Shown in pieces: positions 1 to 64,000 of a stretch of DNA of 64,000 nt. Below the pieces are notes generated by a model. It saw nothing but the letters and a program-made list of their open reading frames with translations. It was not told where the DNA came from and did no database searches. This stretch comes from Patescibacteria group bacterium (GTDB lineage Bacteria; Patescibacteriota; Microgenomatia; UBA1406; GWC2-37-13), in contig BPJE01000001.1 in assembly GCA_026004455.1 (NCBI GenBank), forward strand, positions 1 to 64,000, in the 5' to 3' direction. How positions within the stretch are numbered: position 1 is the first letter of the stretch; each line of letters opens with the position of its first letter. The translations under genes were made by a program, and so were the position numbers.

Positions 1-799
1 ACTCAATATCACTTAAATTTGATAAAAAAGTAATATTTTTATTAGCGAGTTTTTTTAATCTTTTTTCTTGAGATCCAATACCAATTATTATTAAATTTTC
101 TTTTAATTTATTAAAAACTTTAATTACTAAATCAATTTTTTTATAAAGCTCAAGTCTTGAAACCACAAGAAAAAAATTTCTATAATTAAAAAAATTTTTT
201 GATTTTTTCTGCCGGCTGGTGGATTTAACTTTATTCCAATAATCTATATCAAAAGGAGGATAGATAACTTTACTATCCCTTTTATAATATTGTTGACATC
301 TTTCTTTTACCGCTTGTGAAATACTAATAATTTTATCTGGTCTAGTTGAGACAATTTTATCCCATTTTTTAAGATAATTAAAATAAAACTGCACTAAAAA
401 ATTATTTTTAAAATAATCTTTTTGATGACTCCACAAAAATCGGGTTGGTGTTAAAAGATAACAAATATGTTTTGTTTTGGGATGAGTAATAACAGATTTT
501 GCAAAAGAAGAAGTAATGCTAATAACTAAATCGTATGAGGAAAAATCAAAACTTTCAAAAGCTAACGGATAAAAAGGCAGTGAAAAAATTCTTGATTTTT
601 TTATAAATCTAGGTAGTTTTTGAATAAAAGAAGTTTTTAAATTAAAATTTTTTGCCCAAAAAGCGCCTTTTTCATCAAAATATGAAGTATAAAAATCAGC
701 TTTAGGAAAAATCTCTTTAAAAACTAAAAGCACTCTCTCCACTCCTCCCCATTTATCAAACCAATCATAAACAATAGCAATTTTTTTGTTATCGATCAT
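1..799 (-). CDS. Glycosyltransferase, GT4-like (C-terminus beyond window)
   Basis: The minus strand reads openly from an ATG at 799 to the window edge, so the C-terminus is missing. The N-terminus reads IAIVYDWFDKWGGVERVL, the typical GT-B opening (nucleotide fold followed by a GGVERV acceptor loop) of GT4-family transferases such as mannosyl- or rhamnosyltransferases. Later stretches such as YPPFDIDYW and FLVVSRLELYKKIDLVI match the inter-domain junction and the start of the C-terminal nucleotide-sugar domain. An AAAGGA about 10 bases upstream could be the ribosome site. It lies 15 bases behind another GT4 gene and is probably co-transcribed with it for envelope glycan synthesis. Donor and acceptor cannot be read from sequence. 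Confidence 0.85.
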   Translation of the reverse strand, partial: MIDNKKIAIVYDWFDKWGGVERVLLVFKEIFPKADFYTSYFDEKGAFWAKNFNLKTSFIQKLPRFIKKSRIFSLPFYPLAFESFDFSSYDLVISITSSFAKSVITHPKTKHICYLLTPTRFLWSHQKDYFKNNFLVQFYFNYLKKWDKIVSTRPDKIISISQAVKERCQQYYKRDSKVIYPPFDIDYWNKVKSTSRQKKSKNFFNYRNFFLVVSRLELYKKIDLVIKVFNKLKENLIIIGIGSQEKRLKKLANKNITFLSNLSDIE

Positions 800-814
800 T
801 TTAGAGACAGTCCT

Positions 815-1927
815 TTAAGGTTCTGTCTTTGATAAGGACAGAACCTGTTCATAAACTTTTACTGTTTCCTCAGTCATTTTTTGGAAAGATAAGTTTTTTA
901 ATATTTTATAATAATCAAATATTGGTCTGTTTTTAATAAAGAATTCAATTTTTTCTTTAATATCGTTAATATTTTTTGGATCAAAAGATAAATAATTATC
1001 TCCCCACAATTCTTTAAAAACCTCAATATTTGAGGCAATAATTGGTCTTTGAAAATAAGCTGCCTCAACTAATGTTAATCCAAAACCCTCAGATAATGAT
1101 GGATGAATTAAAGCTAAACAATTTTTATAAAACCAATTAATTTTTTCTCTTGATAAATTTTTCAATAAAATAATCCTTTTATTATTTAGTTTATTAATAA
1201 ACTTCTCAAGTCTTTTAGTAAAAAAATCGTCTGGACCGATTAAAACTAATTGATTATTGTTTTTCAATTCAACAAATGCTTTAATTAAATTTTCAACATT
1301 TTTATGAGGATAAAAATTACCTACATAAAGAAAAAAATTTTTAAATTTTTTAGAAAAATTATCATCAATAATCTTTTTCTCCAGTAATTGAAAGCTTATT
1401 CCTTCATAAAAAACTTTTATTTTTTTATCAAGATTTCTTAATTTAAGATAATCCATTAATTGTTTCTTAACAGTATAAGTTGGAGTGATAATTATTTTTG
1501 CTCTAATTATTGAAATAAAAAATAAAATTTTAAAAATTAAATATTTAAAATAATAAATAAAAATATTTTTAGTTGATGCTTTGCCAGTCTTAAAAAGAAT
1601 CGGTGTTAAATCATGAATTGTGATTATAAATTTTTTTGGATAAAAAATTGGGAAAGTAAAATAAGTAAAATGAACTAAATCTAAATTATCCTGCAAAAGC
1701 GTTTTTAAAAAAGAAGTTTGTTCACTAAAACTATGCCATTTATAATCAGCAATTCTTTTAATAATATTTTTATTTTTAAAATTAACATTTTCAAAATCTT
1801 TTTTAAGTAAATAAACATAAAATAAATTATTAAGTTTTTTTTTATCTAAATAAAAAAGAAGGTTTTTTAAATAAGTACCAACACCAGTCTGATTATACAA
1901 CCTTGCATCAATGCCGATTTTTTTCAT
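815..1927 (-). CDS. Glycosyltransferase family 4
   Basis: This 370-residue protein has the two Rossmann-like domains of a GT-B enzyme. The N-terminal MKKIGIDARLYNQTGVGTYL is the usual GT4 start. The C-terminal half holds FLYVGNFYPHKNVENLIKAF and the donor-binding stretch SLSEGFGLTLVEAAYFQRPI, with the E-x7-E spacing of retaining GT4 enzymes. It probably transfers a hexose from a nucleotide sugar to a lipid-linked or surface glycan at the cytoplasmic membrane face. The start overlaps the stop of the upstream GT2 gene in an ATGA arrangement, implying translational coupling. The last codons lie in a perfect 10-bp palindrome at 818-846. Exact sugar specificity is unknown. Confidence 0.9.
   Translation of the reverse strand: MKKIGIDARLYNQTGVGTYLKNLLFYLDKKKLNNLFYVYLLKKDFENVNFKNKNIIKRIADYKWHSFSEQTSFLKTLLQDNLDLVHFTYFTFPIFYPKKFIITIHDLTPILFKTGKASTKNIFIYYFKYLIFKILFFISIIRAKIIITPTYTVKKQLMDYLKLRNLDKKIKVFYEGISFQLLEKKIIDDNFSKKFKNFFLYVGNFYPHKNVENLIKAFVELKNNNQLVLIGPDDFFTKRLEKFINKLNNKRIILLKNLSREKINWFYKNCLALIHPSLSEGFGLTLVEAAYFQRPIIASNIEVFKELWGDNYLSFDPKNINDIKEKIEFFIKNRPIFDYYKILKNLSFQKMTEETVKVYEQVLSLSKTEP
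818..846. repeat. Palindrome AGGTTCTGTC...GACAGAACCT
   Basis: A perfect 10-bp inverted repeat with a 9-base loop spans the last codons of the upstream GT4 gene. The same core (AAGGACAGAA/TTCTGTCCTT) recurs at 44832-44867 between dnaK and dnaJ. This points to a dispersed palindromic repeat rather than a chance hairpin. It could also act as a 3' hairpin for the GT4 message, but no U-tract follows on the minus strand. Confidence 0.6.
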
Positions 1928-2808
1928 CGATTATTTATTTTTTTTAAATCTATAATTAAATAAACTAATTTATTTATAAATAAAGGATATTTTTGCATAT
2001 AATGTTTTTTATAAAAAATCTTCATTGAATCATAAAAATAAAAATTAGTTTTTTTCCTAATTGCTATATCTTGATTTTTTAAACCAGACATTGACTTTAA
2101 ATGAACTACTTTCCATAAAGGATAATATAAAATTTTGTAACCTAATTTTTTTATTTGCCAAGCCATCTCTAAGTCTTCGCCATAAAAAACATAATCTTCA
2201 TCAAAACCACCGATTTTATCTAAAATTTCTTTTCTTACTAATAAAAAAGCACCTGTACCCGCTTCAATTTCATGAACTTCATTGATATTTAAATGAGCTA
2301 AATGATAACCGCCAAAAATTTTATTCAAAATTGGAACTTTTAAAAAAATTTTTTCCAAACCTGAAAAATAAGTAAATGATCGCCAAAGGGTCGGAAAACC
2401 ACGATGAGAGGCTGGATCAATATCACCTGTTGGCAAAACTACTTTTACAGTTAAAGCACCAATATCTTGATATTTATCCATTAAATATATCAAATCATTA
2501 AAATCTAAATCTTCAACTATTACATCTGAATTTAAATAAAGAATATATTTTCCTTTAGCTTTTTTTAAGGCAAGATTATTAGCTTTTCCAAAACCCAAAT
2601 TTATTTTAGAAATAATTAGTTTAAATTCTGGCCATTTTTTTTCAAAATTCTTCAACATTTGTAAACTACCATCATTAGATCCATTATCAACAACAATTAT
2701 TTCATAATTTATTGGATATTTTTTAAAATTATTTTTTAAGTTTATTAAACATTTTTTAGTAATTAGTTTTGTATTAAAAGAAACAATAATAATTGAGAGA
2801 GATTTCAT
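1924..2808 (-). CDS. Glycosyltransferase family 2 (rhamnosyltransferase-like)
   Basis: This 294-residue GT-A enzyme opens with LSIIIVSFNTKLITKKCL and IIVVDNGSNDGS. It carries the metal-binding YLNSDV and the late motifs GTGAFLLVRKEILDKIGGFD and FYGEDLEMAWQIKKLGYK, all characteristic of the WbbL-type GT2 group. The family commonly adds rhamnose or a related sugar to polysaccharide intermediates in the cytoplasm. The gene begins 15 bases after the rpsI stop, so these sugar-transfer genes could be read through from the ribosomal superoperon. No separate promoter is obvious in that gap. The donor is inferred only from family resemblance, although enzymes of dTDP-rhamnose type are encoded at 32-34 kb. 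Confidence 0.88.
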   Translation of the reverse strand: MKSLSIIIVSFNTKLITKKCLINLKNNFKKYPINYEIIVVDNGSNDGSLQMLKNFEKKWPEFKLIISKINLGFGKANNLALKKAKGKYILYLNSDVIVEDLDFNDLIYLMDKYQDIGALTVKVVLPTGDIDPASHRGFPTLWRSFTYFSGLEKIFLKVPILNKIFGGYHLAHLNINEVHEIEAGTGAFLLVRKEILDKIGGFDEDYVFYGEDLEMAWQIKKLGYKILYYPLWKVVHLKSMSGLKNQDIAIRKKTNFYFYDSMKIFYKKHYMQKYPLFINKLVYLIIDLKKINNR

Positions 2809-2822
2809 AATTAACCTTATTT

Positions 2823-3275
2823 TTAACGTTTTGGTGATTGTTTTTCTCTTCTTGCTTTTCCACCCATACCGACTTTTCTTCTTTCTTTTTTTCTTGGATC
2901 ACGAGTTAATAGTTTATGTTTTTTCAAAATTTCTTTATATGAAGGATCAACTAAAACTAATGCTCTTGCAATTCCTAATATAATTGCTTCTGCTTGACCA
3001 GTTTTTCCACCGCCTCGAACTATTATTGAGATTGCAAAGCGATCTTCATTATTTGTTAATTTTAAAGGAGTTTTAATATAATCTCTTTCGTAATTTTTTG
3101 TAAAAACTAATTCAAATGGTTTTGAATTAACAATTATTTCTCCTTTTTTTACTTTAATACCATTAATATCAACTGGTTCATTTTTTGTTGGTAAATAAAA
3201 TCTTACTCTGGCAACTGATCTTTTTCTTCTACCAACTGCTTCAAAATATTTAATATTTTTTTCTTTTTTTGTCAT
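2823..3275 (-). CDS. rpsI: Ribosomal protein S9
   Basis: This is a small-subunit head protein whose C-terminal tail reaches the P-site tRNA. The 150-residue product has AVGRRKRSVARVRFY near the start, the glycine-rich IIVRGGGKTGQAEAI in the middle and a basic end KARREKQSPKR. S9 proteins end in a conserved lysine-arginine that contacts tRNA, and this one does too. It follows rplM by 18 bases, the usual L13-S9 pair. An insertion near residues 25-45 makes it slightly longer than the common 130 residues. Confidence 0.97.
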   Translation of the reverse strand: MTKKEKNIKYFEAVGRRKRSVARVRFYLPTKNEPVDINGIKVKKGEIIVNSKPFELVFTKNYERDYIKTPLKLTNNEDRFAISIIVRGGGKTGQAEAIILGIARALVLVDPSYKEILKKHKLLTRDPRKKERRKVGMGGKARREKQSPKR

Positions 3276-3293
3276 ATTTTTAAAAAATTAAAT

Positions 3294-3725
3294 TTATTTA
3301 ACAAATTTATCTTTAAATGGATGATTTTCATCAGAAAAAATATATAATCTTTTTAATCTTTGATCTCGATATTTATTTTTTGGCAACATTCCAGAAACTG
3401 CATGTTTAATAATATATTCCGGTTTTTTATCAATTAAATCACTAAATTTTTCTACTTTTAAACCGCCAGGATAACCTGAATAACGAGTATAAACTTTAGA
3501 TTGATATTTCTTACCCGTAACCACAATTTTTTTAGCATTAATAACTACCACATAATCACCCATATCAAGATAAGATACATAATTAACTTTATTTTTTCCT
3601 TGCAAAATCTGAGCAATTTTTGGCACAATTCTTCCTAAAGTTTTACCACTAACATCAATAAGATGCCAATCTCTTTTTATGTCTTTTTCTTTAACTGGTT
3701 TTGTTTGTTCAGTTAGCTTTTTCAT
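3294..3725 (-). CDS. rplM: Ribosomal protein L13
   Basis: This 143-residue early-assembly protein of the large subunit binds 23S rRNA. Recognisable segments are WHLIDVSGKTLGRIVPKIA, DYVVVINAKKIVVTGKK and AVSGMLPKNKYRDQRLKRL. Length matches the family (about 142). The start codon lies inside the end of rplQ, giving a 17-base overlap, so translation is probably coupled. Confidence 0.97.
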   Translation of the reverse strand: MKKLTEQTKPVKEKDIKRDWHLIDVSGKTLGRIVPKIAQILQGKNKVNYVSYLDMGDYVVVINAKKIVVTGKKYQSKVYTRYSGYPGGLKVEKFSDLIDKKPEYIIKHAVSGMLPKNKYRDQRLKRLYIFSDENHPFKDKFVK

Positions 3726-4155
3726 TTTTTTCTTTTATTTTTTTCAAATCTGCCGTTTTAGGCAAGACTTTTAACTTATTTTTATTATTGTCTTCAATTA
3801 TTGGATGAGCCCACTCTAATTTTGCCATCAAACTTCCATCTCCATCTCGATAATCTAATTTAGTAATTTTAACATATCCGCCATTTATTCCTTTAAAAGA
3901 ATGAGGGACTTTGTTAAATAAATCTTTTACCAATTTTTGATTACCTAAATATTTTAATAAAACTTTCTCATTTGTTTTTGTTTTATCTTTTGCTTTAGAA
4001 ACTAATTTTTCAAGATGCGATTTTAAAACCTTTGCTTTTGCTAAAGTTGTTTCTAAATAACCTGATCTAAAAAAATTAACTGTCAATTTTCTCATCAACA
4101 TTTTATTAGCATCTTTTCCAAAACTAAATTTTATTTTTTTTACTCTGTGTCTCAT
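3709..4155 (-). CDS. rplQ: Ribosomal protein L17
   Basis: L17 sits near the peptide exit of the large subunit. The product starts MRHRVKKIKFSFGKDANKML, the conserved L17 opening, followed by LRKLTVNFFRSG-type residues and a C-terminal GGYVKITKLDYRDGDGSLMA strand. It is 148 residues, with a lysine/asparagine-rich tail. The ATG overlaps the rpoA stop by four bases (ATGA), preserving the near-universal rpoA-rplQ pairing. Confidence 0.96.
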   Translation of the reverse strand: MRHRVKKIKFSFGKDANKMLMRKLTVNFFRSGYLETTLAKAKVLKSHLEKLVSKAKDKTKTNEKVLLKYLGNQKLVKDLFNKVPHSFKGINGGYVKITKLDYRDGDGSLMAKLEWAHPIIEDNNKNKLKVLPKTADLKKIKEKNEKAN

Positions 4156-5076
4156 AATTGAACATTCAATTTTTTTAATTCAACTTCAATTAATTCAATT
4201 GATTTTTTCCCAACACCTTTCATTTTAACTAATTTTTCACGACCAACTTTTATTAAATCAGCTACTGTTTCAATCTTTTCTCTAAGCAAAGCATTAATTA
4301 CTCTTGAAGGTAGATTCAATTCATCAATAATAATATCATAAAGTTTTTTATCTATTTCTGTTTTTTCAGTTATTTTATTTGTTTCTTCTTGATAATCTTG
4401 TTTATTATCTTTGCCTGATAAAATATAAGAAAAATATTCAACCAATATTTCTCTTGCTTGTTTTAAGGCATCAGTTGGCTTAATACTTCCATCTGTCCAA
4501 ATCTCTAAAATTAATCTTTCAAAATTTGCCTTTCTACCAACTCTTGCTTCTTCAACTTTTGTATTAACCCTTCTTATAGGTGAAAAAAAATGCATCTAAA
4601 GCAATAAATCCTGTTTCTTTATCTTCTTTTTCCTCAGCAGTTACATAACCATAACCAACTTCAACGATTGCTTCAATTGACAATTTAGTTTTATCATCTG
4701 TAATTTCAGCAATATAAAGATCTTCATTTACAGGTTTAATTTCTCCTTCAAAATCTTTAGCGAATATTTTTTTTGACCCTTTAACATCAAGATGTATTTT
4801 AAATTTTTTCTGCTCACCCTCTACTTTAAACTTCATTTGTTTAATATTCATCACCATTTCCAAAACTGACTCTTTTACTCCTTTAATTGTAGAAAATAAA
4901 TGAGGAACACCATCAATTTTAATTTGAGTTACAGCCGCTCCTTTTAATGATGACAAAATTGTTCTTCTTAAAGCATTACCTAAACTATTAGCAAAACTTA
5001 ATGGTAACGGTTCTAATACAAATTTACCATAATTACCTTCCTCGGTTATTTGAGTATAGAAATTTGGTTTTAACAT
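4152..5076 (-). CDS. rpoA: RNA polymerase alpha subunit, split by a frameshift
   Basis: Alpha dimerises to start polymerase assembly, and its C-terminal domain contacts upstream DNA and activators. The N-terminal part (5076 to 4564) has PLPLSFANSLGNALRRTILS and ends abnormally after GFIALDAFF. The C-terminal part (about 4588 to 4152) continues FSPIRRVNTKVEEARVGR and has the helix-hairpin-helix LKVGREKLVKMKGVGKKS-type region ending KKLNVQL. The break falls in an eight-T run on the coding strand (A8 at 4583-4590); seven would restore the normal DAFFSPIRRVN. Because alpha is essential, the break is either a sequence error or is rescued by slippage. An internal ATG (4595) is not a credible native start. 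Confidence 0.93.
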
Positions 5077-5100
5077 AATAATAATAATAATTAATAACTT

Positions 5101-5724
5101 TTATTTTGAATAATATTCAATTATTAATCTTAAATTTACTTGTTTTTCTATTTCGCTATTATCTGGTAAGGCAATCAATTTTCCTACCAAACCTTTTTTT
5201 TCAAGCCATGACGGAACAATAATATTTTTATTATTATTTAAAAATGCTTCAATATATGGAATTTTTGCTACTTTTTCACTAGAAAAACTTACCTCATCTC
5301 CAATTTTTACTTGATAAGATGGTATATTATTTTTTTTACCATTAACTAATATATGTCCATGAGTTATTAGTTGTCTTGCAGCATTTCTTGTTGGTACCAA
5401 TCCTAACCTATACAAAACATTATCAAGTCTTGATTCTAAAAATTGAGATAAATATAAAGCTGTATTACCTTTTCTATTACTTGCTCTTTTAAAATAATTT
5501 TTTAATTGTTTTTCAGTTATACAAAATATATATCTTAATTTTTGTTTTTCTCTTAATTGTATTCCTCTTTCAGAAACTTTTTTCTTTTTTTTCACTCCAT
5601 GTTGACCTGGAGGAACATTTAGTCTTTTCAAAAGTCGAGTATGAGACTTTGTTCCCTCGGTCTTTAAACCAAGATCAATTCCTGATTGTCTTGCTAATCT
5701 ATTTCTTGGACCTGTATATCTCAT
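5101..5724 (-). CDS. rpsD: Ribosomal protein S4
   Basis: S4 nucleates assembly of the small-subunit body on 16S rRNA and in many bacteria represses its own operon. The 207-residue protein opens MRYTGPRNRLARQSGIDLGL and carries the S4 RNA-binding motif SRLDNVLYRLGLVPTRNAAR followed by LITHGHILVNGKK. There is no N-terminal zinc cysteine cluster: a Cys-free form is present. It is placed between rpsK and rpoA as in the classical alpha operon. Confidence 0.97.
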   Translation of the reverse strand: MRYTGPRNRLARQSGIDLGLKTEGTKSHTRLLKRLNVPPGQHGVKKKKKVSERGIQLREKQKLRYIFCITEKQLKNYFKRASNRKGNTALYLSQFLESRLDNVLYRLGLVPTRNAARQLITHGHILVNGKKNNIPSYQVKIGDEVSFSSEKVAKIPYIEAFLNNNKNIIVPSWLEKKGLVGKLIALPDNSEIEKQVNLRLIIEYYSK

Positions 5725-5767
5725 AAATTCATAATTTTTAATTCTTAATTTTTAACTTTTGGTTTTT

Positions 5768-5783
5768 TCCGCCAACTGGCGGA
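5768..5783. repeat. Palindrome TCCGCCAACTGGCGGA
   Basis: A 16-base perfect palindrome lies between rpsD and rpsK in A+T-rich low-complexity DNA. It is one copy of a family found also at 11071-11088, 30609-30624, 43473-43488 and 44886-44901, with decayed copies near 15147 and 15181. It is GC-rich against the background, so it would form a stable hairpin in either strand's transcript. Confidence 0.8.
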
Positions 5784-5795
5784 TTTAATTTTTTA

Positions 5796-6173
5796 TTACA
5801 CTCTTCTTAACTTTGGTGGCCTTACACCATTATGAGGTATAGGCGTAATATCTATAATTCTATTCACCTCAAGATTAGAACTTTTAACTGCTCTTAATGC
5901 CGCTTCTCTTCCCGGACCAATTCCCTTAATAAAAATATCAACTACAGAAAGATTATGATTTTCTATAGCTCTTTTTATTGATGATTCAGTAGTTACTGTT
6001 GCTGCATGTGGAGTAGATTTTCTTGTTCCTGAAAAACCATGCATTCCACATGAATCAACTAATAACACATGACCATTATCATCAGTTATTGTCACAATTG
6101 TATTATTAAAAGTTGCTGTTATATAAATTCTTCCTTTTTCAACAATTTTTTTAGTTTGTTTTTTTACCGCCAT
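5796..6173 (-). CDS. rpsK: Ribosomal protein S11
   Basis: S11 forms part of the platform of the small subunit next to the E-site. The 125-residue product shows ITATFNNTIVTITDDNGHVL, then GTRKSTPHAATVTTESSIKR and the basic end IPHNGVRPPKLRRV, all standard. It starts six bases after the rpsM stop. Confidence 0.97.
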   Translation of the reverse strand: MAVKKQTKKIVEKGRIYITATFNNTIVTITDDNGHVLLVDSCGMHGFSGTRKSTPHAATVTTESSIKRAIENHNLSVVDIFIKGIGPGREAALRAVKSSNLEVNRIIDITPIPHNGVRPPKLRRV

Positions 6174-6178
6174 AATAA

Positions 6179-6613
6179 TTATTTAGATGATGAACTTGTA
6201 GTTTTTGCTGCTTGAGCTTTACTAGCTTCTAATTTTGCCCAAGCTTCTTTTCTTAAAGCTCCAACTGTCTTTCTCTTACCTCTTTTTGTTCTTGCATTAG
6301 ACTTTGTTCTTTGACCTCTTACTGGTAATCCTTTTATATGACGAATACCTCGATAACAACCAATCTCTTTTAATCTTTTAATATTATCATTTATTTCCTC
6401 TCTTAAATCACCTTCAACTTTAAAATTTTTTTCAATTATTTCATTAAGTTTTTTTAATTCTTCTTCTTTTAAATCTTTAACCTTTTTTTTCTTATCAATA
6501 TTTGCTTGTTTTAATACTTGGTAAACATTTTTCCAACCAATACCGTAAATTAAAGTTAAAGCATAATCAATATTTTTTTCATCCGGTAATGTGACACCAA
6601 ATAATCTTGCCAT
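6179..6613 (-). CDS. rpsM: Ribosomal protein S13
   Basis: S13 lies in the head of the small subunit and makes the inter-subunit bridge and P-site tRNA contacts. The product has TLPDEKNIDYALTLIYGIGW, RLKEIGCYRGIRHIKGLPVR and GQRTKSNARTKRGKRKT in order. It is 144 residues, longer than the usual 115-125. The extra length is an alanine/serine-rich C-terminal tail ending AAKTTSSSSK, which resembles a disordered extension. It follows rpmJ directly. Confidence 0.96.
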   Translation of the reverse strand: MARLFGVTLPDEKNIDYALTLIYGIGWKNVYQVLKQANIDKKKKVKDLKEEELKKLNEIIEKNFKVEGDLREEINDNIKRLKEIGCYRGIRHIKGLPVRGQRTKSNARTKRGKRKTVGALRKEAWAKLEASKAQAAKTTSSSSK

Positions 6614-6616
6614 ATT

Positions 6617-6730
6617 TTAAGCTTGTTTTTGTTTATGTTTTGGGTTTGAACAAATAATATATAATCTACCCTTTCTTTTAACCATTTTACATTTTGGACA
6701 AATTTTTTTAATTGATGAAACAATTTTCAT
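6617..6730 (-). CDS. rpmJ: Ribosomal protein L36
   Basis: This 37-residue reading frame on the minus strand starts [20 protein letters not shown] and ends in [10 protein letters not shown]. It keeps the zinc ligands of bacterial L36 (CPKC, a later Cys and His). Its ATG overlaps the infA stop by four bases. The order infA-rpmJ-rpsM is the standard one, which confirms the call despite the small size. Confidence 0.95.
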
Positions 6731-6942
6731 ACTCTAAAAATGATTCTTCCCCGATTAAGATCGTAAGGTGTAATTTCAACTTTTACCTTATCACCGGGTA
6801 AAATTTTTATAAAATTTTTTCTCATTTTACCTGATAAATAACATAAAATCACTTTATCACTATTTAAAAGTTTTACTTTAAACAAAGTGTTTGGAAGATT
6901 TTCAATCACCTCTCCCTCAACAACAATCACATTATCTTTCAT
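6727..6942 (-). CDS. infA: Translation initiation factor IF-1
   Basis: IF-1 is a single OB-fold protein that occupies the A site during initiation. The 71-residue product has [19 protein letters not shown], then [20 protein letters not shown] and ends [11 protein letters not shown], matching the family end to end. The stop is TGA, showing that TGA is not recoded here. It overlaps rpmJ (ATGA) and lies 24 bases after map. Confidence 0.96.
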
Positions 6943-6965
6943 AAAACATATATTTTAACACATAT

Positions 6966-7719
6966 TTAAGTTAAAACCAAGACCTGTTTTTCAGTTACAG
7001 CGATTGTGTGCTCAAAACAAGCTGTTAAACTTTTATCACGGCTAATTATTGACCAATCATTATCTTTTTCATAGGCAATTTCTTCAGTTCCCATCGAATA
7101 AATCACTTCAATAGCAATTGTTAATCCAGGTCTTATAATCAAAGTCTTTTCTGTTGGTCTTTCTCGAAAATTAAAAACATAAGGCTCCATATGGAGCTTT
7201 TTTCCAATACCATGACCAGTTAAATCTTTTAAAATAAAATAACCGGCTTTAGTTATTTCATCTTCAATTGTCTCTGATACTTTTCCTAATCTTTGACCCA
7301 CTCTTACTTGATTAATAGCTTTTTTTAAAGTTCTTTTTCCAACTTCTAAAAAATTTATAATTTCTTTGTTATCTGTTTTACCAACAACAAAAGTTGTCGC
7401 ATAATCAGTATGATATCCTTTAAAATACATACCAATATCTACTGTTAAGATATCGCCATTTTTTAAAACTCTATCTGAGGGAGGCGTATGAACCACTTGT
7501 TCATTAATTGGTAAACAAGTTGTCCAATAATAATTTTTTTACTCTTTTAAAAGATGACTCGCCTCCTTTTTCTTTTATTAATCTTTCTGCTTCTTGATCA
7601 ATATATTTTGTTGTTACACCAACTTTAATTTTTGGTAAAAGCTCTTTAACTACCTCTCTCAATTTTGCACCACCTTCAGCCATTATTTTTATCTCTTCCT
7701 CAGTTTTATAATCTATCAT
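6966..7719 (-). CDS. map: Methionine aminopeptidase, split by a frameshift
   Basis: Map removes the initiator methionine from nascent proteins. The N-terminal piece (7719 to 7504) carries YKTEEEIKIMAEGGAKLREV. The C-terminal piece continues with VHTPPSDRVLKNGDILTVDI, DYATTF, DLTGHGIGKKLHMEP and the final AFEHT-like CFEHTIAVTE, providing the metal-binding Asp, Asp, His, Glu, Glu set. The frame changes at an A7 run on the coding strand (T7 at 7534-7540). Removing one A joins them as SFKRVKNYYWTTCLPINEQV, a sensible substrate-pocket segment. The start overlaps the preceding kinase stop (ATGA). Like rpoA, this is an essential gene, so error or slippage is more likely than decay. Confidence 0.92.
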
Positions 7720-8262
7720 TCTGTATAATAAATAATCCTATAAACTTCTTCTAATTTATCATGAAAATCTTCAAGAGCAAAATTATTTTTCACTAAAAAA
7801 TCAGCATAAGCAATTGTTGGTGCCATATTAATACCAATTAACTCATCAAGATCCCTCTCTTCACCATAAAGTTTATTTCTCTCTTTTCTTTTAAGTAATC
7901 TTTTCCAGCGTAATTCTTTATCAGCATAAATTGCCAATAAATATATTTTTACATCAGATAAAGCTTTTTTTAAATAAAGATATTCTTCCCAAGATCTTAA
8001 ACCATCAATAACTAATATCATATTCTTTTTTAAAATATCTTTTATTTTTTTTTCATTCATAATCGCTAAAGCTGCCATACCATATTTTTCTCTCAACTGC
8101 GTTCTTACTTTTTTATGAACTTCTTCAATATGAGGTAATTTATTTTTTTTCAATATATTCATTAATAATTTTTCCAAATGAAATAACAGGTAAACCTCTT
8201 GATTCAAAAAATTTTGCTGCATCAGTTTTTCCAGCTCCTGGCAAACCAACAATAGCAATAAT
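7716..8262 (-). CDS. Second P-loop kinase domain fused behind adenylate kinase (frameshifted)
   Basis: Behind the adenylate kinase sequence the protein continues with a second Walker A, IAIVGLPGAGKTDAAKFFES. After a frame change it runs EEVHKKVRTQLREKYGMAAL, VIDGLRSWEEYLYLKK and ERDLDELIGINMAPTIAYAD. This resembles the archaeal-type dephospho-CoA-kinase-like group (UPF0200), predicted nucleotide kinases of unknown substrate. The break lies in an A8 coding-strand run (8143-8150); seven A gives EYIEKNKLPHIEEVHKK, joining both parts smoothly. The end overlaps map by four bases. The function is unproven; a role in nucleotide or cofactor phosphorylation is inferred from the fold and the fusion. 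Confidence 0.75.
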
Positions 8263-8847
8263 TTTTTTATTTTTTATTTGCCAAGACTGAACTTTATTTT
8301 TTATTAATTGTTTACCTAAACTTTTTAAAATTTGTTGATTAACTTCTTCAATTGTTTGTGTTCCATCAATTTCTACTAATTTTTTTTGTTTTCGATAATA
8401 ATCTAAAACTGGAATCGTAAATTTTTTGAATTGCTCAATTCGTTTTTTTATTGCCGGAATTGTTTCATCATCTCTATCTTGACTATTTCTATATACTAAT
8501 CGATAAATTGCTTCTTTTTCTGGTATATCTAAATAAATAACTTTATCAACATTATTAATAAATTTTTCTGCTTGATTTAAAGTTCTAGGAAATCCATCTA
8601 AAATATAACCTTTTTTGTATTCTGGTCTTTTTAAATATGAATTAACAATCTCAATTGTTTTATCATCAGGAATTAATAAACCACTGTTCATTATTACTTT
8701 AATGTATTTTCCTAGTTTAGTTTTTTCTTTTGCTAACTGTCTAAAAATATGACCCGTTGATAAATAAGGTATTCCTAACTGTTTAGACAATAAATTTCCT
8801 TGAGTTGATTTCCCCGAACCCTGAATACCAATTAGAACTAATTTCAT
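8140..8847 (-). CDS. adk: Adenylate kinase (N-terminal part of a fusion)
   Basis: Adenylate kinase interconverts ATP+AMP and 2 ADP. Residues 1-190 show the P-loop IGIQGSGKSTQGNLLSKQLG, the AMP-site segment YLSTGHIFRQLAKE, the GYILDGFPRTLNQAEKF motif and a short LID with RDDETIPAIKKRIEQF. No zinc-binding LID cysteines are present, so this is the short-LID form. Position between secY/rpmG and map is the classical one. From about residue 196 a second P-loop begins without a stop, showing a fused nucleotide kinase domain. The reading frame then closes early at a homopolymer. Confidence 0.93.
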   Translation of the reverse strand: MKLVLIGIQGSGKSTQGNLLSKQLGIPYLSTGHIFRQLAKEKTKLGKYIKVIMNSGLLIPDDKTIEIVNSYLKRPEYKKGYILDGFPRTLNQAEKFINNVDKVIYLDIPEKEAIYRLVYRNSQDRDDETIPAIKKRIEQFKKFTIPVLDYYRKQKKLVEIDGTQTIEEVNQQILKSLGKQLIKNKVQSWQIKNKKIIAIVGLPGAGKTDAAKFFESRGLPVISFGKIINEYIEKK

Positions 8848-8854
8848 ATTAAAA

Positions 8855-9028
8855 TTAATCTAATTTTTTTGTCTCTTTGTGCAATTGATGCTTTTTGCAC
8901 TTTCGACAAAATTTTTTTAATTTTATAGGTGTGGTGACTGTAATTTTGTTTTTCGAAATTACATAATTAACAGACTTACACACCTCACAAACTAAACCAA
9001 TTAAAATCCTTGAACCTTTTTTTGCCAT
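8855..9028 (-). CDS. rpmG: Ribosomal protein L33
   Basis: This 57-residue minus-strand frame begins MAKKGSRILIGLVCEVCKSV and ends FCRKCKKHQLHKETKKLD. It contains the paired CxxC motifs of zinc-binding L33 and the conserved KLKKFCRKCKKHQLHKE-type end. It sits between secY and adk, seven bases from adk. L33 genes are usually elsewhere (for example with rpmB or secE), so this insertion into the spc operon is unusual. Confidence 0.92.
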   Translation of the reverse strand: MAKKGSRILIGLVCEVCKSVNYVISKNKITVTTPIKLKKFCRKCKKHQLHKETKKLD

Positions 9029-9033
9029 AGTAG

Positions 9034-10320
9034 TTATTTTATAAATTTATCATAACTTTTCATAACTAATTGACCCTCAATCATCTTAAATGTTTCAAGA
9101 ATTACAGAAACCACTATCAAAATTCCAGTTCCACCAATTACCAAATCATCCATTCCAGTAATTTTTGACATAATTACCGGTAAAATAGCAATTATACCTA
9201 AAAAAACTGCTCCAACGCTAGTGATTTTATAAAGTACTTTCTCCAAAAATTCTTTAGTGGCTCGACCAGGTCTTATCCCTGGTATAAAACCACCATTTTT
9301 TTGAATTTCATCGCTAATTTTTTGAGGATTAAAAATTACTATAGTATAAAAATAAGTAAAACCAACCACTAACAAAAAATAAACAAAATTATAAAAAAAT
9401 CCTGAAGGAGAAAATACATAAACTAAAAATTTTCCAATTGATATTAGTATTTGATTTTTAAGATTAATAAAAAAATTACCAATCAGTTGAGGAAACAAAA
9501 CAAAAGAAACGGCAAAAATAATTGGTATTACGCCTGCTTGATTTAATTTTAACGGTAAGTAATTAGTAGCACCTTGATACATCCTATTACCTTTAATCCT
9601 TTTCGCATAAAAAATTGGTATTTTTCTTACTGCTTCATTAATAAAAACAACGCTAGTAATCACTATAACAGAAAGAACAATAAACATTATAATATTAAAA
9701 ATCATCTCTTGATTAACTATTGCTAATGTTCTTGAGAAATTAACTGGTAGTCTACCAACAATTCCTGCCAATATCAAAAGCGAGATACCATTACCTAATC
9801 CATATTCTGAAATAAGTTCTCCAAACCAAACTAAAATAAAAGTGCCAGCAACCATTGTTAATACAAATGACAAAAACTCAAGAAAATTTAAATTCCCAAT
9901 AATATTTTGATTTCTTAAAAAAACATAGATTCCAATTGCTTGAATAAAAGTTAAAGGTAATGTTAATAATCTTGTGTATTGATTAATTTTAAAACGACCA
10001 TACTCTCCTTCTTTTGAAAGCGCCTCAAGTGAAGGAAACATCACTGTCATTAACTGCAAAACAATTGAAGCATTAATATAAGGATTTAATCCTAATGCCA
10101 TCACTGAAAAATTAACTAAAGTTCCACCGGAAAAAATATCTAAAAGCGATAAAAATTGATTACTGGCAAACAACACTCTTAATTTTTCAAGATTAATTGT
10201 TGGCACAGGCAAAAATGCGAATAATCTAAAAGCCAAAAAAATAAATAAAGTAAAATAAATCTTTCTTTTTAAGTCTGGATCACGAAAAATAGACTTAACT
10301 TTTTCGAGAATTTTTTTCAT
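9034..10320 (-). CDS. secY: Protein translocase subunit SecY
   Basis: SecY is the ten-helix channel of the general secretion system. The 428-residue product has [20 protein letters not shown], the plug-region [37 protein letters not shown] and the cytoplasmic loop [20 protein letters not shown]. These are all hallmarks of bacterial SecY. Its first codons overlap the end of rplO by 26 bases. SecD and SecF, its accessory motor, are encoded at 60-62 kb of this window. Confidence 0.97.
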
Positions 10321-10567
10321 AGAATAATTTTTTCTTTAATTTTTTACTAATTTTTGGCTTATTTCTTCCTTTACCTCGAAGAAGAGGAAATCTTTTTACT
10401 AATCTTCCTTGACCACCTTCAAAATGAAGAGGAATATCTTCTCTAGCTTTTTGATGACGAGTAGTTCCTCTACCTGATTTGGCTCCTTTTCCAGAACCCA
10501 ATCCTCTTCCTAATCTTTTTTTTCTTTTATCAACTAATTTTGGTAATTGGCTTAAAAAATTAATCAT
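10295..10567 (-). CDS. rplO: Ribosomal protein L15, C-terminally short
   Basis: L15 binds 23S rRNA and assists late large-subunit assembly. The product has the glycine/arginine-rich N-terminal arm [20 protein letters not shown] followed by [19 protein letters not shown]. It then stops at 90 residues, against about 145 in most bacteria. The C-terminal globular domain is absent. It is not recoverable by a frame change because secY starts inside the gene's end. rpmD (L30), normally just upstream, is also absent: rpsE lies two bases away. A genuine lineage-specific shortening is inferred. Confidence 0.88.
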
Positions 10568-10569
10568 AG

Positions 10570-11049
10570 TTATTTATCTGATTTTTTAGCGTATACTTTA
10601 TTTCTTTTTGCTAAAACTTCTAACGCTTTCATTACCGCGTAAGTATTAGCAATCTGATTTCTTGATTTAATTATTTTTCCTGAAGCATTTTCAACACCAG
10701 CTAAATCTAATAAAACTCTTGCCACACTCCCAACCTTTAAACCTGTACCTTCTGGAGCTGGTTTAATTAAAATTTTTGCTGCTTTAAATTTTACTTGAAC
10801 TTCATGAGGCAATGTTTTATTAACAATTGGTACCTCAATCATGTGTTTTTTTGCATAATTAATCGCTTTTTGAATTGCTGGTGGCACTTCAAGCGATCGA
10901 CCAATTCCAATACCAACCTTACCTTTTTTATCACCAACTGCAACCAAAGCTGAAAAAGTGATATAATTTCCACCAGGAATTTTTTTAGAAACTCTTCTTA
11001 CTAAAAGCACCCTTTCTTCAAATTTTTTTTCTTGATTTTTTTCTTCCAT
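10570..11049 (-). CDS. rpsE: Ribosomal protein S5
   Basis: S5 contributes to decoding fidelity and to mRNA entry. The 159-residue product contains [40 protein letters not shown], the RNA-binding loop and the C-terminal [20 protein letters not shown] segment. The order L18-S5-L15 without L30 matches what is reported for Candidate Phyla Radiation genomes. Confidence 0.97.
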
Positions 11050-11070
11050 TATTAAAAAATTTAAAATTCT

Positions 11071-11115
11071 TTCCGCCAGTTGGCGGAATTTCCCCGCTGC
11101 TCGCGAGCGGCGGGG
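11071..11115. repeat. Two adjacent GC-rich palindromes between rplR and rpsE
   Basis: TTCCGCCAGTTGGCGGAA (11071-11088) belongs to the window's TCCGCCARYTGGCGGA family. Next to it a strong hairpin runs from 11092 to 11115 with CCCCGC and GCGGGG arms around the inner palindrome GCTCGCGAGC. Both sit in the only sizeable gap (about 107 bases) of the spc-type segment. The gap otherwise holds TTTTAACTTTTAA-like low-complexity sequence. No long U-tract follows directly, so termination is not supported; mRNA processing or a mobile palindrome is possible. Confidence 0.7.
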
Positions 11116-11156
11116 TTTAACTTTTAACTTTTGAATTTTGACTTTTAACTTTTAAT

Positions 11157-11501
11157 TTAAACTTCTATCCCTCCTTCTCTTAATCCTTCAGCTACTGCTT
11201 TTACTCTACCTTTATAAACATAAACATTTCTATCAAAAACTGCTTTTTTTATATTTTTTTCAAGTAATTTTTTTGCTAATTCTAAACCAACTTGTTTAGC
11301 TTGATCAATTTTTTTTGCCTTAACCATCTTTTGACTTGATGAAGCAACTATTGTTACTCTTTTTTCATCATCAATCGCTTGAGTATAGATATATCTATTT
11401 GATCTAAAAACACTAATTCTTGGACAATCAGCACTTCCTTTTATTTTCGAACCAATCCTTCTTTTTTTTCTTAATTTTTTATCTAAATTAACTTTTCCCA
11501 T
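11157..11501 (-). CDS. rplR: Ribosomal protein L18
   Basis: L18 binds 5S rRNA together with L5. The product of 114 residues shows RISVFRSNRYIYTQAIDDEK, KQVGLELAKKLLEKNIKKAV and the C-terminal FDRNVYVYKGRVKAVAEGLR that includes the conserved GR-V-A-AEG-RE-G pattern. Length is normal. It follows rplF by 10 bases. Confidence 0.96.
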   Translation of the reverse strand: MGKVNLDKKLRKKRRIGSKIKGSADCPRISVFRSNRYIYTQAIDDEKRVTIVASSSQKMVKAKKIDQAKQVGLELAKKLLEKNIKKAVFDRNVYVYKGRVKAVAEGLREGGIEV

Positions 11502-11511
11502 AATTTAAATC

Positions 11512-12063
11512 TTAAGCTGCTCCGGCTCCTTTAGCTTTTTTACCGGGCTTAATTCTTAATTTTTCACCAACATACTGAATCCCTTTACCTTTATAAACAT
11601 CTGGTTTTTTAAGAATCTTTATCTGATAAGCGACTTCTCCTACTTTTTGTTTATCACAGCCACTAACAATAATTGTTGTATTATCTTTTACTTCAAATTT
11701 TATACCTTCAACTTTTTTAAAAACAACTGGATGAGAATAACCAAGTTTTAAAACTAAATTTTCATTTTCAATCTTTGCGCCATAACCAGTACCAACAATT
11801 TTTAATTGTTTTTCCCAAAACTTACAAACACCTGTTGCTGCATTTGCAATTAACTGTCTGTATAAACCATGTAAAGACTTTGTCTTTTTGTCTTCTTTTG
11901 CTCTTTTTAATATTAACAAATCATCTTTTTTTTCAATTGTTAAAACCTCAGGTAATTGATAAACCAATTCACCCAAAGGACCTTTAATATTAATTTTGTT
12001 TTCATTAATATTAATATCAACTTCTTTAGGTATCTTAACTGGTTTATTTCCTATTTTTGACAT
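11512..12063 (-). CDS. rplF: Ribosomal protein L6
   Basis: L6 lies near the GTPase-associated region of the large subunit. I start it at 12063 (MSKIGNKPVKIPKEVDINI), two bases after the rpsH stop, because this is the conserved L6 N-terminus; an upstream in-frame ATG would add three residues. Two repeated alpha/beta domains follow, with GYSHPV and the C-terminal ILKKPDVYKGKGIQYVGEKL. That last segment matches the family's KKPEPYKGKGIRY motif. Length is 183 residues. Confidence 0.95.
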   Translation of the reverse strand: MSKIGNKPVKIPKEVDININENKINIKGPLGELVYQLPEVLTIEKKDDLLILKRAKEDKKTKSLHGLYRQLIANAATGVCKFWEKQLKIVGTGYGAKIENENLVLKLGYSHPVVFKKVEGIKFEVKDNTTIIVSGCDKQKVGEVAYQIKILKKPDVYKGKGIQYVGEKLRIKPGKKAKGAGAA

Positions 12064-12065
12064 AA

Positions 12066-12458
12066 TTACCAAATATTAAATAATAATTCTCCACCAACTT
12101 TTTTTAATCTTGCTTCTTTATTTGTCATTATTCCTTTTGGAGTTGAAAGAATTGAATAACCATAACCACTTAAAACAGGTTTTAACTCTTTATAAGAAAC
12201 ATAATAACGTCTTCCTGGTTTAGAAAATATTTTCACATCTGTTAAAGCTGGATTATTTTCAACATAAAGCAAATCAATTACCAAAACTTTTTTAACATTA
12301 TCTACTTCTTCAATTTTATAATCTTTTATAAATTTTAATTGTTTTAATTTTTTTAAAACCTCTTCTTTAAATTTACTATAACTAGCAGAAACATTATCTT
12401 TACCTGCTAAATAACCATTTTTTATTCTAATAATTAGATCAATAACTGAGTTTTCCAT
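12066..12458 (-). CDS. rpsH: Ribosomal protein S8
   Basis: S8 is a primary 16S rRNA-binding protein and often the repressor of the spc operon. The start at 12458 (MENSVIDLIIRIKNGYLAGK) is chosen because it matches the S8 N-terminus; longer in-frame starts run into rpsS. C-terminal motifs SGYGYSILSTPKGIMTNKEA and GGELLFNIW fit the family. The gene follows rpsS, not rpsN as usual, because rpsS has moved into this position. Confidence 0.95.
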   Translation of the reverse strand: MENSVIDLIIRIKNGYLAGKDNVSASYSKFKEEVLKKLKQLKFIKDYKIEEVDNVKKVLVIDLLYVENNPALTDVKIFSKPGRRYYVSYKELKPVLSGYGYSILSTPKGIMTNKEARLKKVGGELLFNIW

Positions 12459-12462
12459 AATT

Positions 12463-12747
12463 TTAAGTTGCCTCAACAACTTTTTTTGTAACTTTTCCAT
12501 GACTTCTAAAGGTTCGAGTTGGTGCAAACTCTCCCAAACGATGACCAACCATTGCCTCAGAAATCAAAACTTCTATAAATTTTCTACCATTGTGAATAGC
12601 AATTTTATGACCAACAAAATCCGGGGCAATTTGCGAATCTCTTGCCCAAGTTTTAATTGGACTTCTATCACCAGTCTCTTTTTGTTTAAGAACTTTTTTT
12701 AATAGTTTTTTATCAATATATGGTCCTTTTTTTAGTGATCTACTCAT
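12463..12747 (-). CDS. rpsS: Ribosomal protein S19 at a non-canonical locus
   Basis: S19 in the small-subunit head contacts S13 and the A-site finger. The 94-residue product reads [20 protein letters not shown], then [40 protein letters not shown] and RSHGKV: an unmistakable S19. In nearly all bacteria rpsS lies between rplB and rplV. Here rplV follows rplB directly (a two-base gap at 16294-16295), and rpsS sits between rpsN and rpsH with tight six- and four-base spacings. This is a genuine relocation within the operon, not a duplicate. Confidence 0.97.
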
Positions 12748-12753
12748 AATTAT

Positions 12754-12939
12754 TTACCAAGAAATTTTTTTAACTCCCGGAATTTCTCCTTGTAAAGCTT
12801 TTTGTCTAAAACAAATTCGACACATACCAAATCTTCTCATATAACTTCTTGCTCGACCGCAAATTGGACAACGATTTCGATAACGAACCTTATATTTTTG
12901 TTTTTTTGTAAATTTTACCTCATCAGATTTTTTTGCCAT
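12754..12939 (-). CDS. rpsN: Ribosomal protein S14, zinc-binding form
   Basis: This short S14 of 61 residues carries the zinc-binding pairs CPIC and CRIC around [20 protein letters not shown], and ends [10 protein letters not shown]. This is the C+ (type Z) form, as opposed to the longer zinc-free paralogue. It follows rplE by six bases and precedes the displaced rpsS. Confidence 0.96.
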
Positions 12940-12945
12940 ATTATT

Positions 12946-13494
12946 TTATTTAACTTTATCCTTTTTAAAAGGAATTCCTAATAACTCAAAAAGTTTTTTT
13001 CCTTTATAAAAATCTCTTGCATTAGTAACAACTGTTACCTGCAATCCTCTAATTTTATCAATTTTATCAAAATCTATCTCAGGAAAAAGTGTTTGTTCAG
13101 TAATTCCTAAATTCAAATTCCCATGTTGATCAATACTTGTCTCTGAAACTCCTCGAAAATCTTTAAATCTAGGAATAATAATTTTAATTATTTTTTCCAA
13201 AAAATAATACATTTTTTTACCTCGTAATGTCACTTTTACTCCTATTGGCTGACCTTTTCTTAATTTAAAAGCAGATATCGATACTCTTGCTTTAGTAATC
13301 ACTGGCTTTTGACCAGTAATAAGAGATAATTGTTCACTAATTTTATCAAGAACCACTTTATTCGATGTTGCTTCCCCAGCACCAACATTAACAACAATTT
13401 TTGTCACTTTAGGCACAGCCATAAGATTGTCAATCTTTAACTCTTCCATTAATTTTTTTCTAACCTCATTGTTGTAATAATCTTTTATTGTCAT
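12946..13494 (-). CDS. rplE: Ribosomal protein L5
   Basis: L5 forms the central protuberance with 5S rRNA and bridges to S13. The 182-residue product shows VPKVTKIVVNVGAGEATSNK, ISAFKLRKGQPIGVKVTLRG, PRFKDFRGVSETSIDQHGNL and LGITEQTLFPEIDFDKIDKI in family order. Length is standard. Confidence 0.97.
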   Translation of the reverse strand: MTIKDYYNNEVRKKLMEELKIDNLMAVPKVTKIVVNVGAGEATSNKVVLDKISEQLSLITGQKPVITKARVSISAFKLRKGQPIGVKVTLRGKKMYYFLEKIIKIIIPRFKDFRGVSETSIDQHGNLNLGITEQTLFPEIDFDKIDKIRGLQVTVVTNARDFYKGKKLFELLGIPFKKDKVK

Positions 13495-13506
13495 ATTATT
13501 TTAAAA

Positions 13507-13812
13507 TTAAATTTTACTTTGACATTTTTTACAAATTCTGTTTTTTTTATTTTTTTCAATTTTATAACCAACTCTTGTAATTTTTCCACACTTTGGACAA
13601 ATTAGCATAACTTTTGACACATCTAATGGTCTTGGTACTTGAACAATACCACCTTGATTATTTTCGGGATTTTTCTTAAGATGTCTTTTATAAAGATTCA
13701 CCCCCAAAATTAACACTTTATTAGCTTTTCGATAAACTTTTTCAACTATTCCTTCTTTTCCTTTATCTTTTCCGGCAATTACTTTTACTTTATCACCTTT
13801 TCTAATTTTCAT
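13507..13812 (-). CDS. rplX: Ribosomal protein L24
   Basis: L24 initiates large-subunit assembly near the exit tunnel. The KOW motif is clear: IRKGDKVKVIAGKDKGKEGI. The C-terminal half has two CxxC pairs (LICPKCGKITRVGY and ICKKCQSKI), forming a zinc ribbon found in part of the family. It is 101 residues and followed downstream by rplE after 12 bases. Confidence 0.95.
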   Translation of the reverse strand: MKIRKGDKVKVIAGKDKGKEGIVEKVYRKANKVLILGVNLYKRHLKKNPENNQGGIVQVPRPLDVSKVMLICPKCGKITRVGYKIEKNKKNRICKKCQSKI

Positions 13813-13855
13813 TTTTAATATTGTAAATTTTAAATTTTTAATTTTTAATTTATTT

Positions 13856-14230
13856 TTAATAAATTTCCTCTGCTAAACTAGCAATCTTGTTAAAACCATT
13901 ATCTTTAACTTCTTTAGCAATTGGGCCAAAAATTCTTGTTCCTTTTGGATCTTTAACATCTTTTCCCGCTAAAATTACACAAGCATTATCATCAAATCTA
14001 ATATAGCTTCCATCTTTTCGTCTTTTTTCTTTTCTTGTCCTAACAATTACTGCTCTATGAATTTCTCCTTTTTTTACTGCTGAATAAGGAATTGCTTCTT
14101 TAACAACAACATTTATCACTTCTCCTAAATAAGCATATCTTCGATTACCTTTTTTTGCCATACCAATCATCGACACTTTTTTTGCTCCAGTATTATCAGC
14201 AACATTTAATATTGATCTTAATTGCAACAT
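13856..14230 (-). CDS. rplN: Ribosomal protein L14
   Basis: L14 lies at the subunit interface (bridge B8). The 124-residue product opens MLQLRSILNVADNTGAKKVS and contains GEVINVVVKEAIPYSAVKKG and the C-terminal GTRIFGPIAKEVKDNGFNKI. These are standard for the family. About 43 bases of A+T-rich low-complexity sequence separate it from rplX. Confidence 0.97.
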   Translation of the reverse strand: MLQLRSILNVADNTGAKKVSMIGMAKKGNRRYAYLGEVINVVVKEAIPYSAVKKGEIHRAVIVRTRKEKRRKDGSYIRFDDNACVILAGKDVKDPKGTRIFGPIAKEVKDNGFNKIASLAEEIY

Positions 14231-14248
14231 AGTTTTTATATATAGCTT

Positions 14249-14482
14249 TTATGATAATTTTCTAACAACTTGAAAATGTTTTTCTTTTGATATTGGTCTT
14301 GTTTCAACAATTTCTACTTTATCACCAACTTTTATATCTTTTTCTTCATTATGAGCTTTTAATTTTTTATGTCTGATAATTACTTTTTTATACTTTGGAT
14401 GAACAAACTTTCTCTCAATTTTTACCACTACAGTTTTTGTCATTTTAGTTGAAACCACCTCACCAATAAATCTTTTTTTCAT
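14249..14482 (-). CDS. rpsQ: Ribosomal protein S17
   Basis: S17 is an OB-fold primary binder of 16S rRNA. The 77-residue product reads FIGEVVSTKMTKTVVVKIER, then HPKYKKVIIRHKKLKAHNEE and VGDKVEIVETRPISKEKHF, consistent with the bacterial family. It follows rpmC by one base. Confidence 0.96.
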   Translation of the reverse strand: MKKRFIGEVVSTKMTKTVVVKIERKFVHPKYKKVIIRHKKLKAHNEEKDIKVGDKVEIVETRPISKEKHFQVVRKLS

Positions 14483-14483
14483 A

Positions 14484-14696
14484 TTATTTTTTTAAACTTT
14501 CTAACAATTTTTTTTCTGACAAAACTGTTAATAAAACTGCTAATTGTTTTCTTTTTTTCATTAATAAATTAGTATCTTTTGGTGGATTTACCTTAAAAGA
14601 TACTTTTAATTTAGCAATTTCTTGCGATAATAATTCTTTTTCTTTTTCAAGTTCTTTGATTGTTTTTTGTTTGTATTCTTTAACAATTTTTTTCAT
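14484..14696 (-). CDS. rpmC: Ribosomal protein L29
   Basis: L29 is a small helical hairpin protein close to the exit tunnel. The 70-residue product has the pattern KTIKELEKEKELLSQEIAKL and LLMKKRKQLAVLLTVLSEKK, two helices as in L29, though sequence conservation is modest. The position between rplP (ATGA overlap) and rpsQ confirms it. Confidence 0.93.
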   Translation of the reverse strand: MKKIVKEYKQKTIKELEKEKELLSQEIAKLKVSFKVNPPKDTNLLMKKRKQLAVLLTVLSEKKLLESLKK

Positions 14697-15103
14697 ATAG
14701 TTTTTTTAATAACTTTTGTTTTAACAGAAAGTTTAGAAGCAACCACTCTTAATACTTCTAAACTTTCTTTTTCTTCTAATCCATCGATTTCAAATAAAAC
14801 TCTTCCGGGAACAACTGAAGCAACAAAATAAGCAACATCTCCCTTACCTGCACCCATTGTCACTTCTGGTGGTTTTTTAGTAAATGGTTTATCAGGAAAA
14901 ATTCTTATCCAAAACTTACCTACTTTTTTTGTTGCTCGAGCAAAAACTACTCTTGCTGCTTCAATCTCTTTATCTTTTATCCAACCAGGCTCAAGTGCTT
15001 TTAACCCATATGAACCAAAATTAAGCTCATCACCTTTTGTGGCAATTTTTCTCCAAATACCTCGAAATTGCTTTCTATACTTTTGTCTTTTTGGTGCTAA
15101 CAT
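14693..15103 (-). CDS. rplP: Ribosomal protein L16
   Basis: L16 sits by the A-site and helps accommodate tRNA. I place the start at 15103 (MLAPKRQKYRKQFRGIWRKI), the conserved L16 opening; an in-frame upstream ATG would add five residues. Further motifs are FGSYGLKALEPGWIKDKEIE, FPDKPFTKKPPEVTMGAGKG and VVPGRVLFEIDG. The stop overlaps the rpmC start. 136 residues, normal length. Confidence 0.96.
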   Translation of the reverse strand: MLAPKRQKYRKQFRGIWRKIATKGDELNFGSYGLKALEPGWIKDKEIEAARVVFARATKKVGKFWIRIFPDKPFTKKPPEVTMGAGKGDVAYFVASVVPGRVLFEIDGLEEKESLEVLRVVASKLSVKTKVIKKTI

Positions 15104-15200
15104 ATTATTAAAATTCAAAATTCAAAAGTCAAAATTCAAATTCAAATTCGTCAATTAGCGAACAAAAGTCAAAATACAAATCCGCCAACTGACGAACAAA
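15104..15200. repeat. Low-complexity spacer with decayed palindromes
   Basis: The rpsC-rplP gap is filled with AAAATTC/AAAAGTC-type direct repeats. It also has two imperfect members of the palindrome family: TTCGTCAATTAGCGAA near 15147 and TCCGCCAACTGACGAA at 15181. The co-occurrence of palindrome and AAAATTC-like repeats is also seen inside miaB and epmA, suggesting one composite repeat unit. Confidence 0.6.
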
Positions 15201-15208
15201 ATTTTAAA

Positions 15209-15847
15209 CTATCTACATATCCAAACTTTAACTCCAACATAACCTGATTTGGTTAGTGCTGGAAAACTAGCAAAATCAATGTCTTCTCTTATAGTTGATG
15301 TTGGAATTGTTCCTTGAAAATATTTTTCTCTTCGTGAAATTTCTGCTCCAGCAATTCTTCCACCTAATTGAACTTTAACTCCTTTTGCCCCCGCTTCCAT
15401 TACTTTATCCATAGCATTGTGAACAACTGATCGATGAGGAAAATTCCTTACTAATTTTTCAGCAATTGACTGAGCGACATAATAAGCGTTTAAATATGGT
15501 TTTTTTACTTGTTCAATCTTAATATCAACTTTTAATTCTTTATTTTTATCATTTTTTTTCAAATATGGACTAATATATTTTTTTATCTCTTCCAATCCTT
15601 TACCTCCGCGACCAATAATCATTCCTGGTTTAACAGAATAAATTATCAAAGTAATTTTATTAATTGCTCTTTCTATATCAATCTGTGTCACTGATGCATA
15701 AGCTAATTTTTTCATTAACAAATCTCTTATCATTACATCAGATATTAAACTTTCTCGATATAGTTTTTTATTTGAAAAAAACCATCGAGAATTCCAGTTA
15801 TAAATTATTCCTAATCTTAATCCTTTTGGATGAACTTTTTGTCCCAT
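15209..15847 (-). CDS. rpsC: Ribosomal protein S3
   Basis: S3 forms the mRNA entry channel and has helicase activity with S4 and S5. The 212-residue product opens MGQKVHPKGLRLGIIYNWNS. It contains the KH-type motif KPGMIIGRGGKGLEEIKKYI and the C-terminal GAKGVKVQLGGRIAGAEISR and TSTIREDIDFA. It ends at VKVWI without the long charged tail found in some bacteria. Confidence 0.97.
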   Translation of the reverse strand: MGQKVHPKGLRLGIIYNWNSRWFFSNKKLYRESLISDVMIRDLLMKKLAYASVTQIDIERAINKITLIIYSVKPGMIIGRGGKGLEEIKKYISPYLKKNDKNKELKVDIKIEQVKKPYLNAYYVAQSIAEKLVRNFPHRSVVHNAMDKVMEAGAKGVKVQLGGRIAGAEISRREKYFQGTIPTSTIREDIDFASFPALTKSGYVGVKVWICR

Positions 15848-15849
15848 TG

Positions 15850-16293
15850 TTATTTTTTTGTTTTTTTAACTTGTTTTTTTACAACTTTTAAATTTTTAAC
15901 CTCATTTTTTTTATCAAGATTTCTTTCTTCAACTTTAGTTTCAACTTTTTTAGCCGGAATTTGTTGACCTTCTAAAATTATTTTAATATGACTTCTTCTT
16001 TTTAATATTGGTTTAGCTGTACCTCTTGATCCAGCTCGATATCTTTTTAATCTTAATCCTTCCTCAACTGTTAAAACTTTAAATTTTAACAAATTTTCAT
16101 CAATTTTTAAAGTTTGTTTAGCATTGTTAATCGCTGATTTTATTGCTTGATATAATATTTTAGTCGCTTTTTGTTGACCATAAAATAGTCTCTCCAATGC
16201 TTCAACTGGAGTTAATTTTTTTATATCCTTTAAATAAAATCTTAATTTTTTTGGTGAAATAATAACGTTTTTTATATATGTTTTTGATTCCAT
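15850..16293 (-). CDS. rplV: Ribosomal protein L22
   Basis: L22 lines the peptide exit tunnel. The 147-residue product shows IISPKKLRFYLKDIKKLTPV, ATKILYQAIKSAINNAKQTL and the tunnel-loop region VLTVEEGLRLKRYRAGSRGT followed by KRRSHIKIILEG. About 35 extra lysine-rich residues follow at the C-terminus, a low-complexity tail not needed for the core fold. It directly follows rplB with a two-base gap, where rpsS would be expected. Confidence 0.96.
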   Translation of the reverse strand: MESKTYIKNVIISPKKLRFYLKDIKKLTPVEALERLFYGQQKATKILYQAIKSAINNAKQTLKIDENLLKFKVLTVEEGLRLKRYRAGSRGTAKPILKRRSHIKIILEGQQIPAKKVETKVEERNLDKKNEVKNLKVVKKQVKKTKK

Positions 16294-16295
16294 AG

Positions 16296-17075
16296 TTATT
16301 TTCTTCTTTTAACAATTAAATAATCTGTTCGATGATGTTTTTTTCTTGTTTTTTTACCTCGAGCCGGTTTTCCCCATGGTGTTTTTGGATGCATACCTTC
16401 ACCACTTCTACCTTCTCCTCCACCGTGGGGATGACTGCGAGGATTTTGAGCTGTACCTCTAACTGTTGGCCTAATTCCCATTAAGATTTTTCTTCCTGCT
16501 TTGCCAATCTTTTCATCTTTTTTCTCAATATTACCTACCTGACCAATGGTTGCTCGACAATCATTTAAAAATCTTCTTACTTCTCCTGATGGTAATTTTA
16601 TTTGAGTATATTTTTCTTCATGAGCAACCACTACTCCAGCAGCACCGGCGCTTCTTAAAAATTGACCACCTTTTCCAGGATAAAGTTCAACATTGTGAAC
16701 CATTACTCCAATAGGTATATTTTTAAGAAGCATACTGTTACCAATTTTTACATCGGTAACATCAGAAGAAATTATCTTATCGCCAACTTTTAAACCATTT
16801 GGTTGTAAAATATATCTTAATTCTCCATCACTATACTTAACTAAAGCTATAAAACAATTTCTATTAGGATCTTTTTCTATTCTTATTACTTCAGCCTCAA
16901 TATCTTTTTTATCTCTTTTAAAATCAATAATTCGATAATATCTTTTTTGTCTTCCACCTTGATGACGAACAGAAATTTGACCACTGTTATCTCTGCCTGA
17001 ATGTTTTTTTAAAATTTTTATTAATTTTTTTACTGGTTGTGCTTTTTTGTCTACTTGTGATTCATTGTTTTTCAT
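16296..17075 (-). CDS. rplB: Ribosomal protein L2
   Basis: L2 is required for subunit association and peptidyl transferase architecture. The 259-residue product contains KHSGRDNSGQISVRHQGGRQ, GDKIISSDVTDVKIGNSMLL, HNVELYPGKGGQFLRSAGAA and the hallmark SHPHGGGEGRSGEGMHPKTP. The His after GGG, important for function, is in the SHPHGGG box. It is slightly short compared with about 275 because the N-terminal extension is reduced. Confidence 0.97.
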   Translation of the reverse strand: MKNNESQVDKKAQPVKKLIKILKKHSGRDNSGQISVRHQGGRQKRYYRIIDFKRDKKDIEAEVIRIEKDPNRNCFIALVKYSDGELRYILQPNGLKVGDKIISSDVTDVKIGNSMLLKNIPIGVMVHNVELYPGKGGQFLRSAGAAGVVVAHEEKYTQIKLPSGEVRRFLNDCRATIGQVGNIEKKDEKIGKAGRKILMGIRPTVRGTAQNPRSHPHGGGEGRSGEGMHPKTPWGKPARGKKTRKKHHRTDYLIVKRRK

Positions 17076-17079
17076 ATTT

Positions 17080-17367
17080 TTATGCTTGTGGGAATATATC
17101 GATCTTTCCCTCTTTTAACTTAATAAAAGCAATTTTTTTATTAGCTGTTTTTTTAGGTATCATTTTTTTCCCTATTCTTTTTGTTTTTCCTTTTCTTATC
17201 TGAGTTTTAACCTCTGATACTTTAACATTGAAAATTTTTTCTACTGCATTTTTTATTTGTGATTTATTAGCTTTTACATTAACCTCAAAACTATAAAAAT
17301 TTTCTTTAGTTAAATTAGTTGTTTTCTCAGTCAAAACTGGTCTTAAAATAATATCTTTAATATTCAT
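17080..17367 (-). CDS. rplW: Ribosomal protein L23
   Basis: L23 is the docking site for trigger factor and SRP at the tunnel exit. The 95-residue product has IILRPVLTEKTTNLTKENFY, EVNVKANKSQIKNAVEKIFN and VKVSEVKTQIRKGKTKRIGK, typical of bacterial L23. It lies four bases ahead of rplB. Confidence 0.96.
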   Translation of the reverse strand: MNIKDIILRPVLTEKTTNLTKENFYSFEVNVKANKSQIKNAVEKIFNVKVSEVKTQIRKGKTKRIGKKMIPKKTANKKIAFIKLKEGKIDIFPQA

Positions 17368-17372
17368 ATCTT

Positions 17373-18086
17373 TTAATTAACTTTAAAATGATTTTTAATT
17401 TCTAAAACAGAACTTTTAAATAAGACTAACTTTTGACAATTTAAAATTTTATAAGCATTAATTGATTTAGCATCAATAAAATCTGTCTTTTCAATATTTC
17501 TTGAAGCACGAATAAATTTTTCTTCCATTTTTGGTAATACAAAAAGAGTTTTTTTATCATTAAGATCAAGTTTTTTAAGAAGTTGAAACACTGTTTTTGT
17601 TTTTAAATTTTCATTTAGAATTTTATCATCAAAAACCAAAATATTTTTATTTTTAAATTGAAGTGATAAAGCAGATAATATTGCTTGTCTATTTTGTTTT
17701 TTGTTAATTTTTAAACTATAGTCTTTTGGTTTTGGACCACCAACAATTCCGCCACCAACAAAAATTGGCGCTTTGATACTTCCATGCCTTGCTCTACCAG
17801 TGCCTTTTTGACGATAAATTTTTCTAGTTGAACCAGCGACTTCACCTCTAGTTTTAGTTGAAACTGTTCCTTGTCTTTGATTAAATAAATAAACTCTAAC
17901 TGCTTGCGCTAAAAGTTTTTCATTTACTTTAAAACCAAAAATCTCTTTGGGTAAATCTAAATCTTCTTTTTTTTCGCCAATAAGATCATAGACAGGCAAG
18001 ACAAATTCTGACTGTTTTTTTTCAACAGTTTTTTGATCTGTTATCTTATTTTTTTCTTCATTAATAGTTCTTTTAGTTCTTGGCAT
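17373..18086 (-). CDS. rplD: Ribosomal protein L4
   Basis: L4 reaches into the exit tunnel and in gamma-proteobacteria represses the S10 operon. The 237-residue product shows QAVRVYLFNQRQGTVSTKTR, GSTRKIYRQKGTGRARHGSI and FVGGGIVGGPKPKDYSLKIN, the conserved extended loop. A charged N-terminal extension of about 45 residues precedes the core. It lies 12 bases after rplC. Confidence 0.95.
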   Translation of the reverse strand: MPRTKRTINEEKNKITDQKTVEKKQSEFVLPVYDLIGEKKEDLDLPKEIFGFKVNEKLLAQAVRVYLFNQRQGTVSTKTRGEVAGSTRKIYRQKGTGRARHGSIKAPIFVGGGIVGGPKPKDYSLKINKKQNRQAILSALSLQFKNKNILVFDDKILNENLKTKTVFQLLKKLDLNDKKTLFVLPKMEEKFIRASRNIEKTDFIDAKSINAYKILNCQKLVLFKSSVLEIKNHFKVN

Positions 18087-18098
18087 ATTTAAAAAACT

Positions 18099-18770
18099 TT
18101 AACTAACAATTTCAACTAATCCATTTTTTGCGCCAGGAATTAAGCCTTTAATAACTAATTGATTATCTTTTATATCAATTAATTCCAAACCTTTCACTGT
18201 CACTCTTTCTCCTCCCATTCTTCCTGCCATTCTTTTTCCTTTAAAAACTCTTCCTGGAGTAGTTGTCATACCAATTGATCCTGGTGCTTTTTCATTATGA
18301 GATTTACCATGAGTTCGAGGACCACCTTTAAAATGATGTCTTTTTACTACCCCAGCGAATCCCTTACCTTTAGAAATACCAGAAACTTGCAAAATATCTC
18401 CTTTTTTAAAAAGGAGTTCTGGTTTGATTTGATCGCCTATAAAAAATTTAGCCTCACCAACACTGATTCCTAATTTATTATTTTCTTCAATTACTTTATA
18501 AATATCTTTATATTTATCAAGCCTTATCTCTTTTAAAAAACGAAGCGGGGTTTTTATCCCCGCCTTTTCTAATTGTCCTTTAATTGGTTTTTTAATATTT
18601 TTAATTTGACCAAATCCAAGTTTAACACTAAAATAACCATCTTTTTCAAAAGTCTTTATATCAACAAGATAACATGAATCAACATCAATAAATGTTACTG
18701 GAATTCTTTCACCTTTATCATTAAAAGTCTGAGATTGTTTTTGTTTTGATCCTAAGATAAATCCTGACAT
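18099..18770 (-). CDS. rplC: Ribosomal protein L3
   Basis: L3 is an early-assembly protein close to the peptidyl transferase centre. I start it at 18770 (MSGFILGSKQKQSQTF), which fits the L3 N-terminus; a TTG start further upstream would run through the terminator hairpin. Motifs: ISKGKGFAGVVKRHHFKGGP, HGKSHNEKAPGSIGMTTTPG and KRMAGRMGGERVTVKGLELI. A GCGGGG/CCCCGC hairpin lies inside the coding region near 18545-18563. No ribosome site is visible: the T8 tract of the leader hairpin abuts the start. Confidence 0.95.
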   Translation of the reverse strand: MSGFILGSKQKQSQTFNDKGERIPVTFIDVDSCYLVDIKTFEKDGYFSVKLGFGQIKNIKKPIKGQLEKAGIKTPLRFLKEIRLDKYKDIYKVIEENNKLGISVGEAKFFIGDQIKPELLFKKGDILQVSGISKGKGFAGVVKRHHFKGGPRTHGKSHNEKAPGSIGMTTTPGRVFKGKRMAGRMGGERVTVKGLELIDIKDNQLVIKGLIPGAKNGLVEIVS

Positions 18771-18775
18771 AAGAC

Positions 18776-18814
18776 AAAAAAAATAGCCCCAGATTGGGGC
18801 CAAAATTGCCAATC
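18776..18814 (-). promoter_or_regulatory. Attenuator-like leader of rplC (terminator and competing hairpin)
   Basis: On the minus strand a hairpin GCCCC-AATCT-GGGGC (18786-18800) is followed by T-A-T8 (18776-18785), a classic intrinsic terminator directly before the rplC start. Just upstream, GATTGG (18809-18814) can instead pair with CCAATC (18792-18797). This would break the terminator stem, making a mutually exclusive antiterminator. The pairing is seen in sequence; regulation by leader translation or by a ribosomal protein is inferred. Confidence 0.7.
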
Positions 18815-18824
18815 CGGAAAATTA

Positions 18825-18860
18825 TTAAATCTTTTCTCCTGAACAAAGCTTAATTTTCAT
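18825..18860 (-). CDS. Possible leader peptide MKIKLCSGEKI
   Basis: This 11-codon frame with ATG at 18860 lies about two bases from the expected transcription start of the rplC promoter. It ends 11 bases before the antiterminator arm. Its position suits translation-coupled attenuation, but eleven codons could arise by chance and no homologue is known to me. Confidence 0.35.
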   Translation of the reverse strand: MKIKLCSGEKI

Positions 18861-18868
18861 TGCCTTAA

Positions 18869-18897
18869 ATTATACAATATTTATTAATTTTCGTCAA
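18869..18897 (-). promoter_or_regulatory. Promoter for rplC and the downstream ribosomal genes
   Basis: Minus-strand -35 TTGACG (18892-18897) and -10 TATAAT (18869-18874) are separated by exactly 17 bases. This near-consensus housekeeping promoter lies between rpsJ and rplC. The S10-type operon is therefore probably split, with tuf-rpsJ and rplC onwards separately initiated. Confidence 0.85.
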
Positions 18898-18909
18898 ACC
18901 AAGAAAATA

Positions 18910-19218
18910 TTACATTTTAACCTCTACTTCAACACCTGCTGGTAATTCTAAATGCATTAATGAATCAATTGTTTGATTAGTTGGATTAACAATATCAATT
19001 AATCTTTTATGAGTTTTTAAACCAAAATGATCTCTGGCATTTTTATCAGTAAATGTTGATTTGTTAACAACAAAAACCTCATTTTTTGTTGGTAATGGAA
19101 CTGGACCAACAATTGATGCACCTGTTCTAATAGCAGTATCTACTAATTTTTGACAGGTTTCATCAATTAATCGATGATCGTAAGATTTAAGTCTGATTCT
19201 TATTCTTCCTTTCGGCAT
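18910..19218 (-). CDS. rpsJ: Ribosomal protein S10
   Basis: S10 is a small-subunit head protein that also serves as NusE in antitermination. The 102-residue product has IRIRLKSYDHRLIDETCQKL, GPVPLPTKNEVFVVNKSTFT and HFGLKTHKRLIDIVNPTNQT, matching the family throughout. It lies behind tuf, as in many bacteria, but is separated from rplC by a promoter and attenuator. Confidence 0.97.
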   Translation of the reverse strand: MPKGRIRIRLKSYDHRLIDETCQKLVDTAIRTGASIVGPVPLPTKNEVFVVNKSTFTDKNARDHFGLKTHKRLIDIVNPTNQTIDSLMHLELPAGVEVEVKM

Positions 19219-19238
19219 ATTAAAGTGCGGAAAATGTT

Positions 19239-19260
19239 GGGGCGCCTAAAACGGCGCCCC
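19239..19260. promoter_or_regulatory. Strong hairpin between tuf and rpsJ
   Basis: A perfect 8-bp GC-only stem, GGGGCGCC and GGCGCCCC, flanks a six-base loop. On the minus strand it follows the tuf stop by about 20 bases and precedes rpsJ. The trailing sequence AACATTTTCC is only weakly T-rich. A partial terminator or an RNA-processing/stabilising hairpin that lowers rpsJ relative to tuf is plausible. Confidence 0.6.
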
Positions 19261-19280
19261 ACAAAAATTTTAATTAAAAA

Positions 19281-20465
19281 TTACTTAATAATTTTTGTCA
19301 CAACTCCAGCACCAACTGTGTGACCACCTTCTCGAATAGCAAATTTTAATCCTTCCTCCATTGCTACTGGATAAATAAGCTTTGCAGTAACTTTAACATT
19401 ATCTCCAGGCATCACCATCTCAACACCTGCTGGTAATGTCATCTCACCGGTGATATCGGTAGTTTTGATATAAAATTGCGGTCTGTAACCATTGAAAAAT
19501 GGAGTATGACGACCACCTTCTTCTTTTGTCAATACATAAACTTCAGCCTCAAATTCAGTATGAGGTGTGATTGAGCCTGGTTTAGCCACTACTTGACCTC
19601 GAATAACATCAGTCTTTTCAATACCTCGAAGCAAAAGACCAACATTGTCACCCGCTCTTGCTTCATCTAAAGTTTTTCTAAACATCTCAATGCCAGTAAC
19701 AACAGTTTTTTTAGTTTCTTTTATTCCAACTATTTCAACTTCTTCATTAAGTTTGATCGTTCCTCTTTCAACTCTTCCAGTAACAACAGTTCCTCGACCA
19801 GAAATAGTAAAAACATCTTCAATTGGCATTAAGAATGGTTGATCGATTGGTCTAACTGGTTCTGGAATATATTCATCAACTGCATTCATTAAATCTTCAA
19901 TTGCTTTTACTGCTTCTGGATCATCTTGTAAAGCTTTCAAAGCACTTCCCCGAATCACTGGAACTTTATCTCCAGGAAATTTATATTTAGTTAAAAGATC
20001 TCTTACCTCCATTTCAACTAAATCTAAAATCTCCTTATCTTGAACCATATCAACCTTATTTAAGAAAACAACAATTGCTGGTACATTAACTTGACGAGCT
20101 AAAAGAATATGCTCTCTTGTTTGAGGCATTGGTCCATCTGGAGCAGAAACAACTAAAATAGCTCCATCCATTTGAGCTGCACCAGTAATCATGTTTTTAA
20201 TATAATCAGCATGACCTGGAGCATCAATGTGGGCATAATGACGTTTATCAGTCTCATATTCGCTGTGATGAAGATTAATTGTCACTCCACGAGCTCTTTC
20301 TTCTGGAGCTTTATCAATCTCTTCATATTTTAAGAATTTTGCTTTTCCTTTTTTTGATAATACATAATGGATCGCGGAAGTTAAAGTGGTTTTTCCGTGA
20401 TCAACATGACCAATAGTACCGATATTAAGATGTGGTTTTGTTCTTTGAAATACACCTTCTGCCAT
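19281..20465 (-). CDS. tuf: Translation elongation factor Tu
   Basis: EF-Tu delivers aminoacyl-tRNA to the ribosome as a GTP complex. The start is set at 20465 ([20 protein letters not shown]), nine residues inside the longest frame. G motifs are [27 protein letters not shown] and SALKAL. The switch II box has DAPGH where DCPGH is more usual. Domains II and III follow with [15 protein letters not shown] and the C-terminal [13 protein letters not shown]. 394 residues. fusA, rpsG and rpsL are not next to it, so the str operon is broken up. Confidence 0.97.
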
Positions 20466-20501
20466 AATATTTATAAAATAAATTAATAACAATAAAAAGA
20501 A

Positions 20502-20519
20502 AGCCTTATAAAGAAGGCT
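20502..20519 (-). terminator. Terminator-like hairpin in the tuf leader
   Basis: On the minus strand AGCCTT-CTTTAT-AAGGCT is followed by TTCTTTTTATTG, between the tuf promoter and the gene. The stem is only six pairs, but the T-rich tail fits an attenuator or pausing site. It mirrors the arrangement before rplC. Confidence 0.5.
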
Positions 20520-20538
20520 AACTTCTTTTAATTCATTA

Positions 20539-20567
20539 ATAATAAAACTTTATTATCAAAAAGTCAA
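20539..20567 (-). promoter_or_regulatory. tuf promoter
   Basis: The -35 TTGACT (20562-20567) and -10 TATTAT (20539-20544) are spaced by 17 bases on the minus strand. They lie about 75 bases upstream of the tuf start, leaving a leader with a hairpin. A second TTGACC partly overlaps upstream. Confidence 0.75.
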
Positions 20568-20635
20568 GGTCAATTTAATTTTTTATTTTTTTTAAATTTT
20601 AACATCTTAAAATTTATTTGATATAATAAAAAGTT

Positions 20636-21133
20636 ATGATATCATTTTGGTTATTAACAGAAGATTCATGGATAAATGATTTAATTAAAAAATTTGCAAA
20701 TGAATTCAAAATTCCCTTATTTCTTCCTCACATTACTCTTATAAGTGGATTAGAAATCTCAGAAAAAGATGGTGTTGATTTTTTACAAAAATTAAAAAAA
20801 GAATTCAAACCTTTTAATTTAAAAATTATTGACATAGATTTTAAAAAAGAAATTCATAAAAGTTTTTATTTAAAAACAGAATTAAATGATAATTTACTTA
20901 ATTTAAGATTAAGTATTGAATCAAATTTCAAAAAAAATAAATTTAATAATGAATTTAATCCTCATATATCTCTTTTTTACTTCAATTGTGGCAATAATAA
21001 AAAAATCAAATTAAAAAATGAACTTATAAAAAAGATTCCTTTTGTTGCTAATTTTAATAAACTAGGATTAATTATTGAGAGTTTTCCAATAAAAAAACCT
21101 CAAGATATTAAAAATTGGAAACTCTATTTATAA
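20636..21133 (+). CDS. 2H phosphoesterase superfamily protein
   Basis: The 165-residue product carries two H-x-T/S motifs, PHITLI (His32) and PHISLF (His110), about 78 residues apart. This is the defining pair of the 2H superfamily (LigT-like RNA cyclic phosphodiesterases and plant CPDases). Such enzymes open cyclic phosphates of RNA ends or nucleotides. The order of motifs and total length fit the CPDase-like branch. A TATAAT ends eight bases before the ATG, preceded by TG (extended -10), so the message may be leaderless. The gene diverges from tuf and is followed after one base by a cupin-like gene. Substrate is unknown. Confidence 0.7.
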   Translation: MISFWLLTEDSWINDLIKKFANEFKIPLFLPHITLISGLEISEKDGVDFLQKLKKEFKPFNLKIIDIDFKKEIHKSFYLKTELNDNLLNLRLSIESNFKKNKFNNEFNPHISLFYFNCGNNKKIKLKNELIKKIPFVANFNKLGLIIESFPIKKPQDIKNWKLYL

Positions 21134-21134
21134 A

Positions 21135-21908
21135 ATGCAAAGAGAAATTAAAGTTGATTTAAATGAATTATTATCACCTTGTTCTCAAGAAATTGCTTTC
21201 ATTGGCGCTGAATTACCTTTCATAGCATCAGGTTGTAAAGAAGAAGAATGGCGAGAAAAATTTACAAGTGAAAAAATAATTGAAAAACTTTGGGGTTACC
21301 AAGGTTTTTTTACAATAGAAAATCCAAATAATCCAAAGCTCCCTTTAAAACTTGGATTTGCTACAGTAATTCGTAGTTTTTCAGTTAGACAAAATAGACA
21401 TATTCATCCAAAAACAGGTGAAATTATGGCAATATGGACAAAACAGCCAAACACATGTATTGTTGAACTTAATGGCTATTTATATCAAATAAAAGATAGT
21501 TCTATTTTATATATTCCTCCAAACGTACCACATGATTTAATTTTAACTGGACCTGGAATAACAATAGACATTAAAGGTTTAACATTTAATGATAGAACTG
21601 ACAATATTTCTCCTGACATTATTGATCCTCATTTTGTAGATAAACCGTCAATAACAACTGACGAAATTTTATATTATGATCCTTCATATGGTATAGATTT
21701 AATATTTGGAATAAAAAAAGAAAAAAATCCTTCAAATCAACTTAAAACTCAATTACCACTTATTAAATATTTAACAATAATTTTTAATCCTGAAGAAATT
21801 TTACAAAATCCAAATTCTTTTCCAAAATACCAAATTTTACCACCAGATGCACCAATACCTTTAAATTCTATATACTTAACTATCCCAACAGTTAATATAA
21901 AAATCTAA
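21135..21908 (+). CDS. Cupin-like protein of unknown function
   Basis: I do not recognise a named family. Residues about 85-150 look like a cupin barrel: a first motif with RHIHPKTGEIMAIWTKQ, then CIVELNGYLYQIKDSSILYI and a second motif PPNVPHDLIL, with histidines in the places of metal ligands. Another His occurs in DPHFVDKP. 257 residues, no signal peptide and no membrane segment. It starts one base after the 2H phosphoesterase and is surely co-transcribed with it. A metal-dependent enzyme or ligand-binding barrel is possible; the glycine-rich cupin spacing is not perfect. Confidence 0.5.
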   Translation: MQREIKVDLNELLSPCSQEIAFIGAELPFIASGCKEEEWREKFTSEKIIEKLWGYQGFFTIENPNNPKLPLKLGFATVIRSFSVRQNRHIHPKTGEIMAIWTKQPNTCIVELNGYLYQIKDSSILYIPPNVPHDLILTGPGITIDIKGLTFNDRTDNISPDIIDPHFVDKPSITTDEILYYDPSYGIDLIFGIKKEKNPSNQLKTQLPLIKYLTIIFNPEEILQNPNSFPKYQILPPDAPIPLNSIYLTIPTVNIKI

Positions 21909-21957
21909 GTATTTAAAATAAAAAATGTTGATAAATGCTATTTGATAAAATTATCTC

Positions 21958-24867
21958 ATGTTAAATAGTGAACAAAAACAAGCAGTTGAATACAATGATT
22001 CTCCTCTTTTGATTATTGCTGGCGCTGGGACTGGAAAAACTACAGTTATTATTAAAAAAATTGAGTATCTAATAAAAAATAATCTAGCTAAACCTGATGA
22101 AATTCTTGCCTTGACATTTACTGAAAAAGCCGCTTACGAGATGGAAGAAAGACTTGATAAAGAACTTTCTTATGGTTATTTTCAAATGACAATTGATACT
22201 TTTCATGGTTTTGCTGATCAAATTTTAAAAAGTGAGATTATTCATCTTGGTAGATCAAATAATTACAAACTTTTAACTGAAGCAGAAACGGTTCTTTTTT
22301 TTAAAAAAAATCTTTTTCTTTTTAATTTAGACTTTTATCAACCAGTTGGTAATCCCTATAAATTTGTCGAAAATCTTATTGATCATTTTTCAAGACTAAG
22401 AGATGAAAATATTAGTCCTGAAGAATATCTAAATTGGGTAAAAAATAATAATTTTGCTGATGAGGAAGAAAAAAAAAGATATCTTGAGTTAGCTAATGCT
22501 TACAAAACCTATCAAATTTTAAAAACAAAAGAAAATATTTTTGATTTTGCTGATTTAATTTATTATTTAATTCTTCTTTTTCAAAAGCGACCATCAATTT
22601 TAAAATACTATCAAAACAAATATAAATTTGTTTTGGTTGATGAATTTCAAGATACCAACATTGCTCAATATGAGTTAATTAAACTTCTTAAACCACCAAA
22701 AAATAATCCTAAATTAACTGTTGTCGGTGATGATTCGCAAGCAATCTATAAATTCCGTGGCGCCTCTGTTTCCAATATTTTGACATTTATGAAAGATTAT
22801 CCTTTAGCAAAACAAATCACTCTTTTAAAAAACTATCGATCAAATCAAGAAATTCTTGATAAAAGTTATCAATTAATTCAAGCTAATAATCCTGATACTC
22901 TTGAGGCTCAACTTGGTATATCAAAAAAATTAATTGCTGTTAATAAAGATATTCCTAATGAACCAATTGACTTTTTTTTAGGAGAAAATATTGAAGATGA
23001 AGTTAACTTTGTGGTTGAAAAAATTATTTATTTAAAAGAAAAATATCATTATCAATACAGTGATTTTGCAATTCTATGCCGTGCTAATAATCACGCTGAT
23101 CCTTTTATAAGAACTTTAGTTTTTAAAGGTATTCCTTATCAATTTTTAGGTCCAAATATGCTTTTTAAACAACCAGAAGTAAAAGATCTTATTGCTTATT
23201 TAAAATTTCTTAATAATACTTCTGATAATATTTCTTTATATCGAGTTTTATCAATGAAAATATTTGATATTGATGGTTATGATTTAAAACTTTTAGTTGA
23301 TTTTTCAAAAAATTGTAATTTATCTTTATTTCAATCATTAGAAGTATATTTAAGTTATTTTATAGCTCAATATAAAAAAGAAGGATTTGAAAATTATTAT
23401 AAATATTTACCCCTATTAAAAAGAGACTCGCAAGAAAAATTAAAAAAATTCTTTGAAATGACAAAAAAACATTTTGAACTTTTGAAAAAAAATACTCCTG
23501 GTGAAATTCTTTATAATTTTTTGGAAACTACTGGTTATTTAAAAAAATTGTCTGATTTTCAAACTGATAAAGATGAAAAAATCGCACTTAATATCTCAAA
23601 GTTTTTCCAGAGATTAAAAGTTTTTGAAAATGAAAATAAAGAAAATAATATTGAAAATGTTGTTGAATTTTTAGATCTAAGTTTAGAAATGGGTGAATCA
23701 CCTTTAGCTGGAATAACTGATATTTCTACCTACAATGCAGTCAATATTTTAACAGTACATTCAGCCAAAGGTTTAGAATTTCCCGTTGTTTTTTTAATTA
23801 ATCTTACTCAAGGAAGATTTCCCAGTCGTAACCGTAAAGAAACAATTCCCATTCCAGATAGTCTCATAAAAGAAATATTGCCGAAAAATGATCCTCATCT
23901 TGAGGAGGAAAGACGCCTTTTTTATGTAGGTATGACCAGAGCAAAAGATCATCTCTATCTAACAGCCTCAGAGTTTTACAGCCAAGGAAAAAGACAGCAA
24001 AAGCTCTCTCCCTTTGTTTTAGAAACATTTGATAAAGAGTTTCTTGAAAAAAAGATTATTAAAACCACCGATGAAAAAAAACAACTATCTTTTTTTTATT
24101 TCCAAAAAGTTGACGAACCAATTGAAAATCAAAAAAATATAAATAATTATTATTCTTACACTCAACTTGAGATTTACGAACGATGTCCTTTACAGTATAA
24201 ATATTCATTTGTTTTAAATTTACCAACACCAAAAACTGCTTCCTTAAATTTTGGTGATATTATTCATCAAACTCTTGAAAATTTTTATCAATTATTTAAA
24301 ACTAACAAAAGTGTCTCGGAAAAAAAAATGCTTGATATTTATAAAAAAAACTGGCAGCCAATCGGCTTTTTATCAAAAAAACATGAAGAAAAATATTTTC
24401 AAATAGGAGAAAAAATTTTAACTAATTACTTAAAAAAATATCATCATAAAGACTTAAATGTTTTAAATCTAGAGATGTCTTTTAAAATAAAAATAATTGA
24501 TAATATTTTTATTAAAGGAAAAATTGATCGAATTGATAAACTACCTGATGGTCGCCTCGAGATAATTGACTATAAAACTGGTAAAAAACCTGATGAAAAA
24601 GAACTTAATAAAGACCCTCAATTATCAATCTATGCTCTAGCATTAAAAAATATTTATAAAAAAAGTCCTGATAAATTTTTATTGTCTTATTTTTACTTAG
24701 AACATGATGAAAAAATTAGTTTTCAAAGAAACGAAAAAGATATAGAAAAAATAACCAAAGACATTATTGAAAAAATAGAAAAAATTAAACTTAAAGACTT
24801 TACCCCAAATCCAGGGCCTCATTGTGATTTTTGTCCTTTTAAAATAATCTGTGAAGCTTGGCGTTAA
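21958..24867 (+). CDS. UvrD/AddA-type helicase with C-terminal PD-(D/E)XK nuclease
   Basis: This 969-residue superfamily 1 helicase is fused to a RecB-like nuclease. Helicase motifs in order: LLIIAGAGTGKTTVI (Walker A), LVDEFQDTN (Walker B), VGDDSQAIYKFRGAS, a TVHSAKGLEFPVVF box and VGMTRAKDHLYL (motif VI). From about residue 725 a Cas4/AddB-type nuclease follows: YERCPLQYKYS, GDIIHQTLENF, KGKIDRID and IIDYKTGKK. It ends in CDFCPFKIIC, giving four cysteines that suggest a 4Fe-4S cluster. It may act as a single-chain double-strand-break resection enzyme. No recB, recC or addB partner is next to it. Its own promoter is unclear. Confidence 0.9.
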   Translation: MLNSEQKQAVEYNDSPLLIIAGAGTGKTTVIIKKIEYLIKNNLAKPDEILALTFTEKAAYEMEERLDKELSYGYFQMTIDTFHGFADQILKSEIIHLGRSNNYKLLTEAETVLFFKKNLFLFNLDFYQPVGNPYKFVENLIDHFSRLRDENISPEEYLNWVKNNNFADEEEKKRYLELANAYKTYQILKTKENIFDFADLIYYLILLFQKRPSILKYYQNKYKFVLVDEFQDTNIAQYELIKLLKPPKNNPKLTVVGDDSQAIYKFRGASVSNILTFMKDYPLAKQITLLKNYRSNQEILDKSYQLIQANNPDTLEAQLGISKKLIAVNKDIPNEPIDFFLGENIEDEVNFVVEKIIYLKEKYHYQYSDFAILCRANNHADPFIRTLVFKGIPYQFLGPNMLFKQPEVKDLIAYLKFLNNTSDNISLYRVLSMKIFDIDGYDLKLLVDFSKNCNLSLFQSLEVYLSYFIAQYKKEGFENYYKYLPLLKRDSQEKLKKFFEMTKKHFELLKKNTPGEILYNFLETTGYLKKLSDFQTDKDEKIALNISKFFQRLKVFENENKENNIENVVEFLDLSLEMGESPLAGITDISTYNAVNILTVHSAKGLEFPVVFLINLTQGRFPSRNRKETIPIPDSLIKEILPKNDPHLEEERRLFYVGMTRAKDHLYLTASEFYSQGKRQQKLSPFVLETFDKEFLEKKIIKTTDEKKQLSFFYFQKVDEPIENQKNINNYYSYTQLEIYERCPLQYKYSFVLNLPTPKTASLNFGDIIHQTLENFYQLFKTNKSVSEKKMLDIYKKNWQPIGFLSKKHEEKYFQIGEKILTNYLKKYHHKDLNVLNLEMSFKIKIIDNIFIKGKIDRIDKLPDGRLEIIDYKTGKKPDEKELNKDPQLSIYALALKNIYKKSPDKFLLSYFYLEHDEKISFQRNEKDIEKITKDIIEKIEKIKLKDFTPNPGPHCDFCPFKIICEAWR

Positions 24868-24906
24868 TTTAAAAAAAATTAAAAAATTTTGTATAATTTG
24901 AAAATA

Positions 24907-26385
24907 ATGACAGATAAATTTTTAAAATCAAAATTATTTTATAAAATTACTGATAGTTTTGTTCCTTTTTTTGCTTGGGTATTAATCACTCTTCCTTTAT
25001 GGCTATCACCTTTTCATCCAGCTATTGTTTCTTATTTTATTCTTTTTTTTGATCTGTATTTTTTTTATAAGTCAATCATTACTGCCTATCACGCTGTTTT
25101 ATCTTACAAAGAAATTTTATTTCATTCAAAAATTAATTATCAAAAAAAACTTTTAAAATTAAAAGAATCTTCAAAAATAAATCATTTTATTATTATTCCA
25201 AATTATAAAGAACCTCTTTATAAATTAGAATCAACTATTGATTCATTTATTAAAAACGATTATCCTTATAAAAAAATTTATTTGGTACTTGCTTTTGAAA
25301 AAAGAGAATTAGAGGCAGAAAAAAAATATCAATATTTATTTAACAAATATAAAAATTCATTTTCAAGAATTTTTGCCACCTATCATCCAGATCTACCAAA
25401 TGAAGAACCAGGCAAAGCCAGTAATCAAACTTATGCGGCAAAAATTATTGATCAGTACGTAGAAAAAAACAATTTAAAAAGAGAAAAAACATTAATTACA
25501 ATTTGCGATGCTGACAGTCATTTGCCAAAAAATTATTTTTCTTATTTAACCTTTACTTTTCTAAAAGACAAACAAAGACTTTTCCATTTTTATTGGGCAC
25601 CTGTTTTACTTTATAACAATTTTTGGCAATTACCAATCTTTGTGAGAATCCAAGCAACGTTATCATCAATTTTAAGATTATCTTTTCTTTCACAAAAAGA
25701 AAATCTCATTCAAATATCAACATATTCAACTAATCTTTGGCTTTTAAAACAAATTAATTTCTGGGATGTTGATATTATTCCTGAAGATTGGCATATTTTT
25801 TTCCAAGCTTTTTTTAAATTTGGAGAAAAAATAAAAACTATTCCTTTATTTACAATTGTTAATGGTGATGCTGTTTACTCAGGAAATATTTTAAAAACTT
25901 TCATTAATCGATATGAACAAGAAAAACGTTGGGCTTGGGGAGTATCAGATGTAGGCTATGTTTTAAAAAATTTTTTCAATACTCCAAATATTAATTATTG
26001 GGCAAAAATAAAAAAAATTCTATTTTTAGCAGAGACACATTTGCTTTGGCCTGTATCTTTTTTTATTTTAACAATTAGTGCTTCTATCCCTCCATTAATT
26101 AATCCAGTTTTTAAAAAAACAGTGTTGGGTTTTCTATTACCAAAACTATCAGCGTTAATCCTAACTTTATCATCTTCTATGTTAATTTTATATATTTATC
26201 TTGATATTAAAATTAGATCAAAAATAAATGTAAAAACTAATCTTTACAATTTACCAATGCTTTTAATTCAATGGTATTTTTTACCAATTGTTTCTTTTTT
26301 CTTTTCTTCACTTCCTGCCCTTGATGCTCATACAAAAATTCTTTTAGGAAAAAAAATAAAATATAAAGTTACTGAAAAAATCTAA
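24907..26385 (+). CDS. Membrane glycosyltransferase, family 2 (cellulose-synthase-like)
   Basis: The product (about 492 residues from the ATG at 24907) has two N-terminal membrane helices. A cytoplasmic GT-A domain follows with FIIIPNYKEPLYKLESTIDS, the ICDADSHLPKNYF (DxD) motif and PEDWHIFFQAFFKFG (the ED pair). C-terminal helices complete it. This layout is that of processive or polyprenyl-linked GT2 enzymes. TATAAT (24892-24897) ends nine bases before the ATG. This makes the ATG preferable to an upstream TTG lying within the promoter. Product and donor are unknown; a surface polysaccharide role is inferred. Confidence 0.82.
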   Translation: MTDKFLKSKLFYKITDSFVPFFAWVLITLPLWLSPFHPAIVSYFILFFDLYFFYKSIITAYHAVLSYKEILFHSKINYQKKLLKLKESSKINHFIIIPNYKEPLYKLESTIDSFIKNDYPYKKIYLVLAFEKRELEAEKKYQYLFNKYKNSFSRIFATYHPDLPNEEPGKASNQTYAAKIIDQYVEKNNLKREKTLITICDADSHLPKNYFSYLTFTFLKDKQRLFHFYWAPVLLYNNFWQLPIFVRIQATLSSILRLSFLSQKENLIQISTYSTNLWLLKQINFWDVDIIPEDWHIFFQAFFKFGEKIKTIPLFTIVNGDAVYSGNILKTFINRYEQEKRWAWGVSDVGYVLKNFFNTPNINYWAKIKKILFLAETHLLWPVSFFILTISASIPPLINPVFKKTVLGFLLPKLSALILTLSSSMLILYIYLDIKIRSKINVKTNLYNLPMLLIQWYFLPIVSFFFSSLPALDAHTKILLGKKIKYKVTEKI

Positions 26386-26409
26386 ATTATATTATAATAA
26401 TTAATAAAT

Positions 26410-27681
26410 ATGATAAATTGGTTGTTTACACAAACACCACTTGTTTTTTTAACTCAAAGTTTTTGGCGAGATGAAGCTTTTTCCTATTTTTTAGCTAAAA
26501 AAAATTTTTTTGAGATTATTTTTTTAAGCGCAAAAGATTTTTCTCCTCCATTATATTATTTAATTCTTCATTTTTGGATGAAAATTTTTGGATCTAGTGA
26601 AATTGCTTTAAGATTAATGTCTTTAATTTTCTTTTGGTTAACAACTTATATTTTTTTTATATTCTTAACTGATATTTTAAAACTTAAAGTTTCAAAAGCT
26701 CTTTTTTATCTAATTTTCTTTGTTATTAATCCACTTCAACTTTATTATGGATTTGAGGCAAGATCATATTCAATGTTTTCTTTTTTAAGTATTGCTTCTT
26801 TTTATTTTTTATTTAAAAACAATAAAAAAATGTATCTTCTTTCTACTATTTTAGGTCTTTATACCCATTATTTCATGATTTTTGTTGTTGCTATTCAATA
26901 TTTTATTTTTAAGTCAAAAAATCAAGTTATTGCTTTTTTAAGTTTTCTTCCTTGGTTAATTTTTATTTTAATTAATAAAAATTTTTTTAATGAATCTTTT
27001 TGGATTAAAAAAACAACATTAAAAGATATTATTAATTTTATTGGTAATGTATATACAGGCTATGAATATGATTTTAAATTTTTTGATAAAGATTTGTTTA
27101 AATTGTCTATTTTTTTATTAATAATAATCGCTAGTCTTATTTTTATTAAATTAAAAACAAAAAAAGAAGAATTATTTTTAAAAACATTAATTATTTGGTC
27201 TGTTATCACTCCATTTTTAATAACAATAATTTCTTTTATAAAACCAATCTTTTTACCTCGATATTTAATTTTTGCTAATACTGGTTTGCTAATTCTTTTA
27301 ATCTATATTCTTGAAAAATATCCAAAAATTTTAAAATACATATCGATAATAATTCTTTTAATAATAACTATTAAATATAATCAGGTACAAATACAAAAAA
27401 GACAAAAAATCAATCTTAAAAAACCTATTTTAGAAATAAAATCACTTATGAAAAAAAATGATTATCTTTATGTTGTTAGTGAACTTGATTTTTTTACTGC
27501 TCAATATTATTTAGATGAAAATCGTGTTTATATTTGGGAAAAAACTTATGAAGAAATTCCAAGCTACGTAGGAAAAGTTTTAATTGATAAAAATAAAGTA
27601 AAAAATCTACTACCATTTTATCCTCAAAAAGCTTTTATCTTAACTCCCTGGGGCGAATATTCAATACAGGCAATCTATTAA
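26410..27681 (+). CDS. Polytopic glycosyltransferase, ArnT/RgtA-like (GT-C fold)
   Basis: This 423-residue protein has about ten hydrophobic helices. A first extracytoplasmic loop carries FWRDEAFSYFLAKKNFFEII and DFSPPLYYLILHFW, the acidic and PPLYY motifs of PMT_2/ArnT-like lipid-sugar transferases. The short C-terminal part is soluble. These enzymes use polyprenyl-phosphate sugars outside the membrane to decorate lipids, glycans or proteins. A TATAAT ends 11 bases before the start. It follows another GT gene and precedes tRNA-Gln. A polyprenyl-phosphate sugar donor could come from the DPM1-like enzyme at 36.5 kb (inference). Confidence 0.78.
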   Translation: MINWLFTQTPLVFLTQSFWRDEAFSYFLAKKNFFEIIFLSAKDFSPPLYYLILHFWMKIFGSSEIALRLMSLIFFWLTTYIFFIFLTDILKLKVSKALFYLIFFVINPLQLYYGFEARSYSMFSFLSIASFYFLFKNNKKMYLLSTILGLYTHYFMIFVVAIQYFIFKSKNQVIAFLSFLPWLIFILINKNFFNESFWIKKTTLKDIINFIGNVYTGYEYDFKFFDKDLFKLSIFLLIIIASLIFIKLKTKKEELFLKTLIIWSVITPFLITIISFIKPIFLPRYLIFANTGLLILLIYILEKYPKILKYISIIILLIITIKYNQVQIQKRQKINLKKPILEIKSLMKKNDYLYVVSELDFFTAQYYLDENRVYIWEKTYEEIPSYVGKVLIDKNKVKNLLPFYPQKAFILTPWGEYSIQAIY

Positions 27682-27709
27682 TAATTTTGATAAAATATTA
27701 ATAAATTTT

Positions 27710-27778
27710 GCCCGGTCGTCTAATGGTAGGACATCAGACTCTGGATCTGATTATCCTCGTTCGAATCGAGGCTGGGCA
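27710..27778 (+). tRNA. tRNA-Gln (anticodon CTG)
   Basis: The cloverleaf can be drawn by hand. The acceptor GCCCGGT pairs with GCTGGGC (two wobble pairs), and the D-arm contains AATGGTAGGA. The anticodon stem TCAGA/TCTGA has loop CTCTGGA, and the T-arm is CCTCG-TTCGAAT-CGAGG. The anticodon is CTG (codon CAG). Discriminator is A and no CCA is encoded (ACAAA follows), so the CCA-adding enzyme at 49.6 kb is needed. Confidence 0.93.
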
Positions 27779-27789
27779 ACAAATTTAAT

Positions 27790-28095
27790 ATGATCAATTA
27801 TCTAATAATCTCTAATTTGTTAATAATTTTAATATTCATTTTTAAATTACCAACCCTTCCTCCAGAATTACCATTATTTTATTCTCTACCAGTTGGTGAA
27901 TGGCAATTAGCTGATTCTTGGATGATATTTTTACTTCCATTTATTCTAAATTTAATGTTTTATATTAACAATCAGATATTAAATAAATATTTTGTTAATG
28001 AAGAAATTGCTAAAAAAATTTTTCATTATTTAAATTTATTTTTAATTATTTCCTTTACATTAATTTTTATCAAAATTATTTTTTTAATTAGCTAA
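27790..28095 (+). CDS. Small membrane protein, unknown
   Basis: 101 residues with three predicted membrane helices (about 4-18, 43-62 and 80-100). Between them lies the loop KLPTLPPELPLFYSLPVGEW, rich in proline and aromatic residues. I know of no assigned function. It starts 11 bases after tRNA-Gln and ends two bases before a WecA/TagO-like gene, suggesting a link to polyprenyl-phosphate sugar chemistry. Coding reality is supported by the tight spacing and good start. Confidence 0.7.
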   Translation: MINYLIISNLLIILIFIFKLPTLPPELPLFYSLPVGEWQLADSWMIFLLPFILNLMFYINNQILNKYFVNEEIAKKIFHYLNLFLIISFTLIFIKIIFLIS

Positions 28096-28097
28096 AT

Positions 28098-29147
28098 ATG
28101 TTAACAATTTTTTTATTTAGTTTATTTTTTTCATTTTTTTTAACTATTCCAACTATTCTTTTTGCTAAAAAAATTAATCTAATTACTGATAAAAATAAAA
28201 GATTTCATCCTGCTCATACTCATTTTGGGAAAATTCCTCGAGGAGGTGGTATACCAATATTTTTAACATTGTTAATAGCTAGCCTTTTATTTTTACCAAT
28301 AAATAAAATCATCTTAGGAATATTAATATCAAGTTTTTTATTAGTTATCGTTGGATTAATTGATGATTATTATGATATTTCTCCATATTTAAGATTTTTG
28401 TTAAATATATTAATTTCTTCAATTGTTGTTGGTTTTGGTTTAGGTATTCCATACATCTCAAACCCTTTTGGTGGAGTTATAAAGCTTGATCAATGGAAAA
28501 TTAGTTTTGATTTTTTTGGCAGTCATCAAATATGGATTTTAGCTGATTTTTTATCAATAATTTGGCTTACATGGCTAATGAATATGGTTAATTGGAGTAA
28601 GGGAGTTGACGGTCAACTTCCTGGTTTTGTTGGTGTAACCGCTTTTTTTCTCGGGCTTTTGTCTCAAAGATTTACTGCTCATGATATTAGCGTACAAACT
28701 GTTTCTAATCTTGCTTTTATCACTTCAGGTGCTTATTTTGGATTTTTAATATGGAATTTTTATCCGCAAAAAATTATGCCTGGTTATGGCGGTGGCGCTT
28801 TAGCTGGATTTTTGCTAGGAATTTTATCAATTTTATCTTTTGGAAAAATCGGTACTGCTATTTTAATATTATCAGTACCAATGATTGATGCAATCTACAC
28901 AATTTTAAGACGAATCAAAAATAAAAAATCACCATTTAAAGCTGATTGGGGGCATTTTCATCATCGACTTTTGGAAGTTGGCTGGGGAAGAAGAAGAATT
29001 GCTGTTTTTTATTGGTTAGTATCATTTATTCTCGGTATTGCTTCTTTATTTTTAAAAGGTATTGAAAAACTAATTGCTTTTTTAAGTCTCTTTGTAATTT
29101 TGATTGTTTTTATTTTAATAATTGAAAAAGTGAAAAAGATAAAATAA
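28098..29147 (+). CDS. Polyprenyl-phosphate sugar-1-phosphate transferase (WecA/TagO/MraY superfamily)
   Basis: A 349-residue polytopic protein. Conserved cytoplasmic motifs: GKIPRGGGIPIF, VGLIDDYYDISPYLRF (the Asp-Asp pair), NMVNWSKGVDGQLPG (catalytic Asn/Asp region) and DWGHFHHRLLEVGWGRRR, the His-box that separates WecA-type from MraY-type enzymes. It would attach a HexNAc-1-phosphate to undecaprenyl phosphate, priming surface glycan synthesis for the nearby glycosyltransferases. MraY proper lacks the HxHH-like box, so WecA/TagO is preferred. Confidence 0.85.
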   Translation: MLTIFLFSLFFSFFLTIPTILFAKKINLITDKNKRFHPAHTHFGKIPRGGGIPIFLTLLIASLLFLPINKIILGILISSFLLVIVGLIDDYYDISPYLRFLLNILISSIVVGFGLGIPYISNPFGGVIKLDQWKISFDFFGSHQIWILADFLSIIWLTWLMNMVNWSKGVDGQLPGFVGVTAFFLGLLSQRFTAHDISVQTVSNLAFITSGAYFGFLIWNFYPQKIMPGYGGGALAGFLLGILSILSFGKIGTAILILSVPMIDAIYTILRRIKNKKSPFKADWGHFHHRLLEVGWGRRRIAVFYWLVSFILGIASLFLKGIEKLIAFLSLFVILIVFILIIEKVKKIK

Positions 29148-29170
29148 AAGTTTCATATAATTAAAAATTT

Positions 29171-29581
29171 ATGACAGTTTTAAAAGTTAATACTGATGGT
29201 GGAGCAAAAGGCAATCCCGGACCAGCTTCAATTGGAGTGGTTTTTTATATAAATAATAAAAAAATTTTTCAACATCACAGTCCAATTGGTGTTGCTACTA
29301 ATAATGATGCTGAATATCAAGCTTTAATTTTTGCTTTAAATGAGATAAAAAAAGAAAAAGAAAAATTAGTTAATAAACATAAGATTGAAAAAATTGATTT
29401 TTACTCTGATTCTAATCTTCTTGTTAATCAAGTTAATGGACTTTTTAAAATAAAAAATGGAAAAATAAAAGAATATGTTTTAAAAATTAAAATTTTAGAG
29501 CAGGAAATCAATCTTCCAATTTATTACCATCATATTCCCCGTGAAAAAAACCAAGAAGCAGATAGATTAGTTAATTTTTAA
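29171..29581 (+). CDS. RNase H-like protein (RNase HI family)
   Basis: 136 residues with the RNase H fold signature. It has VNTDGGAKGNPGPASIGVVF (first Asp), NNDAEYQALIFAL (Glu), FYSDSNLLVNQVNG (Asp) and the final REKNQEADRLVN (Asp). This gives the four carboxylates that bind two metals and cut RNA in RNA-DNA hybrids. It is the short form without a hybrid-binding domain. TATAAT (29156-29161) lies nine bases before the ATG. The 3' end overlaps the convergent hydrolase gene by four bases. Confidence 0.88.
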   Translation: MTVLKVNTDGGAKGNPGPASIGVVFYINNKKIFQHHSPIGVATNNDAEYQALIFALNEIKKEKEKLVNKHKIEKIDFYSDSNLLVNQVNGLFKIKNGKIKEYVLKIKILEQEINLPIYYHHIPREKNQEADRLVNF

Positions 29582-30186
29582 TATAAGTTTTCAATCAACT
29601 CTGGAAATTCTTCAACCCGAAAATGGCCGTTTTTGTTTTTGAAAATAAAAAATTTTGCTTGAGGAAATTTTTTTTGATACTGTTTTTGATGATATAAAGT
29701 CACTATTTCATCATCTTCTGAAAAATAAAAATAAATATTTTTAAACTGTTTAAAAAATAAAGATAGATTTTTTCTTAATTTAAATCCACCAGATAACTCT
29801 TCATTGCTATTAGTATTATCAAAAGGTGGCGCTACTAAATGAATCGATGATAGCTCTAAATCAACTTTATTTTCAGAAAAATACTTTACTAAAAATATTC
29901 CTCCTAATGAATAACCTAAAAAAATGATTTTTCTTTTTTCCTTTTTTAAAAGATCTAAATATTTTTTAAAAATTATCTTCCATTCTTTATATCTTGAGTT
30001 TTCTTTTAAAGGCATCTTAACTCTTACAAGTTGAAAATGATTCTTTAATTTCTGATCTAAATAATCACCACTCCAATTTTTAATTTCCTCTAAACTAATC
30101 TCTTTATTTTTCAAATAATTCAAATAATCTTTTCTTTTTCTAAAAGTTGTTCCACCGTGGATATAAACTAAAAATGGTTTTTGCAT
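29578..30186 (-). CDS. Alpha/beta hydrolase (RBBP9/YdeN-like)
   Basis: 202 residues. The start PFLVYIHGGTTFRKRKDYLN carries an oxyanion-type HGG. The nucleophile elbow is GYSLGG, the acid region FSEDDEIV and the last motif NGHFRVEEFPEL provides His. This is a complete Ser-Asp-His set in family order. Such small cytoplasmic hydrolases have mostly unknown ester substrates. It converges with the RNase H gene. Confidence 0.75.
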   Translation of the reverse strand: MQKPFLVYIHGGTTFRKRKDYLNYLKNKEISLEEIKNWSGDYLDQKLKNHFQLVRVKMPLKENSRYKEWKIIFKKYLDLLKKEKRKIIFLGYSLGGIFLVKYFSENKVDLELSSIHLVAPPFDNTNSNEELSGGFKLRKNLSLFFKQFKNIYFYFSEDDEIVTLYHQKQYQKKFPQAKFFIFKNKNGHFRVEEFPELIENLY

Positions 30187-30249
30187 TGTTATTTTATTAT
30201 GTCAAACTTTCCTAATCTGCAATTTATTAAAATTTTAGAGTCTTATTTT

Positions 30250-30317
30250 GAGATCCAAAATAAATTCGGGATGACATTTTTTTCTTTCTTGTCATGCTGA
30301 ATTTGTTTCAACACCTC
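30250..30317. repeat. Dispersed palindromic element (CGGGATGACA / TGTCATGCTGAA type)
   Basis: The 210-base gap before miaB contains AGATCCaaaaTAAATTCGGGATGACA followed by TGTCATGCTGAATTTG. The same two half-elements occur in opposite orientation at 49515-49585. They are parts of one intergenic repeat. The rest of the gap has no visible gene; the miaB promoter probably lies near 30360. Confidence 0.65.
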
Positions 30318-30396
30318 TTAACAAATCAATTAAAATTTTTTTAATATTTTATCAAAAATTTTATGCTAAAATTTAATACAAATTAATTACTTAAAT

Positions 30397-31650
30397 ATGA
30401 TTTTACGCTATTATATTAAAACTTTTGGCTGCCAACAAAATAAAGCTGATTCTGAAAGAATTGCTGCTGCTTTTGAAGCAAGAGGAATGAAACCAGCAAA
30501 AGGATATCAAGATGCTAATTATATTGTCATAAACACCTGTATGGTCCGTCAATCTGCGGAAGATAGAGTTTATGGATTGGTAAGAAATTTAGCAAAATTA
30601 AAAATCAATCCGCCAGCTGGCGGACAAAAATTAAAAATCATTATTACCGGTTGTATGGTTGGTGTTGCTCATCGAGATAAAACAGGAAAATTACTTGCAA
30701 AACTAAAAGAGAGAATGCCTGAAGTTGATGAGTTTTTACCAATTGAAGAAGTTGGTTTTGATAATGAACCAATTAGAACTAATAAAACTCACGCCTGGAT
30801 ACCAATATCAAATGGTTGCAATAATTTTTGTACTTTTTGTGTTGTTCCTTTTACTCGAGGACGAGAAATTAGTCGACCATTTGAAGATATAATCGCTGAG
30901 GCAAAAAAATTAAAAGAACAAGGATATAAAGAAATTACTCTTCTTGGACAAAATGTTAATTCATACGGCGCAGATTTAATTTTAGGTAAAGAAAATATTC
31001 AAGTAATGAGAGACCTTCCAAAAACATACTTTGAAAATTCAAAATTCAAAATTCAAAATTCAAAATTACAATTAAAAACTAAAGAATTAAAATTCAATGA
31101 AAATTTAAAATTAAAAATTAAAAATTACAAACCAGTATATGTCAAACATTTAGGTCGGTATCGAATACCAACTTTGTTTCCTTATTTACTTGAAGAAGTG
31201 GCAAAACTTGGTTTTGAAAAAGTTGATTTTATTTCATCAAATCCATGGGATTTTTCTGATGAACTAATTGAAGTGATTGCTAAATATCCAAATATTACCA
31301 GAACCATTCATTTACCTGTTCAATCTGGAGACGATAATGTTTTAAAAAGAATGAATCGATGGTACAGTGCGAGCGATTATATCAGTCTAATATCAAAAAT
31401 CAAAAATAAAATACCAAACGTTAAATTCACTACTGATATAATTGTCGGTTTTTGTGGAGAAACTGACGAAGAGTTTGAAAACACAGTTAAACTTTGCAAA
31501 AAAGTTGGTTTTGAAAAAGCTTATATTGCTATGTACTCTCCCCGACCAATGACCGCTGCAACAAAAGTGATGAAAGATGATATTCCTTATGAAGTCAAAA
31601 AGAAACGATGGACAATACTAGAAAATTTAATAAATAAAAAAGCAAATTAA
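30397..31650 (+). CDS. miaB: tRNA methylthiotransferase MiaB-like
   Basis: This radical-SAM enzyme adds a methylthio group to isopentenyl-A37 of tRNA. The N-terminal UPF0004 domain has KTFGCQQNKADSERI, NTCMVRQSAEDR and TGCMVG (three cluster cysteines). The radical SAM triad is CNNFCTFC. LGQNVNSYG and PVQSGDDNVLKRMNR follow. Two oddities: residues 205-250 are a family-atypical insert encoded by AAAATTC tandem repeats (31034-31070), and a perfect TCCGCCAGCTGGCGGA palindrome (30609-30624) encodes PPAGG in-frame. The protein ends at residue 417 without an evident TRAM domain. MiaB is favoured over RimO. Confidence 0.88.
   Translation: MILRYYIKTFGCQQNKADSERIAAAFEARGMKPAKGYQDANYIVINTCMVRQSAEDRVYGLVRNLAKLKINPPAGGQKLKIIITGCMVGVAHRDKTGKLLAKLKERMPEVDEFLPIEEVGFDNEPIRTNKTHAWIPISNGCNNFCTFCVVPFTRGREISRPFEDIIAEAKKLKEQGYKEITLLGQNVNSYGADLILGKENIQVMRDLPKTYFENSKFKIQNSKLQLKTKELKFNENLKLKIKNYKPVYVKHLGRYRIPTLFPYLLEEVAKLGFEKVDFISSNPWDFSDELIEVIAKYPNITRTIHLPVQSGDDNVLKRMNRWYSASDYISLISKIKNKIPNVKFTTDIIVGFCGETDEEFENTVKLCKKVGFEKAYIAMYSPRPMTAATKVMKDDIPYEVKKKRWTILENLINKKAN
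30609..30624. repeat. Palindrome TCCGCCAGCTGGCGGA inside miaB
   Basis: A perfect copy of the dispersed 16-base palindrome lies in-frame within the miaB coding sequence. It is flanked by AAAAATTAAAAATCA-like sequence that repeats on both sides. This shows that the element can be tolerated in genes. Confidence 0.8.
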
Positions 31651-31653
31651 TAA

Positions 31654-32361
31654 TTAATAATATTTTTTTACTTTATCAAACCAATTACAAAAATTACAAT
31701 CAGGAGAAGATTCAGGGATCGGTCCTTGCAGAACTTTAACTGCTTTTTCAATTCTTTTTCTAATATCTTTTATTTTTCTTTCAATTTTTACGATATGTAC
31801 AATCATCGGAAAACCATTTGACAACTCTACTGTCATTTCAGGAAAAAAATAAATTAAATATCCAAAATTAGCTACTTTTAAATTATTTTCTTCAAGCAAA
31901 AATAAATACTCATCTATTTGATTTTGATAGGCAGATAAAGTTTCTTTTTCTCTTGGATCAGAAGAGGCGGTTTTAAAATCAACTGGTATATGCTCGCCAT
32001 TTTCATTGATAAAACATTCATCAAGTTTTCCATAAAAACCAAAATCGTTATTAAATTTATAGAAATATGCTTCTTTAAAAGGTCTTTTTAAACTTGCCTT
32101 AATTTTTCCTTGAATTAAAGGTGGCAGTTGATTTTTTTCTCTGTAACTATTAAAGTATCTTTTTAAAATAACATCAAATCTATTGGCTAATCTTGACTGA
32201 ATTCCTTCTGGTTGTTTTATTCCTTCTTTGTGAGACAACCAAAAACAGCGCGGACATCGATTTAGCTCTTCAATAGCCGAATGAGAAAGCCATTTAACTT
32301 TTTTCTTGTCTGGTTTTTCTTTAAAATTATTAGTTGAAAATAAATCTTGTTGTAAAGACAT
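31654..32361 (-). CDS. PD-(D/E)XK nuclease-fold protein with Cys cluster
   Basis: 235 residues. HSAIEELNRCPRCFWLSHKE, GKLDECF, the active-site-like PVDFKTASSD and the C-terminal PDCNFCNWF together match a stand-alone RecB/Cas4-type nuclease domain. The four Cys (CPRC, CNFC) could bind Fe-S or zinc. The canonical Asp (LDE) and D-x-K (DFKTA) are present, so catalysis is plausible. It is not near CRISPR genes. It converges on miaB with three bases between and diverges from the rfbB operon. Role in DNA repair is inferred only. Confidence 0.72.
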   Translation of the reverse strand: MSLQQDLFSTNNFKEKPDKKKVKWLSHSAIEELNRCPRCFWLSHKEGIKQPEGIQSRLANRFDVILKRYFNSYREKNQLPPLIQGKIKASLKRPFKEAYFYKFNNDFGFYGKLDECFINENGEHIPVDFKTASSDPREKETLSAYQNQIDEYLFLLEENNLKVANFGYLIYFFPEMTVELSNGFPMIVHIVKIERKIKDIRKRIEKAVKVLQGPIPESSPDCNFCNWFDKVKKYY

Positions 32362-32407
32362 AAAAAAATTATAGCAAAAAAAGGTTTAATTGGTTATAAT
32401 GATTGCT

Positions 32408-33424
32408 ATGAATATTTTGGTTACTGGCGGAGCTGGATTTATTGGTTCAAACTTTATCTTATATTGGTTAAAAAAATATCCTGAAGACAAAATTGTTAAT
32501 TTAGATAAACTTACTTACGCTGGTAATCTAGAAAATCTAAAATCAGTAGAAAAAAATAAAAACTATCAATTTGTAAAAGGAGATATTATTGATTTTAAGC
32601 TTGTTGACAAAATAATTAAAGATTACCAAATTGAAACAATTGTTCATTTTGCTGCTGAAAGTCATGTTGATAGATCAATTCTTGATCCTGCTCCGTTTAT
32701 AAAAACTAATGTTGAAGGAACCTATGTTTTACTTGAAGCGGCTTTAAAAAATAAACTAAAAAGATTTCATCATATCTCAACTGATGAAGTTTTTGGTGCT
32801 TTGCCACTTGGCACAAAAGAAAAATTCAATGAAAAAACTCCTTATAATCCACGAAGTCCTTACTCTGCTTCAAAAGCTGCCTCTGATCATCTAGTTCGTG
32901 CTTACTACATCACTTATGGATTGCCAATTACTTTATCTAACTGCTCCAATAATTATGGTCCTTATCATTTTCCAGAAAAACTTATTCCATTAGCGATTAC
33001 TAACATTATTGAAGAAAAAAAAGTTCCAGTTTATGGCGACGGCCTTTATGTTCGTGATTGGCTTTATGTTGAAGATCATTGCCGAGCGATTGATTTGATT
33101 TTACGCAAAGGAAAAATTGGTGAAACTTATTTTATTGGTGGCTTAACTGAAGATATTTCAAATCTTGAAATTATAAAAAAAATTTTAAAAATTATGGGTA
33201 AAGATGAAGGCTATATTGAGTTTGTTAAAGATAGACCAGGTCATGATCGCCGCTATGCCATTGATTGGACAAAGATAAACAAAGAATTAGGTTGGAAACC
33301 TGAAGTTGATCTTGATACCGGGCTTAAATTAACTATTAACTGGTATTTAAAAAATCAAGACTGGTGGAAAAAAATAAAAACTGGCGAATATCTTGATTAT
33401 TATAAAAAACAGTATCAAAAATAA
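32408..33424 (+). CDS. rfbB: dTDP-glucose 4,6-dehydratase
   Basis: A short-chain dehydrogenase/epimerase-type enzyme that makes dTDP-4-keto-6-deoxyglucose. NAD site: ILVTGGAGFIGSNFI. Catalytic elements: HISTDEVFGALPLG and YSASKAASDHLVRAY (Tyr-x3-Lys), followed by SNCSNNYGPYHFPEKLIPLA and YVRDWLYVEDHCRAI, all specific for RfbB. The start is set at the ATG of MNILVTGG (32408), since the upstream in-frame codons include the TATAAT at 32395-32400. About 338 residues. It opens a five-gene nucleotide-sugar operon. Confidence 0.94.
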   Translation: MNILVTGGAGFIGSNFILYWLKKYPEDKIVNLDKLTYAGNLENLKSVEKNKNYQFVKGDIIDFKLVDKIIKDYQIETIVHFAAESHVDRSILDPAPFIKTNVEGTYVLLEAALKNKLKRFHHISTDEVFGALPLGTKEKFNEKTPYNPRSPYSASKAASDHLVRAYYITYGLPITLSNCSNNYGPYHFPEKLIPLAITNIIEEKKVPVYGDGLYVRDWLYVEDHCRAIDLILRKGKIGETYFIGGLTEDISNLEIIKKILKIMGKDEGYIEFVKDRPGHDRRYAIDWTKINKELGWKPEVDLDTGLKLTINWYLKNQDWWKKIKTGEYLDYYKKQYQK

Positions 33425-33440
33425 TTATTTTTATATTTTT

Positions 33441-34280
33441 ATGTTAAAAATCGCAATTACTGGTGGAGATGGGTTGGTTGGCTCAAGAATAATTGAGCTT
33501 CTTAATAATGATTTTGAGTTTATTACTCTTCCAAGTTCTCAAATGGATATCACTAATAAAAACCAAGTTTTTTCAGTTTTAAAAGATCTAAAATTTGATG
33601 TTTTTCTACATCTAGCTGCTTACACGAATGTTGCCAAAGCCAATGAGGAAAAAGACTTAGCCTACAAAATCAATGTTGAAGGAACAAAAAATGTTTTTGA
33701 TGTTGTTTCATCCCAAAAGAAAAAATTTATTTATATTTCAACAGATTTTGTTTTTAATGGAAAAAATCCACCATATTTTGAAGACTCTTCTCCCTCTCCA
33801 GTTGGAGTTTATGGTCAAACAAAATATCAAGGAGAAGAAATTATAAAAAATCAAGCAATGATTGTTAGAATCTCCTATCCTTATCGCGCTTCATTTGAAA
33901 AAAAACGTGATTTTTTTAGGACTTTTAAAACTTTTCTTGAAGAAAAAAAACCTTTAAAAATTATTACTAATTCTTTAATGACACCAACTTTTATTGATGA
34001 TATTGCTTATGGCTTAAAATATTTAATTAATAATTTCTCAAATGAGATTTTTCATTTAGTTGGTTCACAATCTTTATCGCCATATGAAACTGCTTTAACT
34101 GTCGCTCGTTTATTTAAATTAGATGAAAGATTAATTTCCACAACCACCTACGAAGAATATATTAAAATAAAACCAGGATTACCTCAATATTCTGATATTA
34201 GATCAAAAAAAAATAATTTTTATCAGATGAATGATTTTGAAACTGGATTAAAAATTGTTAAAAAACAATTGCAAATTTAA
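33441..34280 (+). CDS. rfbD: dTDP-4-dehydrorhamnose reductase-like
   Basis: 279 residues from the ATG at 33441. Rossmann start KIAITGGDGLVGSRIIELLN, FLHLAAYTNVAKANEEKDLA, YISTDFVFNGKNPPYFEDSS and YGQTKYQGEEI (Tyr-x3-Lys) fit the RmlD/MAT2B-like family, which makes the last reduction to dTDP-rhamnose. rmlC (epimerase) and rmlA are not seen here, so rhamnose as the product is inferred from the adjacent rfbB and the rhamnosyltransferase-like GT2 at 1.9 kb. Confidence 0.8.
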   Translation: MLKIAITGGDGLVGSRIIELLNNDFEFITLPSSQMDITNKNQVFSVLKDLKFDVFLHLAAYTNVAKANEEKDLAYKINVEGTKNVFDVVSSQKKKFIYISTDFVFNGKNPPYFEDSSPSPVGVYGQTKYQGEEIIKNQAMIVRISYPYRASFEKKRDFFRTFKTFLEEKKPLKIITNSLMTPTFIDDIAYGLKYLINNFSNEIFHLVGSQSLSPYETALTVARLFKLDERLISTTTYEEYIKIKPGLPQYSDIRSKKNNFYQMNDFETGLKIVKKQLQI

Positions 34281-34305
34281 AATTATAAAATTAAAATAAA
34301 CTTTT

Positions 34306-35592
34306 ATGAAAATTACAATTATTGGTCATGGATATGTTGGTTTAGTTACTGCCTGTGTTTTTGCTGATTTTGGTAATATTGTTTATGTTATAGGTCACAC
34401 TAAAGAAAAAATTGAAAGATTAAAAAAAGGTGACCCAATTATTTATGAACCAGGATTAAAAGAAATTTTAGAAAGAAACATTCAAGCAAAAAGAATATTT
34501 TTTAGTTTAGATTATGACTCAATTAAATTATCTGAAATAGTTTTTATTACTGTTGGCACTCCACCTAAAGAAAATGGTGAAGCAGATCTAACAGCTGTTT
34601 TTGAAGTTGCCAAAAACATTGCTAAAAATTTAGGAAATCACTTTACTGTTGTTTCTTGTAAAAGCACTGTCCCTGTTGGGACTAATAAAAAAGTAGAAAC
34701 AATCTTAAAAAAATACTCTCCAAAAAACTCTCAATTTGCTGTTGCCTCATGCCCTGAGTTTTTAAGAGAAGGCAGTGCTATTGCTGATACTATTTATGCT
34801 GATAGGGTTGTTATTGGCTCTGAATCAAAAAAAGCAATTGATATGCTTTTAAAACTTCATGAACCAATTGAGGGAAGAAAAGTTGTTACTGACTTAGCCT
34901 CAGCTGAACTAATAAAATATACATCAAATGCAATGCTAGCAACAAAAATTTCTTTTGCTAATCTTATTTCTTTTTACTGTGAAAAAACTGACGCTGATGT
35001 TGAAGCAGTTTTAGATGCAGTTGGTCTTGATAAAAGAATTGGTCGAGTTTTTATGTATCCAGGAGTTGGCTATGGCGGATCTTGCTTTCCAAAAGATGTT
35101 ATGGCGATGATTGACGTTGGAAAAAAACTCAATATTGATACTCTTCTTCTTGAAGCAGTAGAAAAAATTAATCTTCAAGCAAAAGAAAATTTTTTACAAA
35201 AAGTTTTAAAATTCAATCAAGGTAAAAAAATTGCTCTTTGGGGACTAGCTTTTAAACCAAATACTGATGATATTAGATTTGCGCCTTCAATTTTCTTAAT
35301 AGAAAATCTCTTAAAAAAAGGTTTTGAAATCACTGCCTATGATCCAGAAGCTAAAAAAAATATTGAAAAAATCTTTGGTAACAAAATCAAATATTCTAAA
35401 GATCCTTATGAAGCTGTGAAAAATGCCGATCAACTTTTAATTATAACTGAATGGAATGAATTTAAGCAAATTGATCTTCAAAAAGTAAAAAAATTATTAA
35501 AAAAACCTATTATTTTTGATGGAAGAAACATTTATGATCCTAGTCTTATGAAAAAATTAGGTTTTAAATATTATTCTGTTGGAAGAATATGA
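34306..35592 (+). CDS. ugd: UDP-glucose 6-dehydrogenase
   Basis: 428 residues. The NAD domain starts ITIIGHGYVGLVTACVFADF. The catalytic Cys is in GGSCFPKDVMAMID. Also present: PTVG-like SCKSTVPVGTNKKVE, CPEFLREGSAIADT, SAELIKYTSNAMLATKISFA and the late KIALWGLAFKPNTDDIRFAP. This oxidises UDP-glucose to UDP-glucuronate. Its stop overlaps the start of the next gene (ATGA), a UDP-glucuronate decarboxylase, so the pair makes UDP-xylose. Confidence 0.95.
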   Translation: MKITIIGHGYVGLVTACVFADFGNIVYVIGHTKEKIERLKKGDPIIYEPGLKEILERNIQAKRIFFSLDYDSIKLSEIVFITVGTPPKENGEADLTAVFEVAKNIAKNLGNHFTVVSCKSTVPVGTNKKVETILKKYSPKNSQFAVASCPEFLREGSAIADTIYADRVVIGSESKKAIDMLLKLHEPIEGRKVVTDLASAELIKYTSNAMLATKISFANLISFYCEKTDADVEAVLDAVGLDKRIGRVFMYPGVGYGGSCFPKDVMAMIDVGKKLNIDTLLLEAVEKINLQAKENFLQKVLKFNQGKKIALWGLAFKPNTDDIRFAPSIFLIENLLKKGFEITAYDPEAKKNIEKIFGNKIKYSKDPYEAVKNADQLLIITEWNEFKQIDLQKVKKLLKKPIIFDGRNIYDPSLMKKLGFKYYSVGRI

Positions 35593-36548
35593 ATGTTTTA
35601 ATTACCGGTGGTGCAGGCTTTATTGGTTCTCATTTAACAAAACTTCATCTTAAAAAAGGTGACTATGTTATTGTAATTGATAATCTAAGCACTGGATCAA
35701 AAAATAATATAAACGAATTGTTAAATAATAAAAATTTTAAATTTATACATAATGATGTATTAACTTTTGATTTTAAACTTTTAAATTTTAATTTAAATTT
35801 AATTTATCACCTCGCCTCTCCTGCCTCTCCAAATCATCATAGTTTAATTAGCTATCATCATCTTGCAAAAGAAACTATGCTTGTTAATACTTTAGGAACT
35901 TTAAAACTTTTAGAATTAACAAAAAAACATCAGGCAAAATTCTTATTTGCCTCAACCTCAGAAATCTATGGTAATCCTCTAATTCATCCTCAAAAAGAAC
36001 CTTATTTTGGTAATGTTAATCCTATTGGACCAAGAGCAGTTTATGATGAAGCAAAAAGATTCGGGGAAACATTAACTTCTTATTTTTGGAATAAAGAAAA
36101 AGTTGATGCCAGAATTGCCAGAATTTTTAATACTTACGGACCTAATATGAGAATTGATGATAAAAGAATGATTGTTAATTTTATCTGCCAAGCTTTAAAA
36201 GATGAACCAATAACTATTTATGGTAACGGCAAACAAACAAGATCATTATGTTTTGTTGATGATTTAATTGATGGTTTATTTAAATTAATGATAAATAAAA
36301 ATACTAAAAGTGAAGTTGTTAATCTTGGTAATCCAGAAGAACATACAATATTAGAATATGCTCAAATAATAAAAAAATTAACTAACTCAAAAAGCGAAAT
36401 TATTTTTAAAGAACCGTTACCTGCCGATGATCCAGAAAAGAGATGTCCTGATATTTCAAAAGCAAAAAAACTTCTTTCTTGGCAACCAAAAGTTTCTTTA
36501 ATTGAAGGTTTAAAAAAAACTATTAATTATTTTAAAAATATCTTATGA
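35589..36548 (+). CDS. UDP-glucuronate decarboxylase (UDP-xylose synthase)
   Basis: A 319-residue extended SDR. Key segments: VLITGGAGFIGSHLTKLHLK, YHLASPASPNHH, ASTSEIYGNPLIHPQKEPYF and YDEAKRFGETLT (Tyr-x3-Lys). It also has RIFNTYGPNMRIDDKRMIVN and GNGKQTRSLCFVDDLIDGL. The ASPASP and the EAKR segment after Tyr are characteristic of UXS rather than of GalE or RfbB. It would convert UDP-glucuronate from Ugd to UDP-xylose, donor of a pentose for surface glycans. Confidence 0.88.
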   Translation: MNVLITGGAGFIGSHLTKLHLKKGDYVIVIDNLSTGSKNNINELLNNKNFKFIHNDVLTFDFKLLNFNLNLIYHLASPASPNHHSLISYHHLAKETMLVNTLGTLKLLELTKKHQAKFLFASTSEIYGNPLIHPQKEPYFGNVNPIGPRAVYDEAKRFGETLTSYFWNKEKVDARIARIFNTYGPNMRIDDKRMIVNFICQALKDEPITIYGNGKQTRSLCFVDDLIDGLFKLMINKNTKSEVVNLGNPEEHTILEYAQIIKKLTNSKSEIIFKEPLPADDPEKRCPDISKAKKLLSWQPKVSLIEGLKKTINYFKNIL

Positions 36549-37648
36549 AAAAAGCATTAATTATTTTACCAACTTATAATGAAGCAGGAAATATAAAAAC
36601 TCTTATTGAAAAAATTTTTCATCAACAAGAAAAATTAGATAAATGGAGTTTGGAAATACTTGTCAATGATAGTCAATCAACTGATGAAACTGCTAAAATT
36701 GTTAAACAATTACAAAAAAAATATCAAAAACTTTATCTTATTGAAACAAAAAAACAAGGTTTAGGAAAAGCTTATTATGAAGGATTTTTATTTGCTAAAG
36801 AAAATATTAAACCCTATGTAGTCTTTGAAATGGATGCAGATTTATCTCATAATCCAAAAAATATTTCTCAAATGTTAAAAGAGATTGAAAATGGCGCTGA
36901 TTTAGTTATTGGCTCTCGTTATATTAAAGGTGGATCAATTCCTAAAAACTGGGGGTTGCATAGAAAAATACTTTCTTTTTTTGGTAATTTAATAATAAGA
37001 ATAGGATTTATGAATTTAAAAATTCATGACTGGACCTCAGGTTATCGAACAATAAAATTTTGGATTTTAAATAACTCTCTTGAACATATTAAAAACTATT
37101 CTGGATATGTCTTTCAAATTGCCCTACTTGATTTTGCTATTAAATCAAAAGCTAATATTAAAGAAATACCAATAAATTTTGTTGATAGAAAATATGGTCA
37201 ATCAAAGATATTTTTTTTACAATATATTTTTTCAATCTTTCTTTATATATTAAAATTTTCATCATTTGTAAAATTTGTTATTGTTGGTGTAATTGGTTTT
37301 ATTGTTGATTTTGGACTAATGTATTTGTTTATTAATAAAATAAAAATTCCCTCTTCAAAAACTTGGTTTGCCCAAGCAATCGCTGCTGAAACAGCAATAA
37401 TCAATAATTTTTTACTCAATAATTTTTGGAGTTTTCAATATAAAAAATTAAAAAATAATTTATTTTTTGGATTTTTAAAATTTAATTTTATTTCTCTTGG
37501 TTCAATTTTAATTCAAACATTTGGTTTACAAATTGCCGTTAATATTTTTGGTCAACAATACTGGGCAATCTCAAAAATCTTCATTATTATTTTAATAATA
37601 ATTCCTTATTCTTATATTTTTTATAACCATTTTGTTTGGAAAAAATAA
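36545..37648 (+). CDS. Polyprenol-phosphate mannosyltransferase-like GT2 fused to GtrA domain
   Basis: 367 residues, two modules. Residues 1-230: GT2 domain with ALIILPTYNEAGNIKTLIEK, VFEMDADLSHNPKNI (DxD), RYIKGGSIPKNWGLHRKILS and HDWTSGYRTIK, resembling DPM1. Residues about 240-367: four-helix GtrA-like domain (KFVIVGVIGFIVDFGLMYLF, ETAIINNFLLNNFWSFQ). It likely loads a hexose on undecaprenyl phosphate and helps flip it, supplying GT-C enzymes such as the ArnT/RgtA-like protein at 26.4 kb. Its ATG overlaps the end of the UXS gene. Confidence 0.88.
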   Translation: MKKALIILPTYNEAGNIKTLIEKIFHQQEKLDKWSLEILVNDSQSTDETAKIVKQLQKKYQKLYLIETKKQGLGKAYYEGFLFAKENIKPYVVFEMDADLSHNPKNISQMLKEIENGADLVIGSRYIKGGSIPKNWGLHRKILSFFGNLIIRIGFMNLKIHDWTSGYRTIKFWILNNSLEHIKNYSGYVFQIALLDFAIKSKANIKEIPINFVDRKYGQSKIFFLQYIFSIFLYILKFSSFVKFVIVGVIGFIVDFGLMYLFINKIKIPSSKTWFAQAIAAETAIINNFLLNNFWSFQYKKLKNNLFFGFLKFNFISLGSILIQTFGLQIAVNIFGQQYWAISKIFIIILIIIPYSYIFYNHFVWKK

Positions 37649-37657
37649 TTAAAAATT

Positions 37658-38539
37658 TTACTCTTTACTCGCATATTCTTTTGATATCCAACCCTCAGTA
37701 AACTCTCCTGATACTAAAGCATCACGATTATTATTAAATTTTATTTTATACCAACCATTTTTTTCATCAAGAAGTTCAAATTTTTCACCTGTTTTTACTT
37801 TTGCTTCTTCAGTGGCTCCGAGTGAAGCATCAGCTCTTACTCTTAACCATCCTTGAGGATTGTTATTAATAATAACATAAGTAACTTTTTTGTTGTTAGG
37901 ATTGGCGCTTTGAGTTGCTTGTTTTTCCAAATCTGAAAGTTGTTTTTGACTTTGATCTAAACCCAGTTTAAAAAAAGCATTGACTCTATATCCTGGATCA
38001 ACATTAATTCTTTGAGTTCTTTTAAAAAATCCTGGCATAAACACTGATATCTCATGATCGCCTCTTAAAACATCTTGGAGTAAAAGCGGTGCCACTCCTT
38101 TTTCATCATTATCCAAAGTAACAATTGCTCCTTGAGGATCAGTCTCAACATAAATCTCTCCGTATTCTGAATTTTTTGGCGGTGGTGAAATTTTTTGAGT
38201 GGTTAAAATCTCTCCTGAAGTTAAAATATCAGAACTACCTAATTCAAAATTAATAAAAGTTTTTGCGTTTTTATAAACATTGATTTTCCCATTCCATGAG
38301 GCAGTATCTGTTACTCCACCTTCAGGAATAAGCTTTAATAAATACTCACCAACTTTATATTTTTCCTCAAAAGGAGTTTTACCAACAACTAAATTATTAA
38401 CAAAAACACTAGTAGTTGGTGATGAATTTATCTTTAAAACACCAGTTTCATTAGTTTTATCAAGAATAAAAAATCTTAAAACTACAAAAACAATAAATCC
38501 AAAAACTAAAGCCGATAATAATATCAACTTATTTTTCAT
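37658..38539 (-). CDS. Membrane-anchored PEGA and SH3-domain protein
   Basis: 293 residues. An N-terminal signal-anchor helix (about 4-26) is followed by two PEGA domains (LKINSSPTTSVFVNNLVVGK and IYVETDPQGAIVTLDNDEKG). A low-complexity linker and a C-terminal SH3b domain (PQGWLRVRADASLGATEEAK ... GWISKEYASKE) complete it. PEGA and SH3b modules are found in cell-wall-associated or surface proteins. It converges with the DPM1-GtrA gene. Its role in envelope binding is inferred. Confidence 0.82.
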   Translation of the reverse strand: MKNKLILLSALVFGFIVFVVLRFFILDKTNETGVLKINSSPTTSVFVNNLVVGKTPFEEKYKVGEYLLKLIPEGGVTDTASWNGKINVYKNAKTFINFELGSSDILTSGEILTTQKISPPPKNSEYGEIYVETDPQGAIVTLDNDEKGVAPLLLQDVLRGDHEISVFMPGFFKRTQRINVDPGYRVNAFFKLGLDQSQKQLSDLEKQATQSANPNNKKVTYVIINNNPQGWLRVRADASLGATEEAKVKTGEKFELLDEKNGWYKIKFNNNRDALVSGEFTEGWISKEYASKE

Positions 38540-38643
38540 ATCAATTTTATTTTATTCTTTTTAAAAAGATATTTCAAGCAAATAGCCTGCACGGCAAATA
38601 ACTTGCACGACAAGATAAAAATATTTTTGATATCATATAAACT

Positions 38644-40338
38644 ATGATAAAAGATATTATTTTACAAGAAATAAAAAAAATTCTAAAAAATAATCTTCCT
38701 CAAGAAAATTTCATTGATCTTCAGCCACCAACCAATTTTCATTTCGGTGATTATTCAACCTCAATTGCTTTAAAATTAACGAAAGTTTTTAAAAAAAATC
38801 CTTTAGAAATTGCTGAAAATATCAAAAAAAATTTTCCAAAATTAAAAGAAATTGAAAAAATTGATGTTATCAGCCCTGGATTTATTAATTTTTGGCTTTC
38901 AAAAAAATATCTTCTTAAAAATCTTGAAGAAGCTTACAAAAATAACTTTCATTTTCCAAAGTTTTATTTTGGCACTAACAAAAAAATTATGGTTGAGTTT
39001 GCTCATCCCAATACTCATAAACTTTTTCATATCGGTCATCTTCGCAATATCTCAATTGGTGAAACAATAGTAAGAATCTTTGAAGCTTTAGGGAATAAAG
39101 TAATAAGAGCAAATTATCAAGGCGATGTTGGTCTCCATATTGCTAAATGTTTATACGGAATAAAAACTTCAAAAATAAAAATTGAAAAATTAAAAACATT
39201 GGAGGAAAAAATTGATTTTATTGGAAAAATGTATACTTTAGGAACTAAAGCTTATGAGGAAAATGAAAATGCCAAACAAGAAATCATAAAAATTAATCAG
39301 CAAATATATAATCAAGATAAAGAAATTTTGTCTTTATGGCAACAAACTCGTCAATGGAGTTTGGATTATTTTGAAAAAATTTATAAACGAGTTGACAGTC
39401 ATTTTGATCGTTATTATTTTGAAAGTGAAATGGCTAAAAGAGCGATAGAAATCTGTTTTGAAGCCTTAAAAAAAGGAATTTTAGAAAAAAGTCAAGGAGC
39501 GATTGTCTTTAACGGTAAAAAATATGGCTTAGATACTCGAGTTTTTATTAATTCATTAGGATATCCAACATATGAAGGAAAAGAACTAGCTCTAGCAGAA
39601 AAAGAATTTAGTGAGTTTGGAGAAATTGATAAAAATATTCATTGTGTTACTCCAGAGCAAACTAGTTTTTTTAAAGTTACCTTTAAAGTCCAAGAAATAC
39701 TTAATCCAAAAATTACTGGAAAACAATATCATCTTGCTTACGAATGGGTAAATTTAAAAACTGGAAAAATGTCATCAAGAGAAGGAAATATTGTCGAAGC
39801 TAATTGGTTAATTGATAAAATAAAAGAAAAAATTATCAAAGATTTTAAATGTGATGAAAAAACCGCTGAAATTTTAGCCGTGTCTTCAGCTAAATATTCT
39901 TTTTTAAAAAATAGTCCAAAAACAGCAATTAATTTTGATATTGATGAATCAATTAGCATTAATGGTAATTCTGCTCCGTATTTAATATATACCTATGTTC
40001 GTTGTCGATCAATTTTAAATAAAAAAAACACTTCGCTAGATCTTTCAATTACTAAAGATGACTCTATAATTTTAGAAATTGATGAGTTAAATATTTTACG
40101 AAAACTTTATCAATTTAAAGAGGTGGTTTTGAAAGCTGGTCAAGAATTTTCTCCAAATCATATTGCTACCTACCTTTATGATTTAACTTCTCAATACAAT
40201 CTTTTTTATCAAAAATACCCGATTTTAAAAGCTAAGGAAAATATAAAAAATCTAAGATTATTAATTACCTTAACCACTGCCAATACTATAAAAAAAGGAT
40301 TAGAATTATTAGGAATAAAAACTGTTGAAAAAATGTAA
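38644..40338 (+). CDS. argS: Arginyl-tRNA synthetase
   Basis: 564-residue class I synthetase. HIGH-type motif: FAHPNTHKLFHIGHLRN. An N-terminal Add1-like domain is visible (residues 1-80), and the KMSKS-equivalent is KTGKMSSREGNIV. The C-terminal anticodon domain (DALRB) has ATYLYDLTSQYNLFYQKYPI. It charges tRNA-Arg. A TATCAT ending seven bases before the ATG would fit the leaderless pattern of this window. Confidence 0.95.
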   Translation: MIKDIILQEIKKILKNNLPQENFIDLQPPTNFHFGDYSTSIALKLTKVFKKNPLEIAENIKKNFPKLKEIEKIDVISPGFINFWLSKKYLLKNLEEAYKNNFHFPKFYFGTNKKIMVEFAHPNTHKLFHIGHLRNISIGETIVRIFEALGNKVIRANYQGDVGLHIAKCLYGIKTSKIKIEKLKTLEEKIDFIGKMYTLGTKAYEENENAKQEIIKINQQIYNQDKEILSLWQQTRQWSLDYFEKIYKRVDSHFDRYYFESEMAKRAIEICFEALKKGILEKSQGAIVFNGKKYGLDTRVFINSLGYPTYEGKELALAEKEFSEFGEIDKNIHCVTPEQTSFFKVTFKVQEILNPKITGKQYHLAYEWVNLKTGKMSSREGNIVEANWLIDKIKEKIIKDFKCDEKTAEILAVSSAKYSFLKNSPKTAINFDIDESISINGNSAPYLIYTYVRCRSILNKKNTSLDLSITKDDSIILEIDELNILRKLYQFKEVVLKAGQEFSPNHIATYLYDLTSQYNLFYQKYPILKAKENIKNLRLLITLTTANTIKKGLELLGIKTVEKM

Positions 40339-40392
40339 ACAATTATTGGTTATTGATTATTGATTATTAATTTTTAATTATTTAATGTTATT

Positions 40393-41685
40393 ATGTCCTT
40401 TTTTGTTTGTAAAAATTGTGGTTTTGGTTCAGCTTCTTGGTACGGCAAATGTCCTGACTGTGGTCAATGGAATACTTTAGTGGAAAAAATTGATTTTTCT
40501 CCAAATGCTAAAAACAAAAATCAAAAAGAATTTTTAAAAAAAATCACCATAACTCCTCTAAAATCAATAAAAACTCAATCAAAAAAACGAATAAAAACAT
40601 CACTTTTTGAGCTTGATCGAGTTTTAGGAGGAGGATTTTTACCTGGCGAAGTTATTCTTTTAACTGGTGAGCCAGGAATTGGCAAATCAACACTTATTCT
40701 TCAAGCTTTAAAAGATATAAACACTCTTTATATTTCTGGTGAAGAATCAGGTGAACAAGTTAAAAATAGAGCTGATAGATTAAATATAAATTTAGACAAT
40801 TTTCTTTTTTCCAATGACACTCAAATTGAAGGAATTATTGAAACTGCTGTTGAAATTAAGGATAAAATTCAAGTTTTAGTCATTGATTCAATCCAAACTG
40901 TTTACTCAAAAGATGTTCAGGGAGCAGCTTCAGGAGTAAATCAATTAAAAGAAACAACAAAAATGCTAGTCAATTTTGCTAAAAAAAATAATATTGTTGT
41001 GATCATTATTGGTCATATTACCAAAGAAGGAGAGATTGCTGGACCAAAAACACTAGAGCATTTTGTCGATGCGGTTTTAAACTTTGAAGGAGAAAAAATC
41101 TCCAATTACCGACTAATTAGATCATCAAAAAATCGATTTGGATCAACAGATGAAATTGGTATTTTTGAAATGACTCAACAAGGCTTAAAAGAAATAGATA
41201 ATCCTTTAGTTTTTCTTGAATCTGAAAAAATTAATCAACCAGGTAAAGCTATTGTTGGCGTCTCTGAAGGTAAAAGACCATTATTTTTTGAGATTCAAAC
41301 TTTAACCGTCCCATCGATTTTACCAGTTCCACGAAGAGTAGTAAAAGGACTTGATTATAATAAAGTCTTATTACTTTTAGCAGTTGTCAGAAAAAATCTT
41401 AATTACTCTCTTGATAATTATGATATTTATGTTAATGTTATTGGTGGTGTTTCCGTCAAAAGTACCAGCGCTGATTTAGGATTGATCGCTAGTTTGATCT
41501 CATCTTTTAAAAATAAACCTTTACCTAGCTCATCTCTTTTTATTGGTGAGGTTGGGCTTTTGGGAGAAGTAAGAAAAGTATATTTTGAAGAAAAAGTGAT
41601 TAATGAGGCACAAAGATTGGGTTTTAAAAAAATTTTTTCCAGTCAAAATATTAAAAATGTTAAAGATTTAATGAGTTTTATTTAG
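40393..41685 (+). CDS. radA: DNA repair protein RadA
   Basis: 430 residues with the complete RadA layout. It has an N-terminal zinc finger FVCKNCGFGSASWYGKCPDC, Walker A LTGEPGIGKSTLILQ and Walker B VLVIDSIQT. The RadA-specific KNRFG motif (SKNRFGSTDEIGIFEM) and a C-terminal Lon-like domain follow (IYVNVIGGVSVKSTSADLGL). RadA drives branch migration in recombination. It overlaps the convergent rodZ-like gene by eight bases. Confidence 0.95.
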   Translation: MSFFVCKNCGFGSASWYGKCPDCGQWNTLVEKIDFSPNAKNKNQKEFLKKITITPLKSIKTQSKKRIKTSLFELDRVLGGGFLPGEVILLTGEPGIGKSTLILQALKDINTLYISGEESGEQVKNRADRLNINLDNFLFSNDTQIEGIIETAVEIKDKIQVLVIDSIQTVYSKDVQGAASGVNQLKETTKMLVNFAKKNNIVVIIIGHITKEGEIAGPKTLEHFVDAVLNFEGEKISNYRLIRSSKNRFGSTDEIGIFEMTQQGLKEIDNPLVFLESEKINQPGKAIVGVSEGKRPLFFEIQTLTVPSILPVPRRVVKGLDYNKVLLLLAVVRKNLNYSLDNYDIYVNVIGGVSVKSTSADLGLIASLISSFKNKPLPSSSLFIGEVGLLGEVRKVYFEEKVINEAQRLGFKKIFSSQNIKNVKDLMSFI

Positions 41686-42307
41686 GTGATTGTTTTATAA
41701 ATTCTTTTTTTATCACTGCTTTTTTTCCATTAGCACCAATAAGCTCAATAGCTAAAACATTTTTTCCTTCTTTAAGAGGTAATTCATACTCAAAAATTCC
41801 TTCTTTATTTTGATAAATTTGTTGACCAGCAATAAAAATTAAAGTTTCTGGATTAGTCTTACCAATTATCTTTATTTTTGATTCTCTTTTAAAAATAGTA
41901 TTTACTGGAGATAAAATTTTTAATTTTGGAGGAGAAAAAAATAAATAAAACTGATAACCAAAATAAAAAGTAAAAAATAAAATTAAAAAAAATAATGATC
42001 TTTTTAGAAATGTTTTTGTTTCTGGAGTTAAATATTTTGATGAAAGCTTTTTTTTAAATCTTATTTCTTCTTTTTTTTCATAGTCACGCCTAAAAAAAGC
42101 TAGAACTTTATTTTCATCTAAACCAAGAAAACGAGAATAATTTTTTAAAATACCAATTATATAGATCTTTGAAGAAAAAATTTTCCAATTATTGTTTTCA
42201 ATAGCTTCAATATATTTTTGTCTAATTTTTAGTTTTTTTTCAATATCAGCGAGTTTTAAATTTTTTTTAAGTCTTTGATTTTGAAGAATTTCTCCAACTG
42301 TTATCAT
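41678..42307 (-). CDS. RodZ-like helix-turn-helix membrane protein
   Basis: 209 residues. N-terminal HTH_25-type domain (VGEILQNQRLKKNLKLADIE ... YIIGILKNYSRFLGLDENKV), one membrane helix (about 108-125) and an extracytoplasmic Ig-like domain (PPKLKILSPVNTIFKRESKI ... VLAIELIGANGKKAVIKKEF). This is the RodZ architecture, which links the MreB cytoskeleton to wall synthesis. It follows efp by seven bases and probably shares its transcript. Confidence 0.82.
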   Translation of the reverse strand: MITVGEILQNQRLKKNLKLADIEKKLKIRQKYIEAIENNNWKIFSSKIYIIGILKNYSRFLGLDENKVLAFFRRDYEKKEEIRFKKKLSSKYLTPETKTFLKRSLFFLILFFTFYFGYQFYLFFSPPKLKILSPVNTIFKRESKIKIIGKTNPETLIFIAGQQIYQNKEGIFEYELPLKEGKNVLAIELIGANGKKAVIKKEFIKQSPK

Positions 42308-42314
42308 TTTTTAA

Positions 42315-42875
42315 TTATACCCTACCTGTATACTCTGATGTCTCTGGATTAATACTAATAACATCACCCACTTTAACAAACAAAGGCACCATCACTACTG
42401 CTCCTGTCTCAACTTTAGCTGGTTTTTTTGCTCCAGAAACAGTATCACCTTTAACTGCATCTTCAGTCTCAATTACTTTTAATTTAACACTTAAAGGTGG
42501 CCTAACAGTTAAAGGTTTATCATTGTAAATATAAACATACATTTTTTCTCCTTCTTTAAAAAAATTTGCTACCTCGCCAACAACATTAACAGGTAAAGAA
42601 TATTGTTCATATGTTCTTTCATCCATAAAATATAAATTTTCATTGTCTTTATAAAGATACTGCATCTCAATTGATAAAACATCAAGAACTTCCACTTGTT
42701 CAGCTGATTTATAAACATACTCAACATTTTTTCCTGAAATAACATTTTTTATTCTTGTTTTCATTAAGGCTGATCCTTTTCCTGGTGAATAAAAATCAGC
42801 TTTTTGTACTTGCCAGATCTCTCCTTGATGAAAAACAAAATCACCTTTTTTTAAATTTCCCGCATTAACTCTCAT
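42315..42875 (-). CDS. efp: Elongation factor P
   Basis: EF-P relieves ribosome stalling at polyproline. 186 residues, three OB-like domains: VNAGNLKKGDFVFHQGEIWQ, loop YSPGKGSALMKTRIKNVISG, then ERTYEQYSLPVNVVGEVANF and TGAVVMVPLFVKVGDVISIN. Lys33 in the SPGKGSA loop is in the position that EpmA modifies in E. coli. The next gene upstream is an EpmA homologue, seven bases away. Confidence 0.95.
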   Translation of the reverse strand: MRVNAGNLKKGDFVFHQGEIWQVQKADFYSPGKGSALMKTRIKNVISGKNVEYVYKSAEQVEVLDVLSIEMQYLYKDNENLYFMDERTYEQYSLPVNVVGEVANFFKEGEKMYVYIYNDKPLTVRPPLSVKLKVIETEDAVKGDTVSGAKKPAKVETGAVVMVPLFVKVGDVISINPETSEYTGRV

Positions 42876-42882
42876 AATTTAT

Positions 42883-43905
42883 TTAAACTATATTTATTAA
42901 TTTTAACTCATCAATTCTTGAAACTCCAGCAAAAATAAGCGCTAATCGATCAAAACCAATAGCAATTCCGCCACAAGGTTTAAGACCATATTTTAATGCT
43001 TCAATAAATCCTTTGTCAATGGGATGAATGATCTTACCATTTTTTCTTCTAATTTTATCTTCATTAAAAAATCTTTGTTCTTGCTCTTGCCAGTCAGTTA
43101 ACTCTGTATAACAATCACCTAACTCTACACCATTAATATAAAACTCAAATCTTTGAGCAGTTTTACCATCAGGATTTAATTTTGCTAAAGCAGCAAACTC
43201 CTTAGGATAATCATAAATCAAAGTTGGATAACCATTAATTCCCAATTTGGGTTCAATTTCTTGAACATAAATCTGCGACCAAATATCCTCATAACTAAAA
43301 TTATCAACTCGATAACCTTTTTCTTTTGCTTTTTTAATAAATAATTGATGATCAAAAAGTTCTTTTTCACTAATACCAGCATACCTCTCAAAAGCTTTAG
43401 ATACACTAATTTTCTCCCATTGACTAAAATTAATTTTTAATTTTGAATTATAATTTTGACTTTTGACTTTTGTCCGCCAGCTGGCGGATTGAATTTTCTT
43501 ATTAACATATTCCATCATCTCCAACACCTCATCAGCCAACTGTAAATAATCAACTCCCATCTTGTAAATCTCCAGCATATTAAACTCAAAAGAATGAAGC
43601 TTTGCTGGCGGATCACTATTTCTAAATGATTTGCCTAAATAATAACAATCACCAACCCCATAAGCTAGAAGCCTTTTTAAAAATAATTCTGGCGATGGAG
43701 TTAGATATAACTTTTCTTTTTTATCAAAATATCTAAACTCTGTCTCAAAAACTTCAAGATAACTTTCTGGAATTAAAGCTGGAGATAAAACCGGCAAATC
43801 AATTTTTAAATATCCTTTTTTTTCTAAAAACTCCTCAACTGCTTTTTGAACTGTAAGATAGATTTTATAATTTTCCAAATTTTCAATATTAGTCTGTATT
43901 TGCAT
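42883..43905 (-). CDS. epmA: EF-P lysyl-ligase EpmA (PoxA/GenX)
   Basis: 340 residues: a class II synthetase core resembling LysRS without the anticodon-binding domain. Class II motifs: motif 2 LGKSFRNSDPPAKLHSFEFN, LEIYKMGVDYLQLADEVLEM and motif 3 GIAIGFDRLALIFAG. The lack of an N-terminal OB domain and the adjacency to efp support EpmA over a tRNA synthetase. The mid-section (SASWRTKVKSQNYNSKLKIN) is encoded by a palindrome plus AAAAGTC repeat insertion (43440-43490), in-frame. No epmB or epmC is visible in the window, so the attached amino acid may be alpha-lysine rather than beta-lysine. Confidence 0.9.
   Translation of the reverse strand: MQIQTNIENLENYKIYLTVQKAVEEFLEKKGYLKIDLPVLSPALIPESYLEVFETEFRYFDKKEKLYLTPSPELFLKRLLAYGVGDCYYLGKSFRNSDPPAKLHSFEFNMLEIYKMGVDYLQLADEVLEMMEYVNKKIQSASWRTKVKSQNYNSKLKINFSQWEKISVSKAFERYAGISEKELFDHQLFIKKAKEKGYRVDNFSYEDIWSQIYVQEIEPKLGINGYPTLIYDYPKEFAALAKLNPDGKTAQRFEFYINGVELGDCYTELTDWQEQEQRFFNEDKIRRKNGKIIHPIDKGFIEALKYGLKPCGGIAIGFDRLALIFAGVSRIDELKLINIV
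43473..43488. repeat. Palindrome TCCGCCAGCTGGCGGA inside epmA
   Basis: Perfect copy of the dispersed palindrome, with TTTTGACTTTTGAC low-complexity sequence on one side, kept in-frame in epmA. It is identical to the copy within miaB. Confidence 0.8.
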
Positions 43906-43922
43906 AATTAAAAATATTTTTT

Positions 43923-43946
43923 AGAAATGTGATTAATCACATCTAT
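43923..43946. repeat. Decayed palindrome of the GTGATTAATCAC type
   Basis: In the gap between epmA and dnaJ, AGAAATGTGATTAATCACATCTAT is a near-perfect inverted repeat. It matches the TGTAGAGACGTGATTAATCACGTCTCTA repeats at 49434 and 50951. Confidence 0.6.
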
Positions 43947-43963
43947 AAATTATAAAAATGTAT

Positions 43964-44818
43964 TTATTCAATCTCTTTTTTTAGTTCTTCCAATAATTTC
44001 TTTGCCTTTCCAGAAACTCGCGAAGGAACAGTAATTTTAAAAACAACATATTGATCGCCTTTATGATAAGACTGTGGATGTGGTACTCCTTGACCACGAA
44101 GACGAACTGTTGTTCCTGATTGAGTACCTGGTCTTACTTTTAATTTTACCATTCCATTAATTGTCGGTACCTCAACTGTTCCACCTAAAACTGCCATTGG
44201 ATAAGAAATCTCTTTTTCAAAATAAATATCTTGCCCCTGTCTTTTAAAATAAGGGTGTGGTTTAACATGAATGTTTAAATCAAAGTCAGAAAACCTCATT
44301 CTCATTCCTTCATCAACACCAGCAGGAATTTTAATTGTTTTTTTTTCGCCTTTAACAATAATATCTTTTTGTGTCCCATTAACTGCTTCCTCAAAAGTTA
44401 AGGTAATCTCATAAACATCTCTTCTTTTTGCTCGTCTAGATCGAGAAAAAGGATTACTAAATCCAAAAAATTGCTCAAATATCTCAAAAGGATCAGAAAA
44501 TCCTTCAAAATCAAAGTCAGAAAAATCACCGCTAAAATTTGTATAAACTCTAAATGGACCTTGTTGATAATATTGACCACCACCTGAAGCCGATCCTGCT
44601 CCTCCCCTAAAAGCAGATTCACCATATTGATCATAAATTTGACGCTTTTGCGGATCTGATAAGACTTCAAATGCTTGATTTATTTGTTTGAACTTTTCTG
44701 TTGCTTCAGGAGATTTATTTCTATCTGGATGCCATTTTAAAGCCTGACGACGATAAGCCGCTTTAATTTCCTCATCAGTAGCATTTTTTGACACTCCCAA
44801 GATTTCATAATAGTCCAT
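43964..44818 (-). CDS. DnaJ-type co-chaperone (CbpA-like, no zinc domain)
   Basis: 284 residues. J-domain with [20 protein letters not shown] and the HPD loop ([15 protein letters not shown]). A Gly/Phe-rich linker ([18 protein letters not shown]) follows. The C-terminal peptide-binding domains then come directly, with [20 protein letters not shown]. The four CxxCxGxG zinc repeats of classical DnaJ are absent, so it is a type II/CbpA-like protein. As the only J-protein of the hrcA-grpE-dnaK cluster, it probably serves as the main partner of DnaK. Confidence 0.92.
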
Positions 44819-44831
44819 ATTATTAATATTA

Positions 44832-44867
44832 AAAGGACAGAACCTTTTTTCAAAAAGATTCTGTCCT
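44832..44867 (-). terminator. Hairpin between dnaK and dnaJ
   Basis: The 10-bp arms AAGGACAGAA and TTCTGTCCTT enclose CTTTTT/AAAAAG pairs, forming a long stem. On the minus strand it is followed by TTTAATATTAAT. It probably attenuates transcription from dnaK into dnaJ. The same arms occur at 818-846, so it may equally be a dispersed repeat that serves this function. Confidence 0.55.
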
Positions 44868-44885
44868 TAAAATTTTTGATTTTTG

Positions 44886-44901
44886 TTCGCCAACTGGCGA
44901 A
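44886..44901. repeat. Palindrome TTCGCCAACTGGCGAA
   Basis: Member of the TCCGCCARYTGGCGGA family with compensating changes at both ends (TT/AA in place of TC/GA at the tips), located between dnaK and the hairpin. Compensatory change suggests that base-pairing is maintained. Confidence 0.75.
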
Positions 44902-44920
44902 TTACTTTTTAATTTTTAAT

Positions 44921-46807
44921 TTAATTTACCACTTCTCCTTCCTCAACTTTTTTATCATTGTCTTTTTTCTCTTGGTTATTATTGGATGAACCAGCTGAAG
45001 TTTGCGCTGATCCACTTTGCTCGTAAATAGCTTGTCCAATTTTTGTCAACTCATCAGATAATTCTTTTGTTTTTGCCTCAATCTCCTCTTTGGTCCCTTT
45101 TTCCAAAAGTTCTTTTAATTCTTTTATTTTCTTTTCAACATTTTCTTTTACATCTTTTGGCGCTTTATCTCCAGCATCTCTTAAAGATTTTTCTGCTACA
45201 TAAATCATATTATCCGCTCTATTTCTTGCCTCAATTTTTTCTTTTTCTAATCGATCTTTTTCAGCATTTTTCTCTGCTTCTTCTTTCATTCTCTCAATCT
45301 CTTCTTTGCTTAAACCTGTTGACCCAGTAATTTTTATGCTTTGTGATTTACCAGTTGCCTTATCTTTTGCCGTCACTGATAATATTCCTGAAGCATCAAT
45401 ATCAAATGTCACTTCAATTTGAGGCACACCTCTTGGCGCTGGAGGAATACCATCTAAAATAAATCTACCTAAAGATTTGTTATCTTTCGCCATTGGCCTT
45501 TCTCCTTGCAAAATATGAATCTCAACTTGTGTTTGATTATCAGCGGCAGTTGAAAATACTTCGCTTTTTGATGTTGGAATAGTGGTATTTCTTGGAATAA
45601 GCGGAGTCATCACTCCACCCAAAGTCTCAACACCCAAAGTCAAAGGAGTGACATCAAGCAAAACCACATCTTTTGTCTCACCGGTTAAAACACCTGCTTG
45701 CACCGCTGCGCCAACGGCTACTACTTCATCTGGATTAACAGATCGATTTGGTTCTTTTCCAAAGAATTTTTTCACTTTTTCAACAATAAGTGGCATTCTT
45801 GTCATACCACCAACTAAAACAACTTCATCAACTTTACTAACATCAACTTTTGCATCTTTTAAACATTTTTTCACTGGTTCAAATGACTTATCAACCAAAT
45901 GCTCAACTAAAGATTCTAATTTTGCTCTTGTTAATTTCATCACAAAATGTAATGGTTGCCCATCTTTAACGGTAATAAATGGTAAATTAACCTCAGTTTC
46001 AAGTGATGAAGAAAGCTCTATTTTTGCTTTTTCTGCTGCATCTCTTAATCTTTGTAATGCTTGCGGATCTTTTTTTAAATCAATTCCATACTCTTTTTTA
46101 AACTCATCAGCAAAATAATTCAAAATCACTTGATCAAAATCATCGCCTCCTAAATGAGTATCCCCATTAGTGGCTTTGACTTGAAAAACACCTTCACCAA
46201 GCTCTAAAACTGTAATATCAAAAGTACCACCACCAAGATCATAAACAGCAATTGTGTGGGCATGTTTTTTATCAAGTCCATAAGCTAAAGAAGCAGCTGT
46301 TGGTTCATTAATAATTCTCACTACTTCAAGTCCAGCAATCTCACCAGCTTGTTTTGTCGCTTGTCTTTGAGAATCATCAAAATAAGCAGGAACAGTAATT
46401 ACTGCTTTTTCCACTTTTTCTCCTAAATATGCCTCAGCATCAGCTTTAATTTTTTGTAAAATCATTGCTGAAATTTCTTGCGGAGTATAAGTTTTTCCCT
46501 CAACCTCAACGACCGCCATCCCATCTCTTCCTTCTTTTATTTTATAAGGTAACCATTTCATATCATATTGAACAGACTCATCATTAAAACGTCGCCCCAT
46601 TAATCTTTTAATAGAAAAAATTGTGTTTTTTGGATTAATAATCATCTGTCTTTTTGCCACATCACCAACTACTCGTTTTACCGGATCAACTACTGATGGA
46701 ATCACATTTCTTCCTTCAGCTGAATGAATAACTTTTGGTTTACCACCCTCCATCACTGCCACACAAGAATTAGTTGTGCCAAGATCAATACCAATTATTT
46801 TTGCCAT
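44921..46807 (-). CDS. dnaK: Chaperone DnaK (Hsp70)
   Basis: 628 residues. ATPase domain: [57 protein letters not shown] and [13 protein letters not shown]. Substrate domain: [20 protein letters not shown] and [15 protein letters not shown]-terminal lid and Ser/Gln/Asn-rich tail follow. It is 19 bases after grpE in the standard hrcA-grpE-dnaK order. Confidence 0.98.
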
Positions 46808-46825
46808 AGTTTTAAAAATATAAAC

Positions 46826-47317
46826 TTATAATTTATTTTTTGTTACTCTAACTTGAGCAACACGCAAAATAACATTATTTAACTTATAACCTTTTCTTAA
46901 CACCTCGATAACAATATTATCTTTTTCACCTTTAACAATATCGATCGCTTCCGCTACTTCTGGATCAAAAACTTTATTTAAAACATCAATTTCTTCTAAT
47001 CCTTCTTCTTTTAAAACTTGCAACAACTCATCTTTTGCCATTTTTAATCCTTGATCTTTAATAAAAACTTCAGCTTTATCCAAGATGTCAAGAAAAGGTA
47101 AAAGTTTTAAAATTAAATTTTTATTAGCATTTTTAATAATTTTCTCTTTTTCATCAATAATTCTTTTTTCCAAATTTTGATAATCAGCTAAAGCTCTTAA
47201 ATATTTATTTTTTATATCCTCAACTTGTTTTTTTAACTCTTCTATTTGATTTTTTAAATCAATAATCTCTTTTTCAAATTCTTCTTTTTTTTTATCGTTT
47301 TGTTTTTTCTTATCCAT
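46826..47317 (-). CDS. grpE: Nucleotide exchange factor GrpE
   Basis: 163 residues. A long charged coiled-coil at residues 10-60 (EKEIIDLKNQIEELKKQVED) leads to the helical bundle and the beta domain. The beta domain has the family signature VFDPEVAEAIDIVKGEKDNI and VLRKGYKLNNVILRVAQVRV. GrpE releases ADP from DnaK. It starts 14 bases after hrcA. Confidence 0.95.
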   Translation of the reverse strand: MDKKKQNDKKKEEFEKEIIDLKNQIEELKKQVEDIKNKYLRALADYQNLEKRIIDEKEKIIKNANKNLILKLLPFLDILDKAEVFIKDQGLKMAKDELLQVLKEEGLEEIDVLNKVFDPEVAEAIDIVKGEKDNIVIEVLRKGYKLNNVILRVAQVRVTKNKL

Positions 47318-47331
47318 ATTTAAAAATTAAT

Positions 47332-48072
47332 TTATAATCCTTGTTCTTGAATAATTTGTTCAAGTAATTTGGAAAAATATCTAATTTGAGGTATAATTAA
47401 ATCATAATACATTCTTTTTGATCCAATTACACCAACAATTCCTTTAAGGTTTCTTCCTTCAAACTCTCCCCATATACTACCACAAACATCAAGGCTGGGA
47501 TCATGAAAATCATCTTCTCCAAGCATACAACGGACTTCTTCATCAATTCGCTCAAATTCATCTATAATTCTTTCCCAAAAATTCACTTCATCAAGTCGAC
47601 TAAAAAGATGTCGAGAAATATCAAAATCTAAAAACTCTGGTTGATTTAAAAGATTAGCCAAACCAGCATAATAAACATCACCATAGTTTGTCGCAATCAA
47701 AGATAAAAGCCCAGTTTTTTGAGACAAAACTTTTGCTGATTGTGAAAGTAATCGATGAGTTTCATTTCTTTCATCCCAAATACTGTTTTTGTAAGAAACT
47801 TCTTCTGTTGTTGAAAGCTCCTTCTCTTTCATTAAATTTTTAATATAAAATCTAAAACCTTTGGCAGATGGAATTCGACCTGAAGAAAAATGAGTTTTTT
47901 TTAAATAACCTTTTTTTGCTAACTCAACCATCTCGTTGCGAATTGTTGCTGGAGAAACTCCAATTTTATACTTTTTTTCCAATATTTCACTACCAACCGG
48001 TTCACCAGTTTCGGTATATTCTTTAATAATTACTTTTAAAATATCTATTTGTCTTTGAGTTAGGTCTTCCAT
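47332..48072 (-). CDS. hrcA: Heat-inducible transcription repressor HrcA
   Basis: 246 residues, shorter than typical HrcA (about 340). The N-terminal winged helix is clear: LTQRQIDILKVIIKEYTETG, VSPATIRNEMVELAKKGYLK and THFSSGRIPSAKGFRFYI. The C-terminal GAF-like region keeps only part of the family domain, ending with IVGVIGSKRMYYDLIIPQIR. It heads the operon and should repress it through the CIRCE-like site at 48103-48129. Confidence 0.9.
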   Translation of the reverse strand: MEDLTQRQIDILKVIIKEYTETGEPVGSEILEKKYKIGVSPATIRNEMVELAKKGYLKKTHFSSGRIPSAKGFRFYIKNLMKEKELSTTEEVSYKNSIWDERNETHRLLSQSAKVLSQKTGLLSLIATNYGDVYYAGLANLLNQPEFLDFDISRHLFSRLDEVNFWERIIDEFERIDEEVRCMLGEDDFHDPSLDVCGSIWGEFEGRNLKGIVGVIGSKRMYYDLIIPQIRYFSKLLEQIIQEQGL

Positions 48073-48102
48073 AGTTGAATTTAAAAAATAATAACAACTA
48101 TA

Positions 48103-48137
48103 TTAGCAAATATACAATAACTCTGCTAATCTGTCAA
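48103..48137 (-). promoter_or_regulatory. hrcA operon promoter with CIRCE-like operator
   Basis: On the minus strand, -35 TTGACA (48132-48137) and -10 TATATT (48109-48114) lie 17 bases apart. Between and across them is a 9-9-9 inverted repeat (48103-48129), with TTAGCA outer arms matching the TTAGCACTC/GAGTGCTAA CIRCE geometry but inner bases changed (7 of 9 symmetric). Overlap with the promoter fits repression by HrcA. Confidence 0.8.
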
Positions 48138-48150
48138 GAGGATTTTTTGT

Positions 48151-48156
48151 TATAAT
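48151..48156 (+). promoter_or_regulatory. Extended -10 of the nudix gene (leaderless)
   Basis: TGTTATAAT (TG, one base, TATAAT) ends six bases before the ATG at 48163, so the transcript would begin at or near the start codon. It diverges from the hrcA promoter about 15 bases away. Confidence 0.6.
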
Positions 48157-48162
48157 TTATTT

Positions 48163-48570
48163 ATGTTGAAAAAATTTTATGTTATTTTGGCTGTTGGCGC
48201 TTTTATAATTGATAAAAATAAACTTTTAATTGTTAAAAAATCACCTCTAGAAAAAATTGATGCTGGTTTATGGACAATTCCTGGTGGAAAAATTGAAAAA
48301 AATGAACCAATAATTGAGGGTTTAAAAAGAGAAATAAAAGAAGAGGTTAATCTTGAAATTAACTCTTATCAATGGATTGGTGAAGATGTTTTTGAAAGTA
48401 ATGGTTTTTATTTTCATGCACAGCATTTTTTGTGTAAACCGAAAAAAGCTGCCAATCAAAAAATAAAATTAGAGAAAAGTTTAACAGATTATTATTGGTT
48501 ACAAAAAGAAGAGATTGAAAAATTTCAATTTCCAAAAAATATTAAAAAAAGAATTTTGCAGATTTTATGA
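48163..48570 (+). CDS. NUDIX hydrolase
   Basis: 135 residues with the nudix box GGKIEKNEPIIEGLKREIKE followed by EVNLE (G-x5-E-x7-RE-x2-EE). The Gly after EE is replaced by Asn, so the box is slightly degenerate but all catalytic acids are kept. It probably hydrolyses a nucleoside diphosphate derivative (MutT-like or ADP-ribose-like). Its stop overlaps the nfo start (ATGA), linking it to DNA-repair functions. Confidence 0.88.
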   Translation: MLKKFYVILAVGAFIIDKNKLLIVKKSPLEKIDAGLWTIPGGKIEKNEPIIEGLKREIKEEVNLEINSYQWIGEDVFESNGFYFHAQHFLCKPKKAANQKIKLEKSLTDYYWLQKEEIEKFQFPKNIKKRILQIL

Positions 48571-49397
48571 AACTTGGCGCTCATCAATCAATTACAGGCG
48601 GCTATACAGAGGCATTAAAAAGAATAAAAAATATTGGTGGTAATACTCTGCAAATTTTTTCTTCATCTCCACGTGGTTGGAGTTTTAACAAAATTGACGA
48701 TAAACAAATTAATGATTTTATTAATTTAAAAAGTCAACTAGAAATTGATCCTGTTTATTTTCATGCCTCATATCTAATAAATCTTGCTGATGAAGGAAAA
48801 ATCGGTCAACTCTCTAAATTATCTTTAATTAATGAACTAAATTTAGCATCAAAACTTAATATTAAAGGATCAATAGTTCATTTAGGATCATACAAAAATC
48901 AAATATCAAATATAAAATATCAAATATTAATAAACAACATCAAAGAAATCTTGTCTAAAACTCCAGAAAATACTTATTTTATTATTGAAAATGCTGGAAC
49001 AAGAAAAATCGGTCAAACATTAGAGGAGATCTCTCAAATTGTTAAAGATCTAAATAATTCAAGAATTAGATTGTGTTTTGATACTTGCCATTTATTCTCC
49101 AATGGTTATAAATTTGAAAATAATAAAGAATTAGATGATTTTCTAAATAAACTTAATTCTTTAAATTTACTAAATATTTTAGAAGTTTGGCATTTAAATG
49201 ATAGCCGTGATGATTTTAATTCTGGAAAAGATAGACATGAAAATATTGGTCAAGGAAAAATTAGCATTGAAGAATTTAAAACTCTTCTTAATCATCCAAA
49301 AACAAAAAATTATCCTTTTATCATTGAAACTCCAGGGTTTAAAAATCAAGGCCCAGATAAAGAAAATTTAGATATTTTAAAATCATTAATTGTTTAA
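48567..49397 (+). CDS. nfo: Endonuclease IV
   Basis: 276 residues: an AP endonuclease TIM barrel with three-zinc site ligands. Motifs: LGAHQSITGGYTEALKRI, NTLQIFSSSPRGW, VHLGSYK, IIENAGTRKIGQTLEE (Glu), CFDTCHLFSNGY (Asp, His) and LNDSRDDFNSGKDRHENIGQ, with a final IIETPGF. It cuts abasic sites in DNA. It overlaps the nudix gene by four bases. Confidence 0.94.
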   Translation: MKLGAHQSITGGYTEALKRIKNIGGNTLQIFSSSPRGWSFNKIDDKQINDFINLKSQLEIDPVYFHASYLINLADEGKIGQLSKLSLINELNLASKLNIKGSIVHLGSYKNQISNIKYQILINNIKEILSKTPENTYFIIENAGTRKIGQTLEEISQIVKDLNNSRIRLCFDTCHLFSNGYKFENNKELDDFLNKLNSLNLLNILEVWHLNDSRDDFNSGKDRHENIGQGKISIEEFKTLLNHPKTKNYPFIIETPGFKNQGPDKENLDILKSLIV

Positions 49398-49433
49398 TTT
49401 TTTAGAGAAAATTAATTAATCAAATCAAAATGT

Positions 49434-49585
49434 TGTAGAGATGTTAACTAATCACGTCTCTATTGAATTTTGTATAATTAATTATCTCATAGATGGGATA
49501 TAATTACTATTTTAATGTCATCCCGAAATTGTTTCGGGATCTCAAATAAATAAAAGAGATGCTGAAATGAATTCAGCATGATATT
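49434..49585. repeat. Two palindromic repeat elements between nfo and cca
   Basis: The 211-base gap holds TGTAGAGATG...CACGTCTCTA (49434-49462) and then ATGTCATCCCGAAATTGTTTCGGGATCTC with GCTGAAATGAATTCAGC (49515-49580). The first family recurs at 43923 and 50951, the second (inverted) at 30250. No coding frame is seen in this gap. Confidence 0.7.
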
Positions 49586-49608
49586 TATGTTTCAATCATA
49601 ATTATCTC

Positions 49609-50946
49609 ATGTTTAAATTACCTCAAGAAATAAAAAATATTTTTGAAGTTTTTAAAAAACATGATTTTGAGATTTATTTAGTTGGTGGTGCAGTGAGAGA
49701 TTTTTTACTTGGAAAAACACCAACTAATTTTGATTTTACCACCAATGCTCTACCCGCCCAAATCCAAAAACTTTTTCCTGAATCATTTTATAACAACAAT
49801 TATGGTACTGTCTCAATCCCTTTAAAATCAGATGCTATTGTTGAGATTACTCCTTTTAGAAAAGAATCAGATTATCAAGATTATCGTCATCCAGAAAAAA
49901 TCGAATGGGCAAAAACATTAGAAGAAGATCTTTCTCGGCGAGATTTTACTATTAATACCATTGCTTATGATGGTAAAAAAATCATTGATCCTTTTAAAGG
50001 GCAAGATGATTTAAAAAATAAAATTATTAAAACTGTTGGTGATCCTGATAAAAGATTTTCTGAAGATGCTTTAAGATTAATAAGAGCAATTAGATTTGCT
50101 TCACAACTAGGATTTTTAATTGAAGAAAAAACTCGCCAATCAATTGAAAAAAATAGTGAACTAATTACCAAAATTTCCTGGGAAAGAATCAGAGATGAAT
50201 TTTTAAAAATTTTAAAAAGCGATCATCCCTCTGAAGGAGTTTTATTTTTAAGAAATACAAAACTTTTAAAATATATTTTACCAGAGCTTGATATCTGCTT
50301 TGCCATCCCGCAAAAAAGCCCAAAACGCCATCATATTTATGATGTTGGTACTCATTTAGTAATGTCTTTAAAATATTGTCCTTCAAAAGATGAGATCACT
50401 CGTTTTGCCACTTTAATTCACGATATAGGAAAAGCCCAAACTTTTAAAAAAGACGAAAAAACCGGCTTAATTACTTTTTATAATCACGAAGTTATTGGTA
50501 AAAAATTAGCGGAAAAAATCGCTGATAGATTTAAACTTTCCAATAAACAAAAAGAAAAATTAGTTCGTTTAGTTCAATATCATCAATTTACTGTTTCAGA
50601 GATCCAAACTGATAAAGCCATTAGAAGATTTATCAGACAAGTTGGTAAAGAATATCTTCAAGATATTTTAGATCTTCGTGTTGGTGATAGAGTTGGTTCA
50701 GGAGCTAAACCAACCTCTTGGCGATTTGAACTTTTTAAAAAAAGATTAATTGAAGTTCAAAAACAACCATTTAAAATCACTGATCTTAAGATAAATGGCA
50801 ATGAAATAATGAAAATTTTAAATATTAAACCTGGTCCAAAAGTCGGCCAAGTTTTAAAAAAATTGTTTGATGATGTTGTTAATAAAAAAATAGAAAATAA
50901 GAAAGAAGTTCTAATTAAAGAAGTTAAACGCTTGGGTAATATTTAA
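49609..50946 (+). CDS. cca: CCA tRNA nucleotidyltransferase with HD domain
   Basis: 445 residues. Nucleotidyltransferase head: YLVGGAVRDFLLG and NFDFTTNA (the DxD-like pair). Then RRDFTINTIAY, EDALRLIRAIRFASQLGF (RNA-binding motif) and an HD-hydrolase domain with FATLIHDIGKAQTF. Poly-A polymerase differs little; CCA addition is favoured because the one tRNA gene in this window lacks an encoded CCA. Confidence 0.92.
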   Translation: MFKLPQEIKNIFEVFKKHDFEIYLVGGAVRDFLLGKTPTNFDFTTNALPAQIQKLFPESFYNNNYGTVSIPLKSDAIVEITPFRKESDYQDYRHPEKIEWAKTLEEDLSRRDFTINTIAYDGKKIIDPFKGQDDLKNKIIKTVGDPDKRFSEDALRLIRAIRFASQLGFLIEEKTRQSIEKNSELITKISWERIRDEFLKILKSDHPSEGVLFLRNTKLLKYILPELDICFAIPQKSPKRHHIYDVGTHLVMSLKYCPSKDEITRFATLIHDIGKAQTFKKDEKTGLITFYNHEVIGKKLAEKIADRFKLSNKQKEKLVRLVQYHQFTVSEIQTDKAIRRFIRQVGKEYLQDILDLRVGDRVGSGAKPTSWRFELFKKRLIEVQKQPFKITDLKINGNEIMKILNIKPGPKVGQVLKKLFDDVVNKKIENKKEVLIKEVKRLGNI

Positions 50947-50950
50947 ACAA

Positions 50951-50979
50951 TGTAGAGACGTGATTAATCACGTATCTAC
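50951..50979. repeat. Palindrome TGTAGAGACGTGATTAATCACGT
   Basis: Inverted repeat just after cca: TGTAGAGACGTGATT/AATCACGTATCTAC with one mismatch. Third member of the family at 43923 and 49434. It marks the boundary between the core genes and the less A+T-rich accessory segment. Confidence 0.7.
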
Positions 50980-51535
50980 TAATTTATGATTATAAACATG
51001 TTTCCGTCCTTGTACTTGAGTAGGTGAATTTGAAATTAAAAATAAACCTGGAAGGATTGCTTTTTCTTCTTTTAACATCTTTATCACTATATTGCTTAAA
51101 GGTTGGTAAATGCTGACGCCTTATTTTTTTGTTATACATTATCAAGTATCCAATTTTTCAAAACCACTTTCTGAGATTTTTTGTTTAAATTGATATGGCA
51201 ACATTTTCAGTTTTAATTGAATTCTTTAGGTAGTTAATTGGGTATTATATTTATTGTTTCATTTTTTAAAGATCTCTAAAGAGTTTATATTCATTCGCGT
51301 TTCAATTTGTATCAATTGTTTCACGTAGGGTATAAACATGACACCGATTCCCATAAACCTTACTTTATCATAGATATTCGTGCATTTTCGCTATCTAGAT
51401 TAGTTTCGAAAGTTGAATAAAGTAAATGTCCGCTAGGTCCCCTTAATATACATTTCTGAGGTGATTGTTGAATTCTTCGTTCAGTCATGAGTTTTATATA
51501 TTTATAACTTTTCTGAATTTGTTTGGGTCTTGTTT
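50980..51535. other. Non-coding or decayed segment downstream of cofE
   Basis: No long frame is present. On the minus strand there are short frames only: 42 codons (start MTERRIQQSPQKC, about 51488-51360), 31 codons (start MGIGVMFIPYVK) and 37 codons with LPGLFLISNSPTQVQG near 51079-50970. None resembles a known family. Base composition looks less A+T-rich than the core. It may be eroded sequence at the end of an acquired island, or carry small peptides. I saw no tRNA or clear terminator. Confidence 0.4.
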
Positions 51536-52306
51536 TCAATGATGTAAAATCGATTTAATATTTGCTTTATTGTTTTGGCGATAGTGAAAGCCTCTAATAC
51601 ATACTATAGGAATATTTCTACCTCTTTGTCCCATGATAAGTGACGCTTGCGCTGCCAGTAAATCGGAGATTGTTTCTTCTGTTATTTTTGACTTTCCTCC
51701 TTCCAATTGTACTTCATTTACCTGTAAGGGATCTATTCCCGATACCCCGATACTTATTGCGCCTGCTCCTCTGCGGTCTGGTCTACCTTCGCTGTCTGAT
51801 ATGACGACAGCTACATGTTTTTGAGTAAGGTTTTCAATTTCCTGGCGAATAGTAGCAGCTGATTTGTCGGGATCTTCTGGGAGTACAATAGCTGTTTTAT
51901 CATCTAACTGGTCAACACCAGCTGAAGTAAGAATAAAACCCAATCTATGCCTAGAAATAATTCTACCGTTTGTAATAGTATAGCTTTGGGAATGATCAAG
52001 TATTAATTGAATAAGTTGCGGGGATTTTCTACCCAACCTTTTATATAATTGTCGTGCTTCTTCTGTAGGATCTATTGCTGTTAAATCTACAACTCGTCCC
52101 TCCGATTTTGAAACAACTTTAGAAGCGATAACAAAAATGTCCCAATTTTGTACGCCCCCTACAGGTCCCATTTTCTCGACTATCAAAGCTCCTAGATTAT
52201 CTCCTTGTTGTATTTCAGGGATATTGGGAAGAGGAAACGACACAATAATTTCAGATACATTGTTTAACATCTCTGTCTCTAATAAATTTTTAAACCATTC
52301 TTTCAT
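51536..52306 (-). CDS. CofE-like amide ligase (F420-0:L-glutamate ligase family)
   Basis: 256 residues. Family motifs: GDNLGALIVEKMGPVGGVQN, FVIASKVVSKSEGRVVDL, FILTSAGVDQLDDKTAIVLP, VISDSEGRPDRRGAGAISIG and LIMGQRGRNIPIVCIRG. CofE adds glutamate to the lactyl-phosphate of F420-0 using GTP. No other F420 genes (cofC, cofD, cofG, cofH) are in the window, so the true acceptor may differ. It is last in the aroE-to-cofE operon, seven bases after the GT gene. The amide-ligase reaction is inferred from the family. Confidence 0.85.
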   Translation of the reverse strand: MKEWFKNLLETEMLNNVSEIIVSFPLPNIPEIQQGDNLGALIVEKMGPVGGVQNWDIFVIASKVVSKSEGRVVDLTAIDPTEEARQLYKRLGRKSPQLIQLILDHSQSYTITNGRIISRHRLGFILTSAGVDQLDDKTAIVLPEDPDKSAATIRQEIENLTQKHVAVVISDSEGRPDRRGAGAISIGVSGIDPLQVNEVQLEGGKSKITEETISDLLAAQASLIMGQRGRNIPIVCIRGFHYRQNNKANIKSILHH

Positions 52307-52313
52307 AATTATA

Positions 52314-53465
52314 TTAAAAACCTAACTTTTTGACAAGCTTTTTTCTAATATTGGTTTTTTGATGCTTTATTATTATATCAGCTTTCTCTGCCGTATAACA
52401 ATCTATTTCATTAAAATAAGTTAGAACTCTTAACAGATAAAGTGGTAGTAAGCTTTTGGTTAAAATTTCAATATCCTTATGTGTAAGATCAAGTGTCAAT
52501 ATTTTAAATAGATAATCAACAATTATATCCACCCAATGTTTCGAACTTATCGAGAAATTACTATTCCTAAGTCGTTGATAGTAATTTATTCCTATTATAT
52601 TTTTGTAGTTAAAACAGACAATTTCTTTTATCGAAAAGTTATAAAGGTTGTTTATCTTATTAACTTCGGGTTTTGATACGTATTTTTCATCAGCTATTTT
52701 GTTTTTATAAAGACTTTCTGTTTTGTTTGATTTGATAATCATTAGAATTTTGTGCCTATTTCTATTAATTAGGTTTAAGGTACTAAAAGCTTCGCCAGTG
52801 AAAGTTGGAATAATTTTTCCAAAGCTTGGATTATGTATTTTTTTATCTAGCTCTTGTTGCTTGATTTTGTACCCTTTTATTAAAGCAGTTATGCTAATTA
52901 GGCTATCAATTCCATATAAAAAGTCATAGTCTGTAGTAAAATTATTAAGTACAGCTTTGACTAATCGTCGACTCAAACCAAAATCGCCGGCTATCGGCTG
53001 CACCATGTCATAACCAAAACAAGTATACACAATTGGAGAACTAAAATGGTTTGTCGTATTGCCTTCATAACGGTTTCTTGAATATATAGGTGTAACGTAA
53101 TCTACATTTTCGAATACGATCGGGCTAAGAAACTTGTTAATCCAGACAGGAGAAATCGATTTTAAATCAGCATCGATCATTAAAAAATATTTTCCGTTTT
53201 GTTTATACGCATACTTAAAACCCGTCTCAATACTATATCCTTTACCAGTTTTTGCTTTTGAACATTTTAAGGTAATTTTGAGGCTATCGGTGTTTGTTGA
53301 TTTAAATTTATTAACAGTATTGTCTTGACTATTACTATCAGAATTAATCAGATATCTTGAAAATTTTGGAAAAAATTGAGTTAATCCTTGATCAATAATT
53401 TTAGTTACAAATGATATGTTTGCCTCTTCATTTAATGATGGAATGACAACAAATATCTTTTTCAT
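52314..53465 (-). CDS. Glycosyltransferase 2, glucosylglycerate-synthase-like
   Basis: 383 residues. GT-A start IFVVIPSLNEEANISFVTKI; KTGKGYSIETGFKYA; MIDADLKSISPVWI (DxD). Then comes a segment recalling glucosylglycerate/mannosylglycerate synthases: RNRYEGNTTNHFSSPIVYTC and QPIAGDFGLSRRLVK, with YGIDSLISITALIKGYKI. A C-terminal helical region of about 130 residues follows. That family glycosylates glycerate or 3-phosphoglycerate, often as compatible-solute synthesis. Here it sits two bases after the HprK-like gene in the accessory operon. The acceptor is unknown. Confidence 0.75.
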   Translation of the reverse strand: MKKIFVVIPSLNEEANISFVTKIIDQGLTQFFPKFSRYLINSDSNSQDNTVNKFKSTNTDSLKITLKCSKAKTGKGYSIETGFKYAYKQNGKYFLMIDADLKSISPVWINKFLSPIVFENVDYVTPIYSRNRYEGNTTNHFSSPIVYTCFGYDMVQPIAGDFGLSRRLVKAVLNNFTTDYDFLYGIDSLISITALIKGYKIKQQELDKKIHNPSFGKIIPTFTGEAFSTLNLINRNRHKILMIIKSNKTESLYKNKIADEKYVSKPEVNKINNLYNFSIKEIVCFNYKNIIGINYYQRLRNSNFSISSKHWVDIIVDYLFKILTLDLTHKDIEILTKSLLPLYLLRVLTYFNEIDCYTAEKADIIIKHQKTNIRKKLVKKLGF

Positions 53466-53467
53466 AA

Positions 53468-54491
53468 CTATAACACTGCATTAATAATTTCATTTGCAAC
53501 ATTTTTCGGATTATTGCCATATGCGTATATAAAATTAGCACTCATTATTGCTTCAATCGTTTGATCTCTTTGTCTTACCAATTCTTCCGAGTCCATCGAG
53601 GAGAAATTGCCGCCTATTACTTCATTGTCTAATATTAAAGGCGTTACGACGCCCCTTATATATCTGGCAAAATTTTCCCTCAATCTTAATACTTCCTGTA
53701 TTCTTCGTGCTCCCCTCTCAATCATTGTTTTGTCATTAAAGGGATGGAGATTAATTCTTATTACAGCTGAAAGTCCTTGCGTGTCTTGACCAATAACAAT
53801 TCCTATTTCCTCCGGTATTAGAGTAATTTTTTCTTCATAAGGGTTTCCTTCACTTAAATGTTCGATGCCTAATTGAGGTAAATAGTATCTAATTACTGCT
53901 TGACGAACATCATATATTCTTGTTCCGGCTCTTATAAAAAGTCCTGCAACAGGTTGATCCTCAACTAAAACTAAATCATTTCCAATGAGATTAAGATTAT
54001 AATATAGACCAAAAACAAGTGATAATAATGTTTTTTCCGCTGCCCTTATCTCCAAGTATTAATAAACTCTTACCATCTTTTGTGCTAACGGCGGCAGCAT
54101 GCAGACTGGACATATGGAGTACTTCTTGTCTTAATCTTTCAGCGATATTATATGCAATATATGGAAGTCTCCTAGAAAATTCTTTTCTTTGGAATGGCCC
54201 CGATAATCGGAAATGTTTAGAATCGAACATCTCAAGTGATGCTTCCGGCTTATCTTCTAAGAGTAGATCGACGTTAGGATATTGACTAAAATTAGAAGGG
54301 TTATTGGTAAGAATTAAACCTCCTGGTAGTCTTCTTTCAATATGATTTTGGGGATCAAATATATCACGCAGGTTAAATCCAATACTTTTTGAAGAAGAAA
54401 CATTTACACAGGTGAATCCCGTTACCAACGAAAACATAAATTCTGATTTACTCTCTTTAAATATTGGCGTGTTCTCTTTCATGTTTAACAT
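53468..54491 (-). CDS. HprK-like P-loop protein, split by a frameshift
   Basis: Two overlapping frames form one protein. The upstream part (54491 to 53997) ends with SSLHAAAVSTKDGKSLLILG and the Walker A GDKGSGK. The downstream part continues TLLSLVFGLYYNLNLIGNDL, then LFIRAGTRIYDVRQAVIRYY. Removing one A from the run of six (54031-54036 on the plus strand) restores GDKGSGKTLLSLVF. The HAAAV-P-loop-ND order resembles HPr kinase-related ATPases often found in biosynthetic clusters. Catalysis is not proven; a kinase or ATP-dependent scaffold is inferred. Confidence 0.65.
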
Positions 54492-54493
54492 GT

Positions 54494-55726
54494 TTAATAT
54501 GTAAAATTTGTCCTCGGAATTAATATCTCATCATATACTATTTTCTTTGTCCAATCTCTTTTTTCTAACGTCGCTAAAATTGTTTCTTTCAATGACCTAC
54601 TGTTGATTTTTTTTGAGGTGCTTACCAATAAATTGTGTGGACTAAATAAAGGGTCGGCGATTCTTGTTATTGCTATAACTTGTGCTTGACAGTTGTATTG
54701 TAAAGCGATATTTTTGGCTAATGTGTCTACTACCACTCCTAAAACTTTTCCCACATGGTATACTGGATTTTTTCCCCAAGCAGCTTCCATTGTGTAAGTT
54801 CTAAAAGAAGGAATTATACCTCTCCTATTATTTCCTCTTCCAACAACACCTTCTTCACCATAGTCTAATGCTGAACCTGAAACATTACAATAATAGCCTT
54901 CTATTTTTTTAATATTTTCCTTTTTTATACTACGGTAATGATTATTTACATAAATTTTTACCTTAAAATCTTTGCCTAAATGTTTTTTTGCGATATCTAA
55001 AAGCGATTCTCTAATGAACTCAACTTTTTCTTTATAGAAATCATAACTGGGAGTTTCGTTTACGATAAAGGGAACACATAACGTCACATCAATTTGTTTC
55101 TTTTTTCTGACAACCATTACCTTAATATCATGACCAATAAATTTATATTTGGGATTCCTGTCACCATGATAAAAAAAATTCTCCATCTCTAAAGTTAATT
55201 TCTCCGTTGGTGTCAAAGGCCAGTAACCAATAACAGTAGATGTATCATTCGCCCGAGCCAGTTTATGTTCTGGTAGATCGTCAAGCGAAACTGGATTAAA
55301 CCAACGGGGATTTTTTGAATAAGAGGTGCTTTCATCAATAATTTTTACCCATTTGTTGATATCTAAATGAGGTAATGTTTTTTTCAGTTGCAAATTAATT
55401 GCTTTTTTAAATATATCTTTCAAAGGAATTTTGGCATTACTGAAAACAGGACTAATGCGACCATTTACCAAAACTCTGATTGGTTTGACCATTTTAGCTG
55501 AACCCCAATCATAAATTTTAATAAGACTACCCATCACACAAACTTTATCAACATTGTGATGAAGTACTACCCCAAATTTTTCCAGGCAATAACGAGAATA
55601 ATCGTTTGATATTTTCTCAGCTATCCCATCAGCCAGTGTATCAGGATGTCCAACTCCTTTTCGTTCAACAATTTCCAATTCATAATCTGAAGGAACACGC
55701 AGATTTGAATTTATAAAAATGTTCAT
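54494..55726 (-). CDS. S-adenosylmethionine synthetase, archaeal type
   Basis: 410 residues. The archaeal MAT hallmark ERKGVGHPDTLADGIAE lies near residue 20-40. Also present are VLHHNVDKVCVMGSLIK, DESTSYSKNPRWFNPVSLDD, KLARANDTSTVIGYWPL, GEEGVVGRGNNRRGIIPSFR and AITRIADPLFSPHNLLVSTS. This family (about 400 residues) is distinct from the bacterial MetK of about 385 residues. It makes SAM from methionine and ATP. It begins 20 bases after the Gfo/Idh gene. Archaeal-type MAT in a bacterial operon suggests lateral transfer. Confidence 0.93.
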   Translation of the reverse strand: MNIFINSNLRVPSDYELEIVERKGVGHPDTLADGIAEKISNDYSRYCLEKFGVVLHHNVDKVCVMGSLIKIYDWGSAKMVKPIRVLVNGRISPVFSNAKIPLKDIFKKAINLQLKKTLPHLDINKWVKIIDESTSYSKNPRWFNPVSLDDLPEHKLARANDTSTVIGYWPLTPTEKLTLEMENFFYHGDRNPKYKFIGHDIKVMVVRKKKQIDVTLCVPFIVNETPSYDFYKEKVEFIRESLLDIAKKHLGKDFKVKIYVNNHYRSIKKENIKKIEGYYCNVSGSALDYGEEGVVGRGNNRRGIIPSFRTYTMEAAWGKNPVYHVGKVLGVVVDTLAKNIALQYNCQAQVIAITRIADPLFSPHNLLVSTSKKINSRSLKETILATLEKRDWTKKIVYDEILIPRTNFTY

Positions 55727-55746
55727 ATGATTTGTTAAACTAGTAA

Positions 55747-57566
55747 CTAATAACTAATATTCGAATATAATGACTCGATAAAACGTATTACTCTTTTTAG
55801 TTCAGATACATGAATCAATAATTTACATTTAGGATTGTCTATACCCAATAAATAATCACTTAAGACTTTAATTAGTTTACTGTGTCCATTACCGTAAGGG
55901 TGAGTGTTTGGTGTTTCTAAAGGAAGATTATTAAGTTTTTCTTTAAGATCAAGATGTATTATTTTGTCAAGAGCAATTCCCCCTATTTTAATCGTACCTT
56001 TTGTACCGGAGATGAAAATACTAGACTCGACATTTTTGTTTTTTGAGTGAAGAAATATCTCAATACTTCCTATCTGTCCTTTTTTAAGTTTTATTAAAGA
56101 AATAAGTACGTCTTCGATCTCCAAATTCTTATGAATTTTTTTTGTGTAAGTTGTTATTCTATCAGGCTGTAATTCTAATATGCGATTTATTACTTCTAAG
56201 CTATGAATTGCTTGATTAAATAAAAGCCCGCCCGAATATAATTTGTTTCCGTGCCAGTCTGAATAATATTTTTTATCCCGCCACCACCGAAGATTTATTG
56301 CAAAGTAGTTTATTTTACCAAGTTTCTTGTGCTTAACTAATTCATAAAGAAATTCAATTGCTGGATTGAAATTATTCTGAAATACAACAAAAACATTGTC
56401 TCTAATCTTCTTATTACGTAAGGTTTTTATCAAGCTTTTACTGGATAAGGCAAATGGTTTTTCACAAAGAACTTTTTTGTTGTTTGCTACTGCTTTTTTT
56501 GCTATTTCTATATGAGTATTGTGAGGAGTACAAATGTTGACAACGTCGATAGTTTTATCTTTTAGTAGGTCATTTAATGACTTATACGAAATTGCATCAT
56601 ATTTCAGTGCGAATCGGAATTTTTTTAATTTGTTTATATCAAATACGCCTCTCAATTCAGAATTATCATTTTCGTTAATTGCAATTCCGTGTTTCTGTGA
56701 TATCCTCCCCGCACCAATAACCGCGTATTTAATTCTTTTTTGGGATAAATACGCTTTTAACTTATTTAAAGATGTTAAAGTTGCCTGAATTTTATTATTT
56801 TTCACATGTGTTTCTATACTCAAAATAACATCATTTTTTATATGTGTTCTGATATCAGTTAATATTCTTTTATAATTGATTTCACCTTCTCCTAGAGGTA
56901 CATATTTAAAGGGTTTTTTAATAATATCCTTTAAATGTATATATTTAATAAAATTTCTTAGCTCCTGAATATCTTTTTCATAAACAAAATCACCTACCTG
57001 ATAAAAGTTAGCAACATCCATCCATAATTTAAAATTCGGATTATTAATTTTCCTAAAAGTCCTTTTAATATCATTTTTCCTGTAAACTGTGCATATTGGC
57101 TCATTTTCAAGCAATAAATATTTATTGTATTTTTTTGCCTGTTCCAGGGCATATCCTAATAGTTCATCATTCCAAAATATATCGGGTTTTAATGATCCGT
57201 CGGATAAGTTTGAAAAAATCCTTATAAAATCTGTTTCCAGTAATACTGCAATATTTAATGTTTTTTCAATATATTGTTTTTTTTATTTATACTTAATATT
57301 GGATTAAAAAAGAAACTGTCAAACTTAATTGAAGAAATTGGTTTATTATAAAACCATTTAAAAAGTGGCGAGGCAATTGCGACAACTTTTAGTCGTTTTT
57401 TTAAGATTTGTTTTTTAAATTCTTTTATCTCATCTAAAGAATAATCAAGCAGATTCTTCTTATTAATACTTCTCAATTCAATATAGCTCAGTTTGTATTT
57501 AATAAAAAAATCAGTTGCTTCATTGATATCGTCTGATATCTCGTCGCAATTAATTGTTATTATCAT
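55747..57566 (-). CDS. Sugar-isomerase-type TIM barrel fused to Gfo/Idh/MocA dehydrogenase (frameshifted)
   Basis: Part 1 (57566 to about 57277) starts IITINCDEISDDINEATDFF and has YIELRSINKKNLLDYS and VVAIASPLFKWFY, as in xylose-isomerase-like epimerases. The frame then breaks at an A8 run (57277-57284). In the shifted frame LLETDFIRIFSNLSD and LLLENEPICT continue the barrel, followed by DVANFYQVG and IHLKDI. From about residue 130 of the second part comes a Gfo/Idh module: KYAVIGAGRISQKHGIAI, ICTPHNTHIEIAKKAV, CEKPFA and GGLLFNQAIHSLEVINRI. Repair needs +1 or -2 A, unlike the other breaks. A fused isomerase-dehydrogenase is clear; its sugar substrate is unknown. Confidence 0.8.
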
Positions 57567-57570
57567 ATTT

Positions 57571-58443
57571 TTACAGTATTTTTATTAACTTCGGTTCAAC
57601 CTCCTTCACGGATTTTTGAGTAACATTTTTTCCTGTCCATAGCTTAAATGCTATTATTCCCTGATAAATCATCATTGTTATGCCAGGCTGGATTTTCGCA
57701 CCATACATTTCTGCATTTTTCAAAAAGGCAGTTTTATATGGATTGAAGACTACGTCGAAAAACAATTTATTAGAAAAATCTGACTTCTTTGAGCACTCTT
57801 TTATAATTCCAGCTTTAATTACAGAATTATGTTTGTTAGGTGTCATTCCAATAGACGTAGCATTACATATAACTAAAGCTTGACAAATTGGCGTTCTAAT
57901 ATCATCATTATGACTTAAGAAGCATACCCTCTTTTTATAATCTTTAAATAAAGACTTTGTTCTTTTGGATATCGGTAATCTATAGACGACAGTAACCTTG
58001 TTTGTGTTTTTCAAGGCACCATGGATGATCGCTCTTGCTGCTCCTCCGGTTCCAAAAATAACAATTTGGTCGTTTTTATTGATTTTTCTTTTTAACCCTA
58101 TCTCGATGGATTTAATCGCACCATACCAATCAGTATTGTATCCTTCCAGAAAACCGTTTTTATTAACTATTGTGTTGACGGCACCGATTTTCTCCGCATC
58201 GTTATCGATCTTATCCAAATATTTCATAATGTCCTTTTTGTAAGGAAGTGTAACATTAGCACCTTTTATATTTAATACTCTTATTCCTTCTACTGCCTTT
58301 TTTAAGTTTAAATTAGCGGAATCTGGGCATACATTAAGTTTCACGTGTGAATATTCAAGATTGTGTTTGGAAGCGAAGTAATTGAAAAGGTATGGTGAAA
58401 TACTATGATCAGTAGGACAGCCTATTAGGGCGGTAACAATCAT
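57571..58443 (-). CDS. aroE: Shikimate dehydrogenase-like
   Basis: 290 residues. Substrate motifs: GCPTDHSISPYLFNYFA, GANVTLPYKKDIM and GAVNTIVNKNGFLEGYNTDW. NADP site: IVIFGTGGAARAIIHGAL; C-terminal ITMMIYQGIIAFKLWTG. It reduces 3-dehydroshikimate (or a related quinate-like compound). No other shikimate-pathway gene is in the window. It is first in the six-gene operon, five bases before the TIM-barrel gene. It may act on a modified shikimate in the local pathway rather than in aromatic amino acid synthesis. Confidence 0.88.
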   Translation of the reverse strand: MIVTALIGCPTDHSISPYLFNYFASKHNLEYSHVKLNVCPDSANLNLKKAVEGIRVLNIKGANVTLPYKKDIMKYLDKIDNDAEKIGAVNTIVNKNGFLEGYNTDWYGAIKSIEIGLKRKINKNDQIVIFGTGGAARAIIHGALKNTNKVTVVYRLPISKRTKSLFKDYKKRVCFLSHNDDIRTPICQALVICNATSIGMTPNKHNSVIKAGIIKECSKKSDFSNKLFFDVVFNPYKTAFLKNAEMYGAKIQPGITMMIYQGIIAFKLWTGKNVTQKSVKEVEPKLIKIL

Positions 58444-58465
58444 ATTAGTTTTAGCTTAGTTAATT

Positions 58466-58488
58466 TCCGAGGGCTAAAAACCCTCGGA
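58466..58488. promoter_or_regulatory. Leader hairpin upstream of aroE
   Basis: TCCGAGGG and CCCTCGGA form an 8-bp stem with loop CTAAAAA in the 5' leader of the aroE operon. No U-tract follows on either strand, so termination is not favoured. It may stabilise the leader or hide a protein site; I see no known riboswitch. Confidence 0.6.
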
Positions 58489-58501
58489 TAGTCGTTTATA
58501 T

Positions 58502-58531
58502 ATTATAGCACAATATTTTGTATAATATCAA
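58502..58531 (-). promoter_or_regulatory. Promoter of the aroE-cofE operon
   Basis: Minus-strand -35 TTGATA (58526-58531) and -10 TATAAT (58502-58507), 18 bases apart, about 60 bases before the aroE start. The -35 lies at the IS630 left end, so insertion may have supplied or altered this promoter. Confidence 0.7.
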
Positions 58532-59680
58532 ATCCTCTTGAATAATTAATTTAGGGTAAGTAATATAGTGGTATATGAGAAACTATATTTCTATCCAACC
58601 CTATCTTAACGTTAATAATTTGAAAAGCTACTACCTTAAAGCCAAAGATCCAATAGAAGCTCGTCAATGGCACACCTTATGGCTTCTTGCCAAAGGAAAA
58701 AAAGTCAAAGAAGTAGCTGAGATTACCGGTTACACTGAGTATTGGGTAAGAGCAATTGTTCGTCGTTACAATAAAAAAGGAAAGAAAGCTATTGGAGACG
58801 CAAGACATAATAATAAAGGAGGCAAACCTCTTCTTTCTGATAAACAAAAAGAGGAACTAATAGAAGCTTTAAAAAAACCTCCTTCAGACGGCGGATTATG
58901 GAACGGAGTTAAGGTTGCCAACTGGATTAAAGAAAAAACAGGAAGAAGCTTTATTTATCCTCAACGAGGTTGGAAATATTTAGTTGATTTGGGTTTTTCT
59001 TTGAAAGTTCCCCGACCAACTCATAAAAAAGCCAATAAAAAGGCGCAAAATGATTTTAAAAAAAACTCTTACAGTTGTAAAAAAAATAAAAGCAAAACAT
59101 CCTGAAAAAACAATAGAGGTATGGGCTTTTGATGAACACCGTGTTGGTCTTCAACCAATACTACGGCGTGTCTGGGCAAAAAAAGGAATACCAACAACCG
59201 TTAAGATCAATCCCCATTATAAATGGATCTGGATTTATGCTTTTGTTAATCCTCAAAAAGGAGAAACATATTGGTTGTTATTACCAACAGTTAATATTCC
59301 TCTTTTTAATCTTGCCTTAAAAGAGTTTACCAAAGCTAATAATGTTGGTAGTGATAAACTAATTATTCTTGTTATTGATCAAGCAGGGTTTCACAACGGT
59401 GATAAAATAGAGATACCACAGGGAATAATACCAGTATTTCTTCCTTCGTATTCTCCAGAACTTCAACCAGCAGAAAGACTTTGGCCGCTATCAAATGAAG
59501 GAGTCGCCAACAGAAGTTTTAAAGATCTTGATGAACTAGAAGAAGTTCAGATTAAAAGAATAAAGAAGCTAATAAACCAGAAAAAATTAATTTCCGCAAA
59601 AACTCTATTTAACTGGTGGCCGATAGTTTAATCCTATAAAAGACTAATAATATTAACTAATTAAGAGGAAGTGATATTAT
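58522..59680 (+). mobile_element. IS630-family insertion sequence
   Basis: The element is bounded by imperfect inverted repeats. The left reads ATAATATCAAATCCTCTT from 58522. The right, read on the other strand from 59680, is ATAATATCACTTCCTCTT. Both ends continue with similar A+T-rich sequence. It holds one transposase in two overlapping frames. IS630 elements target TA, but I cannot define a clean TA duplication here. It lies at the upstream end of the accessory operon. Confidence 0.8.
58575..59631 (+). CDS. IS630-type transposase in two frames
   Basis: The first frame (58575-59105) holds helix-turn-helix motifs, VKEVAEITGYTEYWVRAIVR and a winged region with GRSFIYPQRGWKYLVDLGF. The second (59050-59631) carries the DDE catalytic domain: EVWAFDEHRVGLQP (Asp), ILVIDQAGFHNG (Asp) and FLPSYSPELQPAERLWPLSN (Glu). 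They join at an A8 run (59058-59065) where one A fewer gives DFKKTLTVVKKIKAK. Either a programmed frameshift, as in several IS families, or a sequence error like those elsewhere in the window. Confidence 0.9.
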
Positions 59681-59696
59681 TAGTTGCAAAGAATTT

Positions 59697-60326
59697 TTAT
59701 AGATTATATAAACTTAAAATATTCTTTTCATCTTTGACTGTTGTTTCCTCTCCATGCCCAGGATAAATTATTATGTCACTTGGTAATTTTAAAATTTTTT
59801 CTATTGATTTTTTTAAATCAATTTTATTTGAATATGAAAAATCATATCGACCAATAGAGTCTTTAAACAAAGTATCACCAGTAAAAATAACTTTTTCTTT
59901 TTCAAAATAAAAACAAACTCCTCCTGGAGTATGACCAGGAGAAAATAAAATGTGAAAAGTAAAACGTGAAACGTGGAACTTTTTTATATTTTTGTTAAAA
60001 TACTTAATATTTTGAGGTTTAAAAATAACTGGATTATAACCCAGAAAATATTTTGCCGTCTCCTCTAATCTATCCAAAAGAAACTCATCTTTTTTATTGA
60101 TGTATAAAGGCACATTAAAAGATTTTTGAATCTCGCCAACTGCCATTAGATGATCAAAGTGTCCATGAGTTGCCAACATTGCTACAAGATTCAATCTTTG
60201 CCTTTGAATTTCCTCTAAAATAAAGTTGGCTTCATCAGCTGGGTCAATAAGCAATAAATTATTGTCTTTAATTAAAAAATAACAATTTGCTTGAAGTTCT
60301 CCTAAAGAATAACGAATGATTTTCAT
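59697..60326 (-). CDS. MBL-fold metallo-hydrolase (glyoxalase II-like)
   Basis: 209 residues with the metal motif THGHFDHLMAVGE (HxHxDH), SPGHTPGGVCF, FTGDTLFKDSIGRYD and the final YPGHGEETT: all seven ligands are present. The mid-part contains FHVSRFTFHI encoded by ACGTTTCACGT-like sequence (59948-59980), which looks like an in-frame repeat insertion. The substrate may be a thioester, as in GloB-type enzymes. The stop side abuts the IS630 right end. Confidence 0.87.
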   Translation of the reverse strand: MKIIRYSLGELQANCYFLIKDNNLLLIDPADEANFILEEIQRQRLNLVAMLATHGHFDHLMAVGEIQKSFNVPLYINKKDEFLLDRLEETAKYFLGYNPVIFKPQNIKYFNKNIKKFHVSRFTFHILFSPGHTPGGVCFYFEKEKVIFTGDTLFKDSIGRYDFSYSNKIDLKKSIEKILKLPSDIIIYPGHGEETTVKDEKNILSLYNL

Positions 60327-61195
60327 AAAGATTTATTTTTTCTTTTTTCCAACCAAACTAAAATTGGTGTAGCGACAAAAGGAGATGAATAAGTACCAGT
60401 GATTGTCCCGATTAAAAGCGCCAAAGCAAAAAATCTAATTGTTGAACCACCTAAAATCACCAGTGCCAAAAGCATAAAAATAATCGTCATTGAGTTATTT
60501 AATGATCTTACCATTGTTTCAGTCAACGCTTTATTAGCAAAATACTCAATATCATTTTTTCCTTCATTTTGAAAATACTCTCTAATTTTATCAAAAATAA
60601 CAATTGTATCATGAACAGAAAAAGACATTGTTGTTAAAACAGCGGTAACAAACATCGTATCAAACTCTGCGCCAAAAAAATGAGAAATTAAAGAATAACT
60701 TCCAAACAAAACAAAAATATCATGGATCATCGCTAAAATTCCAGCCAAAGCATAGTTTAATCCTTTAAAAGCAAAACTCATATAAATCAAAATTCCAACT
60801 ATAGCTAAAATTGAAGCAATAACTGTCTTTTTTATTGTTTCACTACTTAAAGAAGGACCAACTGTTTCTGATTTTAAAACAGTTAAATTAGTTTTTAGAT
60901 TTTTTTCTAAATTTTTTTTAAGACTATCTAAATTTTTATTATCAGTTGAGTTTAATTTTATTGAAATTATTTGCCCATTTACATCAACAAAATTAAAGTT
61001 AATCTTTTCTTTTTCTAAAATTTTCAATACATCTTTTTTTGTCAATTGTTTACTTGCTTTAAAATCAATATTTGTCCCACCAACAAAATCAACTGAATAA
61101 TAATATCCCCATTTTATTATTGAAAATAAACCAATACCTATAACAATAAAAGAAATTAAAAAATACAAAAATCGATATTTTAAAAAGTTAACCAT
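60323..61195 (-). CDS. secF: Protein export protein SecF
   Basis: SecF works with SecD as a proton-driven pull on secreted proteins. From the likely start at 61195 (MVNFLKYRFLYFLISFIVIG) it has six membrane helices and the periplasmic domain. It carries SVDFVGGTNIDFKASKQLTK, ILIYMSFAFKGLNYALAGIL and FSVHDTIVIFDKIREYF (D-x4-FDK motif). A start at 61231 would overlap secD. It overlaps the MBL gene by four bases. Confidence 0.93.
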   Translation of the reverse strand: MVNFLKYRFLYFLISFIVIGIGLFSIIKWGYYYSVDFVGGTNIDFKASKQLTKKDVLKILEKEKINFNFVDVNGQIISIKLNSTDNKNLDSLKKNLEKNLKTNLTVLKSETVGPSLSSETIKKTVIASILAIVGILIYMSFAFKGLNYALAGILAMIHDIFVLFGSYSLISHFFGAEFDTMFVTAVLTTMSFSVHDTIVIFDKIREYFQNEGKNDIEYFANKALTETMVRSLNNSMTIIFMLLALVILGGSTIRFFALALLIGTITGTYSSPFVATPILVWLEKRKNKSL

Positions 61196-61202
61196 ATTTA
61201 AA

Positions 61203-62504
61203 TTATTTTTTTGATTTATAAAATAACTCAATTAACTTCTTAGTAATCACCACTCCTGTAAATAAACTGGTAGCAACACCAATCGCCAATGTCAAAGCAA
61301 AGCCTCGCACCATTCCAAACTGTGGTAAAAACTCCCAATTAGCTGGATTAAACAAAATAAAAGCAACGGTCAATGTCGTAATATTAGCATCTTTAATCGC
61401 ATCAATCGCTCTTCCAAAGCCAAGCTTAATCGCAATTTCCAAATCTTTCCCTTTTCTTAATTCTTCTTTAATTCTTTCAAAAATTAAAATATTTGAATCA
61501 ACAGCCATACCAATTGATAGGATAAATCCTGCTACTCCAGGTAAAGTTAAAGTCACTGGTATTAATTTAAAAATCGCTAAACTAATCGCTCCGTAAATAA
61601 TCAATGCTAATGAGGCAATTATTCCTAATTTTCCATAATATAAAATCATAAAAACCAAAACTGCTATTAACCCGACTATTCCTGCATAAACACTTTTTTT
61701 AACCTCAATTTCGCCAAGTGACGGACCAATATCTTTCTGCTCAATTAATTTTACATTAACTGGCAAAGCACCAGAATTTATAGATATTGCTAGTTTTTTA
61801 GCATCGTCAACATTAAAATTACCTGTAATCACCGCATTGCCATCAGTAATCTCTTGTTGAACAATTGGTGCAGTAATTATTTGATTGTCAATAACAATTG
61901 CTAAAGGTTTTTTAATATTTCTTTTGGTAATTTCGGCAAAAAGTTTGGCTCCTTTATCATTAAATAATAATGCTACCTCAGGTTTTCCATCTTGCTGACT
62001 AAAAATAACTGAGGCTTTTTTAATATCTTTACCCGTAAGCTCAGTTGGGATAAATGTTGCTGTTGGAGTTGCATCTTTTTCATTAATTATTTTCTCTTCC
62101 ATAAAAACAAGTTGAGCAGTTTTTCCAATTAATTTAATTGCCTCATTAACATCTTTTATTCCTGGTAAGTCAACAACAATTCGATAATTTTGTCCTGTTT
62201 TTAATGTTTGCACTGTTGGTTCACTAATACCAAAAAAATTCACTCGCTTCTCAATAATATCTCGAGCAGACTCAATTGCATCATTTAAATCTTCTTTTTT
62301 AATATTTTTTGTATCAATATCAAAAACTAAATGACTACCACCTTTTAAATCAAGACCAAGACTAGTTTTTATTTCTTTTTTAAAACCAAAAATGTTTATT
62401 GATTTAGGAATATTATATTTATCTTTAATTGACTCAGGGATATCTATCCATAAAATAAAAAAAAAGATAATAATAAAAAAAAATATTTTAAAAGTACCTT
62501 TCAT
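61203..62504 (-). CDS. secD: Protein export protein SecD
   Basis: 433 residues. An N-terminal helix, then TSLGLDLKGGSHLVFDIDTK (LGLDLxGG motif), the large periplasmic P1 domain and SLGEIEVKKSVYAGIVGLIA. It ends with AGFILSIGMAVDSNILIFER and GFGRAIDAIKDANITTLTVA with PQFGMVRGFALTLAIGVATS. SecD and SecF are separate genes here. SecY is at 9.0 kb. Confidence 0.95.
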   Translation of the reverse strand: MKGTFKIFFFIIIFFFILWIDIPESIKDKYNIPKSINIFGFKKEIKTSLGLDLKGGSHLVFDIDTKNIKKEDLNDAIESARDIIEKRVNFFGISEPTVQTLKTGQNYRIVVDLPGIKDVNEAIKLIGKTAQLVFMEEKIINEKDATPTATFIPTELTGKDIKKASVIFSQQDGKPEVALLFNDKGAKLFAEITKRNIKKPLAIVIDNQIITAPIVQQEITDGNAVITGNFNVDDAKKLAISINSGALPVNVKLIEQKDIGPSLGEIEVKKSVYAGIVGLIAVLVFMILYYGKLGIIASLALIIYGAISLAIFKLIPVTLTLPGVAGFILSIGMAVDSNILIFERIKEELRKGKDLEIAIKLGFGRAIDAIKDANITTLTVAFILFNPANWEFLPQFGMVRGFALTLAIGVATSLFTGVVITKKLIELFYKSKK

Positions 62505-62524
62505 ATTATTTCATTAATTCATCC

Positions 62525-63082
62525 TCACTGCCATAAAGCATAATTTTTGGTTGTTTTTAAAAATTTCCAAATAAATGGATCATTATTTTTTTTGCGATAT
62601 TTTAATTCCTCTTCTGTCATCACTGTATAATTTATTGGTCGACCATATTGCTTTTCTGCCTCAGCAATAAGCGTTTCAACCTCAGCGACAACAATCACAC
62701 CAACAAAAAGTAAATAAATCTCGTCTTCTTTTATTTCAATATTTTTAGTATATTTTGTTGATAAGGCAATATATTTAATTTTTCCAATTTTTGATAAATT
62801 TTGATAAATTAATGTTGATAAATAATTAGTTTTTGCAAATATTCTTAAAAACTCTTCATAAAAAAGATAATTTTTATTTAAAGTGTAATAAACTTTATTC
62901 AATCTTTTTTCTCGCAAAAGCAATTTTTCCTCAGTTAAAATATCAAGCTCACGTTTTACTGCATTGACCTCTTCTTCTACTTCTCGAACCACTTTTCTTA
63001 CATAATAATTCTCATTTGGATGATGATAAAAAAGCTCTAAAATCTTTCTTCTTGTTTTTGATGGGATAATATGATCTAACAT
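62525..63082 (-). CDS. Winged-helix protein with nucleotidyltransferase-like C-terminus
   Basis: 185 residues. The N-terminal ArsR-like winged helix (PSKTRRKILELFYHHPNENY, REVEEEVNAVKRELDILTEE, YYTLNKN) is followed by a domain resembling MNT-type folds with a GKIKYIALSTKYTKNIEIKE strand pattern but no clear GSxxRG active site. It probably is a regulator with an inactive sensor domain. It lies one base upstream of DUF3048 (63084). Confidence in the C-terminal fold is low. Confidence 0.6.
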   Translation of the reverse strand: MLDHIIPSKTRRKILELFYHHPNENYYVRKVVREVEEEVNAVKRELDILTEEKLLLREKRLNKVYYTLNKNYLFYEEFLRIFAKTNYLSTLIYQNLSKIGKIKYIALSTKYTKNIEIKEDEIYLLFVGVIVVAEVETLIAEAEKQYGRPINYTVMTEEELKYRKKNNDPFIWKFLKTTKNYALWQ

Positions 63083-63083
63083 G

Positions 63084-64000
63084 TTAATAATTTACTTTAT
63101 TACCAATTGGTAATATCTCAACCCAAATTGGTCCGCGAACTAAACTAATCTCATTACCAGCTTCATCATAAAATCTTATCTGACTCTCTTCATCTGTTTT
63201 TTTCCAAGTGCCTTTTATAACTTTTCCGTCTTGAAAAAATAATCCTTCACCACTACCAACTATCTTATAAAGTAAATGACCACCTTCATATCCATCATTA
63301 GCTGGTGACTCTTTAGCAAAAACAATCATCACATTTTTTGCTGAAATCTGTTTACCAGTATTTTTATCAATATGAGGTTTTCCACCATTAACTCGCAAAT
63401 ACTGATTATTATTTTTATCATAATTCCAAACAACATTAAAATCTGAGGCTAAATTATCCCAAAAACTAAAATCAATTTTTGCAATACTGCCTCTTTGATC
63501 TATTTTTACATCATCTTTAAATAACCATTTTTTGAAAATTTTTATCCCAAGAAACACCATTTTCATCAACATTAGTTAATTTTCTTTTATCTTTTGCATA
63601 CTGCCAAAGTTTTGTTGTTGATGAATAAACTGTGTGTTCTGTTGATCTATTTGGTAATCTTTCATAATCTCGCCAAAAATATGGAAAAGGTACTGAAAAT
63701 TGATTTAAATCATTATAAGCAGCCCAACCAAGATTTCTTATTTCACCTAAAGCATCAGCTGGACCAGGAGTATTAGCTCCACCAACATGAGCATATAAAG
63801 GATAATTACCAAAACCTTGTAAAAAGTTTTATAAAATAAATTCTTGCTGATCTGATCGGACCAATATAAGGAGCGTCTTGACAATAAAAAACTGATAAAA
63901 ATCTTGTGATTCCTCCCTCAGCCACTACCTCAAAAACCACATCAGCTGAAGATAATCCTGATTGTGGTCTAGCCTCAACATGATTTTCAATCATTACCCC
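63084..64000 (-). CDS. DUF3048 (YerB-like) protein, twice frameshifted and cut by window edge
   Basis: DUF3048 proteins (YerB-like, secreted or lipid-anchored) have conserved IENHPDARPQSGLSxADVVYE-type starts; here MIENHVEARPQSGLSSADVV and YCQDAPYIGPIRSARIYF fit. The middle (YPLYAHVGGANTPGPADALG, PYFWRDYERLPNRSTEHTVY) is in another frame, and the end (VWNYDKNNNQYLRVNGGKPH, YEGGHLLYKIVGSGEGLFFQ) in a third. Breaks: an A4/T5 zone at 63821-63830, and T6 at 63528-63533 on the plus strand. Both are repaired by removing one base. The N-terminus, including any signal peptide, is outside the window. Confidence 0.8.

Follow-up and report, generated by a model that had tools for sequence, protein, structure and literature searches.

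A TIM barrel-Gfo/Idh/MocA dehydrogenase fusion in Patescibacteria and the gene cassette in which it is encoded

The described proteins that lie closest to the locus considered here belong to two families. Among the Gfo/Idh/MocA dehydrogenases these are WlbA, GenD2 and KanD2 (PDB 3q2i, 3q2k, 6nor, 6jw6), and among the AP_endonuc_2-type TIM barrels they are Art22, UlaE, MJ1311, IolI and AsbF, which bind metal through an E-D-H-E ligand pattern. Members of both families are also encoded side by side in IolE/IolG-like pairs, as in Paenibacillus (L011) and Cetobacterium (L010), where a TIM barrel gene is followed within a few bases by a Gfo gene. Unlike the protein discussed below, the products of these pairs are separate, at about 25% identity, and no other gene of the present cassette was found in the stretch. 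Paenibacillus and Cetobacterium had surfaced as candidate fusions because one tblastn piece spanned both domains, but each proved to hold two neighbouring genes that are distinct although they share one reading frame. In the window, which takes up the first 64 kb of contig 1 in a genome of 0.89 Mb whose relatives are Patescibacteria, the dehydrogenase is instead fused behind the barrel.

The fused gene lies on the minus strand and is distributed over two reading frames. The N-terminal third of the AP_endonuc_2-type barrel occupies 57255-57566, a 103-residue ORF that can be aligned with the first 100 residues of the intact fusions described below, and the rest of the barrel together with a complete Gfo/Idh/MocA dehydrogenase is found in frame at 55747-57282, as an open frame of 511 residues. 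The break falls in a run of eight A (T8 on the plus strand) at 57277-57284, where the first-pass annotation had placed a single frame change. Pfam profiles matched to the 511-residue frame locate AP_endonuc_2 at residues 4-176 (54 bits against a cut-off of 31.1, for the C-terminal part of the barrel alone), GFO_IDH_MocA (PF01408) at residues 184-292 (87.4 bits against 24) and GFO_IDH_MocA_C3 (PF22725) at residues 312-431 (61.1 bits against 27), with PF02894 matched in the Gfo half as well (48 bits against 22.9). As all of these scores exceed the curated cut-offs, they lie far beyond chance, and the two modules recognised in the first-pass annotation are confirmed. The metal-ligand columns E, D, H and E by which an AP_endonuc_2 barrel is identified are conserved, and the Gfo half carries the glycine-rich motif VIGAGRIS, the EKP motif CEKPF and the His motif NQAIHS, each with a counterpart in both intact fusions. 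Motif residues are intact on either side of the frame break.

In agreement with the first-pass annotation, no in-frame stop interrupts the junction of the two modules. The segment IETHVKNNKIQATLTSLNKL, however, is not the linker that it had been taken for, as it comprises the final barrel strand, on which a metal-ligand Glu lies, followed by the helix at the C-terminal end, with the Gfo domain beginning a few residues later. Counting every frame, the first ATG, GTG or TTG encountered upstream of the Rossmann strand is a GTG in frame with it, at a distance of 69 bases; there is none within 68 bases, and a separate start for the Gfo domain is thus unlikely.

A search with the neighbouring glycosyltransferase, which covered 84,980 species by one genome apiece, led to two loci in which the fusion is encoded in one intact frame, on the Candidatus Woesebacteria contig MGGO01000031 (L042; 7154-8983, 610 residues) and the Candidatus Shapirobacteria contig JAGOPG010000020 (L043; 4383-6236, 618 residues). 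The two frames of the window, joined at the A8 run, give 606 residues. The intact proteins are 45% and 42% identical to that of the window, respectively, and 54% identical to each other, and neither has an in-frame start codon near the TIM/Gfo junction. The fusion is therefore genuine: homologues that were always separate would have spoken against it, and the search for the same domain pair in other genomes that the first-pass annotation had proposed returned intact fusions instead. Because the same fusion stands as one frame in two other Patescibacteria, the frame break of the window is local. The fusion was detected in three of the 374 genomes of the class, namely that of the window and two with proteins 100% and 53% identical to the Woesebacteria fusion, the latter corresponding, by profile scores, to the Shapirobacteria locus. 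It was absent from the other genomes of the genus and family that were searched and, apart from the window, from 380 genomes drawn from the phylum; the 511-residue frame, used as a single-protein query against genome contigs and viral contigs, gave no match.

An AlphaFold2 model of the Woesebacteria fusion, built from seven sequences (pLDDT 76, pTM 0.76), shows a barrel of eight strands (residues 5-256) followed by a single helix, a Rossmann domain and the Gfo C-terminal domain, in keeping with the proposed architecture. The modelled barrel matches Art22 (Z 25.0), UlaE, IolI, AsbF (Z 23.3) and other isomerases at Z 23-25, and shares fold and ligand pattern with them and with MJ1311. Identity to these enzymes in structural alignments is only 12-18%, and the cassette barrels differ from them in sharing ENEP and HxKD motifs and in being fused to a dehydrogenase. 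For the Gfo half, Foldseek returns WlbA, inositol dehydrogenases, GenD2 and KanD2 at Z 23-24. WlbA, GenD2 and KanD2 supply both the best sequence match and the top structural matches and have the EKP and His motifs in common with the Gfo half, a likeness of sequence and fold at about 20-24% identity over the domain; the reaction known for the WlbA type, a UDP-sugar 3-dehydrogenase, is the oxidation of UDP-GlcNAcA. The comparison does not support the IolG type that had been mentioned for the dehydrogenase: the sequence is nearer to WlbA (PDB 3q2i; 3e-46) than to an IolG-type inositol dehydrogenase (3.5e-19), and the profile for IolG inositol 2-dehydrogenase, TIGR04380, scores 101 bits against an equivalog cut-off of 355.

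The fusion is one member of a minus-strand operon that runs from AroE, starting at 58443, to a CofE-like ligase ending at 51536. The AroE-like protein of the shikimate dehydrogenase family (57571-58443, 290 residues) scores 82 bits with Shikimate_dh_N and 210 bits with TIGR00507 (cut-off 200), and is 51% and 49% identical to the AroE proteins of the two intact cassettes. Its translation contains HSISP, NVTLPYK and YNTD, which match HSxSP, NVTxPxK and NTD, presumably the substrate-site motifs of AroE. The cassette also includes genes on which the first-pass annotation was silent. An archaeal-type methionine adenosyltransferase (MAT; 54494-55726, 410 residues) matches PF01941 at 272.8 bits against a cut-off of 27. 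The HprK-like P-loop kinase is again split, by profile matches, into an N-terminal part up to Walker A (53997-54491) and a C-terminal part in another frame (53468-54055), with the break in an A6 run at about 54030-54040. Hpr_kinase_C scores only 18-21 bits in the cassette proteins against a cut-off of 33.3, the P-loop region alone matches HprK structures, and the predicted structure (pLDDT 68, pTM 0.66) is unreliable in its N-terminal third. A GT-A glycosyltransferase (GT; 52314-53465, 383 residues) matches Glycos_transf_2 and resembles glucosyl-3-phosphoglycerate synthase (GpgS) and mannosylglycerate synthase (MGS), both of which are among its PDB matches; its score with NF010496, 56 bits, is far under the equivalog cut-off of 262. 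The ligase of the F420-0:gamma-glutamyl ligase (CofE) family (51536-52306, 256 residues) scores 192 bits with F420_ligase and 191 bits with TIGR01916, above the equivalog cut-off of 181.

Pfam searches of the genome of the window found neither a bacterial MetK, sought through its C-domain, nor a SAM decarboxylase, which was sought because two relatives carry one nearby. Matches to 3-dehydroquinate (DHQ) synthase and chorismate synthase were likewise absent from this genome, which is 92% complete, and AroE thus probably works inside the cassette and not for chorismate or aromatic amino acids. There is accordingly no sign of an ordinary shikimate pathway that could supply an intermediate to be channelled. 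Directly upstream of the cassette, a transposase that we take to be IS630-like is encoded in two overlapping frames (58575-59631), a possible vehicle or scar of transfer.

Comparable cassettes are found well outside the host lineage. The Woesebacteria and Shapirobacteria cassettes share the order MAT, AroE, TIM-Gfo, HprK-like, GT, CofE, and in both AroE lies directly upstream of the fusion and overlaps it by ATGA. The AroE neighbour noticed in the window is indeed part of the same unit. Three Streptomyces plasmids (NZ_CP109056, at 74007-80458, NZ_CP109316 and CP108998) hold homologues of all cassette genes, apart from AroE in the stretch of CP108998 that was read. Their order differs from that of the window (TIM, Gfo, MAT, HprK-like, GT, CofE, AroE), and TIM and Gfo are unfused, adjacent genes overlapping by ATGA, which bears out the view that these modules are normally separate. 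The genes of the Streptomyces cassettes are annotated one by one only. On a Halorussus plasmid, a stretch of 21 kb includes MAT, AroE, TIM, Gfo, a GT and an HprK-like gene. Other CPR, along with gut Bacilli and Clostridia, have reduced sets, in which CofE, AroE or an HD_4 phosphohydrolase joins the MAT, HprK-like and GT genes, and a partial set is present in a deltaproteobacterial MAG. The Shapirobacteria cassette has as neighbours a SAM decarboxylase, the branched-polyamine synthase BpsA_C and a MetK of the ordinary bacterial type, to which the MAT of the cassette comes in addition. In L026, a further cassette from CPR, GT and MAT are separated by a SAM decarboxylase and a C-methyltransferase. 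The small HD_4 (SpoT/MESH1-like) phosphohydrolase, missing from the operon of the window, recurs beside the cassette in several phyla (L042, 4480-5010; L046, 1244-1789; L057, 8241-8768; L059, 9432-9980; L028, 7807-8400).

MAT genes are also found in other company. Two CPR contigs (L027, 1089-4071; L029, 8977-11911) encode MAT, a HAD-like hydrolase, an HprK-like kinase and a different glycosyltransferase-like protein, and the pairing of MAT with HprK thus recurs there without the other cassette genes. The Parageobacillus plasmid NZ_CP040554 (L037, 7972-14825) carries an archaeal-type MAT, myo-inositol-1-phosphate synthase, a PqqD-like protein, a HAD-IIB hydrolase and a weakly HprK-like protein, and is another MAT-centred plasmid cluster. 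A second type of MAT cluster, on plasmids of Streptomyces NBC_00015 and NBC_01334 (L038, 11021-18162; L039, 11021-18168), comprises a glycosyltransferase, a MAT that falls outside the cassette clade, TIM, Gfo, a hypothetical protein/AAA ATPase, a carbamoyltransferase and a NUDIX protein. On a plasmid of the Rickettsiales member Candidatus Megaera polyxenophila (L040, 9747-23580), MAT, a xylose-isomerase-like TIM barrel and NUDIX stand in a row that further includes several oxidoreductases, thymidylate kinase, bisphosphate nucleotidase and adenosine deaminase.

Of the 25 MATs placed in a tree, the 14 from cassettes fall on one side of a branch with support of 100/99, a clade that holds against the other MATs sampled, housekeeping archaeal MATs not being among them. 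The window, Woesebacteria and Shapirobacteria MATs are placed beside those of the Streptomyces cassettes with support of only 85/81; together with Halorussus, these are the sampled cassettes that have both TIM and Gfo. GC3 lies between 23 and 32% in the cassette genes and between 13 and 18% in host genes, and this contrast, together with the absence of the fusion from the rest of the genus, points to horizontal transfer. Viral contigs scanned with the glycosyltransferase and phage records scanned with the MAT gave no match, and there is accordingly no sign of a phage gene set. The fusion itself was probably formed within the CPR branch when a pair of overlapping genes became one, most likely through loss of the stop and start codons in which these translationally coupled genes overlapped.

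The frame break in the window is most likely an uncorrected indel error in a homopolymeric A run. At least three further A-run breaks are present in the window: that of the HprK-like gene, which lies inside Walker A (between GSGK and T) and is opposite in sign to that of the fusion; one in map, the methionine aminopeptidase gene (6966-7716), which is split between frames at an A run between GGESSFKRVK and NYYWTT; and one in the adk-kinase gene (7716-8847), in an A8 run. Bacteria can hardly do without map, and the only other M24 protein of the genome is longer, at 363 residues, and probably of another type, so that a break in this near-indispensable gene argues for errors left in the assembly. 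It argues equally, along with the break in the adk-kinase gene and the motif residues preserved on both sides of the breaks, against a decaying pseudogene cluster after transfer, in which the indels would be real and both TIM-Gfo and the HprK-like kinase non-functional in this genome; such decay is unlikely, even with two breaks inside one cassette, an IS630-type transposase directly upstream and a composition unlike that of the host in its favour. Programmed -1 frameshifting or transcript slippage, yielding a short product beside the full-length fusion, is very unlikely. The run does read A AAA AAC in the zero frame, a known slippery type, and a -1 shift is what is required; yet neither intact fusion has the long A run, a product ending at the break, inside the N-terminal third of the barrel, would be no more than a fragment, the HprK-like break is opposite in sign, and the window has many runs of eight (31 of A and 42 of T). 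That two separate overlapping genes were falsely fused through an indel error at their junction would fit the ATGA overlap in Streptomyces and the probable indel errors of the window, but is extremely improbable given the distance to the nearest start codon in any frame, and is refuted by the like fusion of two other genomes unless those carry the same error.

The enzyme itself is probably bifunctional, a sugar or cyclitol isomerase-dehydrogenase that joins a metal-dependent isomerase- or epimerase-type barrel to an NAD-dependent dehydrogenase of the WlbA/GenD2/KanD2 kind within a horizontally moving, SAM-linked biosynthetic cassette, the product of which is probably a small molecule. The intact E-D-H-E ligands and the EKP and His motifs, taken with the sequence and fold matches, suggest that a ring hydroxyl is oxidised with NAD and that enolisation is assisted by metal. 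The Gfo half would convert the hydroxyl to a ketone, and the barrel would enolise next to it, resulting in epimerisation, isomerisation or dehydration. AroE would reduce or oxidise a shikimate-like ring, MAT would supply SAM, and the HprK-like, GpgS-like and CofE-like enzymes may phosphorylate, glycosylate and amidate the product. Fusion would secure production of both activities at 1:1, and direct channelling between the halves is possible. Against a bifunctional enzyme stand the many reactions that each family spans, the chance that the halves act on different intermediates, the rarity of the fusion in the class and phylum, and the two cassette genes that are broken as sequenced, as the copy in the window could be decaying. 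A more specific assignment, to a 3-dehydroshikimate- or quinate-type enzyme, would make the barrel an AsbF-like dehydratase, with AroE making or consuming dehydroshikimate, Gfo oxidising a related ring, and channelling between them, as the first-pass annotation had suggested. Among PDB sequences the barrel is matched best by AsbF (7.5e-12), which is probably a 3-dehydroshikimate dehydratase, and AroE is the immediate upstream neighbour in both intact cassettes. The margin is small, however, as MJ1311 (1.1e-11) and UlaE (3.1e-11) match almost equally, and the ETHP of AsbF, whose His after the first metal-ligand Glu is presumably the proposed catalytic residue, aligns with ENEP in the cassette barrels, which lack it. 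AroE is also present in cassettes in which no TIM-Gfo was found (L028, L050, L054, L057), and with the missing DHQ and chorismate synthases weighing further against it, this assignment is unlikely. For the bifunctional ring-modifying enzyme, a wider setting may be considered, tentatively: the cassette may encode an undescribed pathway, shared horizontally by Patescibacteria, Actinomycetota, Bacillota and Haloarchaea, whose product would belong to a new class of small molecules. This molecule would be a glycosylated, phosphorylated and amidated ring compound, SAM-modified or SAM-derived, perhaps with polyamine groups in some relatives.

The enzyme families involved are known, while the fusion is new and the conserved combination was not found described; no relevant paper on the cassette, the domain fusion, PF01941 or Art22 was found in the open-access literature subset, which is weak evidence of novelty. 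Because culturable Streptomyces carry the same genes on plasmids as one compact operon, both the product and the mechanism can be tested directly, and intact, expressible relatives of the fusion exist. The locus also makes an evolutionary step visible, from overlapping separate genes in Streptomyces to one chain in CPR. Ultra-small Patescibacteria are thought to be poor in biosynthetic pathways of their own, and a mobile cassette that includes a SAM synthetase of its own, common to Patescibacteria, Streptomyces and one haloarchaeon, stands in contrast to that picture.
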